Positions 1-44,565 of a DNA stretch of 44,565 bases are shown in pieces. The DNA is taken from positions 2,806 to 47,370 of the forward strand of contig JAOABG010000004.1 in the NCBI GenBank assembly GCA_026418475.1. The letters are read 5' to 3'. The notes beneath the pieces were generated by a model. It did no database searches and was not told the DNA's origin. It saw only the letters and a program-made list of their open reading frames with translations. How positions within the stretch are numbered: the first letter of the stretch is position 1; every line of letters starts with the position of its first letter. The position numbers and the translations under genes are program-made. Source of the stretch: a bacterium. Its GTDB lineage: Bacteria; DRYD01.

Positions 1-1
1 A

Positions 2-3000
2 AGTGGGGATCCAATAGGTTTAGAAAAGAGAATATTGCAGGAAATAAAGAGGATTCAAGAGATTCAATCGAGTGTTCCTACTTCGGAGTCTTCCCAAGAT
101 CTAGAAACTCAGAAGCAATATGCTTTGATTTTGTTGAAAAAAGGTGACTTAGATGGCGCTTTACAAGCTTTTAAAGAAATTATAAAGTTTAATAATGAAG
201 ATATTAGTAGTATTCTTAATATAGGAATAATATATTATAAGAAGAAGCAGTATGATGAGGCTTTGGATTATCTTGGGCGAGCGGTTGAATTAAAACCTGA
301 TGAATATGAAGCGTATTCTTATATTGCAAATGTTTATGAAGAGTTGTCTGATTTGAAAAAAGCCATAGACTACTATAAAAAGGCTATTTCTTATAATCCA
401 AATGAATATTTCTGCTACTATAGACTCGGCAGAATTTTATATTCTATGGGTTCATATGATGAAGCTATTAAGTACTATAAAAAATCGGTTGAACTTAATC
501 CTCTTGACAATTATTCTCATAACAATTTGGGAATAGCTTATTTGGAAGCTGGTAATATCACCGAAGCTATAAAGCATTTCCTTAAATCTATTTATTTGGA
601 TTCCAATGATTCTTACAGTTATTTTAATTTAGCTAAAGCTTATGTTAAGTTGGGACAATTGAATAGAGCTTATAAGAGTATTCAAAAGGCTATAGATTTA
701 GAACAGAAGCCTGTATATTTGCTAGAAGCTGCTAAAATACTGTATAAGTTGAGAAATTATAGAGAATCTTTGGTTTTTGCTGTAAAGGCTACTGAAATGG
801 ATCCCAATTTATTTGATGCTTATATTCTTATATCCAAACTTTACACTGTTGCAAAAAAATATGATGAAGGAATCACTATTCTTGAGAGATTTGCCAGTTT
901 TGAAAGAATGAGTTTATTGTTGGAATTATCTCAGATGTACTACATAAAGGGGGAAATAGATAAGTCTATATCGACTTTAAAAAGCATTTTATCTTATCCT
1001 GGGGAAAAAAATAATGATATAATAGTGGAAGCCACGAGAAGATTGATAAGAATATATTGTTCAAAAGGTAATTATCAAGAAGCTTATGAGTACTCCAAAA
1101 ACATCATTTCTCAGATATTTCTTGATAGAGAGGATTATACTTTATTGATATCTGTTTTTTTTAGTTTAGGTAAATATTCTGAGTTTTTGAATATTATTTC
1201 AAATTTGAATATTGATGAAATGGATTCTGAACTACTTTTTTATTATTCTTATTGTAATATTAAAGTTGGACTTTATACAATTGCGAAGGATTATTTGAAG
1301 AAATTGTATAGTTTATATCCTACTGATTTAAAAATTGCCTATTATTATTTTTATTCTCTTTTAAAGACTGGAGAAGTAAACTTAGCAAGAGATATTTTTA
1401 ATAAAATAGAAAAGGAATTGTTCAATAATCTTTCTGATTATGATGAAGTATTTGAAAATTATATAGAGCTTCTTTTTATTTTCAAAGAGTATGATTTGAT
1501 GTTAGAAAAGGCTCTCTATTTTGTAAATTCTCAAAATGTAACTTTTTCTCAAAAACAGAAAATAACCGAGTTTATTTTTAGGAGTTTATATGAAAGAAAA
1601 CAGATAAATAGGATTAAAGACTTTGAGAATCTAATTGTTTATTCGACTCACATTGTCAGGTATATTTTTTTATTGTCTTTGTTAATAACAAAGGATTATG
1701 AAAAATTAAAAGATTATGTTAAAAAATTTGCTCAAGATTTGGATGTTTTTGCTGATTATTCAGAATATCTTTTTATATATATTGTTTGTCTTTTAAAATT
1801 GGGTGAATTTGAGAAAGTTAATATAATATGTCAAAATTATCAGTTAAGGGATAATTATTCTTTGTTGACAAGTACCTTAATTGATATTTATAATTTTGAT
1901 CTTTTTAAGGCTATTAACAATCTTAAGTTAGAATTTAATTCTATGTATCATTTTTATGTTATTTTGGGTATGAAGTTTGGATTTGTTGAAAAACAGAAAA
2001 TTGATATTGTATGGGATAAATTACCTCAGATATTGAAAGATTTATGGAGAGTATATATATATGATTATGAAAATATAGGAGAGGATAATATACAGGAATT
2101 CATAAAACTTGTTGATTCTCTAAGAAAGTATATTGATGATGAAGCAGAAATTAATGAGTATATTTATTTTTTACCAGATGACATTGTTGATTATTATTTT
2201 TATAATCCCATTAATCTATTTTTCCACATGATGACTTTAAATGTTGACAGGTATATGATTGAAGAGGAATGGGAAAAGGTAAACATTTTTAGAAAAATAA
2301 GGTATCAGACTAGAAAAAAGTTATTTGAAGATTTGGAATATTTGGCTAGCAAGATTAATAGAGATTGGACTCAAATGAATTATTACTATAGCTATATATT
2401 TGCCAAGTATAGTATTTTAGTTGGTAATCTTGATAAAGCTATTAGCTTGCTTTTTGAATCGTTAAACTATAATAAATATTTTTATTCTGCAAGATTTTTA
2501 CTTGGTAGTATATATTATCTCAGAGAAATGTATGATTTAGCTATAGAACAATTGGTTGATGTTTATCATGAAAACAATGAGACTATTAGATATCTTCTTG
2601 GTAAAAATTATATTGCCACTAAATCTTTCAAACTGGCGGACGAAGAGTTTTCTTATCTGGTGAGTAAGAAGCCTGATAGTTATAAGTACCTATATTATAA
2701 GATACTTTCAAATGTTTATATGATGAATTTCAAATCTGTAGAAATTCTGGAAAATTTTTATAATAAGATCAGAGTAGAGAAGAGTATTAGGGGGTTAGAA
2801 TTCTTGGAAATTTCTCTATATCTTTCTTATATATATATACTTATAAAAAAATATAAAGAAGCGGAAGATGTTTTATTGGATTTGTTAAACAGTTTTCAAA
2901 CAAATGAAAAAGTTTATAAGTATTTATCTATTGTTTATATTTCTACTAATCAAATTCCTAAGGTTTTGAATGTATATAACATGGGTATAAAGAATATACC

Positions 3001-3457
3001 TGATAGTTCTGAGCTTTATTCCCAAAGAGGAGTTTTGTATTATAAAGCTAATAAACTTGATTTGGCGGAGAAGGATTTTTTAAGGGCATATGAATTGAAT
3101 AATCTCGATTTTGTGGCCATAAGTCATTTAGGTTTGATTTCTTTAAAAAAGGAAGATTTTACTTCTGCTTTGAATTATTTTAAAGAAGCTATATCTATTA
3201 AGCCATTGGCTTATGAAATATACACTAATATAGGTAATGTATACGAAAAGATGGGTAAGGTAATAGAAGCAAAAGAATACTATGAAATGGCTTATGAACA
3301 TAATCCATCTAATGTACAAAATATAAGAAAATTAATCGAGATACTTAAAAGACTTTCTGATACTATAAAATTACAAATGATAAAAGAAGAAATAGAAAAA
3401 AGTTCTTCTTTTGATTCCAAAGTTAAGAGTGAACTTATATCGCTGATAGGAGGATAG
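2..3457 (+). CDS. Large TPR-repeat protein (5' end probably outside the window)
   Basis: Many 34-aa TPR units (e.g. 'AYSYIANVYEELSDLKKAIDYYKKAISYNP'). The frame is open to the window edge upstream of the TTG at 35, so the true start may lie upstream. Confidence 0.85.
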   Translation, partial: SGDPIGLEKRILQEIKRIQEIQSSVPTSESSQDLETQKQYALILLKKGDLDGALQAFKEIIKFNNEDISSILNIGIIYYKKKQYDEALDYLGRAVELKPDEYEAYSYIANVYEELSDLKKAIDYYKKAISYNPNEYFCYYRLGRILYSMGSYDEAIKYYKKSVELNPLDNYSHNNLGIAYLEAGNITEAIKHFLKSIYLDSNDSYSYFNLAKAYVKLGQLNRAYKSIQKAIDLEQKPVYLLEAAKILYKLRNYRESLVFAVKATEMDPNLFDAYILISKLYTVAKKYDEGITILERFASFERMSLLLELSQMYYIKGEIDKSISTLKSILSYPGEKNNDIIVEATRRLIRIYCSKGNYQEAYEYSKNIISQIFLDREDYTLLISVFFSLGKYSEFLNIISNLNIDEMDSELLFYYSYCNIKVGLYTIAKDYLKKLYSLYPTDLKIAYYYFYSLLKTGEVNLARDIFNKIEKELFNNLSDYDEVFENYIELLFIFKEYDLMLEKALYFVNSQNVTFSQKQKITEFIFRSLYERKQINRIKDFENLIVYSTHIVRYIFLLSLLITKDYEKLKDYVKKFAQDLDVFADYSEYLFIYIVCLLKLGEFEKVNIICQNYQLRDNYSLLTSTLIDIYNFDLFKAINNLKLEFNSMYHFYVILGMKFGFVEKQKIDIVWDKLPQILKDLWRVYIYDYENIGEDNIQEFIKLVDSLRKYIDDEAEINEYIYFLPDDIVDYYFYNPINLFFHMMTLNVDRYMIEEEWEKVNIFRKIRYQTRKKLFEDLEYLASKINRDWTQMNYYYSYIFAKYSILVGNLDKAISLLFESLNYNKYFYSARFLLGSIYYLREMYDLAIEQLVDVYHENNETIRYLLGKNYIATKSFKLADEEFSYLVSKKPDSYKYLYYKILSNVYMMNFKSVEILENFYNKIRVEKSIRGLEFLEISLYLSYIYILIKKYKEAEDVLLDLLNSFQTNEKVYKYLSIVYISTNQIPKVLNVYNMGIKNIPDSSELYSQRGVLYYKANKLDLAEKDFLRAYELNNLDFVAISHLGLISLKKEDFTSALNYFKEAISIKPLAYEIYTNIGNVYEKMGKVIEAKEYYEMAYEHNPSNVQNIRKLIEILKRLSDTIKLQMIKEEIEKSSSFDSKVKSELISLIGG

Positions 3458-3461
3458 ATGT

Positions 3462-6032
3462 ATGGAAGCTACCTTAAATAAAGTTTATAAGTCTAAGCAA
3501 AACTATTTTTACGTGATTCAAAAGTTAATCGGCCAAGATGAAATTTTAAATATAATCAATGATGTTTTTAAAATGATGAATTTTAGCTACTACTCTTTTG
3601 AAAGTTTTCAATATATTGAAGATATTATTAATGATCAACCTATAAGTATTATTAGTCCTTTTTTTTACATATCAAAAGATAAAAAAGAATTATTTTTGGT
3701 TGAATTTTTTTCTGATTATGGTAATACTGTATTTGTTTTACATTATTACTCTATGGATGATGGTTTTGACTATGAGGACAAAATAAATTCTGTTTTTAAT
3801 GAGATCATAAAAAAATACGATCTAAATTGTATTTATTTTAATTATAAGGATATCTTTAAAATTTCTGATAAAAATATGCTAAATTGGTTTATGAAGGATG
3901 TTAATATAGGGTTGTTAAGCATAGTAAAAGAATATAAAATTGATAGAGAAAAACTGAATTTTGATAAATATTTTATTGATTCGAGAGTTATATCTGTTTC
4001 TTATTCTGTCCTTAGGGGTAATTATTCTGATATTTCTTTGGAAGATTTGAAATATATGGAATTACTTGAGAAGAATAATTTTTTAAAAATCTTTGTGGTT
4101 TTCAGATGTTCTTCTACAGGGGCTTCTATATTTCAGATGAATAAATTGGATAATGTGGGAATATTATTAGAAAGTTTTAGGTGTCCAATTTGTGGTAAAA
4201 AGCTGTCTGAAGAAAACAGAGAAATAAATTTAACTGTTTCTCCGTTTTTTGATATATACTTTACGAATTATATATGGCTAAAAAATGTTATTTTTGACTA
4301 TTTTATTTCGTCTGATAATATGGTTGTATATGAATACGATAAAGATGTTTATCTTATAAGATATATGAATTCTTTGTATTTTGTTGTTTTTACTGATTAT
4401 AATAATCTTCTATCTTCTCTTTCGTATTATAAGGATGTTGAGATACTTAATTTATCCCATTCTTTTTTCTTTATAATCAACTATGAAAACAATAGTATTA
4501 ATTTTTCTCTTGTTGATAGATTCAAAGAAAAGATAACTCTTATAAATATGAATAAAGATAATTTTTCAATTGATAATTTTAGGAAAATTTTGGTTGATAT
4601 AAAAGAAAAAATAGAATATATATATAATATGAAACAATTTGGAAATATTGTTGTTAATATTAATTATCCAAGTTTATTGATGTATAGTAGTAAGCAGGTT
4701 CATCAAAAAGAGGAAGTTATCTTAGAGGTTCTTGATTCTGAAGAGAAGGAACTTGTTTATCCTGCTTTTAAAGAGGAAGAAGGATTTTTCGTGGAAACTA
4801 AAACTGTTTCAGATAAAGAGCATTCTATTTTTTCTGAAGAAAAACGGGAGGATGAAAGCCAGTTATACTCTGAGATTGTTGAAATTCAAGAGCCTTATCA
4901 AATACAAGAGATAACTGTAAGTAAGGATCAAGAAGAATTTGTGGATATATTTGAAAATATTATAGAAGAAAAGAAAAATGAATCAATGGGGGACCTGACT
5001 GTTCAAAAAATCATTAGTGAACAGCCTATATTTGAAGAAGTATTTGAAGAAGAGAAAAAGTCGGTTGAGGATATCTTAGATGAAATAAATTTATCAATGA
5101 CTAATTCTCTAGATCAGACTATCGATGAGAAGACTACAGAGCAGGAAAATTTGGAAGAGCTTTTAGTGATTAATAGAGAAATTGAATTAAAAAAAGATAA
5201 AAAAGAAGATTTATCTATAACGGTTAATATTGATGATCTATTAAAAGATGTTAAGGTTAATTTTAGATCAGAACTTGGTAAAGATTTGATTTTAAAGGAT
5301 ATGCTTAGTATTTTTTATCATTTATTGGCTGGGATGAGTAAAGAAAAATTAGCTTTTATTGAAAAGAATATTCAATATTTTAAACAGAGTATGCAAATTA
5401 AAGATCCAAATTTGAAATATAATATCTCTATTATTAATCCAAAGGGATTTAATGTTTTTCCTAAGGATGAGATACTTATTGTTAATTATTATCAGCCTAT
5501 TATGGGACGTCTATATGATATGAAAGATTATTATATCAGAGATAAGGAGGTATATAGTTTTTGTATCAACAAGAGCACATTGTTTTTTAATTTATTTTAC
5601 AATGCTGTACCAAACATTATTGTTTCTTCATTTGTTTTAGATGTTTCTTTTGATTCTTTTGATAGTAATATGGTTTATACTTATCCTGCTGAGCTTAAAG
5701 AATTAAAAATTAACATAATTAAGAGAGTTACTGATAATTTGGATAATTTAAAGGTTAGTGGAGTTATACAAAATTTTGTTATTTTAAATGAAGAATTTGA
5801 ATATATTACTGAGAATAATAGTTTTGATTCAGATGTAATATATAAGATTTATAATTATTACAATCTTTATTCTGTTATTGAACCGATTGTTTGGGGTTTG
5901 GGAAGTAAAGAAGGGGGATTTTATTTGGTGCTCAAATTTAACAATGTTTTCCTTGTGGTATATGATAAAGATTTTTCATTTAACAAAATAGTTAGCTTGT
6001 ATAATAGTTTATATTTATTGGAGATTTTATGA
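3462..6032 (+). CDS. Uncharacterised 856-aa protein: two globular parts joined by a long Glu-rich linker, with one CPICGKKL half zinc-knuckle
   Basis: Single long ORF starting 4 nt after the TPR gene stop. The acidic linker runs about aa 410-590. No family recognised. Confidence 0.8.
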   Translation: MEATLNKVYKSKQNYFYVIQKLIGQDEILNIINDVFKMMNFSYYSFESFQYIEDIINDQPISIISPFFYISKDKKELFLVEFFSDYGNTVFVLHYYSMDDGFDYEDKINSVFNEIIKKYDLNCIYFNYKDIFKISDKNMLNWFMKDVNIGLLSIVKEYKIDREKLNFDKYFIDSRVISVSYSVLRGNYSDISLEDLKYMELLEKNNFLKIFVVFRCSSTGASIFQMNKLDNVGILLESFRCPICGKKLSEENREINLTVSPFFDIYFTNYIWLKNVIFDYFISSDNMVVYEYDKDVYLIRYMNSLYFVVFTDYNNLLSSLSYYKDVEILNLSHSFFFIINYENNSINFSLVDRFKEKITLINMNKDNFSIDNFRKILVDIKEKIEYIYNMKQFGNIVVNINYPSLLMYSSKQVHQKEEVILEVLDSEEKELVYPAFKEEEGFFVETKTVSDKEHSIFSEEKREDESQLYSEIVEIQEPYQIQEITVSKDQEEFVDIFENIIEEKKNESMGDLTVQKIISEQPIFEEVFEEEKKSVEDILDEINLSMTNSLDQTIDEKTTEQENLEELLVINREIELKKDKKEDLSITVNIDDLLKDVKVNFRSELGKDLILKDMLSIFYHLLAGMSKEKLAFIEKNIQYFKQSMQIKDPNLKYNISIINPKGFNVFPKDEILIVNYYQPIMGRLYDMKDYYIRDKEVYSFCINKSTLFFNLFYNAVPNIIVSSFVLDVSFDSFDSNMVYTYPAELKELKINIIKRVTDNLDNLKVSGVIQNFVILNEEFEYITENNSFDSDVIYKIYNYYNLYSVIEPIVWGLGSKEGGFYLVLKFNNVFLVVYDKDFSFNKIVSLYNSLYLLEIL

Positions 6033-6103
6033 GCGCTTGGGCAGGAGCGTTTGTGGGGCGCTATATAAATACCTTCCTGCTAAAAGGGGAAAATGAATAT
6101 TAA
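6029..6103 (+). CDS. Putative 24-aa micro-ORF MSAWAGAFVGRYINTFLLKGENEY
   Basis: ATGA overlap with the upstream stop; overlaps the start of the 6093 gene; locally GC-rich compared with its AT-rich surroundings. Not in the ORF track. Confidence 0.4.
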   Translation: MSAWAGAFVGRYINTFLLKGENEY

Positions 6104-6479
6104 TCAGTTTGAAGGAACAATAGCTTACTTTGTGATATCAAGGTTAGCTGGTGGGGAAATATTGGAAAATTATGTTAAAGATCAGGATATTCTTCAACCA
6201 TTACTTGAATATTCCCTCAATTATATAGAAAATTACGAGTCATTTAAAAATGATTTAAATAATTTTAATTCTACTCTGGCTCAGTACAGTCCAAATTTTA
6301 AACTAGATAAATTAAAAAGTTTGAATTTTATTTACTCTAACATGAAGGTGTTTTTTTGCGAGATTAAAGAGGACGATATATTTGCAGTTATTTTTTTTAG
6401 TGCCTCTTATCCTGATGGTATAGTGAAAATTTTTCTCAATGAATATATCAATTATGTTAAACAAAATTATAGTTTATAG
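6093..6479 (+). CDS. Uncharacterised 128-aa protein, possibly roadblock/longin-like (weak)
   Basis: Compact alpha/beta ORF between the 856-aa gene and the RsbW-like gene. Confidence 0.65.
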   Translation: MNINQFEGTIAYFVISRLAGGEILENYVKDQDILQPLLEYSLNYIENYESFKNDLNNFNSTLAQYSPNFKLDKLKSLNFIYSNMKVFFCEIKEDDIFAVIFFSASYPDGIVKIFLNEYINYVKQNYSL

Positions 6480-6987
6480 TATGGATATAAAAACAGTGAA
6501 TGATTTATTATTAAAAGCTACAAAAGGAAAGTTTAAGCTTTATGATAGTGAGAAATTTGAACAGAGAGTAAGTGATATAAAGAATTTATCAAATTCATTT
6601 TTTTCTTTCTTTGTAGGAATGGAAGAGGATATATATAATGTTAGGCATGAAGTTGAAAAAATTATAAAAAGCAATTTTCCAAATGTTGATCAAAGAAAAC
6701 TTTATAATATTCTACTAGTTTTTACTGAGTTGTCTACAAATATGATTAAACATGCTTGTAATGGTTATTTTGAGATTTATTTGGATCATAGTAGTGTTTA
6801 TATGTTATTTAAAGATTCCGGTGCTGGTATTAGTATTGATAGAATACCATTTATTACTTTATCCAACTATTCTCGGTTGGAGGATTCTTTAGGATTCGGA
6901 TTTAATATATGTATTGAGTTGAGTGATTCTATAGAGATGGAAACCAGTCAAAACGGAACCAATATAATAGTTCTAATGTATATATGA
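6439..6987 (+). CDS. HATPase_c anti-sigma-factor/RsbW-like serine kinase
   Basis: N-box-like 'ELSTNMIKHACNG', G1-like 'FKDSGAGIS', G2-like 'DSLGFGFNIC'. The true start may be the ATG at 6481, after the upstream stop. Confidence 0.75.
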   Translation: MNISIMLNKIIVYSMDIKTVNDLLLKATKGKFKLYDSEKFEQRVSDIKNLSNSFFSFFVGMEEDIYNVRHEVEKIIKSNFPNVDQRKLYNILLVFTELSTNMIKHACNGYFEIYLDHSSVYMLFKDSGAGISIDRIPFITLSNYSRLEDSLGFGFNICIELSDSIEMETSQNGTNIIVLMYI

Positions 6988-7706
6988 TGTATTTGGATTT
7001 ATATAATGAGAAGTTGAAACAAGTTGATTTATTGAGGTTACCCAATCACATTGCTTTTATTATGGATGGTAATAGGAGATGGTCTAAGAGGAATAATCTT
7101 CCGAGCTTTGTGGGGCATAAGAAAGGATTTGTTAATTTTAAAGATATAATATTTTTTTCTAAGGAATTGGGTATAAAAGAATTATCCTTTTTTGCTTTTT
7201 CTAAAGAAAATTGGAATAGATCTAATGAAGAGGTTAATTTTCTGCTAAATTTGATGCTATTTTATACTAATAGGGAGATATTTAGAATTATTGAAGAAGG
7301 TATAAGAATAAGAATCATTGGTGATAAAGAAAGTATTCCTGTTGAATTGAAAGAGGCTTTTAATAGGATAGAACGAGAAAGTGAAATTTTTGATAAAATG
7401 ATTGTTAATGTTATGATAAACTATTCAGGGCAATATGATGTTTTACAGGCTATAAAAAAGATTATTCATAGTGGATATGGGTCGGAACAAGTTGATTATG
7501 ATTTGATTAATTCTTGTCTTTTAATAAGTTCTCCTGATTTACTTATAAGAACTGGAGGGGAATATAGAATAAGTAATTTTATACTTTTTCAGCTTGCTTA
7601 TACTGAACTTTATTTTTCTCAGAAAATGTGGCCAGATTTTCAGATTGATGATCTGATTGATGCTATTATAGATTATCAGGGAAGAGAAAGAAGATGGGGA
7701 AAGTAG
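6984..7706 (+). CDS. uppS: Isoprenyl (undecaprenyl) diphosphate synthase
   Basis: 'HIAFIMDGNRRWSKRNNLPSFVGHKKG', 'SFFAFSKENWNRSNEEV', 'DLLIRTGGEYRISNFILFQLAYTELYF'. Confidence 0.95.
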   Translation: MMYLDLYNEKLKQVDLLRLPNHIAFIMDGNRRWSKRNNLPSFVGHKKGFVNFKDIIFFSKELGIKELSFFAFSKENWNRSNEEVNFLLNLMLFYTNREIFRIIEEGIRIRIIGDKESIPVELKEAFNRIERESEIFDKMIVNVMINYSGQYDVLQAIKKIIHSGYGSEQVDYDLINSCLLISSPDLLIRTGGEYRISNFILFQLAYTELYFSQKMWPDFQIDDLIDAIIDYQGRERRWGK

Positions 7707-8872
7707 CAGTAATACATTTTTCTGACTGTTTTTTCCCAAGAATTAATGGGGTAACTGTTGCGATAAATACCATTTCTAATGCTTTGAAGGAACATCAAGT
7801 GTATAATATTATTGTTTCACCTTCTTATGAAGGCAATAATGATCTGAAATTTGAAGATTTTTATGGGATTGATCTGATTAGAATTCCATCTAAGACTTTT
7901 ATTTTCAATAGAGAAGATAGGTTTATGTTGTTTTCTTCTAATCAACAGCTATTCAACACTATAAAAAATAGAATTAAAAATTATTCTGTTGTTGTTTTCC
8001 TTTTTCATAATATTATGAATAGTTATTTTATTGGATATAATGTAATGAAACTTTTGCAAGCTGATGAATTTAAAGGCCAGATTTTAAAAATATATTATTA
8101 TCATACATTTTGGGAACATTATTTGCATTACTTACCATTACCTAAATTTATCTCTGGAAATTTTCTTAAGTTATTAGAGAAACAAATACTCAGAAAGATG
8201 GATTATATAATGGTAGCTAATGATTACGTTAAAAGTGTTGTTAATGAAAAAATGGGTTCAGATGTTAAAATTGTTGTTAATCCGCTTCCCATAAATCCTG
8301 TTTTTTTCAGAGATAGGGATCCAAATTTAACTAACCTCCCGGATAGAAAATATTTTGTATATGTTGGCAGAATGGGAAAAGAAAAAAATTTATACTTTTT
8401 GCTGGATATTTTTAAAGAGTTGCTAAGTTTTGATAATGACTTTTATCTTTACTTGATTGGAGATGGTCCAGAAAAACAGAATCTTATTTCATATTCCAAA
8501 TACAATGGTATTTCAGAGAGAACGCTTTTCTTGGGTTATATGACTCAAAATGAAATTATTGAGCTATATAAATATTCTCAAGGAGTGATTTTTACTTCAA
8601 AGACAGAGACCCTTGGTTTAGTTATATTGGAAGCAATGAGTAGTGGGGGAATAGTATTTACTCTTAATGTTCCTCCTTTTAACTCTGTCATTAATAATCT
8701 TAATGATGGAGTGTTGATAAATTATGAAGATAGGAGATATTTTGCTAAAAAGATTATTGAAATTATTTCTGATAGAGATTTATCTGAAAGAATAAGGAAA
8801 AATGCTATTAATCGTTCCCAAAATTTTCATCCCTCTGCTTTTGCTCATAATTTTCTGAGTGTTATCAGGTAG
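7694..8872 (+). CDS. GT4-family glycosyltransferase
   Basis: 'YVGRMGKEKNLYFLLDIF', 'LIGDGPEKQNL', 'TSKTETLGLVILEAMSSGG'. Confidence 0.9.
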   Translation: MGKVAVIHFSDCFFPRINGVTVAINTISNALKEHQVYNIIVSPSYEGNNDLKFEDFYGIDLIRIPSKTFIFNREDRFMLFSSNQQLFNTIKNRIKNYSVVVFLFHNIMNSYFIGYNVMKLLQADEFKGQILKIYYYHTFWEHYLHYLPLPKFISGNFLKLLEKQILRKMDYIMVANDYVKSVVNEKMGSDVKIVVNPLPINPVFFRDRDPNLTNLPDRKYFVYVGRMGKEKNLYFLLDIFKELLSFDNDFYLYLIGDGPEKQNLISYSKYNGISERTLFLGYMTQNEIIELYKYSQGVIFTSKTETLGLVILEAMSSGGIVFTLNVPPFNSVINNLNDGVLINYEDRRYFAKKIIEIISDRDLSERIRKNAINRSQNFHPSAFAHNFLSVIR

Positions 8873-8883
8873 GTGAATTAATC

Positions 8884-9957
8884 ATGGCAAAAATAGGAAT
8901 AGATGTTATGGGTGGTGACAATGCACCGTTAGCAGTTATCGAAGGAATACTTTATTCTTTGATGGAAAACAAAGACCTTCATATTGTTGCTACTTATTAT
9001 AAGAATATTGATATGAATGATATGATAAAGAGGATTTTTTCTCTCTCTGCTAAAAAAAGCAAAATTAAGAATTTTATAAAAAACAATTTGTGGAGAGATA
9101 GGATAGAATTTATTCCTTGTGAGAGCTACATAAGCATGAAGGATAGGCCATCTGGTTTTTTAAAACATAAGAACAACACTTTAAGAACTGTTTTTGATTT
9201 ATTGAAGGATAATATTGTTCATGGGGTGGTTTATGCTGGAAATACCGGTGCTTTTTTGGAAGGTTCTGTACTTGTTGTTGGTAGAATGGAAAATGTCAAG
9301 AGACCTGCTTTGTTAACAATTCTGCCTTTTGGTAATCCCCCAGTTTTTCTGCTGGACAGCGGTGCCAATCCTGAATGTAAGCCGGAATATATGTTGCAGT
9401 TTGCGATTATGGCATCCACATATTATAAGGTTGTGCTTTCCAAAATTCCTACCGTTGGGATCCTCAATATAGGTAATGAAGAAATAAAAGGTAATAATTT
9501 GGTTAAAGAAACACATGGATTGATTAAAAGTTATATGGATAAAAATCCTAAGCTGTTTAATTATTGTGGTTTTATAGAGCCATATGATGTTGTAAACTCT
9601 AAAATAAATATTGTTTTAACTGATGGTTTTAGTGGGAATATTATGTTAAAATCTTTTGAAGCTTTATCTGAATATGTAATGGACATGATGAAAAAGGAGT
9701 TTTCTAAGGGAATAATAAATAAAGCTTTGGGTTTAATTCTTAGGTCTAATTTCAGAAAACTCAAAAATTTTTTTGATTATTCTGAATATGGTGGTGCTAT
9801 TATGCTTGGGTTGAAAGGAATATGTATCAAAACACATGGAAGAGCAAATTATAAAGCTATAAAAAATTCTATCTTGTTTACTTATAGACTAATAAAGAAT
9901 GATATGATAAATAAAATAGAGAAAGAAATCAAAAGTATGGAAGTATGGATTACTTAA
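8884..9957 (+). CDS. plsX: Phosphate acyltransferase PlsX
   Basis: 'KIGIDVMGGDNAPLAVIEG', 'DGFSGNIMLKSFEA', 'GLKGICIKTHGRANYKAIKNSI'. Confidence 0.95.
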   Translation: MAKIGIDVMGGDNAPLAVIEGILYSLMENKDLHIVATYYKNIDMNDMIKRIFSLSAKKSKIKNFIKNNLWRDRIEFIPCESYISMKDRPSGFLKHKNNTLRTVFDLLKDNIVHGVVYAGNTGAFLEGSVLVVGRMENVKRPALLTILPFGNPPVFLLDSGANPECKPEYMLQFAIMASTYYKVVLSKIPTVGILNIGNEEIKGNNLVKETHGLIKSYMDKNPKLFNYCGFIEPYDVVNSKINIVLTDGFSGNIMLKSFEALSEYVMDMMKKEFSKGIINKALGLILRSNFRKLKNFFDYSEYGGAIMLGLKGICIKTHGRANYKAIKNSILFTYRLIKNDMINKIEKEIKSMEVWIT

Positions 9958-10727
9958 ATTATAATCTTAAAGATGGATATAAGAAAATAAATGCTTTCTA
10001 TGAATTGAATAATCATTTAATGACTTTTGGATTGGATATATATTGGAGAAAAAAAGCCGGTACTATTTTGTCTAAATTGTTACAGAAAGAAAAATATTTT
10101 GAAAATAAAGACAGTTTTATATATTGTGATTTTTGTATAGGTACGGGAGAGTTCTTTGAAGAAGTAGTAAATAGAATCAAAAGAATTTCATTTGAAAAAA
10201 TTTTGTTTAATAAAAAAAGCTATTTCATAGGTCTTGACTTTAGTTTTGATATGATTAATTGGGTAAAGAAAAAAAAGGTTTATAAAGTTGAGAATGTTTT
10301 TCTAATACTTGCTGATGTTGGATTTTTACCTTTTAAAAATAACACTTTAGATTTTGTTAGTATTTCTTTGGGTATAAGGAATTTAAGGAATCCTAATGAT
10401 GTTAAACATGACGATATTTTTGCAAGGAGGTTTAATGAAATATATAGGGTTATTAAAGCTGGAGGTTACTTTTGGGGTTTGGAGACCAGTAGGCCCCCAA
10501 ATAAAATAATTAGGAAAATATCGGATTTCTTTACTCTTTATGTCTTTACCAATGTAGCTAAGATAGTTTCTTTTGATTTTGATACCTATACATATTTAGC
10601 GAAGAGTATGTTAGATTTTTTTGATGCTGATAAATTTAAATATTTTCTTATGAATGTGGGATTTAAAAAGGTTGATTATCATTTGATGACTTTCGGGGTA
10701 GTTTCTCTCCACATAGCTAAAAAATGA
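9945..10727 (+). CDS. UbiE/MenG-like SAM-dependent quinone methyltransferase
   Basis: 'FYELNNHLMTFGLDIYWRKKAG', 'GLDFSFDMINW', 'SISLGIRNLRN', 'LMTFGVVSLHIAKK'. Confidence 0.85.
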   Translation: MDYLNYNLKDGYKKINAFYELNNHLMTFGLDIYWRKKAGTILSKLLQKEKYFENKDSFIYCDFCIGTGEFFEEVVNRIKRISFEKILFNKKSYFIGLDFSFDMINWVKKKKVYKVENVFLILADVGFLPFKNNTLDFVSISLGIRNLRNPNDVKHDDIFARRFNEIYRVIKAGGYFWGLETSRPPNKIIRKISDFFTLYVFTNVAKIVSFDFDTYTYLAKSMLDFFDADKFKYFLMNVGFKKVDYHLMTFGVVSLHIAKK

Positions 10728-11161
10728 TAATAAAGTATAACCAAAATTTACGTGAAATATTTGTTATTGATCTGCAAGATTTGATATCATCTAAGGTGGA
10801 TTTTATTTCTGGAACTTTTTATATTGATGTTGATCCTTTTGATATAGTGGGATTATATAGCTATGAGAATTTCAAAATATGTTGCCAGTATAATGTAAAA
10901 AAAGTGGGAGATAGCTTTTTAATTAAAATTTATATGGAGTCCTCTTTACCAGTGTTTTGTGATATCTGTGGCAATAAATTTGATTACAGTTTTTCTTTGG
11001 ATGTGGAGGAAATTTATACCAATTATTTTGAATATAAGCGAAATATTGAGGATATGTATTATTTTATATTTAATGGTAAACAGTTAGATATTGGTAGAAT
11101 ATGTATTGAGAATTTTATTTCAAATCTTCCTATGAGATTTCAAGATGGATGTAGAAAATGA
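10724..11161 (+). CDS. DUF177/YceD-family protein
   Basis: 'SSLPVFCDICGNKFDYSFSLDVEEIY' and C-terminal 'LDIGRICIENFISNLPMRFQDGCRK', typical of YceD layout. Confidence 0.7.
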   Translation: MIIKYNQNLREIFVIDLQDLISSKVDFISGTFYIDVDPFDIVGLYSYENFKICCQYNVKKVGDSFLIKIYMESSLPVFCDICGNKFDYSFSLDVEEIYTNYFEYKRNIEDMYYFIFNGKQLDIGRICIENFISNLPMRFQDGCRK

Positions 11162-11163
11162 AT

Positions 11164-11955
11164 CTATCTCTTTATTTTATAGTAGAGATTATAATACAAT
11201 ATTCCTATTATCTCAGTAAGTGCTATGTTGGTGGTTTCTAAATTTTCAAAGTTTGGTAAAAGTGTATATAGATTTATATCTTCATAAAACTTATATTTGA
11301 AATTGCAGGGTATAAAGGTTATATTGTTTTGTATGAAATCTTCTGAGAAATTGTTGTAGAATGATATTTTGGTTCTTTTCATATGAAAAGCGGATGTTAT
11401 AACTATAATTTTATCTGATGGTTTCAATAATTTTTTGAGATTTTTTACATTTTGATGAGTATCTAGAGAATTAGTTTCTGCTATTATCTTTGCAGGTTCT
11501 ATGTTTTCTATTAGCATTTTCATATATTTTGAAGATGGGTTATTGCTGTATAGACTTCCTCCTAAGATTATTATTTCTGGAGTTATATTGTAATATTTTT
11601 TCAGGTTGGTGTGTATAATTATAGCTGTTAATGTTCTTGCTAAGCTTTCTTCTGACAACTCTTGATTGTTCTTTATTCCTCCTCCTAATACTATTATTTT
11701 ATCTGCACTTTTATATAGATCTATTACATTTTCAGGGTTATTTATTGTTGAGTAATAAAGAAAATAAAACTGTAGGTAGTCTTTCTCTAGGAATGCTATT
11801 GCTAAGTTACTACCTATGTCTGTGGAGAAAAAATAAACAATCAAAATTATAAAAAAAACATATTTTTTTTGACTTTTGGGAACTAATATAAATATTATAA
11901 AGAGTATTATAAAGTATATATTTATTACGGAGCTTAGGATTTTTTTTAGAACCAC
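11164..11955 (-). CDS. DUF218/YdcF-SanA-ElyC-like membrane protein
   Basis: N-terminal transmembrane helices; 'KIIVLGGGIKNNQELSEESLART', 'IILGGSLYSN', 'AETNSLDTHQNV', 'IIVITSAFHMKRT'. Confidence 0.85.
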   Translation of the reverse strand: MVLKKILSSVINIYFIILFIIFILVPKSQKKYVFFIILIVYFFSTDIGSNLAIAFLEKDYLQFYFLYYSTINNPENVIDLYKSADKIIVLGGGIKNNQELSEESLARTLTAIIIHTNLKKYYNITPEIIILGGSLYSNNPSSKYMKMLIENIEPAKIIAETNSLDTHQNVKNLKKLLKPSDKIIVITSAFHMKRTKISFYNNFSEDFIQNNITFIPCNFKYKFYEDINLYTLLPNFENLETTNIALTEIIGILYYNLYYKIKR

Positions 11956-11964
11956 TTTAATAGT

Positions 11965-12408
11965 TTATGTTGAATTCTCATAGTTTTTTATAAATTCTAA
12001 TACTTGGTATGGATTTTGTGAGGCTGATACTTTTCTCCATATTTTTACTATTTTCCCAGCCTTATCAATAAGTATTGTATCTCGAGATAAGAACGTTTTT
12101 CCTTCGACATTAAAAAGTTTGGCTATTTTGTTTTCTTTATCACTCAATAGTTTTATTTTTAAGTCGTATTTCTGGATAAATTTTTTGTGTGTACCTTCAT
12201 TATCTTTACTTATTCCTATTATTTCTACGTTGAGTTTATTAAACTCTTCCATTAGTTTTGAAAAGTTTTTGGCTTGTGTTGTACAACCTGGAGTATTGTC
12301 TTTAGGATAGAAATATAGAACTATCCATTTACCTTTACCAATCTCTATTTTTTCTCCATCTATGGTTTCCAAATTCAGGTTTATTACCATATCCCCCTCT
12401 CTATACAT
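11965..12408 (-). CDS. bcp: Thiol peroxidase, Bcp/PrxQ family (single visible Cys)
   Basis: 'WIVLYFYPKDNTPGCTTQAKNF', 'EIIGISKDNEGTHKKFIQKYDL', 'LSDKENKIAKLFNV'. Confidence 0.93.
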   Translation of the reverse strand: MYREGDMVINLNLETIDGEKIEIGKGKWIVLYFYPKDNTPGCTTQAKNFSKLMEEFNKLNVEIIGISKDNEGTHKKFIQKYDLKIKLLSDKENKIAKLFNVEGKTFLSRDTILIDKAGKIVKIWRKVSASQNPYQVLEFIKNYENST

Positions 12409-12453
12409 TTTTAACCTCCTATAGTGACATAATAGATTATTTAGATAAATTGT

Positions 12454-13023
12454 TCAATTTATTTTTATGAAATATTTTTTTATTTGATTAATGTTTTGAT
12501 TTTTATATATCGCTTTTAAGATTACTTTTTTATTTTTATAGTTTTTAGGGATTCTGATGGTTATTGAATTAGGCGAAGTATAGAATATACTTATATTTTT
12601 TTCGTTTGTAGTTATTTCTACAAATGGAGAAAAATTAAAATACCATATTATATAAAATGTGGTATATTCATCAAATTCAAATTTATCTACCTTCATTATT
12701 TCAGGAAATGTGTAGTTATATTTCTCTATTATTTGTTCATTAAAACTTACTACTTTGTTATCTTTTATTTTGAAATAAAGATGCTTATTTTTTATTTCTG
12801 ATGATAATATTTTGTTATATACTTCTTCGGTTACGTAGAATCTTTGAGAAGAGGATAGCAAGATAAATGGGGGGGCGTATGTAGTCCCCCTACCTATGTA
12901 CTTTATACTCCCCTCTGCTGTTAATATATTATTTGAAAAAGATATTGATAATATAAGAAATAGAGTAACCAATGTTATATTAAGTGTTTTCCATATTGTT
13001 TTCTGTATTTTGAATTCTCTCAT
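12454..13023 (-). CDS. Secreted/envelope protein of unknown function
   Basis: Signal-peptide-like N-terminus after MREFKIQK. GAGGAG Shine-Dalgarno sits about 8 nt before the ATG at 13023, so the ORF-track start at 13038 is probably too far upstream. Confidence 0.7.
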   Translation of the reverse strand: MREFKIQKTIWKTLNITLVTLFLILSISFSNNILTAEGSIKYIGRGTTYAPPFILLSSSQRFYVTEEVYNKILSSEIKNKHLYFKIKDNKVVSFNEQIIEKYNYTFPEIMKVDKFEFDEYTTFYIIWYFNFSPFVEITTNEKNISIFYTSPNSITIRIPKNYKNKKVILKAIYKNQNINQIKKYFIKIN

Positions 13024-13459
13024 AATTGAACTCCTCAAGTAGTTCCATTATATCTATTATTATGGAAATAATTAAATTAATGATGGTTATTAATTTGTTT
13101 CTTTGTTGATTTAATATTTCTATTTGTATTTTTAATAGTCTTTCTTTTTGGGGTATGAAGGTTTTTTGTATTTCCTGTATATTTGTTATTGTTGTTTGTA
13201 TACTCTGTATAAATTCCAAAAAGAGAGTATCTGTATTAATAAGCTTCTCTTCAATTTGTTTAGAGTATATGATTGAATTTTTAAATTTTGTATACAAAAT
13301 GTTGTATACGTTTTGTTTGATTTGTATGTATTGTTTTGAAAATTTTTCTATTAGGATTTCTATTTGTTTGGGGTTTACTTTTTCTTCTATCTCTTCTTTT
13401 GATATCATTTTTTCAATATCTTGGGAAGTGGATAGGAGATCACGTATTAAATTTTGCAT
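12980..13459 (-). CDS. Small coiled-coil protein of unknown function
   Basis: Heptad-rich ORF; ATG at 13459 lies 5 nt after the CCA end of the tRNA. Confidence 0.65.
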   Translation of the reverse strand: MQNLIRDLLSTSQDIEKMISKEEIEEKVNPKQIEILIEKFSKQYIQIKQNVYNILYTKFKNSIIYSKQIEEKLINTDTLFLEFIQSIQTTITNIQEIQKTFIPQKERLLKIQIEILNQQRNKLITIINLIISIIIDIMELLEEFNYERIQNTENNMENT

Positions 13460-13464
13460 CAATT

Positions 13465-13541
13465 TGGTGGGCCTCTCTGGACTCGAACCAGAGACCTTAC
13501 CCTTATCAGGGGTACGCTCTAACCACCTGAGCTAGAGGCCC
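13465..13541 (-). tRNA. tRNA-Ile(GAT), CCA encoded
   Basis: Minus strand: GGGCCTC TA GCTC AGGTGGTTA GAGC G TACCC CTGATAA GGGTA AGGTC TCTGG TTCGAGT CCAGA GAGGCCC A CCA. Complete cloverleaf, anticodon GAT, 77 nt. Confidence 0.98.
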
Positions 13542-13580
13542 TTCTCTATTCTTTTTTGATATTAAATGGATTTTCCCTCT

Positions 13581-15356
13581 TTATACTTCTGGTAGCTCAA
13601 AGAATTGTCTCAAAAATTGAATATACTCTAAAAATTTAAGTATTTCTTCTAAGATTTCTGTTTCCTCTGTATCATTTTCTATGTCGTTTTTTATTTTTTC
13701 TATTGTTATTATGAGCTGTCTTATGATTTCTTTTTCTTGGTTTTCTGGTTTTAAGTTTTTTTCTAAGTTTGATAACTCTTTTATTGTATTTTCTAAGTGG
13801 TATAATGTGTTTTCCTTTTCTCTTTTTATGAAAAGGTTATTTATTAGTTCTAAAACATAGTTTTGTATGAGGAGAGGACTGTTTTGTAAACTATTTATTA
13901 CCAGTTTTTCTATTGAAAGAGGAAAAGGTAAGTTGCAATTTATACATTTTTGGCTAAAGAAATCGTTTTCTGTTTTACATGACGGGCAGATTAACTTTTG
14001 GTTAATCAAACATTCTACTTCTTTATATAATTCCCTGAATATACTGTAGAAACTTAAGAAATTTAAATATACATTCTCAAAATTTTCTGGGTGAATTATA
14101 TATTTCATTGAGTGTTTAATTAAGTTTTCTATGTTTTGCATGGTTTCGTCTATTTTTAAAACATTCGATAAATTTAACAATATGAATGTTCTCAATGTGT
14201 TTTTTATATTGACTAGTAAGTTAATAAAAGTTGTTAATGGCAAGTTATAATTTAAAAAAAGAAATAGAGCATTAAGTATTTCTCTTATTGGTTTAGGTTC
14301 TGAATCAATATTTTTATCTTCAAGGTTTTCAAAATCCTTTATTAGATTTCCAATGAATTCTATTTTTTCAATGTATTCATAAAATTCTTCTGTTGTGGTT
14401 TTTAGAATCCCTAATAAGTATTCAATTTCATTTATTTTTTCTATGTTGTTATTAATAAATAGTGGATTTAATATTATTCTAAATATGGTATTTTTTAGAA
14501 AAGTAAGAATTGATTGTTTTTGTTCTTCAGAAAGAATCTCATAATTTTTTATTATTTCAATGATATTTATTTTTTGATTCTTATTTCTTTCCAATATAAA
14601 GAATGTATTTGATGCTTGATTTATTTGTATAAATATTTTATTTGGCAGTTCTGGATCTTCTATTAAATTTATTTCTCCTGTTATCAGTTGATATGCTGCT
14701 CCTAGTGCATATTTTTGTGCTTCTATTAGGGATTCTTGTTGTTCTAATATTTTTTTTACTTCTCCCTCATTCTCTATTTTTATTTTTTGTAGAGTCTCTT
14801 TCTCGTTTTTTATTTGTTTTTCTAGGTTTTCAATTAGTCTTGCACTTCCAAAAAGATATCTTATCATTAAGTCTATGGGAAAGTTTTCAAGATTCTTTAT
14901 ATTTTGAATATACATCCAAAATATTTTTAAGAATTTATCTATTATTGGATATGTGGAAACAAATTTTTGGTTTTTCAATATTTCTCCTACTGTGTTATTA
15001 ACCCTAATTATTAGCACTGTATTTTTTACTATTTTTTCTATTATTGAGTTGTCTATGTCGTCTATTATTATTTTTTCTGTTTCTGTTTTAATTTTTTCAA
15101 ATATGTTGTTCAATTCATTTATATTCTTTTGCATGCTGTTTATGAATGTTGTGTTTATTGGTATTGTTTGCTTTATTAGCTCCCAATCATCTATCGTTTG
15201 ATTAATAATTTCTTCTAAAAAATTAATAAAATTAATTTTGCTATTTATGAAAACTTCATTGATTTCATTTATGTTTTCTATTTCATTATAAAAGTATATT
15301 AAGTTTTCTATTATGTTGAGAAAATTTGTTATGGGTGGAGGAAAAACTACTACCAT
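13581..15356 (-). CDS. 591-aa helical/coiled-coil protein with an embedded zinc ribbon (CPSC...CINC)
   Basis: Long ORF rich in I/N/E/K; 'LICPSCKTENDFFSQKCINCNLPFP'. No family recognised. Confidence 0.75.
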   Translation of the reverse strand: MVVVFPPPITNFLNIIENLIYFYNEIENINEINEVFINSKINFINFLEEIINQTIDDWELIKQTIPINTTFINSMQKNINELNNIFEKIKTETEKIIIDDIDNSIIEKIVKNTVLIIRVNNTVGEILKNQKFVSTYPIIDKFLKIFWMYIQNIKNLENFPIDLMIRYLFGSARLIENLEKQIKNEKETLQKIKIENEGEVKKILEQQESLIEAQKYALGAAYQLITGEINLIEDPELPNKIFIQINQASNTFFILERNKNQKINIIEIIKNYEILSEEQKQSILTFLKNTIFRIILNPLFINNNIEKINEIEYLLGILKTTTEEFYEYIEKIEFIGNLIKDFENLEDKNIDSEPKPIREILNALFLFLNYNLPLTTFINLLVNIKNTLRTFILLNLSNVLKIDETMQNIENLIKHSMKYIIHPENFENVYLNFLSFYSIFRELYKEVECLINQKLICPSCKTENDFFSQKCINCNLPFPLSIEKLVINSLQNSPLLIQNYVLELINNLFIKREKENTLYHLENTIKELSNLEKNLKPENQEKEIIRQLIITIEKIKNDIENDTEETEILEEILKFLEYIQFLRQFFELPEV

Positions 15357-15372
15357 AGGTATATATACTTTT

Positions 15373-16176
15373 TTATTCTAATGCTTTTTGTATTGCTTGT
15401 TTCAGATTAAGTTGTACCTCAATAAGCCTATGATCAGATACTTTACTTGCTATTGGATTCTCTTTATTTCCTACTACGTTAAAACTATTTTGGACTACTT
15501 TATCTTGTAATTCTGGTGATACAAAAATATAGTCTAAAGTACTTACATGTTTACCAAAGTGTGTTGGATACTTGGTTTCTTCTGATAATTTATCCAATTT
15601 TCTTACATCTTGAAAATTGTTATTTTCTATTGTTCTTATAACTGTTGAGTTTGGAAGATCATTAAAATCACCCATCAATATTGTTGGCTCCTTTGAATTA
15701 CTTGCCATGTTTACCAAGTTTTGTGCTTCCTTTTGTCTCTGTGTATCTGATTCTACTCCTCCTCTTTTGGATTTAAGATGAACAGAGTATACTTTTACTT
15801 CAAAACCTGGTGATAATTCTACTATTGCTTCTACTGGAGGGCGCTTGAAATTTGTGTTGTTTTCATTTATACTGTAACTTTTTATCTTGAACTTTTTATC
15901 TATCAGTAAAGCTGTTGCTATCCCTCTATCATCTGATTTACCTACTATAACATTATATTTCTTATCCAGAGAGGCAATTTTCAGAAGGTCATTTAGGATA
16001 TCTTTATTTTCAACTTCTTGTAATGCTACTATATCAGCGTTGGATTTACTCAGTATGTCCGCTATTCCAATCATTTCATTTTCTTTTTTAGGGGGACCAT
16101 CACTTTTTAAAGGGTCATCTACCTTGTCAAACAAGTTCCAGACATTATAACTTGCCAATTTTATATTATTTATCAT
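15373..16176 (-). CDS. Endonuclease/exonuclease/phosphatase-family protein
   Basis: 'KLASYNVWNLFD', 'DIVALQEVENKDIL', 'ILMGDFNDLPNS', 'THFGKHVSTLDYIFVS', 'SDHRLIEVQL'. Confidence 0.92.
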   Translation of the reverse strand: MINNIKLASYNVWNLFDKVDDPLKSDGPPKKENEMIGIADILSKSNADIVALQEVENKDILNDLLKIASLDKKYNVIVGKSDDRGIATALLIDKKFKIKSYSINENNTNFKRPPVEAIVELSPGFEVKVYSVHLKSKRGGVESDTQRQKEAQNLVNMASNSKEPTILMGDFNDLPNSTVIRTIENNNFQDVRKLDKLSEETKYPTHFGKHVSTLDYIFVSPELQDKVVQNSFNVVGNKENPIASKVSDHRLIEVQLNLKQAIQKALE

Positions 16177-16250
16177 GTTATTCTATCCTATGATAATATA
16201 ATTCTATTTATATTATATTTTTCATTTTTTGTTTTTAAAGTCATTTTATA

Positions 16251-16282
16251 TTTTTTTTACAATTTTTTTACGATTTTTTTTT
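16251..16282 (+). promoter_or_regulatory. Phased T-tract element (TTTTTTTTACAATTTTTTTACGATTTTTTTTT) upstream of the S8 peptidase
   Basis: Two T-tract-AC units 11 bp apart; same arrangement as 31568-31587 (+) and 29375-29396 (-). Confidence 0.45.
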
Positions 16283-16329
16283 CTTTTAAATACTCTAAAA
16301 ATTAGAGAAATAAAAAGGAGGTGTCAAAA

Positions 16330-17487
16330 ATGTTCTTAGAAAACATAAAAAAATATGGCATAAAAAAAATAAGCTTTATAAATCAAATTTTAGCTAGAAA
16401 AACTGATAATTTATCTGAAAAAGATACACCAGATAAATTTTTACCTAATAAAGTGAGTTACTATAAACCTATAGAATTGACTTCACAAAAGAATAAATTA
16501 CCTCACAATTTACACAGGATTGATGTTGTGAAAGATGTTCTTAAAACTGATGAGGTTTGGAAAATGGGAATAACAGGTAAAGATATTACTGTTGCTGTTA
16601 TAGATACAGGAATATATCCACATCCAGATGTAAAAAATAGATTGATAGAGTTTATTGATTTTGTCAATAATAAAAATGGAGTTGAAAACGCCTATGATGA
16701 CAATGGTCATGGAACACACTGTGCAGGTTTGGTTGGAGGAGATGGAACCAAAGCAAACGGAAATTATAAAGGCCCAGCTTATGAGGCAAACTTAATTGGT
16801 ATTAAAGTATTAGATAAAATGGGTTCTGGTAGTCTATCTAACATAGTTAAATCAATATATTGGTGCATTGAAAATAAGGATAAATATAATATTAAAGTTT
16901 TGTCAATGTCTTTAGGTGCTGACTCTGTAATAAAAGAGAAAGATGATATTCTTGCTAAAGCTGTTGAGGATGCTACTAAGGCTGGTTTAATCGTTGTTAT
17001 TGCTGCTGGTAATAGCGGACCTCTCTCTGAAACCGTAGGAACACCTGGTATAAGCCAATATGCTATTACTGTTGGTGCTTATGATGACAAGAATACCATT
17101 TCTACTGATGATGACACTCCTGCTTTCTTTACCTCAAAAGGACCTACTCCTGTGGACAAAGCTAAGAAACCTGATATATCATCACCAGGTGTGGAAGTCG
17201 TAAGTCTGAGAAGTCCCAACTCAACAATTGATAAATCACCAGTTATACATTATGGTGATTACTACACATTATTATCGGGAACTTCAATGGCTACTCCGAT
17301 AGTTGCTGGTGTTGTTGCTCTTATTTTACAAGCTAATCCAAACCTCTCTCCACAACAAGTGAAACAGATAATAATGGAAACTGCTACTCCAGTTAAAGGA
17401 GCAAGCCATCATTCAGTTGGGGCAGGGCTTATTAACCCTGTTGAAGCAGTTAAAAAAGCAAAAAAAATGAAAACAATTGATTCTTAA
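16330..17487 (+). CDS. Subtilisin-family (S8) serine peptidase, apparently without a signal peptide
   Basis: Triad motifs intact: 'VAVIDTGI', 'GHGTHCAGLVGG', 'LSGTSMATPIVAG'. AAGGAGG precedes the ATG at 16330; the GTG at 16321 overlaps the Shine-Dalgarno. Confidence 0.95.
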   Translation: MFLENIKKYGIKKISFINQILARKTDNLSEKDTPDKFLPNKVSYYKPIELTSQKNKLPHNLHRIDVVKDVLKTDEVWKMGITGKDITVAVIDTGIYPHPDVKNRLIEFIDFVNNKNGVENAYDDNGHGTHCAGLVGGDGTKANGNYKGPAYEANLIGIKVLDKMGSGSLSNIVKSIYWCIENKDKYNIKVLSMSLGADSVIKEKDDILAKAVEDATKAGLIVVIAAGNSGPLSETVGTPGISQYAITVGAYDDKNTISTDDDTPAFFTSKGPTPVDKAKKPDISSPGVEVVSLRSPNSTIDKSPVIHYGDYYTLLSGTSMATPIVAGVVALILQANPNLSPQQVKQIIMETATPVKGASHHSVGAGLINPVEAVKKAKKMKTIDS

Positions 17488-17500
17488 AAGTAATTAATTC

Positions 17501-17540
17501 TTAAAAGAAAAATTAAAAGAAAAATTAAAAGAAAAATTAA
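17501..17540. repeat. 12-bp tandem repeat TTAAAAGAAAAA, about 3.3 copies
   Basis: Exact copies at 17501-17512, 17513-17524, 17525-17536, plus TTAA. Confidence 0.95.
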
Positions 17541-17556
17541 TTGAGGTGTTATCTAA

Positions 17557-18765
17557 ATGATCGACATTAATGAATATTCCAAATATGTTGATAAAAAAAT
17601 TATAGATGATATTTTGCTTTTGGCAAAGAGTTTGGAAGGATTAAGAGTCCTCCATATAAATTCTACTCATGAAGGTGGGGGAGTTGCTGAAATACTATCA
17701 AGGCTCGTTCCTCTTATGAATTCACTAGATATCAAAACAGATTGGGCAGTATTCAAAGGAAACCAACAATTTTTTAAGTTTACAAAAAAGCTTCACAATA
17801 TGCTACATTTACCAAATTATGATAAGATTGATAGCAATGAAGTATTAATCTATCTCGGAACAACTTATGAAAATGTTAATAACCTGGATACAGACAATTA
17901 TGACGTTATATTTGTTCATGATCCTCAGCCTTTAGGAATGGTTATGAAAAAAAAGGATAAACAAAAGTGGATATGGAGATGTCATATAGATACTTCTACT
18001 CCAACTGAAAAGGCCTGGGAATTTATAGAACTTTTTGTTAATGCTTATGATTGCGCTATATTTCATATGCCTGATTTTGTTCACTCTAAATTAAATATTC
18101 CTGTTTATATTATTCCTCCTTCTATAGATCCAATTCATCCCAAAAATATTGAATTGGAAAAAGATTTTATTTTTAATACTTTGGAAAAACTAAAAATAAA
18201 CCCTGATAAACCAATCATATTACAAGTCTCAAGATTTGATAGATTAAAGGATCCAATGGGGGTATATAAAGCTTATAAACTTGTGAAAAAAAATTATGAC
18301 TGTCAATTAGTTTTGGCAGGATCGTTTGCATCTGATGACCCTGAGGGGATAGAAGTGTATAATCAACTACTTGATGATACTCAAGATGATAAAGATGTGT
18401 TAGTTCTAAATCTTCCTCCTGATAGCCATTTAGAGATAAATGCTTTGCAAAGGGTTTCTGCAGTGGTTATTCAAAAGTCTATTAGAGAAGGTTTTGGTTT
18501 GGTTGTTTCAGAAGCAATGTGGAAAAATAAAGCAGTTATTGGTGGTAATGTAGGAGGAATAAAAAAACAAATAGTTAATAACCACACTGGTTTTTTAGTT
18601 GATACTATAGAAGAAGCCGCTTATAAAATAGAGGAATTATTAACTAATGAAGAGCTAAGAGAAAGAATGGGTAAATTGGCAAAACAGAGAGTCAGAGAAC
18701 TGTTTTTGATAACCCGTCATTTAAAAGATTATCTAACAGTTATTAAAAACCAATTGGGGAAGTAA
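17557..18765 (+). CDS. treT: Trehalose synthase TreT-like glycosyltransferase (GT4)
   Basis: 'HINSTHEGGGVAEILSRLVPLMNSLDIKTDWAVFKGNQQFFKFTKKLHNMLH', 'VSEAMWKNKAVIGGNVGGI'. Confidence 0.88.
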   Translation: MIDINEYSKYVDKKIIDDILLLAKSLEGLRVLHINSTHEGGGVAEILSRLVPLMNSLDIKTDWAVFKGNQQFFKFTKKLHNMLHLPNYDKIDSNEVLIYLGTTYENVNNLDTDNYDVIFVHDPQPLGMVMKKKDKQKWIWRCHIDTSTPTEKAWEFIELFVNAYDCAIFHMPDFVHSKLNIPVYIIPPSIDPIHPKNIELEKDFIFNTLEKLKINPDKPIILQVSRFDRLKDPMGVYKAYKLVKKNYDCQLVLAGSFASDDPEGIEVYNQLLDDTQDDKDVLVLNLPPDSHLEINALQRVSAVVIQKSIREGFGLVVSEAMWKNKAVIGGNVGGIKKQIVNNHTGFLVDTIEEAAYKIEELLTNEELRERMGKLAKQRVRELFLITRHLKDYLTVIKNQLGK

Positions 18766-18784
18766 AATTTTTCAGGAAAACATA

Positions 18785-18815
18785 AAAAAAAGGGGCTTGG
18801 AAAAGCCCCTTTTTG
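18785..18815. terminator. Bidirectional Rho-independent terminator between treT and groEL
   Basis: AAAAAGGGGCTT-GGA-AAAGCCCCTTTTT: GC-rich stem with A/T tails, between convergent genes. Confidence 0.9.
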
Positions 18816-18839
18816 GTCTACTTTTACCTTAAACTTATT

Positions 18840-20495
18840 TTAGTAATCCATTGGTGGGTGGTTATGTGCTCCACCTTTATCTTTTTCTTTTTCAGGAATT
18901 TCTGCCACAACTGTTTCTGTTGTTAGGACCATTCCTGCTACTGAACATGCGTGTTCCAATGCACTTCTTGTAACTTTCAAAGGATCTATTATACCGGCTT
19001 TGAACATATCTGTTATTTGTCCACTTACTGCATCAAATCCGAAAGTAGGATTTGCTCTTTTAACTTCTTCTACTATTGATCCACCATCGTAGCCAGCGTT
19101 TTCTGCTATTTGTCTTAATGGTCTATCTAATGAGGACTTGACAACTTTAATTCCAAGAGCCATGTCGCCGCTAAATTCTTTTTCCATTTTTTCTAAGGAT
19201 GACATTGTTCTTATGAGAGCTGTTCCTCCACCAGGTATTATTCCTTCTTCTACAGCAGCTTTTGTTGCGTTTAAAGAGTCTTCAAATCTCAATTTCTTTT
19301 CTTTGAGCTCTGTTTCTGTTGGAGCTCCGACTTTTATTACTGCGACTCCACCTGTTAGTTTAGCCAATCTTTCTTGGAGTTTTTCTCTGTCGAATTCGCT
19401 ATCTGTTTCCTTAATTTGTTTTCTTATTTGTTCTATTCTTGCTTTGATTTCGGAATCGCTACCTTTTCCTCCAATTATTGTTGTATTTTCTTTTGTGACT
19501 TTTACTTTTTCTGCTTTACCTAAATAGGTACTGCTCTTAATGTTTTCCAGTTTCATTCCAAGCTCATCATTTATTACTTGTCCACCTGTCAAGATTGCTA
19601 TGTCTTTTAACATTTCTTTTCTTCTATCTCCAAATCCTGGTGCTTTTACTGCACATACATTTAATACTCCTCTTAGTTTATTTACAACTAATGTAGCTAA
19701 AGCTTCACCTTCTATATCTTCAGCTATTATGAGTAATGGTTTCCCTTCTTTAACAACAACTTCCAATACTCCAAGAATGTCATTTACTGCTGCTACTTTC
19801 TTTTCAGTTATTAATATATAAGGATTTTCTAAAACGGATTCCATTCTTTCTGTATCTGTTACAAAATATGGTGATATATAGCCCCTATCAAACTGCATAC
19901 CTTCAACATGTTCCAAAGTTGTTTGTGAGGACTTGGATTCTTCAATTGTTATAACTCCTGTTTTACCAACCATTCTTATTGCTTTTGCTATCATTTTACC
20001 GATTTCTTCATCGTTATTAGCTGCTATTGTTGCAACTCTTTCAAGATCATCAACTTCAGATTTGGTCTTACCCTCAAAATCAACTTCTTTGGATTGTTTT
20101 TTTAATTCTTCTATTATTACTTCTTTTGCTTTGTCTATTCCTCTTTTGAGATAAATTGGATTTGCTCCTGCTGCTATTGCTTTCAAGCCTTCCTTTATTA
20201 TGTTATAACCAAGAACTACTGCTGTAGTTGTTCCATCACCTGCTATATCGTTTGTTTTGGTTGCAACTTCTTTTAAAAGTTGAGCACCCATATTTTCTAT
20301 TGGATCTGGTAACTCAATTTCTTTTGCAACTGTAACACCGTCATTTGTTATTAATGGGCTACCAAATTTCTTTTCTAATACCACATTTCTACCTTTAGGA
20401 CCCAATGTTACTCTTACCGAGTCATAGACCACTTTTATTCCTTTTTCCAATTTTTGTCTTGCTTCTGTGTTGAATAACACCATTTTACCTGCCAT
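18840..20495 (-). CDS. groEL: Chaperonin GroEL
   Basis: '[36 protein letters not shown]', '[11 protein letters not shown]', '[13 protein letters not shown]'. Confidence 0.99.
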
Positions 20496-20511
20496 AACTT
20501 AACACCTCCTG

Positions 20512-20820
20512 TTATTCGCTTTCTACTATTGCTAAAACTTCACTTTCTCTTAATATCAAATATTCTTCTCCTTTAATTTTCAATTCCGTACCTGCATATT
20601 TGCCAAATAGGACTTTATCACCTTTTTTAACTGTTGGTTCAACTCTTGTGCCATTGTCCAACAACTTACCGGGACCAACTTCTACAACTTCTCCCTTTTG
20701 CGGTCTTTCCTTAGCAGTATCTGGTAAATATATACCACTTTCTGTTTTTTCATCTTGGGGTATGGGTCTTACTAATACCCTGTCTTCTAGCATTCTCAGT
20801 TTGACTGTTTGAGTTGGCAT
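20512..20820 (-). CDS. groES: Co-chaperonin GroES
   Basis: 'RMLEDRVLVRPIPQDEKTESGIYLPDTAKERPQKGEVVEVGPG', 'GTELKIKGEEYLILRESEVLAIV'. Confidence 0.99.
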   Translation of the reverse strand: MPTQTVKLRMLEDRVLVRPIPQDEKTESGIYLPDTAKERPQKGEVVEVGPGKLLDNGTRVEPTVKKGDKVLFGKYAGTELKIKGEEYLILRESEVLAIVESE

Positions 20821-20963
20821 ATCATTTCACCTCCTTAGTTTTTACTCTTTATTGACCTTTTACATTTATAATAATACCCATTTTTTATGATTTTTATACA
20901 GTTTTTTATATATTTTTTTTAAATTATATATAAAAATTATATATTGGAAAAAATTTGAGGTTG

Positions 20964-22196
20964 TTAATAATTGAATCTTTTGAAAGCCACTACCACATTA
21001 TGTCCACCGAAACCGAATGAATTTTTTAGTGCAATGTTTATTTCTCTTCTTATGGGTTTATTGGGAGTATAGTTAAGATCACACTCTGGATCTGGAGTAT
21101 CATAGTTTATAGTTGGTGTAACGATTTGATGATATATACTTAACACTGTTGTAATTGATTCTATTACTCCTGCTGCACCTAATGTATGCCCTATCATTGA
21201 TTTGGTAGAACTGATATTAACTTTATATGCTCTGTCTTTTAAAACACTCTTTATTGCGTATGTTTCTGTTTTGTCATTGTATGGTGTTGATGTTCCATGA
21301 GCATTGATATAATCAATTTCTTCTATATCTAAGTTCTCTATTGTTTTTGATATGGCGTGTACTATACTTTTTGCTTCTGGGTCAGGAGCTGTTATGTGAT
21401 ATGCATCACATGTATGTGAATACCCAACAATCTCTGCGTATATTTTTGCCTCTCTTTTTTGAGCGTTTTTCAAACTTTCTAATATTATTGCTCCAGATCC
21501 TTCGGCTATTACAAATCCATCTCTGTTCAAATCAAATGGTCTTGAAGCTTTGTTTGGATCATTATTTTTGGATAAAGCTCCCATATTCTCAAACCCAGCT
21601 ATTGCAGACCCTACTATTGGAGCTTCTGAACCGCAAACTATCGCTATATCTACTATTCCATTTTTCACAGCTAAATAAGCTTCTCCTATTGCATGTAAAG
21701 AACTTGAACATGCACTTACATACGTTAAATTTGGACCCCTAATGTTGTATATTATTCCTATCCAGCCGGATAAGATATTGACTATCATTTTAGGGACAAA
21801 ATATGGAGAAACCTTGTCGTTACCTTTTTCTATGAGTGTTTTTATTTGTTCTTCAAAAGTTTCTATACCTCCTATTCCTGAGCCTACGAAAACTCCTATT
21901 CTAAAAGGGTCAACAGTATTTAAGTTGATAGAAGAGTCTTTCAGTGCCTGATCTACTGAAGCTATCCCAATTTGGACAAATCTGTCCATTTTTCTTATGT
22001 GTTTTTTATCTATGTAATCCAAGGGATTGAAATTTTTAACTAATCCTGCTATCTTAACTTGGAAATTTTTTGTGTCTATCCTATCATTGTATGTTATTCC
22101 ATTTTTGCCTTCAACTAAACTTTCCCAAAAGTCTTTGATAGTATTGCCAATTGGAGTTATCACACCCATTCCTGTTATTACAACTCTGTTAATCAT
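20964..22196 (-). CDS. fabF: Beta-ketoacyl-ACP synthase II
   Basis: 'RVVITGMGVITPIG', 'VSACSSSLHAIGEA', 'INAHGTSTPYNDKTE', 'KSMIGHTLGAAG'. Confidence 0.98.
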   Translation of the reverse strand: MINRVVITGMGVITPIGNTIKDFWESLVEGKNGITYNDRIDTKNFQVKIAGLVKNFNPLDYIDKKHIRKMDRFVQIGIASVDQALKDSSINLNTVDPFRIGVFVGSGIGGIETFEEQIKTLIEKGNDKVSPYFVPKMIVNILSGWIGIIYNIRGPNLTYVSACSSSLHAIGEAYLAVKNGIVDIAIVCGSEAPIVGSAIAGFENMGALSKNNDPNKASRPFDLNRDGFVIAEGSGAIILESLKNAQKREAKIYAEIVGYSHTCDAYHITAPDPEAKSIVHAISKTIENLDIEEIDYINAHGTSTPYNDKTETYAIKSVLKDRAYKVNISSTKSMIGHTLGAAGVIESITTVLSIYHQIVTPTINYDTPDPECDLNYTPNKPIRREINIALKNSFGFGGHNVVVAFKRFNY

Positions 22197-22230
22197 AGTT
22201 TTTAAATCTCCTTGGATATTCTTGTTATTT

Positions 22231-22914
22231 TTATACTTTTTGGTTTAAAAGTGAGTATTCCAATAGATAGTTTTTTAAACCCTCATCAATTTTCTCGTAG
22301 TTGAGAATGGTTTCGAATTTTTTCTTCTCTATTTGTTTACTTTCTATTACACTTACTGTAAACTTATCTTTTTTCCTTTCTATGTACTCTATGTAAGGAA
22401 TTTTTAAAGAAACTTCTATTATGGTTTTTTGTGGTATTGGAATAGATGTAAATAAACTTATTCCATTATGAAATATTCTATATGTTTTACCTTTTTGGAT
22501 ATGTGGAACTCCTAAAGCATTGTATTCTATTTCTATTTCTACTTCGAGATCAAAGTTTGAGACCAACTCTTTGGCTTTTCCAAAGGTTTTATCTTTGAAT
22601 TTTGGTGGTTTGCTTATAACCATTATCCTTTCTGATAAGACTATTTCTTTTATCTGAGTTTCGAAATTGAATAATTTAACAATTCCATCTTTGTTTTCTA
22701 ATAAATTCGTATCAGCGTTTTTTTCTGGTGTTATTGGAACGAGATTATTTGATAAATATTGAGATAATAGTGGAACTTTCAATTCTATAGTGCTTTTTGT
22801 TGTATTTTCTATTGTTCCATATATATCTATCCATTTATCTGCCTCTATAACTGTCATTTTGATTGGACTTTCTGTGGCAAAACTGGGATCCTTTTTACCA
22901 AATAACCCAAACAT
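22231..22914 (-). CDS. Unknown protein with possible PilZ/YcgR-like C-terminal fold
   Basis: 'QKGKTYRIFHNGISLFTSIPIPQKTIIEVSLKIP' loosely resembles a PilZ core. Starts directly after the hldE2 stop. Confidence 0.55.
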   Translation of the reverse strand: MFGLFGKKDPSFATESPIKMTVIEADKWIDIYGTIENTTKSTIELKVPLLSQYLSNNLVPITPEKNADTNLLENKDGIVKLFNFETQIKEIVLSERIMVISKPPKFKDKTFGKAKELVSNFDLEVEIEIEYNALGVPHIQKGKTYRIFHNGISLFTSIPIPQKTIIEVSLKIPYIEYIERKKDKFTVSVIESKQIEKKKFETILNYEKIDEGLKNYLLEYSLLNQKV

Positions 22915-23409
22915 TTATGTCCCTCCCTTTTCTATTATTTTCCGAATAATTTTTGTCGTAGATGAATCAGGAACAAAAGGCAAAACTCTATAGACAATTT
23001 TGTACTTCTCTATGATTTTGAGTTCTGGAATTGCTTTATTATCATAGTCTCCACCTTTGAAATATACATCGGGTTTTAAATATTCAATTAATGATATTGG
23101 AGTGTCTTCTTCAAATGGAATTACAAAGTCAACCACTTCTATTGATGCTATAACTATCATCCTATCTTCAAGTGTGTTTATTGGTTTTTTAGGCCCCTTA
23201 ATTCTCTTTATACTCTCATCGGTATTAATTGCAACTACCAATATGTCACAGTATTCTTTGCTTTGATATAAATAAGTTATGTGTCCCTTATGGATTATAT
23301 CGAAACAACCATTTGTAAAGCCTATAATTTTACCAACTTCCTTGTATTTTTCAATTATTAGCTTAAGTCTTTGCCAACTATGTATTATCTTTTTTTCAAA
23401 GTGTCTCAT
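22915..23409 (-). CDS. hldE2: D-glycero-beta-D-manno-heptose 1-phosphate adenylyltransferase (HldE C-domain type)
   Basis: 'IIGFTNGCFDIIHKGHITYL', 'INTDESIKRIKGPKKPIN', 'DVYFKGGDY'. Confidence 0.92.
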   Translation of the reverse strand: MRHFEKKIIHSWQRLKLIIEKYKEVGKIIGFTNGCFDIIHKGHITYLYQSKEYCDILVVAINTDESIKRIKGPKKPINTLEDRMIVIASIEVVDFVIPFEEDTPISLIEYLKPDVYFKGGDYDNKAIPELKIIEKYKIVYRVLPFVPDSSTTKIIRKIIEKGGT

Positions 23410-24481
23410 ACTTTTGTGTTTCTCTGAGAATAAATTTGGGTAAATTTTGATTCACTTTCTGAATTTTCAGCAAATAGTTAATCAAATCTGTGGGTTTAAC
23501 TGCTATAGTACCAGGTTTTGAGACACAAATTGAACCTGCTATATTTGCTAACAAACCACTTTCTAAAGTTTCAAAACCTATTGAATTTAGTAGTCCAAAT
23601 ACGGATATAACATTATCACCAGCACCTGTAACATCAAAAACCTCTACCTCTATCCCGTCTATTTTTATAAAATTGCTCTTGTTTAGTATTGCTAGCCCAT
23701 CCTTACCAAGTGTAACCAATAATTTATTTATCCTATACTTTTTTATAAATTCAAACATGTTATGAAAAGTATCATTTTCTAGCCCTATATTTTTTGTTAT
23801 TTGTTGAAATTCTTGCTTATTTAAAGATAATAAATTTACATTTTGATTTTCCAAGAATTTTGAAAAACAGCTGAAATTTGGAGGCTTAATTGAAACACAG
23901 AAATGATTACTATTTAACGATTCCATAATTACATTAAGATTTTCATTTGTGAAAATTCCCTTGTTATAATCAATTATAAAAACTGAATCAAATTTTTGGG
24001 GTATTGATGAAACCTTATCTTTGATTATTTTTGATGGTATTTTTAGATTTTCTTTTTCTCTGTCTACTCTTGCAATTTGTTGATTATTACTTGCTATTAA
24101 CCTGGTTTTTACTATTGTTTTATCATATGTTAACGTTAAATCATTAATTCTATATCTTTTTAATAGTCTTTTTATCCTTGTGGAAAAGTGATCTTTACCA
24201 ATGATTCCTAAAAGACTGACATTTTGGGAATAATATGATAATATTTTGGCAACATTTGCTGCTCCTCCTAAATCGTTCCATTCTTTTTCAACCCTTAAAA
24301 CTGGAACAGGAGCTTCTGGTGATATCCTCTCAACTACTCCTTTTAACCACCTATCTAATATTATGTCACCTATGACCAGAATTTTGGATTTTTTTAATTC
24401 ATCTATGGTATTATTCAATTTATCTAATATTTCATTTATTTTGAGTTTCATATTTTTTATGTATTCTTGCAGGATTACCAA
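23396..24481 (-). CDS. hldE1: Heptose 7-phosphate kinase (HldE N-domain type, PfkB fold)
   Basis: 'KILVIGDIILDRWLKGVVERISPEAPVPVLRVEKEWNDLGGAANVA', 'DVTGAGDNVISVFGL'. Confidence 0.9.
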   Translation of the reverse strand: MVILQEYIKNMKLKINEILDKLNNTIDELKKSKILVIGDIILDRWLKGVVERISPEAPVPVLRVEKEWNDLGGAANVAKILSYYSQNVSLLGIIGKDHFSTRIKRLLKRYRINDLTLTYDKTIVKTRLIASNNQQIARVDREKENLKIPSKIIKDKVSSIPQKFDSVFIIDYNKGIFTNENLNVIMESLNSNHFCVSIKPPNFSCFSKFLENQNVNLLSLNKQEFQQITKNIGLENDTFHNMFEFIKKYRINKLLVTLGKDGLAILNKSNFIKIDGIEVEVFDVTGAGDNVISVFGLLNSIGFETLESGLLANIAGSICVSKPGTIAVKPTDLINYLLKIQKVNQNLPKFILRETQKYETL

Positions 24482-25514
24482 TGACTATTGTATTTTCATG
24501 AACATCTTTGGTCACAACACTCCCAGCTCCTATATAAGAATTTGGACCAATTTTCTTAGGAGATATTATCACTGCATTAGACCCTATAAACGAATTTTTC
24601 TTGATTATACTTGTGTATTTATTTTTGCCATCGTAATTTGCAAAAACAACACCAGCACCAATGTTAACATTCTCTTCTATTATTAAATCTCCCAAATAAG
24701 CTAAATGTGAAGCTTTCAAATCTCCATCAACTTTTATGTTTTTACATTCAACAAATGCACCTATCTTAGAACTGTGTATTATATTATTTTCTCTGAGATG
24801 AGTAAATGGACCTACAAAATTGTTATTTATTAATTCATTTTTTGTAATAATACTGTGGGAAATGATGTTGTTAAATCCTATTTGTGAGTCGGTAATGAAA
24901 CAATTCGGACCAATTTTATTGGATTTACCTATCTCTGAGTTTATTATAAAAGTGTTATCTAAAATTGTATTGTTTTCATCCAATTTTGATAATGGGCAGA
25001 TAAAAATATTTTTTCCTAAGATAACATTATTAACTCTTTCTGTAGAATACTTTTTTATCAAATTGAAAAGTTTCTCAAAATCTTTGATTTTCCTTATTTT
25101 AAAGATGTATTCTATGGATTTTCCCAAAATATTTATGAATTTATGATCAGTTGCATTTACATTTATGGTTTTGTATTCTCTACTTTTTATTACTTTATCT
25201 TTTATTTTTTCTTTCTTATAATATAGTAAAGGAGAATTGAGATCTATTAAAACTACTTTTTCATTTTTGTTAAGTTTTGATATATCCTTTGACAGATCTA
25301 AGCTTTCTATTAAATCTATCTCCAGATTTATATTGTATAGCTTGATCAATTTTTTTATTAATTCCTGGGATTCATGGTTAATTATAAAAAGAGGTTTTTT
25401 TTGAAAATATTCATACAAATTTTCTATAAGTTTCAAAGTGGGTAGGCAAACTGGATAGTAAAAATATTGATCATCATATTTCCATTTTTCTTCCTTTGCA
25501 AATACTAATATCAT
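24432..25514 (-). CDS. GlmU-like protein: intact LbH acetyltransferase domain, degenerate N-terminal nucleotidyltransferase domain
   Basis: C-domain 'GPFTHLRENN...FVECKN...DLKASHLAYLGD...VNIGAGVVFANYDGKNK'. The N-domain lacks the GxGTRM loop. Confidence 0.85.
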   Translation of the reverse strand: MILVFAKEEKWKYDDQYFYYPVCLPTLKLIENLYEYFQKKPLFIINHESQELIKKLIKLYNINLEIDLIESLDLSKDISKLNKNEKVVLIDLNSPLLYYKKEKIKDKVIKSREYKTINVNATDHKFINILGKSIEYIFKIRKIKDFEKLFNLIKKYSTERVNNVILGKNIFICPLSKLDENNTILDNTFIINSEIGKSNKIGPNCFITDSQIGFNNIISHSIITKNELINNNFVGPFTHLRENNIIHSSKIGAFVECKNIKVDGDLKASHLAYLGDLIIEENVNIGAGVVFANYDGKNKYTSIIKKNSFIGSNAVIISPKKIGPNSYIGAGSVVTKDVHENTIVIGNPARIHKKYETQNK

Positions 25515-27988
25515 AAGTTAGCGGTTTTTTTTATTGGTTCAAACCTCATTGTGAAGAATCTTAAAAATGGTGGTTCATATAAAATTGATAACCCACTTAT
25601 TTTTTCTCTTATACTGAATACTTCACATATTGTGTTACTTGTGTACTCCATATGTTCATTTGTATAAACTCTTCTTGGTATGGTTATTCTAACTAATTCA
25701 AGCTCTGGATATTTGTGTTTACCTGTTTTGGGATCTCTTCCTGCAGATACTATCCCTCTTTCCATGGTTCTAACACCACCATACAAATAGATGTACGCAG
25801 CTAATGTCTGAGCAGGGAACTCTTCCTGACTTATGTGCGGCAAAAACCTTTTGGCATCAATATATATTGCATGTCCTCCTATTGGTTCTACTATTGGTAT
25901 ATTTGATGATTTTAACAGATTTCCTAAGTACCTTACCTGATCTATCCTATTTTTTAGATAATAGAAGTTGGTCATCTCAGTTATTCCTTTTGCTAACATT
26001 GCTATATCTCTGGATGACATTCCTCCGTTATAGTATTCACCCTCAAAAATCTCTATCATCTTCTTCATTTTTATGAACAAATCTGGTGATCTAACAAGTA
26101 TTAATCCACTTATATTGGTCAGTGGATCTTTTTTAGCTGAAATTGTGGCAGCATCAGCTAAACTCATTATCTCTCTTATGATACTCTTTATGTCTTTGTT
26201 TTGATATCCCTGTTCTCTTTCTTTGATGAAGAAAGCATTTTCTGCTATCCTTGTTGCATCTAATACTATAGGAATGCCATAATAATCACATATCTTTCTT
26301 ATTTGTTTTATATTTTCTAATGAGACTGGTTGTCCTCCAGCCATGTTAACATTATTTTCGATACATACGTAAGCTATATTACTTGCTCCGTTTTTCTCTA
26401 TAAAATCTACCAATTTATCCACATCTATATTACCCTTAAATGGGTGTGGAACTTCAGGTTTATAAGCTTCCTCTATGATTAAATCAACAAAAACTCCTTG
26501 GGCATATTCTTGATGAAACCTTGTTGTTGTAAAATACATGTTATTTATTACAAACTGCCCAGGTTTTATCATTGTTTGAGAAAGAACATGTTCTGCAGCT
26601 CTACCTTGATGGGTGGGTAAAAAGTACCTGAAACCAAATATATTTTCTATTGATTCTTCTAAAAGCTTATATGCTCTTTTTTGATCATACAATATTGCTA
26701 AACTCCATTGTTCGTCACTCATACTACTTGTTCCACTATCAGTTAAAAGATCTATATACACTTTTTCTGCTGGTATTAAAAAAGTGTTATATCCAGCTTT
26801 TTCTAATATTTCTTTCCTATCCTCAAAAGAGAGTAAGTTGATTATTTCTATACCCTTTAAATTATAAGAAATATAATCTCTTGGATCAATAAAATCGGAT
26901 ATGTATCTTCTGTTTTTTTGTTGTATTGCCAATTCCAAAGAGTTGACAAATAGTTCTAAGTTTTTCTTTTGATATTTCCTTGAAGGTAAATATAGAACCA
27001 TATAATTATCTTTGCTATAACCTCTTACTTGTCCTATTAAGAATAATAAATTGTTTATGTTATGAATACTATGTTTTATGTAGAAGTAATGTGCTGAGCA
27101 GCGGGGACTGATTTCAAAACCTTCAACGGAATTCGTAATTCTTTTTATTTCTTCGTATAAAAAATTAATTGATTTTTCTTTATATTCCCAAAAATTTTTG
27201 TTTTTTGCCTCTTCTAATCCTTGATTTATTATTTCCATATCTCTTCCAGCTAAACCACCGTAGGTATGTAGCCCTTCAAAGGCCACTACCCATTCTGTAA
27301 GATGCTCGTAATATTTGAAATTATCAGTTATTAACAATGCTCCTGTATTTGACATTAAGTCAAATGAACAGTCTATAACTATTATGTCAACTAGATTACT
27401 GAATTCTTTAACTTCATCTAAATTTGATTTTGTAAAAGAAAAAATATTAGAAAAATCTGCTATTGTCAGCAATGACTCTTCTTTCAATTCTGAAATCATA
27501 TTCTTTACATCATTAATACTATAATTATAACTTTTTAGGGAATTTAGGAAAAAGATTGATATTTTTTTACTGCCCTGTTGTTTGATTTTATAATAGCTGA
27601 GTATCTTTTCAAAGTGTTGATTTTCTAAAGGATTATAATTCACTAGATTAAATTGATAGTTTTCAAAATTTTCAAGTATTTTGATTATTAAGTTCCATGC
27701 TCCCTTTATATTGTGGGTGGGAATAAGGTATTCTTTGTTGAATGTCTTCTGAATATTTTGATTGAGCTTTATGAAATTTTTACTACCTGCATAGGATTCA
27801 TCTCCCAAGAATAATGCTGCATATTGGCTTTCACTTAAGCTATTTAGATTCATTCCTGATAAATCTGTCCATATATAATCTTCTTCTATTAAATTTGCAT
27901 CATTTTCTTTCTTTTCTAACAATATTCTTCTTTCTGAAATATCCAAGTACTTAGGAAAATAAACTATTTTAGCTTTATACGGTTGCAT
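25511..27988 (-). CDS. Tandem two-domain tyrosine phenol-lyase/tryptophanase-family protein: N-half PLP-less, C-half TPL-like
   Basis: C-half: 'YIDLLTDSGTSSMSDEQW', 'PTHQGRAAEH', 'NMYFTTTRFHQE', 'SAKKDPLTNISG', 'MERGIVSAGR', 'LRFFTMRF'. N-half: 'LFLGDESYAGSKNF', 'VVAFEGLHTYGGLAGRDME', but 'PTHNIKGAWN' and 'CSFDLMSNTG'. Confidence 0.93.
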   Translation of the reverse strand: MQPYKAKIVYFPKYLDISERRILLEKKENDANLIEEDYIWTDLSGMNLNSLSESQYAALFLGDESYAGSKNFIKLNQNIQKTFNKEYLIPTHNIKGAWNLIIKILENFENYQFNLVNYNPLENQHFEKILSYYKIKQQGSKKISIFFLNSLKSYNYSINDVKNMISELKEESLLTIADFSNIFSFTKSNLDEVKEFSNLVDIIVIDCSFDLMSNTGALLITDNFKYYEHLTEWVVAFEGLHTYGGLAGRDMEIINQGLEEAKNKNFWEYKEKSINFLYEEIKRITNSVEGFEISPRCSAHYFYIKHSIHNINNLLFLIGQVRGYSKDNYMVLYLPSRKYQKKNLELFVNSLELAIQQKNRRYISDFIDPRDYISYNLKGIEIINLLSFEDRKEILEKAGYNTFLIPAEKVYIDLLTDSGTSSMSDEQWSLAILYDQKRAYKLLEESIENIFGFRYFLPTHQGRAAEHVLSQTMIKPGQFVINNMYFTTTRFHQEYAQGVFVDLIIEEAYKPEVPHPFKGNIDVDKLVDFIEKNGASNIAYVCIENNVNMAGGQPVSLENIKQIRKICDYYGIPIVLDATRIAENAFFIKEREQGYQNKDIKSIIREIMSLADAATISAKKDPLTNISGLILVRSPDLFIKMKKMIEIFEGEYYNGGMSSRDIAMLAKGITEMTNFYYLKNRIDQVRYLGNLLKSSNIPIVEPIGGHAIYIDAKRFLPHISQEEFPAQTLAAYIYLYGGVRTMERGIVSAGRDPKTGKHKYPELELVRITIPRRVYTNEHMEYTSNTICEVFSIREKISGLSILYEPPFLRFFTMRFEPIKKTANL

Positions 27989-28070
27989 TAGATTTTCTCC
28001 TTTCTCAAAATAATTACCCTATAGATAGTATTAATATACCTTTTTACTTTATCCTTTTTATGTAATTATA

Positions 28071-28098
28071 TTATATAGATTTTATTATATAGATTTTA
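28071..28098. repeat. 14-bp tandem duplication TTATATAGATTTTA x2
   Basis: Exact adjacent copies between divergent genes. Confidence 0.9.
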
Positions 28099-28135
28099 AG
28101 GGATTGGATATGTTTTTGTTGAACTATATAGCTAA

Positions 28136-28600
28136 ATGAAAAGTATTTTACTATTTTTTTTATTACTTTTCCTTATTTTTTTAGACCAGTTGACTAAACA
28201 TCTTGTCATCCATGGTTTGAGGTTTAAGTGGGGATTTTTTGAAATCACACTTGTATATAATGAGGGTAGTGCTTTTGGATTGAAATTACTAAAAAACAGT
28301 GAATATATTGTTGTAAATTCAATCATCTTATTTCTTTTCATGTTATTCATATTTTATAGGAACAGTAGGAGTCAATATATGAAAAGCCTGTATAATTTTT
28401 GTCTGGTTTTTATCCTATCTGGTGGGCTTGGAAACATAATAGATAGAATTTTTCATGGGAAAGTAATAGACTTTTTTTACATTTACAATTTCCCTGTTTT
28501 CAATCTGGCTGATGTTTTCATTACCATCGGAATGGGGATGCTCATTATGATTTTTTTCAGAGAAGAGAAGAAAATACAGGAAAGTTCTCCTCCCCCCTAG
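28136..28600 (+). CDS. lspA: Lipoprotein signal peptidase
   Basis: 'LDQLTKHLV', 'VYNEGSAFGL', 'GGLGNIIDRIFHGKVIDFF', 'FNLADVFITIG'. Confidence 0.96.
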   Translation: MKSILLFFLLLFLIFLDQLTKHLVIHGLRFKWGFFEITLVYNEGSAFGLKLLKNSEYIVVNSIILFLFMLFIFYRNSRSQYMKSLYNFCLVFILSGGLGNIIDRIFHGKVIDFFYIYNFPVFNLADVFITIGMGMLIMIFFREEKKIQESSPPP

Positions 28601-28606
28601 AACATA

Positions 28607-29299
28607 CTATTCTTTGTTCTGTCTCGATTCGGATAACTTGGTTAAAGCTGCTGCAACCACACCACCTACTATTCCTCCTATTGCTGCTCCTGCCAATCCT
28701 CCGATCAAAATGTGTTCGAGATGACTAATTCCAGTTTCAAACTTTACATGGGTTTTTTGGTAAGTATCTATTATTTTGTAGTCTATTTTGGGAGAAAATC
28801 TTACCCAGTATCCGTTTACTTCTTGGTAGCATTTTTGAATATCTCCATCTCTAATACAATACTCATCTACATCTTCCCATATTGTTTGACTGTATCCTTT
28901 AAATATGGGTTCTTTAACTTCTTGTGTTGTATAGTTTACAATTGGTTTACCATGTCCTTGGAAAGTTTGAGTATATTCTTTATAGATGACTTTTCCATAT
29001 TCATCTTTTACAGGGATTTTTTCATAAACACTTTCTGTGGGGGTGTTATTCACTGATTCCCATGGCCAAGTGGGAACATACTGATTTTTGGGAATTTTAC
29101 CTATTTCATGTGTTTCGTAAATAGGTTCTTTAACTTTAACTTCTACTGTTTCAACTGGTAATGATTTTACTTTTTTATTGGCTTGTATCCCTCCAAGTAT
29201 TGAACCAACAACTGCTCCACCTGCTGCTCCTATACCTACACCTTTAACAATGTTTTCCCCTGATTTTGTTGAGGAATACAAATTATTGTTCAGTTTCAT
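28607..29299 (-). CDS. Double glycine-zipper protein of unknown function
   Basis: N-terminal 'GVGIGAAGGAVVGSILGG' and C-terminal 'LIGGLAGAAIGGIVGGVVAAA' flank a linker repeating 'VKEPI(Y/F)'. Confidence 0.75.
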   Translation of the reverse strand: MKLNNNLYSSTKSGENIVKGVGIGAAGGAVVGSILGGIQANKKVKSLPVETVEVKVKEPIYETHEIGKIPKNQYVPTWPWESVNNTPTESVYEKIPVKDEYGKVIYKEYTQTFQGHGKPIVNYTTQEVKEPIFKGYSQTIWEDVDEYCIRDGDIQKCYQEVNGYWVRFSPKIDYKIIDTYQKTHVKFETGISHLEHILIGGLAGAAIGGIVGGVVAAALTKLSESRQNKE

Positions 29300-29374
29300 A
29301 AACTTTCACCTCCATAAAACTATAATTATTATTTACGTAATAAAAAAATACTGTAAAATTTCTGAATAGTAATT

Positions 29375-29396
29375 GTAAAAAAAAAGTTAAAAAAAG
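29375..29396 (-). promoter_or_regulatory. Phased T-tract element (minus strand CTTTTTTTAACTTTTTTTTTAC)
   Basis: Same 11-bp spaced T-tract-AC arrangement, about 76 bp upstream of the glycine-zipper gene. Confidence 0.4.
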
Positions 29397-29462
29397 TGAT
29401 TTGGGAAATATTACGAGGTAATTAATATTTCTTATAGAAAAATTAGATTGATAGTAACCAAA

Positions 29463-31463
29463 ATGTTCGAGCTTGTTTCAAATTTCAATCTAACAAAAGC
29501 TCAGAAAGAATGTGTTGATCAAATAATTAGTAGTATAGAAAAAAATAAATTTACTACATTATTGGGAGTTACGGGATCTGGAAAAACTTTTATTATGGCT
29601 AACGTTATAGAAAGACTTCAAATTCCTGCTATTATAATATCTCATAATAAAGTTCTTGCTTCTCAATTATTTGGGGAATTTAAGAATTTTTTCCCTCGCA
29701 ATCAAGTGGAATTTTTTATAAGTTACTATGATTTTTATAGACCAGAAGCTTATATACCACAACAAGATTTATATTTTGAAAAGGAAGCAGTGATTAATAT
29801 GGTAATAGATAAACTTAGACACAGAGCTACACAAGCCGCTATATCTAATCCTTATTCTATTGTGGTTTCAAGTGTTTCTTGTATATATAACTTGGGATCC
29901 CCTGAGACTTACCAAGAGTTCTTTATTAATGTATATAAAAACAAAAAAATGGACATCACAGAATTCACTAAAATGCTGGTTAATATATACTATGAAAATA
30001 ATGAAAATGATTTTAAACAGGGTAGATTTATGGTGAGGGGAAATGTTGTTTATGTTTTTCCTTCAGGTGAGGACGTTGTATTGAGAATAGATCTTGAAGA
30101 AGATATTATATCTCATTTATTTTTGGTCGAGCCTGTCAGCTTTAAAAGGATATCTGAGGTTGATTTTTTTACAATATACCCTGCAAAATTGTTTGTGTCA
30201 TCATATGATAACATTATTAAATCAATTGAGGAAATAAAAACTGATTTATTGAAAAGATATAATGAATTGGTAGGTAATGGTAAAGTGATAGAAGCAGAGA
30301 GGTTAAAAACCAGAGTTGAGTATGATATCGCCATGTTATCAAAATTTGGTAGTTGTCCGGGGATTGAAAATTATTCCAGATATTTGTCTGGAAGGCCTCC
30401 TGGAAGCCCTCCTTATACCCTGTTAGATTATTTTTCTTCAGATTTTATCGCGTTTATTGATGAAAGCCATGTAACTATTCCACAGATCAGGGCCATGTAT
30501 AAATCAGATAGGAATCGCAAAGAAGTTTTGGTTGAACATGGTTTTAGATTACCCTCTTGTTTGGATAATCGTCCACTTAAGTTTGAAGAATTCATAGAAA
30601 AGGTTAATAGGGTGGTTTTTGTCTCCGCAACACCAGGTGAGTTTGAAGTTTCCAATAGTAATATCATTGAGCTTTTAGTAAGGCCAAGTGGAATAGTTGA
30701 TCCTGAAATAGTAATTAAGTCAAATAAAGATGTAATAAAAGAAATAATAGATATATCTCAGCAAGAAAAGAAGGAAAACAATAGAGTTATTGTTAATGTT
30801 TTAACTCAGAAGATTGCTGAAGATTTGAGTGAATATTTAACACTGAATTCAGTTCTTTCTACATTTTTACATTCAAAGATTAAACCATTGGATAGGTTAA
30901 AAATACTTTTTGATTTCAGAAAAGGTTTGTATGATGTTCTTGTTGGTGTTAATTTACTTCGTGAGGGGTTGGATCTACCAGAAGTTTCAGTCGTAATTAT
31001 AGCTAATGGTGATAAGCAGGGGTTTTTGAGAAGTAAAAACAGTATTATCCAATTGGCTGGTAGAGCAGCAAGAAATATGGCTTCAAAAGTGATAATATTC
31101 ACTGATACTATTACACCTGCTATAGCTCAAGCTGTAGAAGAGGTAGAAAGAAGAAGAAGATATCAAATGCAGTACAATGCGGAGAATAATATAACACCTC
31201 AAAATATACCTCCCAAACCTAAAGATATACTTAAAATTGTTTTTCAGCTTATAGGAAAAGAAGTTTCAGGTTTGACAATAAAAGATGTCGCCTTTTTGGA
31301 TGATGAGGAGTTTATAAAATATCTTAGCAGTATTAGTAAAAATCAAATAAATGAATTAAAAAGGTATCTAAAATTACAAATGAAAGAGTTAGCAGATAAT
31401 ATGGAATTTGAACAAGCAATAATAATGAGAGAAAAATTGAAAATTCTGGAGAATATTAAATAA
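29463..31463 (+). CDS. uvrB: Excinuclease ABC subunit UvrB
   Basis: 'TLLGVTGSGKTFIMANVI', 'SYYDFYRPEAYIPQ', 'IDESHVTIPQI', 'VGVNLLREGLDLPEVSVV'. Start uncertain: TTG 29448 or ATG 29463. Confidence 0.98.
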   Translation: MFELVSNFNLTKAQKECVDQIISSIEKNKFTTLLGVTGSGKTFIMANVIERLQIPAIIISHNKVLASQLFGEFKNFFPRNQVEFFISYYDFYRPEAYIPQQDLYFEKEAVINMVIDKLRHRATQAAISNPYSIVVSSVSCIYNLGSPETYQEFFINVYKNKKMDITEFTKMLVNIYYENNENDFKQGRFMVRGNVVYVFPSGEDVVLRIDLEEDIISHLFLVEPVSFKRISEVDFFTIYPAKLFVSSYDNIIKSIEEIKTDLLKRYNELVGNGKVIEAERLKTRVEYDIAMLSKFGSCPGIENYSRYLSGRPPGSPPYTLLDYFSSDFIAFIDESHVTIPQIRAMYKSDRNRKEVLVEHGFRLPSCLDNRPLKFEEFIEKVNRVVFVSATPGEFEVSNSNIIELLVRPSGIVDPEIVIKSNKDVIKEIIDISQQEKKENNRVIVNVLTQKIAEDLSEYLTLNSVLSTFLHSKIKPLDRLKILFDFRKGLYDVLVGVNLLREGLDLPEVSVVIIANGDKQGFLRSKNSIIQLAGRAARNMASKVIIFTDTITPAIAQAVEEVERRRRYQMQYNAENNITPQNIPPKPKDILKIVFQLIGKEVSGLTIKDVAFLDDEEFIKYLSSISKNQINELKRYLKLQMKELADNMEFEQAIIMREKLKILENIK

Positions 31464-31567
31464 TTTTTGAAATTTTAGACAAAAATAAACGTGGTATATT
31501 TCCTGAACTTTGAAAAAATTATTGAGTTTAGTATTAATTGCCATAAAGAATAAAATATAAAAAATTA

Positions 31568-31587
31568 TTTTTTACATTTTTTTTACA
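31568..31587 (+). promoter_or_regulatory. Phased T-tract element (TTTTTTACATTTTTTTTACA)
   Basis: Two T-tract-ACA units 11 bp apart, about 70 bp upstream of the C11-like gene. Confidence 0.45.
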
Positions 31588-31656
31588 TTTTCAAACGATA
31601 TATTTGAGACGTAATAGCAAAACTAATAAAAATTATTCTTTTAAGGGGTGAAAAAA

Positions 31657-33468
31657 ATGAATATAAATGCAGTGAATGGATCTGTTAAACATAATTTAAT
31701 TAGTAAAAGTAATATTTCAAAATTTGAAGAAAAAGATGAAAAAGATTGGACCGTATTTTTATATCTTAATACAGAAGATGATAATTCTGTAAAAAATTTG
31801 ATGCTTAATCTCAAAATGCTTGAAATGGTAGGTTCTGATAAGAACTTGAATATTGTTGTCCAAGCTTATATACCTTCTTGGGGAAAGGTAAAGAGATTCT
31901 ATATAGAACAGAAAGAAAAATGGGAAACTTCAAAGCTCATAAAAATGGTACTATCTTCTCTTATTCCCTGGAAAAAATTTGAATTGGAGAACAAACCAGT
32001 TGAAGAATTGGAAAAGGTTAATTTAAATGATCCCAAAGTTTTTGAGGATTCATTAAAATGGGTGATAAAGAACTATCCTGCCAAAAAGCTAATGGTTATG
32101 ACTATTGGAGATAATGAGGGTTTGAAAACCTCTTCTGCGCAGGTAAGTATAAAGGATTTTGCAAAAAGTATTGAAAATGTTTATGCTGAAACAAAAGTTA
32201 AACCCGATGTTTTGGTTATGGATGGATCTTCTGTTGCTTCAATAGAAACAGTTACAGAATTAAAAGATAAAGCAAAGTATTTGGTTGGTACAAGTGGATT
32301 TGCTCCAAAACTTAATGTTCCATTTGCTATGTTTCTTAATGAAATGAAGAATCTTATAGATGGTGGCCCTAATGATGTGGAAAGTGTTATAAAATCATAC
32401 TTTCTTATTCATAATCTTTCAGGCGCAAGTTCTCAGACTACTGTTGTAGATTTATCAGATGAATCTATAGATGGAGCTGTTAAAGCTTGGGATCAAATGT
32501 CCAAGGAATTGCTAAAATTGGATGACCAAACTCTTGTAGATAAAATTCTACCTCTAATGTACAAGGCAGAGGATTTGGCCAATACTCCTGAAAGAAAACC
32601 TTATCTTGAAATGAGAGATGCAATTAGTTTTGCTAAGCTTGTATCTCAATCTGGTGATTTGCCACAAAGTTTGAGAAAAGCTGCTTATGATGCTGTCCAG
32701 AAGGTTACCAATATAGTTCATATGGAGAATAATTTGTATAAAAAGGAATTAGATCCAGATTCTAATGGAATTTCAGTTTTCATGCCAGATAATTTAGGTA
32801 ATTTCAAATCTGAAAAGTTTCCTATTCCTAAAGGATTCAAAAAGGATTATGGCTATTCGGAATTGTTATTTTCTAAATTGACCAATTGGGATGAATTTTT
32901 GAATAGAATTAGTCAAAAAGGAGTAATGGAGAAATTCTTGTTAAAGTTAGGTTTTTCCCAAAGTGTTATAGATAACATTTATGCTATAAGGAATCATTCT
33001 GTTAAGCTTTATAAAGATAAGATTTCGGGGTGGGCAAATTTAATGGCTTGGTTCAATGCTGTTAATAGGATTAGCAGTGATAAGCCGGTTGGGTTGTGGT
33101 TTATTCCACCATTTATTACACTGCCTTTGGGTATAATAAGTTCAGTTGAACAGATTTATAGTAATATTAAAGCTGCTAAGTACGTTTATGATAATATACC
33201 TCAAAAGGATATACTTGGAGTAATAGGCTTGGATGCTGCTCAGGGGTTAGCGAAGTTGATTGCCAATGTTTCTTATTTGGTCCCATTTTTAGCACCTGCA
33301 GCTCCTGCAGCAGGTCTGTTTACTTTCTTGTTGCCATGGATAAAGGATTTCTACAACGTATATTTGAATTACAAGAACAATAAAGAAAAATTTGTCTATA
33401 ATGATGTAACATTTGCAGATACTGCAAAAATGTATTTCCTTAATAAGTTTGCTAATATGTTAACTTGA
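31657..33468 (+). CDS. Clostripain (C11)-like protein, predicted catalytically inactive, with hydrophobic C-terminus
   Basis: 'KDWTVFLYLNTEDDNSVKNLMLNLKMLEMVGSDKNLNIVVQAY', 'NYPAKKLMVMTIGDNEGL', 'DVLVMDGSSVASIETVTELKDKAKYLVGTS'. Start ATG 31657 after AAGGGG. Confidence 0.75.
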   Translation: MNINAVNGSVKHNLISKSNISKFEEKDEKDWTVFLYLNTEDDNSVKNLMLNLKMLEMVGSDKNLNIVVQAYIPSWGKVKRFYIEQKEKWETSKLIKMVLSSLIPWKKFELENKPVEELEKVNLNDPKVFEDSLKWVIKNYPAKKLMVMTIGDNEGLKTSSAQVSIKDFAKSIENVYAETKVKPDVLVMDGSSVASIETVTELKDKAKYLVGTSGFAPKLNVPFAMFLNEMKNLIDGGPNDVESVIKSYFLIHNLSGASSQTTVVDLSDESIDGAVKAWDQMSKELLKLDDQTLVDKILPLMYKAEDLANTPERKPYLEMRDAISFAKLVSQSGDLPQSLRKAAYDAVQKVTNIVHMENNLYKKELDPDSNGISVFMPDNLGNFKSEKFPIPKGFKKDYGYSELLFSKLTNWDEFLNRISQKGVMEKFLLKLGFSQSVIDNIYAIRNHSVKLYKDKISGWANLMAWFNAVNRISSDKPVGLWFIPPFITLPLGIISSVEQIYSNIKAAKYVYDNIPQKDILGVIGLDAAQGLAKLIANVSYLVPFLAPAAPAAGLFTFLLPWIKDFYNVYLNYKNNKEKFVYNDVTFADTAKMYFLNKFANMLT

Positions 33469-33499
33469 ACGTTTATAAATTATTTTTTGAATTGCTAAA

Positions 33500-33535
33500 T
33501 AGAAAATTTTTTTAGTATAGAAAATTTTTTTAGTA
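33500..33535. repeat. 18-bp tandem duplication TAGAAAATTTTTTTAGTA x2
   Basis: Exact copies 33500-33517 and 33518-33535. Confidence 0.95.
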
Positions 33536-33569
33536 AATAAAAAAGGAGTTTTTTTTAAATTGTCAAAAA

Positions 33570-33591
33570 CTAATTTAGGACTTTAAATTAG
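33570..33591 (+). promoter_or_regulatory. 8-bp inverted repeat hairpin abutting the micro-ORF Shine-Dalgarno
   Basis: CTAATTTA-GGACTT-TAAATTAG followed directly by GGAGGTGAAACCATG. Confidence 0.5.
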
Positions 33592-33603
33592 GGAGGTGAA
33601 ACC

Positions 33604-33672
33604 ATGGGTTGGTGGTGGCTGGTAGCTTTAGCAATAATATTGGTTGGTTTATCATATCCTGACGAGTTTTAA
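33604..33672 (+). CDS. Putative 22-aa membrane micropeptide MGWWWLVALAIILVGLSYPDEF
   Basis: Strong Shine-Dalgarno (AGGGAGGTGA) at good spacing, ATG start, one hydrophobic helix, TAA stop. Not in the ORF track. Confidence 0.65.
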   Translation: MGWWWLVALAIILVGLSYPDEF

Positions 33673-33705
33673 ATAAATCTCCAATATATTAAGGGAGGAT
33701 AAAAA

Positions 33706-34263
33706 ATGAATTGCCCAAGATGTAAGACATTTGGAAGTGTAGTGGAAATGAAGCCGTCTAATCTCAATAATATGGAGTTAGACTTATGTGAGGAATGTGG
33801 AGGAATATGGTTTGATAAACAGGAGTTGGGGAAAGCCACAAATATATCAAAAGAGGATATAGATAAATTTACCGAAGTTTTAGGGAATGCCAAAGAATTT
33901 GATAAATCTAAAGATACTGAGTTAGAATGTCCAAGATGTAATGTTCCTTTATTTAAATATAGATACATGTATACTTCCAATATTTATATTGATGGGTGTG
34001 ATAAATGTGAGGGTGTTTGGATAGATAAGGGTGAACTACTTGCTATAGTGAATTATTTGGAAGAAGCTTCTAAAGTTGATCCTGAAAAAGAGGCTGCCAT
34101 ATTAGCCAAAATTAAACAAATCAAACTTGAATATGAGCAAAGAGAAAAAGAATTTATGGATAGTTTAGTTACTCTTGATGACAGAGCAAGAAATCCTGTT
34201 TCCAGAGCTTTTGGTGAGGTTCTTCAAGCGATATATTCCTTCCTGTATAAAAGAGGACTATGA
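33706..34263 (+). CDS. Double TFIIB-type zinc-ribbon protein (zf-TFIIB-like)
   Basis: 'MNCPRCKTFG...DLCEECGGIWFDKQEL' and 'LECPRCNVPL...DGCDKCEGVWIDKGEL'. Confidence 0.85.
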   Translation: MNCPRCKTFGSVVEMKPSNLNNMELDLCEECGGIWFDKQELGKATNISKEDIDKFTEVLGNAKEFDKSKDTELECPRCNVPLFKYRYMYTSNIYIDGCDKCEGVWIDKGELLAIVNYLEEASKVDPEKEAAILAKIKQIKLEYEQREKEFMDSLVTLDDRARNPVSRAFGEVLQAIYSFLYKRGL

Positions 34264-34850
34264 AAAGAATGTTTCATCAGAAAGTCAAGGAGATAAGGTA
34301 TTGCCTGGACCAAGATCTAAAAAATATAGAAGGATTTTCTCAAGAAGAATCGCTGGTTATAAAGAAAATAGGTGAATTAATATATCAAAATGATAATATT
34401 TACCTGACAACGAATATCAGAAAACTGTGGAACACTTTTCAAGAAGAAAAGATTGATTTTGAAAGGTTTATTCAGATACTCAAGGATCTAAATGAAAAAG
34501 AGTTATTGGATATTAAATTTTTGGAAGATATAGTTTATTCATCGATTATAGTAAGTCCTGAACTGATGTTTATCTTTTACAAAAATTATATCCAGGAATT
34601 TCCCAAGCTTATAGAGTTGGTGATTTTCGAAATACAAGAAAAGGAGAATAGAGATAGTTTTAAAATTGCTGAAAATATTGGTATTAAACTTGTTGTTATT
34701 AACAACATTCTTGACTATATTAGAATGCGGGGAGTTATTGAATTAATGAGATACAGTGGAACTCCATTGCCAGGAGGTAAAAGTTTCATTATTCTTAAGT
34801 TTGATAAGGATAAAATTAATACTATAAAAAGGGAATTGACTAATTTTTAA
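34260..34850 (+). CDS. Uncharacterised helical protein
   Basis: 196-aa ORF with ATGA overlap to the zinc-ribbon gene. Confidence 0.65.
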   Translation: MKRMFHQKVKEIRYCLDQDLKNIEGFSQEESLVIKKIGELIYQNDNIYLTTNIRKLWNTFQEEKIDFERFIQILKDLNEKELLDIKFLEDIVYSSIIVSPELMFIFYKNYIQEFPKLIELVIFEIQEKENRDSFKIAENIGIKLVVINNILDYIRMRGVIELMRYSGTPLPGGKSFIILKFDKDKINTIKRELTNF

Positions 34851-34853
34851 TGA

Positions 34854-35105
34854 ATGTCCAAAAAAAAGTATGTTCTTGTTGTGACTGAGATCAATTCTAA
34901 GTGGGTTAAATTGTGCTTTGAAGATGGGCAATTCATAACCATACCCAGAGAAAAACTTCCTGAGAATATGTATGTTGGTCAAGTTGTGGAAATATCAATT
35001 AAAACAACAACACTGCTTACTATTCTCAAAGAGATAGAAAATATTGCTAAAAAGGATAAAGATTTCCAGGGTGAGATAAACAGCTCGTCGGTTAAGATTG
35101 AGTAG
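34854..35105 (+). CDS. DUF3006-like small beta-barrel protein
   Basis: 'KYVLVVTEINSKWVKLCFEDGQFITIPREKLPENMYVGQVVEI'. Confidence 0.6.
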   Translation: MSKKKYVLVVTEINSKWVKLCFEDGQFITIPREKLPENMYVGQVVEISIKTTTLLTILKEIENIAKKDKDFQGEINSSSVKIE

Positions 35106-35108
35106 TAA

Positions 35109-35993
35109 ATGAAGAGTTCTTTTTTCTTTGCTCATGGTCCTAATGCTTCCAGAATAAGAAAAATATCTAATGAAAGTAATATTACCACTGTTTGTGAGGA
35201 TGCCAGGTGTCCAAATAGGGGTTTGTGTTGGGAGAATCTGAGTGCCACTTTTCTACTACTTGGTCCTTTTTGTACTCGCTCATGTAGGTTTTGTTATATA
35301 CGTAAAGGTAAAACACAACCTGTTAATTATGAATCTATAGATAATTTTGCTTTTTCATTGGCAAGATTGAATCTCAAGTATTATACGTTTACTATGGTTA
35401 CGAGGGATGATTTACCTGATCATGGAGCTAAATACCTTTACATTTTGTTTTCTAAAATCAAAGAACTTAATCCTACTTGTTATATAGAGGTTTTGATCAG
35501 TGACTTGGGTGGCAGCTACGATAATTTGAAGATTATCCTTTATGAGAGGGGTTTGGTTGATGTTTTGGCTCATAATGTTGAGACAGTGAGAAGATTGACA
35601 CCTGTTGTTAGAGATAAGAGGTTTTCCTATGAAGGTAGCCTTAGTGTTCTAAGTATGGCAAAGCAGATAAATAGTTCTGTTGTTACAAAAAGCTCAATAA
35701 TTGTTGGACTTGGAGAGTGTGAAGATGAAATATATAAGACGATGGATGATTTAAGGGGTGTTGATTGTGATGCTTTAACTATTGGTCAGTATTTTAGACC
35801 TTCTTTAAAAAACATGGAAGTTAAAAGGGTTTACACTGAGCAAGAGTTCAAAATGATGGAGGATATTGCTATAAGCAAGGGTTTTCATTTTGTTAAAGCG
35901 GGTAAGAATGTTAGAACATCTTATAAAGCCTATGAGTTGATAAAGTTAATACAGTATAGAAAGGGAGGTTTTTATGGTCAGAGTGGAGTTTGA
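35109..35993 (+). CDS. lipA: Lipoyl synthase (radical SAM)
   Basis: 'CEDARCPNRGLCWE', 'CTRSCRFCYIRKGK', 'TRDDLPDHGA', 'LTIGQYFRPS', 'VRTSYKA'. Confidence 0.95.
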   Translation: MKSSFFFAHGPNASRIRKISNESNITTVCEDARCPNRGLCWENLSATFLLLGPFCTRSCRFCYIRKGKTQPVNYESIDNFAFSLARLNLKYYTFTMVTRDDLPDHGAKYLYILFSKIKELNPTCYIEVLISDLGGSYDNLKIILYERGLVDVLAHNVETVRRLTPVVRDKRFSYEGSLSVLSMAKQINSSVVTKSSIIVGLGECEDEIYKTMDDLRGVDCDALTIGQYFRPSLKNMEVKRVYTEQEFKMMEDIAISKGFHFVKAGKNVRTSYKAYELIKLIQYRKGGFYGQSGV

Positions 35994-37374
35994 TCCAATG
36001 GGTGGTGTTGAGGTTCCATCTGATAAATACTGGGGTGCACAGACTCAAAGGGCATTGATGAATTTTAATATAAGTGGTAGGAAATGGGATCCTGAAATTA
36101 TCAAGTCTATTATACTTATAAAGAAGTCTTCTGCTGAAGTTAATAGAGATTTGGGATTGTTGGATCCCCAAAAAGCTGAATTCATAATAAAGGCTGCTGA
36201 TCATATTTTGATGAATTGGGATGTGTATTCTGATAATTTCCCTTTGGATGTTTTTCAAACGGGTTCTGGAACTTCCACCAATATGAATGTTAATGAAGTG
36301 ATTTCCAACTTGGCTTGTGAATTGGCTGGCAAAGAAAAGGGATCAAGGTTTATACACCCCAATGATGATGTTAATAAAGGACAATCCTCAAATGATGTGA
36401 TTCCTACTTCCATTAGGATTGCTTCCTATAAAATGGCTGTAAAACTGATATATAGAATTTTTGAATTGATTAATTCTTTCAAAGAAAAGGAGAGTGAACT
36501 TGATGGAATTATAAAGACAGGAAGGACACATCTTATGGATGCAACTCCTGTGTCTTTTTCCCAGGAGTTCTCGGGTTATAGAAGGCAGTTGGAATTAAGT
36601 GTCCAAAGGATAGAATCTGTATTTCCCAGATTAAGAGAGTTGGCTATAGGTGGGACAGCTGTTGGAACTGGAATAAACACTCACAAGGATTTCGGAAAAC
36701 TTGTTTCTAAAAAAATAAACGAGTATATGAAAAATGACATTCCTTTCAATCTATATCCTGAATTTATTGAATCTGTCAATCATTTTGAGACTCAGTCTTC
36801 TATAGATACATTCATAGAGTTTATGTGTTCTATGAAGATATATTGTTTAGCTCTTATAAAGATAACAAATGATTTGAGATGGATGGGTAGTGGTCCTTTT
36901 GGTGGGATAGGGGAGTTATTTTTACCTGAGCTTCAGCCTGGATCTTCAATTATGCCTGGTAAGGTTAATCCTGTTATTCCAGAAGCTGTGGGAATGGCTT
37001 GTTCTTACTGTATCGGATTGGAATACTCACTTAATATTGTTAATCAATATTCCAATTTTGAGTTATCCACTACTTTCCCATTGGTGGGTTTCGCTATAAC
37101 TGAATGTATTAATATACTTTGTAATTTAACTGATATAGTTAAAGATAAATTGGTGATTGGTTTGAAACCCAATCTTGAGAAAATAGAGTATGCTATTAGT
37201 TATAATCCTTCTGTGGTTACTCCTTTGGCTAAACTTTTGGGATATGATAGAGCTTATGAAATAGTGAAGAATGCTTTGAGAGAAAAGATTTCTGTAAAAA
37301 GTTACGTTTTGAAACATGGTATTTTATCTCAAGATCAAGTTGATGAGCTTCTGGATCTGAAGAAGATGATATGA
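35974..37374 (+). CDS. fumC: Class II fumarate hydratase
   Basis: 'DVFQTGSGTSTNMNVNEVI', 'HPNDDVNKGQSSNDVIPTSI', 'GGTAVGTGINTHKDF', 'GSSIMPGKVNPVIPEA'. Confidence 0.95.
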   Translation: MVRVEFDPMGGVEVPSDKYWGAQTQRALMNFNISGRKWDPEIIKSIILIKKSSAEVNRDLGLLDPQKAEFIIKAADHILMNWDVYSDNFPLDVFQTGSGTSTNMNVNEVISNLACELAGKEKGSRFIHPNDDVNKGQSSNDVIPTSIRIASYKMAVKLIYRIFELINSFKEKESELDGIIKTGRTHLMDATPVSFSQEFSGYRRQLELSVQRIESVFPRLRELAIGGTAVGTGINTHKDFGKLVSKKINEYMKNDIPFNLYPEFIESVNHFETQSSIDTFIEFMCSMKIYCLALIKITNDLRWMGSGPFGGIGELFLPELQPGSSIMPGKVNPVIPEAVGMACSYCIGLEYSLNIVNQYSNFELSTTFPLVGFAITECINILCNLTDIVKDKLVIGLKPNLEKIEYAISYNPSVVTPLAKLLGYDRAYEIVKNALREKISVKSYVLKHGILSQDQVDELLDLKKMI

Positions 37375-39062
37375 ATAACAGAAACTTTTATAGGATTTTT
37401 AAAAAACGTGTGGTTTTCATTTATTTATTTTTTTTGTTCTTTTGTATTTTGATTATCTATAAATTGGTGGAGGTTCATATTGTAAAGCATGAATTTTATG
37501 AAAAGAAATTTAGGGATCAGACTATAGGGAGGATAGAAATTCCTTCTTTTAGAGGAAGGATTGTTGATAGAAATAATATTGTTCTTGCTTATTCTTTACC
37601 TGCTTACAGTATTGCTATTAGGCCCAATCAATTGGAAATGGATAAAGTTGAAAATTTGTATAAGTTTTTGAAAGATAATGGAATTGATTTTGGAAATCGC
37701 GATGTTTTCCTGGGTTTGATAAAAAAGCTAAGGGATGAAAATGTACCTTTTTACTTTATAGCTCGCAAATTTTCCAATAGGATAGAACATTTGTCAAAAA
37801 TAAATTCTTTTAAAGGTATAGAATTGATCAGGGAACCTACGGGTAAAAGATATTACAACTTTGATTGTATGAGGGATATAATTGGAGTTGTTGATATTGA
37901 TGAAAAAGGTATAGAGGGTTTGGAACTTTATTTAGAACAGCACAACAGTAGGATAAAAGGTAAGAGTGGTTATTATGAGCTTATGTTTGACGCTCTCGGA
38001 AATCCGAATTATAATAGGATTATAGATTATAAACCTCCTGTGGATGGGAAAGATATAAGATTGTCTATAGATGTTGTTCTTCAGCAAGATATTGATGTTT
38101 TAGCCAGAAAGAAGCTTAAGGAACATAAGGCTTCTGAGGTTACAATCGTTGTTGCTAATAAAAATGGAGAGATACTGTCGTGTGTAAGTGTGGATAGAGA
38201 TATGAATGATTTTGTTATTGGTGGTATTAATAAGTTATATGAACCAGGATCTATATTTAAAATATTCACTGTTGTTGCAGCTCTTGAATCGGGATTATCG
38301 AATAAGGAGAAGTTCTTTAGTGGTCCTACGATTGTAATAGATGGATGGACGATAAACAACGCCGATGACGGGCTTTATACATCGGGTTATGAGAATATAG
38401 AAGATATATTAACATATTCTTTCAATGTTGGAACGGTCACTTTAATGCAACGAACTGGTAGGAAGAGGTTCATAGAGTATCTATATAAATTGGGTTTTTA
38501 TGAATATTCTGGAGTTGAGCACCCTTCTGATGTGAAACCTCTTATTGGTGAATTAAAAGACGAGCCCAATATAAGATTTGCCACTATTTCTTTTGGTCAG
38601 GGGATAGCTATTACCCCGCTTCATATATTGAGACTCATGGTTATAATAGCTAATGGTGGCTATAGAGTTCCCTTAACGTTTTTGAAAGACGGTAATTCTT
38701 TGGATAAGAGGGTTTTATCTGATTATACGGTTAGTGAATCCAGAAAATATTTGAGAAGTGTTGTTGTTAAGGGGACTGGAAAAAAAGCTGATATTCCCGG
38801 TTATTTTTGTGCTGGTAAAACAGGTACAGCTCAGATGCCAGCTCCTGATGGTGGTTATGCTTCTGGTAAATACATTGCTTCATTTGTGGGTTTTTTCCCT
38901 TATTTTGATCCACAATATGTTATTGTAGTTTCTGTTAAGGAGCCGGTGGGAATGTACTATGGTGGTCAAGTAGCTGCTCCCATATTTAGGGATACTGCTG
39001 CTTTAATCATATCAAGATATAATTTAAAACCTTACACTCAAAATGTTTTGGCTTCTCAGTAA
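37371..39062 (+). CDS. Class B penicillin-binding protein (PBP2/FtsI type)
   Basis: N-terminal TM; 'GRIVDRNNIVLA'; SxxK 'PGSIFKIF'; SxN 'SFN'; KTG 'AGKTGTAQMP'. Confidence 0.92.
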   Translation: MNNRNFYRIFKKRVVFIYLFFLFFCILIIYKLVEVHIVKHEFYEKKFRDQTIGRIEIPSFRGRIVDRNNIVLAYSLPAYSIAIRPNQLEMDKVENLYKFLKDNGIDFGNRDVFLGLIKKLRDENVPFYFIARKFSNRIEHLSKINSFKGIELIREPTGKRYYNFDCMRDIIGVVDIDEKGIEGLELYLEQHNSRIKGKSGYYELMFDALGNPNYNRIIDYKPPVDGKDIRLSIDVVLQQDIDVLARKKLKEHKASEVTIVVANKNGEILSCVSVDRDMNDFVIGGINKLYEPGSIFKIFTVVAALESGLSNKEKFFSGPTIVIDGWTINNADDGLYTSGYENIEDILTYSFNVGTVTLMQRTGRKRFIEYLYKLGFYEYSGVEHPSDVKPLIGELKDEPNIRFATISFGQGIAITPLHILRLMVIIANGGYRVPLTFLKDGNSLDKRVLSDYTVSESRKYLRSVVVKGTGKKADIPGYFCAGKTGTAQMPAPDGGYASGKYIASFVGFFPYFDPQYVIVVSVKEPVGMYYGGQVAAPIFRDTAALIISRYNLKPYTQNVLASQ

Positions 39063-39076
39063 AGGGAGGAATTATC

Positions 39077-40024
39077 ATGGAAAATGTTATGAATCTTATT
39101 GATAGATATGTTTCTAATTTTATAGGAAGAGAAGTGACGGTTAGGGAGTTAGGACCCAGAGAAGGGTTTCAGATACAAAAAAATTTTATAGATACTTCAA
39201 TGAAGGTTGAACTTATTAATTGCTTATCTGATACCGGAATCAAATATTTGGAGGTTACTTCTTTCGTCAATCCCAAGTTGGTTCCCAATTTAGCTGATGC
39301 TCAAGAAGTACTAAAGAATATAGAAAAGAATCCGGGAGTTATTTATGCTTGTTTAGTTCTTAATAAAAAGGGTGTTGAAGTAGCTATCCAAAACAACGTA
39401 AAGTATTTGAATACTACGATTTTTGCTTCTGAAAGCTTGAATAAAAGGAATAATAACAGAACGATTGAGGAATCTATGAGAGAAGCTGAAGAAATGATAA
39501 AGCTTTGTAATGATAATAATATAATATTGGAGGGTGGTGTATCTGCAACTTTTGGGTGTCCTATACAAAAGTATGTCGATTTTAAAAAAGTCTTAGAAAT
39601 TGTGGAATTCTGGTATTCTAATGGTATAAAAAGTATTATGTTGGCTGATACAACTGGTGAGGCACTGCCACAACAGGTTTATGCTTATATCAGTATCCTA
39701 AGAGAAAAGTATGAGGATGCGAATTTTATCATACATCTTCATGATACCAGGGGTATTGGAATGGTGAACTTGCTAGTTGCTGTTAGTTTGGGGATTAGTC
39801 ATGTTGATTGTTCTATTGGTGGTTTGGGGGGATGCCCTTTTGCCCCTGGTGCTGCAGGAAATATACCAACTGAAGATACTGTATATCTTTTAAATTCTCT
39901 GGGTGTTAAAACTGATATTGATTTGGATAAACTTATTCAATGTTCACTTCTAGCTGAAAGGATAGTTGGTTATAAAATACCTGGTAAATTAAAGGACTAT
40001 AGATTATCTGGATTGTGTTGTTGA
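39077..40024 (+). CDS. Hydroxymethylglutaryl-CoA lyase-like protein
   Basis: 'VRELGPREGFQIQ', 'EVTSFVNPKLVPNLADAQEV', 'GGLGGCPFAPGAAGNIPTED'. Confidence 0.85.
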   Translation: MENVMNLIDRYVSNFIGREVTVRELGPREGFQIQKNFIDTSMKVELINCLSDTGIKYLEVTSFVNPKLVPNLADAQEVLKNIEKNPGVIYACLVLNKKGVEVAIQNNVKYLNTTIFASESLNKRNNNRTIEESMREAEEMIKLCNDNNIILEGGVSATFGCPIQKYVDFKKVLEIVEFWYSNGIKSIMLADTTGEALPQQVYAYISILREKYEDANFIIHLHDTRGIGMVNLLVAVSLGISHVDCSIGGLGGCPFAPGAAGNIPTEDTVYLLNSLGVKTDIDLDKLIQCSLLAERIVGYKIPGKLKDYRLSGLCC

Positions 40025-40066
40025 TTATTTAAAGGATTAATCTGAAAACTATATAATATCAATTTT

Positions 40067-43000
40067 ATGAATATAGAAGTTTGTTATTTGGAGAACCCTA
40101 AGTTGTTAATTGATTTTGAATATGTTGAGAATGAAGTACAGAAATTTGAGGAGTTTTTCGAATTTTGCTTTGGGTATAAATTGAAATCAATACAGAGAAG
40201 TTATTGTAAAAGGTTTTTTTCTAAGCTTTCTTTTTCAATAGTTGCTCCTACGGGTACAGGGAAGACTATTTTGGGACTTTTTTTGGCTTTTTACAACTCA
40301 TTTGTTAAAAATCGGAGAAGCTTACTGCTTTTCCCTACACAACTTCTTGTTAAACAATCTCTGGAAATATTCCAAAAGTATGTTCCTATTATAGAAGAAT
40401 ATGTTTCTCGTAAAATTGAGGATGATGAATATCTGTTTTTCTTATCATATGAAAATAAGTCCATTAAAGAGGAGAAAATAAATAGGTTGTCTAGCGAACG
40501 ACATAAGTTTGTTGCTATAACCAATCAGTTTTTATCTCGTAGATTTGATCTCATCAATTCTTGTAAATATGATTATATTTTTGTTGATGATTTAGATAGT
40601 GTTTCAAAGGGTTCAAAGAACACCGTGAGAATACTCAAATTATTGGGATTTAATGATGAAATTATTGATTTGGCTAAGACTCCATCTTTCGAGACGCCAC
40701 CTTTACTCTTGGAAAAAATTGAGTTTCTTAAAGATAATATTGGGGTTTTAGTTATATCTTCTGCAACTCTTAGAAGAGGGATTAACAGTATTCTTTTCAG
40801 GAAATTGCTTAATTTTGATATAGGAAGTTCGATTAACTTTGTTAGAAATATAGATGATGTTTTTGTGGGTTCTAAAGATTTGGAAAAGTTGAAAGAGATC
40901 TTACAACTGATGGGGCCTGGAGCTATAATTTTTGTTCAATCTCAAGAGGAAGCGCAAATAATTGAAAAAGAGATACCAAACAGTAAATTTATAAACTCTA
41001 AGAATATAAAAAAAATAGATGATCTTGTTGATATTTATGTTGATGAGGAAATAGAATTTTCTGATAATGATGAAGAGGTTTTGGATGAAAGTGATGAGGA
41101 GATACAAATAAAGGATGGAGATATTAATTACCTCATAGGTATTTCTTCGCCTTACAGCATACTTGTTAGAGGATTGGATTTACCTTATAAAATTAGATAT
41201 GTTGTTTTTTGGGGGATTCCTAAAAGGAGAATAGATCTCAAAAACCTGGATAATTACAGGAATTTGTATCCAATACAAAAATTATTATCGAACATATTTT
41301 TTAAGAAGAGGATGGTTTCTTTGGATAGGATAAAGCAGTTAGTAGACACTTTGATTCAGCCACAGGTAATCTCTATGTTTGTTGTTAAAGATAGTAATTT
41401 ATACTCTTTGGATATAAAGACTTATCTTCAAGCTTCTGGTAGGTGCTCCAGAATAACGCCGTATGGTATAACTAAAGGTGTTAGTTTCATATTTGATGAT
41501 GAAATATTTTTTGAACCATTGTCCAAAAGTGCTTACTTCAATAATTTTGAAATCATAAAGATAGATAATTTTGATTCCATTAAATCGAGGGAAGATATAG
41601 ATTCAAGTAGGAGGAAGGATAATAATAACAATTATGATAACAATTTGGATTTTAAAACATATTTAATGATAGTTGAGAGTCCTACTAAGGCCAGACAGAT
41701 AGCCCAGATGTTTGGTAATCCTGGTATAACAAAGATAGGTAACCTCCAAGCATTTGAGACATTGAGTCCTATTGGGGTTCTTCTTATAATCCCTTCTCTG
41801 GGCCATGTTGTTGAGTTGTCTGTTGATCAAATAGAAAAAGAAAACAATATATATAATGTTATCGTTAACCGAAATGGTGATATTAAAGAGGTAAAGACTT
41901 TATACTGTTTCATAAGGAGATGTAAGGATTGTAATAGAAGTTTTGCTTCTATTTCTTCTGTTTGTATATATTGTTCATCTTCATCTATAGTGGATAATAC
42001 CGATAATCTGAATAGCCTTAAGACACTCTGTTTTATGGTAGATGGGGTTATTCTTGCTACTGATCCTGATAGTGAGGGAGAAAGAATTTCTTTTGATATT
42101 GTTAATCTTATTAAACCTAAGGATTATCAAAGAGTTGTGTTTAATGAGATAACAAAGAAAGCTGTTGTTAATGCTTTGTATAATCCCATGCAAATAAGAA
42201 GGAATTTGGTTGATGCTCAGCTTATAAGGAGGATAGAAGACCGTTGGATAGGATTTGCTTTGAGTAAAATACTTAAGGATAAGATGGAGGACTACAATAT
42301 TTCTGCAGGTAGGGTCCAGAGCCCTGTTCTACATTGGATAGTACAAAAATATAGAGAATATAATGATAAAAGGAGGTTTGCAATAGTTGAGGATTTTAGA
42401 GTCCAATTCATTGACTCTGATATAAAAGGAGAAGCTGAATTAGAAATAAAGGTGATAGATGAGTATGAAAAAAAGATAACTGTTTTTCCTTTTAATACAT
42501 CTGATATTTTAATGTTTGCCAATACTGTGTTAAAGGTTAGCTCTCAAGAAGCCATGCAAATGCTTCAAAGGTTATTTGAAAATGGATTGATAACTTATCA
42601 TAGGACTGATAGCTACTACATTTCTGATCAAGGGATAAATGTGGCAAAAGAGATTTACAGTAAAAAAGCTATGGAATTTGTATATAGAGGATTTGGGGAG
42701 CAACATGCACATGAGGCTATTAGAGTAACCAAACCTCTGGAGCCTGATGATATTAAAATAGCCTATCAGGACAAACTTTCCAGTTATGATATAAGGATGT
42801 ATGAAATGATTTACAGAAGGTTTTTAGCCTGTTTTACTAAAGATAATTATGTTAAGATTGCCAAGTATAAGTTTGTTCTTAAACAAGGTGAGAAGGTTTC
42901 TGAACTTGAACAGGAAAGGATTATTGATACTTTTGGCTTAGCTTTTGAGATATTTCCTTATTTGGCTTACAAAACAGAAAAACTTGTGGGAGGGAAATAT

Positions 43001-43354
43001 AATGTTAAGGTTAGAAATTTAAAGAAACCCACAACAATGTTATATTCACAATCTGAGATAATAAAAATGATGAAGGAGAAAGAGATAGGAAGGCCATCTA
43101 CTTATGCTTTTACGATTCAGAAGCTTTTTTCCAGAGGTTATGCTATTGAAAAATTCAATAGGTTGATACCCACTAAAAAAGGAATTATGGTTGATGATAT
43201 TTTAACTAAAAACTACTCTGACTTTGTGAATGAACAAAGGACAAAAGAGTTACTTAAAAAAATAGATGAGGTTGAGCAAAACAGGAAAGACCCTGTCTCT
43301 GTTATTCAGGAACTATTTAATGAAATTCAAAATATACTAAATATAACAATTTGA
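40067..43354 (+). CDS. rgy: Reverse gyrase (SF2 helicase-like module fused to type IA topoisomerase)
   Basis: 'SIVAPTGTGKTILGLFLA', 'FVDDLDSVSKGSKNTV', 'VLVISSATLRRG', 'LVRGLDLPYKIRYVVFWGIP', 'YLQASGRCSRITPYGITKGVSFI', 'LMIVESPTKARQIAQMFG', 'ATDPDSEGERISFDI', 'SAGRVQSPVLHWIV', 'GLITYHRTDSYYIS'. Confidence 0.96.
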   Translation: MNIEVCYLENPKLLIDFEYVENEVQKFEEFFEFCFGYKLKSIQRSYCKRFFSKLSFSIVAPTGTGKTILGLFLAFYNSFVKNRRSLLLFPTQLLVKQSLEIFQKYVPIIEEYVSRKIEDDEYLFFLSYENKSIKEEKINRLSSERHKFVAITNQFLSRRFDLINSCKYDYIFVDDLDSVSKGSKNTVRILKLLGFNDEIIDLAKTPSFETPPLLLEKIEFLKDNIGVLVISSATLRRGINSILFRKLLNFDIGSSINFVRNIDDVFVGSKDLEKLKEILQLMGPGAIIFVQSQEEAQIIEKEIPNSKFINSKNIKKIDDLVDIYVDEEIEFSDNDEEVLDESDEEIQIKDGDINYLIGISSPYSILVRGLDLPYKIRYVVFWGIPKRRIDLKNLDNYRNLYPIQKLLSNIFFKKRMVSLDRIKQLVDTLIQPQVISMFVVKDSNLYSLDIKTYLQASGRCSRITPYGITKGVSFIFDDEIFFEPLSKSAYFNNFEIIKIDNFDSIKSREDIDSSRRKDNNNNYDNNLDFKTYLMIVESPTKARQIAQMFGNPGITKIGNLQAFETLSPIGVLLIIPSLGHVVELSVDQIEKENNIYNVIVNRNGDIKEVKTLYCFIRRCKDCNRSFASISSVCIYCSSSSIVDNTDNLNSLKTLCFMVDGVILATDPDSEGERISFDIVNLIKPKDYQRVVFNEITKKAVVNALYNPMQIRRNLVDAQLIRRIEDRWIGFALSKILKDKMEDYNISAGRVQSPVLHWIVQKYREYNDKRRFAIVEDFRVQFIDSDIKGEAELEIKVIDEYEKKITVFPFNTSDILMFANTVLKVSSQEAMQMLQRLFENGLITYHRTDSYYISDQGINVAKEIYSKKAMEFVYRGFGEQHAHEAIRVTKPLEPDDIKIAYQDKLSSYDIRMYEMIYRRFLACFTKDNYVKIAKYKFVLKQGEKVSELEQERIIDTFGLAFEIFPYLAYKTEKLVGGKYNVKVRNLKKPTTMLYSQSEIIKMMKEKEIGRPSTYAFTIQKLFSRGYAIEKFNRLIPTKKGIMVDDILTKNYSDFVNEQRTKELLKKIDEVEQNRKDPVSVIQELFNEIQNILNITI

Positions 43355-43406
43355 ACTTAATAATTCCGAAAGGGATATATGTTTTTTCTGTCCAAGAATA
43401 TAAAAA

Positions 43407-44033
43407 ATGGGTTTTAGTATAGTTTCTATAGAAGGTGCGGATGGAACTGGTAAGTCCACAATAGCTAATCTTCTTTATCATAAAATGGTTAGTGAATTTT
43501 CATATTTAAGTGTTGAGAAATATCATGAACCGATGTTTTTCGAGGAGGAAATATATAATTCAAGTATTAATGATTCAAAATATTTATTTCTCTTGTTTTT
43601 GGTGGCCAGGAAAAAGTTGATTAAACTTATTGATACTAGACAAAATAGGATAGTTATCATGGACAGGTATATTGATAGTACTTTTGTTTATCAAGCGTTG
43701 TTTCAAAAAGTAGTAGATTTTGATAGCTTAGTATATTTTCATCAACAAATAGTTTTTGAGAATAATGGTTATTTTTGGCCTGATATTACCTTTATTCTTG
43801 AGGCTGATTTGGAGGATATAAAAAATAGGATAAAAAAGAAGAATAATTCCAAATTGTTTGATGGATCAGAACTTGAGTATATCCAAAAACTATATAAAAT
43901 CCTGCCAATCATATTTTCTAACAGGGTTTTTTATTTTTTTAATACCTCTATTTTAACTAAAGAAGATGTGGTAAAAAATATGTTTGATATAATATGTAAG
44001 AAAATATTGAACTGTGGATTTGAAAGCTATTAA
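43407..44033 (+). CDS. tmk: Thymidylate kinase
   Basis: 'VSIEGADGTGKSTIANLL', 'KYHEP', 'IVIMDRYIDSTFVYQAL'. Confidence 0.93.
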   Translation: MGFSIVSIEGADGTGKSTIANLLYHKMVSEFSYLSVEKYHEPMFFEEEIYNSSINDSKYLFLLFLVARKKLIKLIDTRQNRIVIMDRYIDSTFVYQALFQKVVDFDSLVYFHQQIVFENNGYFWPDITFILEADLEDIKNRIKKKNNSKLFDGSELEYIQKLYKILPIIFSNRVFYFFNTSILTKEDVVKNMFDIICKKILNCGFESY

Positions 44034-44044
44034 GGGGGTAAATG

Positions 44045-44565
44045 ATGGGTTTTAAGAATAAACTGAATAATTTTTTGCTATTATTGTTGGTATCTTTTTA
44101 TTTCTTTCTAACTTCTTTTATGGATAATTATGGTAATATAGTTGAGATATCCCCACAAGCTTCTAAAAATACGGTTGGACTTGGCGAAAATTTTTACCTG
44201 ACTATACATGTCAATTTTAAGAGCCCTTCTAATACGACGTGGTATGTTGAGGATAATTTTAAATTGCTTAAAATAGAGGAATTCTTGAATAATTTCAATG
44301 TTATTTCCAGATCTATAGACAGGAAAATAACCCAGACTAACAATTATGATATCATGGATTTGACTTATACTTTTGTTTTGCAAGCCAGGCAAGAAGGAGA
44401 TTTCATTCTTAAAGACATAGGATTGATGTATAGTATTGATGATAATAACCAGAAAGTAAGTAAATTTGCTCCTATGGATAATTCTAAATCTATAACAATA
44501 AAAGTTATCTCTAGTTATGTTCCCCAGCCTCAACCACAACCACAGCCCCAACCTCAGCCTCAACC
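44045..44565 (+). CDS. BatD-like secreted protein, 3'-truncated by the window
   Basis: Frame open to the window end: signal-like N-terminus, 'VEISPQASKNTVGLGENFYLTIHVNF', ending in a (PQ)n stretch. Missing from the ORF track because there is no stop. Confidence 0.65.
   Translation, partial: MGFKNKLNNFLLLLLVSFYFFLTSFMDNYGNIVEISPQASKNTVGLGENFYLTIHVNFKSPSNTTWYVEDNFKLLKIEEFLNNFNVISRSIDRKITQTNNYDIMDLTYTFVLQARQEGDFILKDIGLMYSIDDNNQKVSKFAPMDNSKSITIKVISSYVPQPQPQPQPQPQPQ

What the first reader, a model, noticed from the sequence alone, without database searches (positions are those of the whole stretch)
31657..33468. C11 clostripain-like pseudoprotease with membrane-prone C-terminal extension
The N-terminal half matches clostripain layout. 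The catalytic His of the 'DHG' segment is replaced in 'MTIGDNEGLK', and the catalytic Cys in 'D-A-C-L-M-A-S-x-E' is Ser in 'MDGSSVASIE'. The C-terminus has strongly hydrophobic Pro/Ala/Gly segments ('GLWFIPPFITLPLGIISS', 'YLVPFLAPAAPAAGLFTFLLPW'). This could be a binding or decoy protein, or a membrane-active effector.
Basis: partly seen in the sequence, partly recalled or inferred. Interest (0 to 1): 0.6.

Follow-up and report, generated by a model that had tools for sequence, protein, structure and literature searches.

The report
Dead clostripain-like protein with membrane tail
A hot-spring bacterium keeps, next to two working clostripain-type protein-cutting enzymes, a third copy that has lost both catalytic residues and gained a greasy, probably membrane-inserting tail; it is conserved across its bacterial family, so it probably does a non-cutting job such as holding or regulating the working enzymes at the membrane.

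Summary
The ORF (ATG 31657, stop 33468, 603 aa) is a divergent member of the clostripain (C11) superfamily that cannot be a cysteine peptidase. The catalytic His position is Asp152, the catalytic Cys position is Ser191, and there is no cysteine anywhere in the protein or in its four orthologues. All five (55-93% identity) share the loss and the same ~185-residue C-terminal extension. They come from four species of one genus (Candidatus Calescibacterium, phylum Calescibacteriota) and one sister genus. Purifying selection is as strong as on the intact paralogues (dN/dS about 0.075), so it is a functional pseudoenzyme, not a decaying gene. The same genome encodes two intact C11 peptidases. The extension holds two proline-rich hydrophobic segments (478-497, 527-561), is predicted helical with low confidence, and matches nothing known. 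Independent dead C11 copies occur elsewhere, two of them in a related genome. Best reading: a membrane-anchored, non-catalytic partner or regulator of the active C11 peptidases. The dead-enzyme part is well supported; membrane anchoring is likely; the partner role is inferred. Known parallels are pseudo-orthocaspases and trypanosome MCA4; I found no described C11 pseudopeptidase in the papers searched.

The parts
31643..31650 (+). ribosome-binding-site-like AAGGGGTG, 6 bases between it and the ATG
   Evidence: read from the sequence
31657..33468 (+). complete gene, 603 aa, dead C11 homologue with C-terminal extension
31657..31740 (+). residues 1-28: polar, fast-evolving N-terminal tail, no signal peptide seen by eye
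   Evidence: N-tail dN/dS about 0.23 against about 0.07 for the rest in the closest pair; composition
31741..32910 (+). residues 29-418: caspase/clostripain-like core
   Evidence: Pfam C11 at 120-416; Foldseek best hits are C11 structures 6nag, 9cip, 6n9j, 6mzo, E 7e-9 to 9e-7
31921..31974 (+). residues 89-106: 18-residue insertion (WETSKLIKMVLSSLIPWK), absent from intact paralogues
   Evidence: alignment A2
32110..32112 (+). Asp152 at the catalytic His position (invariant in five orthologues)
32227..32229 (+). Ser191 at the catalytic Cys position (invariant in five orthologues)
32911..33465 (+). residues 419-603: lineage-specific C-terminal extension, predicted helical (low confidence)
   Evidence: found once per genome in five Calescibacteriaceae genomes only; no PDB match
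33088..33147 (+). residues 478-497: hydrophobic, proline-containing segment 1
   Evidence: KD mean 1.60
33235..33339 (+). residues 527-561: hydrophobic, proline-rich segment 2
   Evidence: KD mean up to 1.83

Best explanation
It is a functional pseudopeptidase: a C11 (clostripain-type, clan CD) paralogue that lost the His-Cys dyad and all cysteines, and was kept because its fold still does a non-catalytic job. Shown: dyad loss, conservation, purifying selection, coexistence with two intact C11 peptidases, a lineage-specific extension. Likely: the C-terminal hydrophobic segments insert into a membrane as a hairpin, with positive residues on both outer sides, so that the C11 core and the C-terminus lie on the same (cytoplasmic) side. 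Inferred: the dead core binds the active C11 peptidases or their basic (Arg/Lys) substrates or pro-segments, and so anchors, inhibits or helps activate them at the membrane.
For: Pfam and Foldseek place the core in C11. The dyad is lost and no Cys is left in 5/5 orthologues. dN/dS is 0.075 for the whole gene (core 0.073, extension 0.056) against 0.08-0.11 for intact paralogues between the same two species. Intact paralogues L001 and L002 keep DHG...DACLMA in the same genome, and intact copies occur in the other Calescibacteriota genomes searched. The extension is present once per genome and conserved, with two hydrophobic segments. The gene stands in different neighbourhoods in G002 and G004, so its conservation is not a by-product of an operon. 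Precedents in clan CD: pseudo-orthocaspases with Tyr/Ser in place of His/Cys (PMC6426788), Synechocystis SyOC (PMC7889975), T. brucei MCA4 (cited in PMC4850289).
Against: Nothing shows contact with the active peptidases: they lie on other contigs and no operon links them. The S1 Asp is not conserved (D/E/G at 189), and the loop between the two catalytic positions is 7 residues shorter than in paralogues, so substrate binding as in C11 is doubtful. The prolines make plain transmembrane helices uncertain, and the predicted model of the extension is poor (mean pLDDT 62). G005, in the same genus as G004, has no detected copy (it is 87% complete).
Confidence: 0.5

Rival explanations
1. A membrane-active effector: the C11 fold is only a scaffold, and the C-terminal domain, perhaps released when an active C11 paralogue cuts the linker at the invariant Lys421 (ISQK), permeabilises a membrane of the cell itself or of a neighbour.
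For: Strongly hydrophobic, proline-rich conserved extension; low-confidence linker at 407-433 with invariant I418-S419-Q420-K421; C11 enzymes cut after Arg/Lys (PMC4850288); active paralogues in the same genome.
Against: No immunity-like partner or operon; no defence family match beyond a weak, probably chance DrmC hit (E 8e-4); no structural similarity to pore formers; a single slowly evolving copy per genome is unlike a toxin in an arms race.
Confidence: 0.15
2. A leaderless protein exported through the flagellar-type export apparatus, which in this phylum appears to consist of export gate and rod without hook or filament; the hydrophobic hairpin would act outside, like a translocator.
For: FlhA and rod proteins present but no flagellin, FliD or FlgM found in G000-G003 and G006; Calescibacteriota C11 proteins lack signal peptides and carry polar N-tails, whereas some C11s of other phyla have signal peptides (L012, L021).
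Against: The N-tail resemblance is a pattern chosen after the fact; no export signal can be tested here; the C11 genes are not beside the rod genes; translocator likeness rests only on having two hydrophobic segments.
Confidence: 0.12
3. A different enzyme: the invariant Asp152/Ser191 pair, perhaps with His252, forms a new (serine-type or other) active site on the clan CD fold.
For: D152, G190, S191 and H252 are invariant across 55% identity.
Against: No serine-type clan CD enzyme is known to me; His252 lies on a helix outside the active-site strands in the model; Cys->Ser is also a common change in the known dead pseudo-orthocaspases (PMC6426788).
Confidence: 0.05
4. A decaying pseudogene or an assembly artefact.
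For: Dead catalytic residues; the window comes from a fragmented genome.
Against: Intact 600-618 aa frames in five separate genome assemblies and dN/dS about 0.075. A true C11 relic with stops exists for contrast (G002:C10).
Confidence: 0.01

Closest known systems
Peptidase family C11 (clostripain, PmC11, iotapain)
   Same: Core fold and order of strands; Pfam PF03415 match; C11 crystal structures are the best fold matches.
   Different: No His-Cys dyad, no cysteine at all, S1 Asp not conserved, shortened loop between the catalytic positions, insertions and a ~185-residue hydrophobic C-terminal domain.
Bacterial pseudo-orthocaspases (family C14), e.g. Synechocystis SyOC
   Same: Catalytically dead caspase-fold proteins of bacteria in which Cys is commonly Ser (PMC6426788, PMC7889975).
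   Different: Family C14, mostly in phototrophs; no comparable hydrophobic hairpin extension described in what I read.
Trypanosoma brucei metacaspase 4 (MCA4)
   Same: A clan CD pseudopeptidase with a biological role beside active metacaspases (cited in PMC4850289).
   Different: Eukaryotic, C14. Its membrane association and its processing by an active metacaspase are recalled, not tested here.
Other dead C11 copies found here (L017, L068 in G006; L073, L083, L079 in other phyla)
   Same: Both dyad residues replaced in a C11 frame.
   Different: Separate losses (L017 and L068 group with intact copies of their own genome); L017 and L068 lack the C-terminal extension.

Membership tests
Peptidase family C11 (clostripain) | Sequence match to PF03415 over the curated cut-off | tested here: met
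   43.5 bits against 25.8; four of five orthologues pass, the most divergent (L034) does not
Peptidase family C11 (clostripain) | Caspase-like fold with C11 order of elements | tested here: met
   Foldseek hits to C11 structures, E 7e-9 to 9e-7, prob 1.00, though mean model pLDDT is only 58
Peptidase family C11 (clostripain) | Catalytic His-Gly ... Ala-Cys dyad | tested here: not met
   D152 and S191; no Cys in any orthologue
Peptidase family C11 (clostripain) | S1-pocket Asp before Ala-Cys (Asp177 of PmC11) | tested here: not met
   Position 189 is D, D, E, D, G in the five orthologues
Peptidase family C11 (clostripain) | Autoprocessing site in the loop after the catalytic His (Lys147 of PmC11) | tested here: inconclusive
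   The stretch between the two catalytic positions is 39 residues against 46 in paralogue L001; no equivalent site could be assigned
Peptidase family C11 (clostripain) | Proteolytic activity after Arg/Lys | not testable with these tools
   needs an assay
Pseudoenzyme (pseudopeptidase) of clan CD | Loss of catalytic residues with conservation under purifying selection | tested here: met
Pseudo-orthocaspase (C14) | p20 domain of family C14 | tested here: not met
   Pfam scan gives C11 and no C14 match
Integral membrane protein | Hydrophobic segments at or above KD 1.6 over 19 residues | tested here: met
   478-496 (1.60) and 541-559 (1.83), borderline to clear, several prolines; insertion itself not tested

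The most novel reading that the evidence does not exclude
In Calescibacteriota the flagellar apparatus has been reduced to export gate plus rod without hook or filament, and serves as a secretion system for leaderless proteins with polar N-tails: active C11 peptidases, hairpin-type membrane proteins, and this dead C11 fused to a membrane-inserting domain that acts as their anchor or translocator outside the cell.
Probability: 0.08. Interest if true: 0.8.

Novelty: new variant of a known kind. Interest (0 to 1): 0.45.

Why it matters
Dead clan CD peptidases are known regulators in the caspase family (C14), but I found no description of a conserved dead member of family C11 in the papers searched. 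This one comes with its active paralogues in small genomes and with a domain of no known family, so it gives a clean case for asking how bacteria reuse a protease fold without catalysis. Separate dead C11 copies in related and unrelated genomes suggest that C11 pseudopeptidases are a recurring and overlooked class.

Tried and rejected
Pseudogene or artefact: rejected by five intact orthologues and low dN/dS. Mobile or viral origin: no match in viral contigs, phages or plasmids. Operon partner: flanking genes (uvrB, zinc-ribbon protein, radical SAM protein) are ordinary, and two of the four other orthologues sit in different neighbourhoods. Homology of the extension to a family of small hairpin proteins (L119): same general layout, but profile comparison gives 0.1-0.3% probability, and 4 of 60 hydropathy-preserving shuffles score as high, so not claimed. 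Fold of the extension: model too poor and no PDB hit. DrmC, DUF7599 and VHP matches: weak, single, helical stretches, taken as chance. Phylogenetic origin: unresolved because of a stem of 2.1 changes per site; a common origin with the other Calescibacteriota C11 is not rejected (AU p 0.73).

Full report
Observation. The ORF starts at ATG 31657 behind an AAGGGGTG box and ends at 33468, giving 603 aa. Pfam assigns Peptidase_C11 to residues 120-416 at 43.5 bits against a cut-off of 25.8. The window lies in a 1.57 Mb, 189-contig genome (79% complete) that encodes two further C11 proteins, both intact.

Catalytic residues. Aligned to the intact paralogues and in an HMM-based survey, the DHG His corresponds to Asp152 and the DAC Cys to Ser191. 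In the predicted model, strands end at residues 151 and 189, just ahead of these positions. That agrees with the published placement of His133 and Cys179 at the ends of strands 5 and 6 of PmC11 (PMC4850288). None of the five orthologues has a single cysteine, and only one His (252) is invariant. The loss is therefore complete and not an alignment artefact. The stretch between the two positions is 7 residues shorter than in L001, and the S1 Asp position varies (D/E/G).

Who has it. Orthologues with the same extension occur in three other species of the genus and one species of a sister genus. Named records identify the group as Candidatus Calescibacterium, phylum Calescibacteriota. A search of 386 genomes with a profile of the extension found only these five, plus weak partial hits (best E 6e-4) taken as chance. 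It is absent from viral contigs, phages and plasmids.

Selection. Between the two closest species dN/dS is 0.033/0.445 = 0.075 for the whole gene, 0.073 for the core and 0.056 for the extension. The intact paralogues give 0.082 and 0.105. Only the first 28 residues are loose (0.23). The protein is maintained.

Origin. The five dead proteins form one clade (100/100) on a stem of 2.1 changes per site. Its place is unresolved, but a common origin with the other Calescibacteriota C11 is not rejected (AU p 0.73). In the related genome G006 two other C11 copies have lost the dyad, and each groups with an intact copy of that genome (89/82 and 100/99). Three further dead copies occur in other phyla. 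Dyad loss in C11 has thus happened repeatedly.

Extension. Residues 419-603 hold two hydrophobic segments (KD 1.60 and 1.83) with several invariant prolines. Residues before the first and after the second segment are net positive and the loop between is neutral, which by the positive-inside rule favours a hairpin with both ends in the cytoplasm (inference). AlphaFold models it as helices at low confidence, with no PDB match.

Mechanism. The best-supported reading is a membrane-anchored pseudopeptidase that binds the active C11 peptidases or their substrates. Dyad loss, conservation and coexistence with active paralogues are shown. Anchoring is likely from the sequence. Partner binding is inferred from precedent: pseudo-orthocaspases (PMC6426788), SyOC, whose deletion raises oxidative-stress tolerance (PMC7889975), and MCA4 (cited in PMC4850289). 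Rivals are a membrane-permeabilising effector, an exported translocator-like protein, and a new type of active site.

Side finding. In Calescibacteriota genomes G000-G003 and G006 the flagellar export gate FlhA and rod-type proteins are present, but flagellin, FliD and FlgM were not found. The same searches found these families in three or four control genomes. A 2016 paper inferred flagellar motility for this group from basal-body genes (PMC4791363). G004 and G005 were not covered by these searches, and the genomes are incomplete. Whether this apparatus secretes the leaderless C11 proteins is open.

Literature. Searches for clostripain with pseudoprotease, and for inactive C11 homologues, returned no paper on a C11 pseudopeptidase; the library is open-access only.

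Noticed in passing
G000-G003 and G006 (loci L088-L092, L102-L113, L114-L121): Export gate (FlhA, FlhB) and rod-type proteins (FlgB, FlgC, FliE and FlgF/FlgG-like by eye) are present, but no flagellin, FliD or FlgM is detected, and no hook-sized Flg_bbr_C protein was seen: a flagellar basal body apparently without hook or filament, at odds with a published inference of motility.
   Followed up: partly
L099:44-1426 and L099:1451-2116 (G006:C43): A second, independently dead C11 copy is followed 24 bp later by a leaderless ORF with a long hydrophobic hairpin region and no Pfam match: dead C11 and membrane-prone protein as separate neighbours rather than fused.
   Followed up: partly
L119:12447-12914 and 12956-13546; relatives L132-L148: A Calescibacteriaceae-specific family of small leaderless proteins with Gly/Ala-rich hydrophobic segments, one to three copies per genome, in G002 next to rod genes; no Pfam match.
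   Followed up: partly
window 28607-29299 (-): 230-aa leaderless protein with glycine-zipper segments at both ends (weak YMGG match, below cut-off), conserved at the same place in the sister species L031.
   Followed up: no
L073, L083, L079 (other phyla): Further C11-frame proteins lacking both dyad residues: C11 pseudopeptidases may be a general, undescribed class.
   Followed up: partly
L013 and L056: C11 proteins with His kept but 'WDCSLMQ' instead of 'DACLM': the Cys is shifted by one residue; unclear whether active.
   Followed up: no
G002:C10:114290-114430 (L071): Remnant of a C11 gene with several stops, a true pseudogene in the same genus.
   Followed up: no
N-termini of Calescibacteriota C11 and hairpin proteins: Recurrent polar starts such as MNIN.VN or MEINKLN; 3 of about 290 other proteins match the same (post hoc) pattern.
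   Followed up: partly
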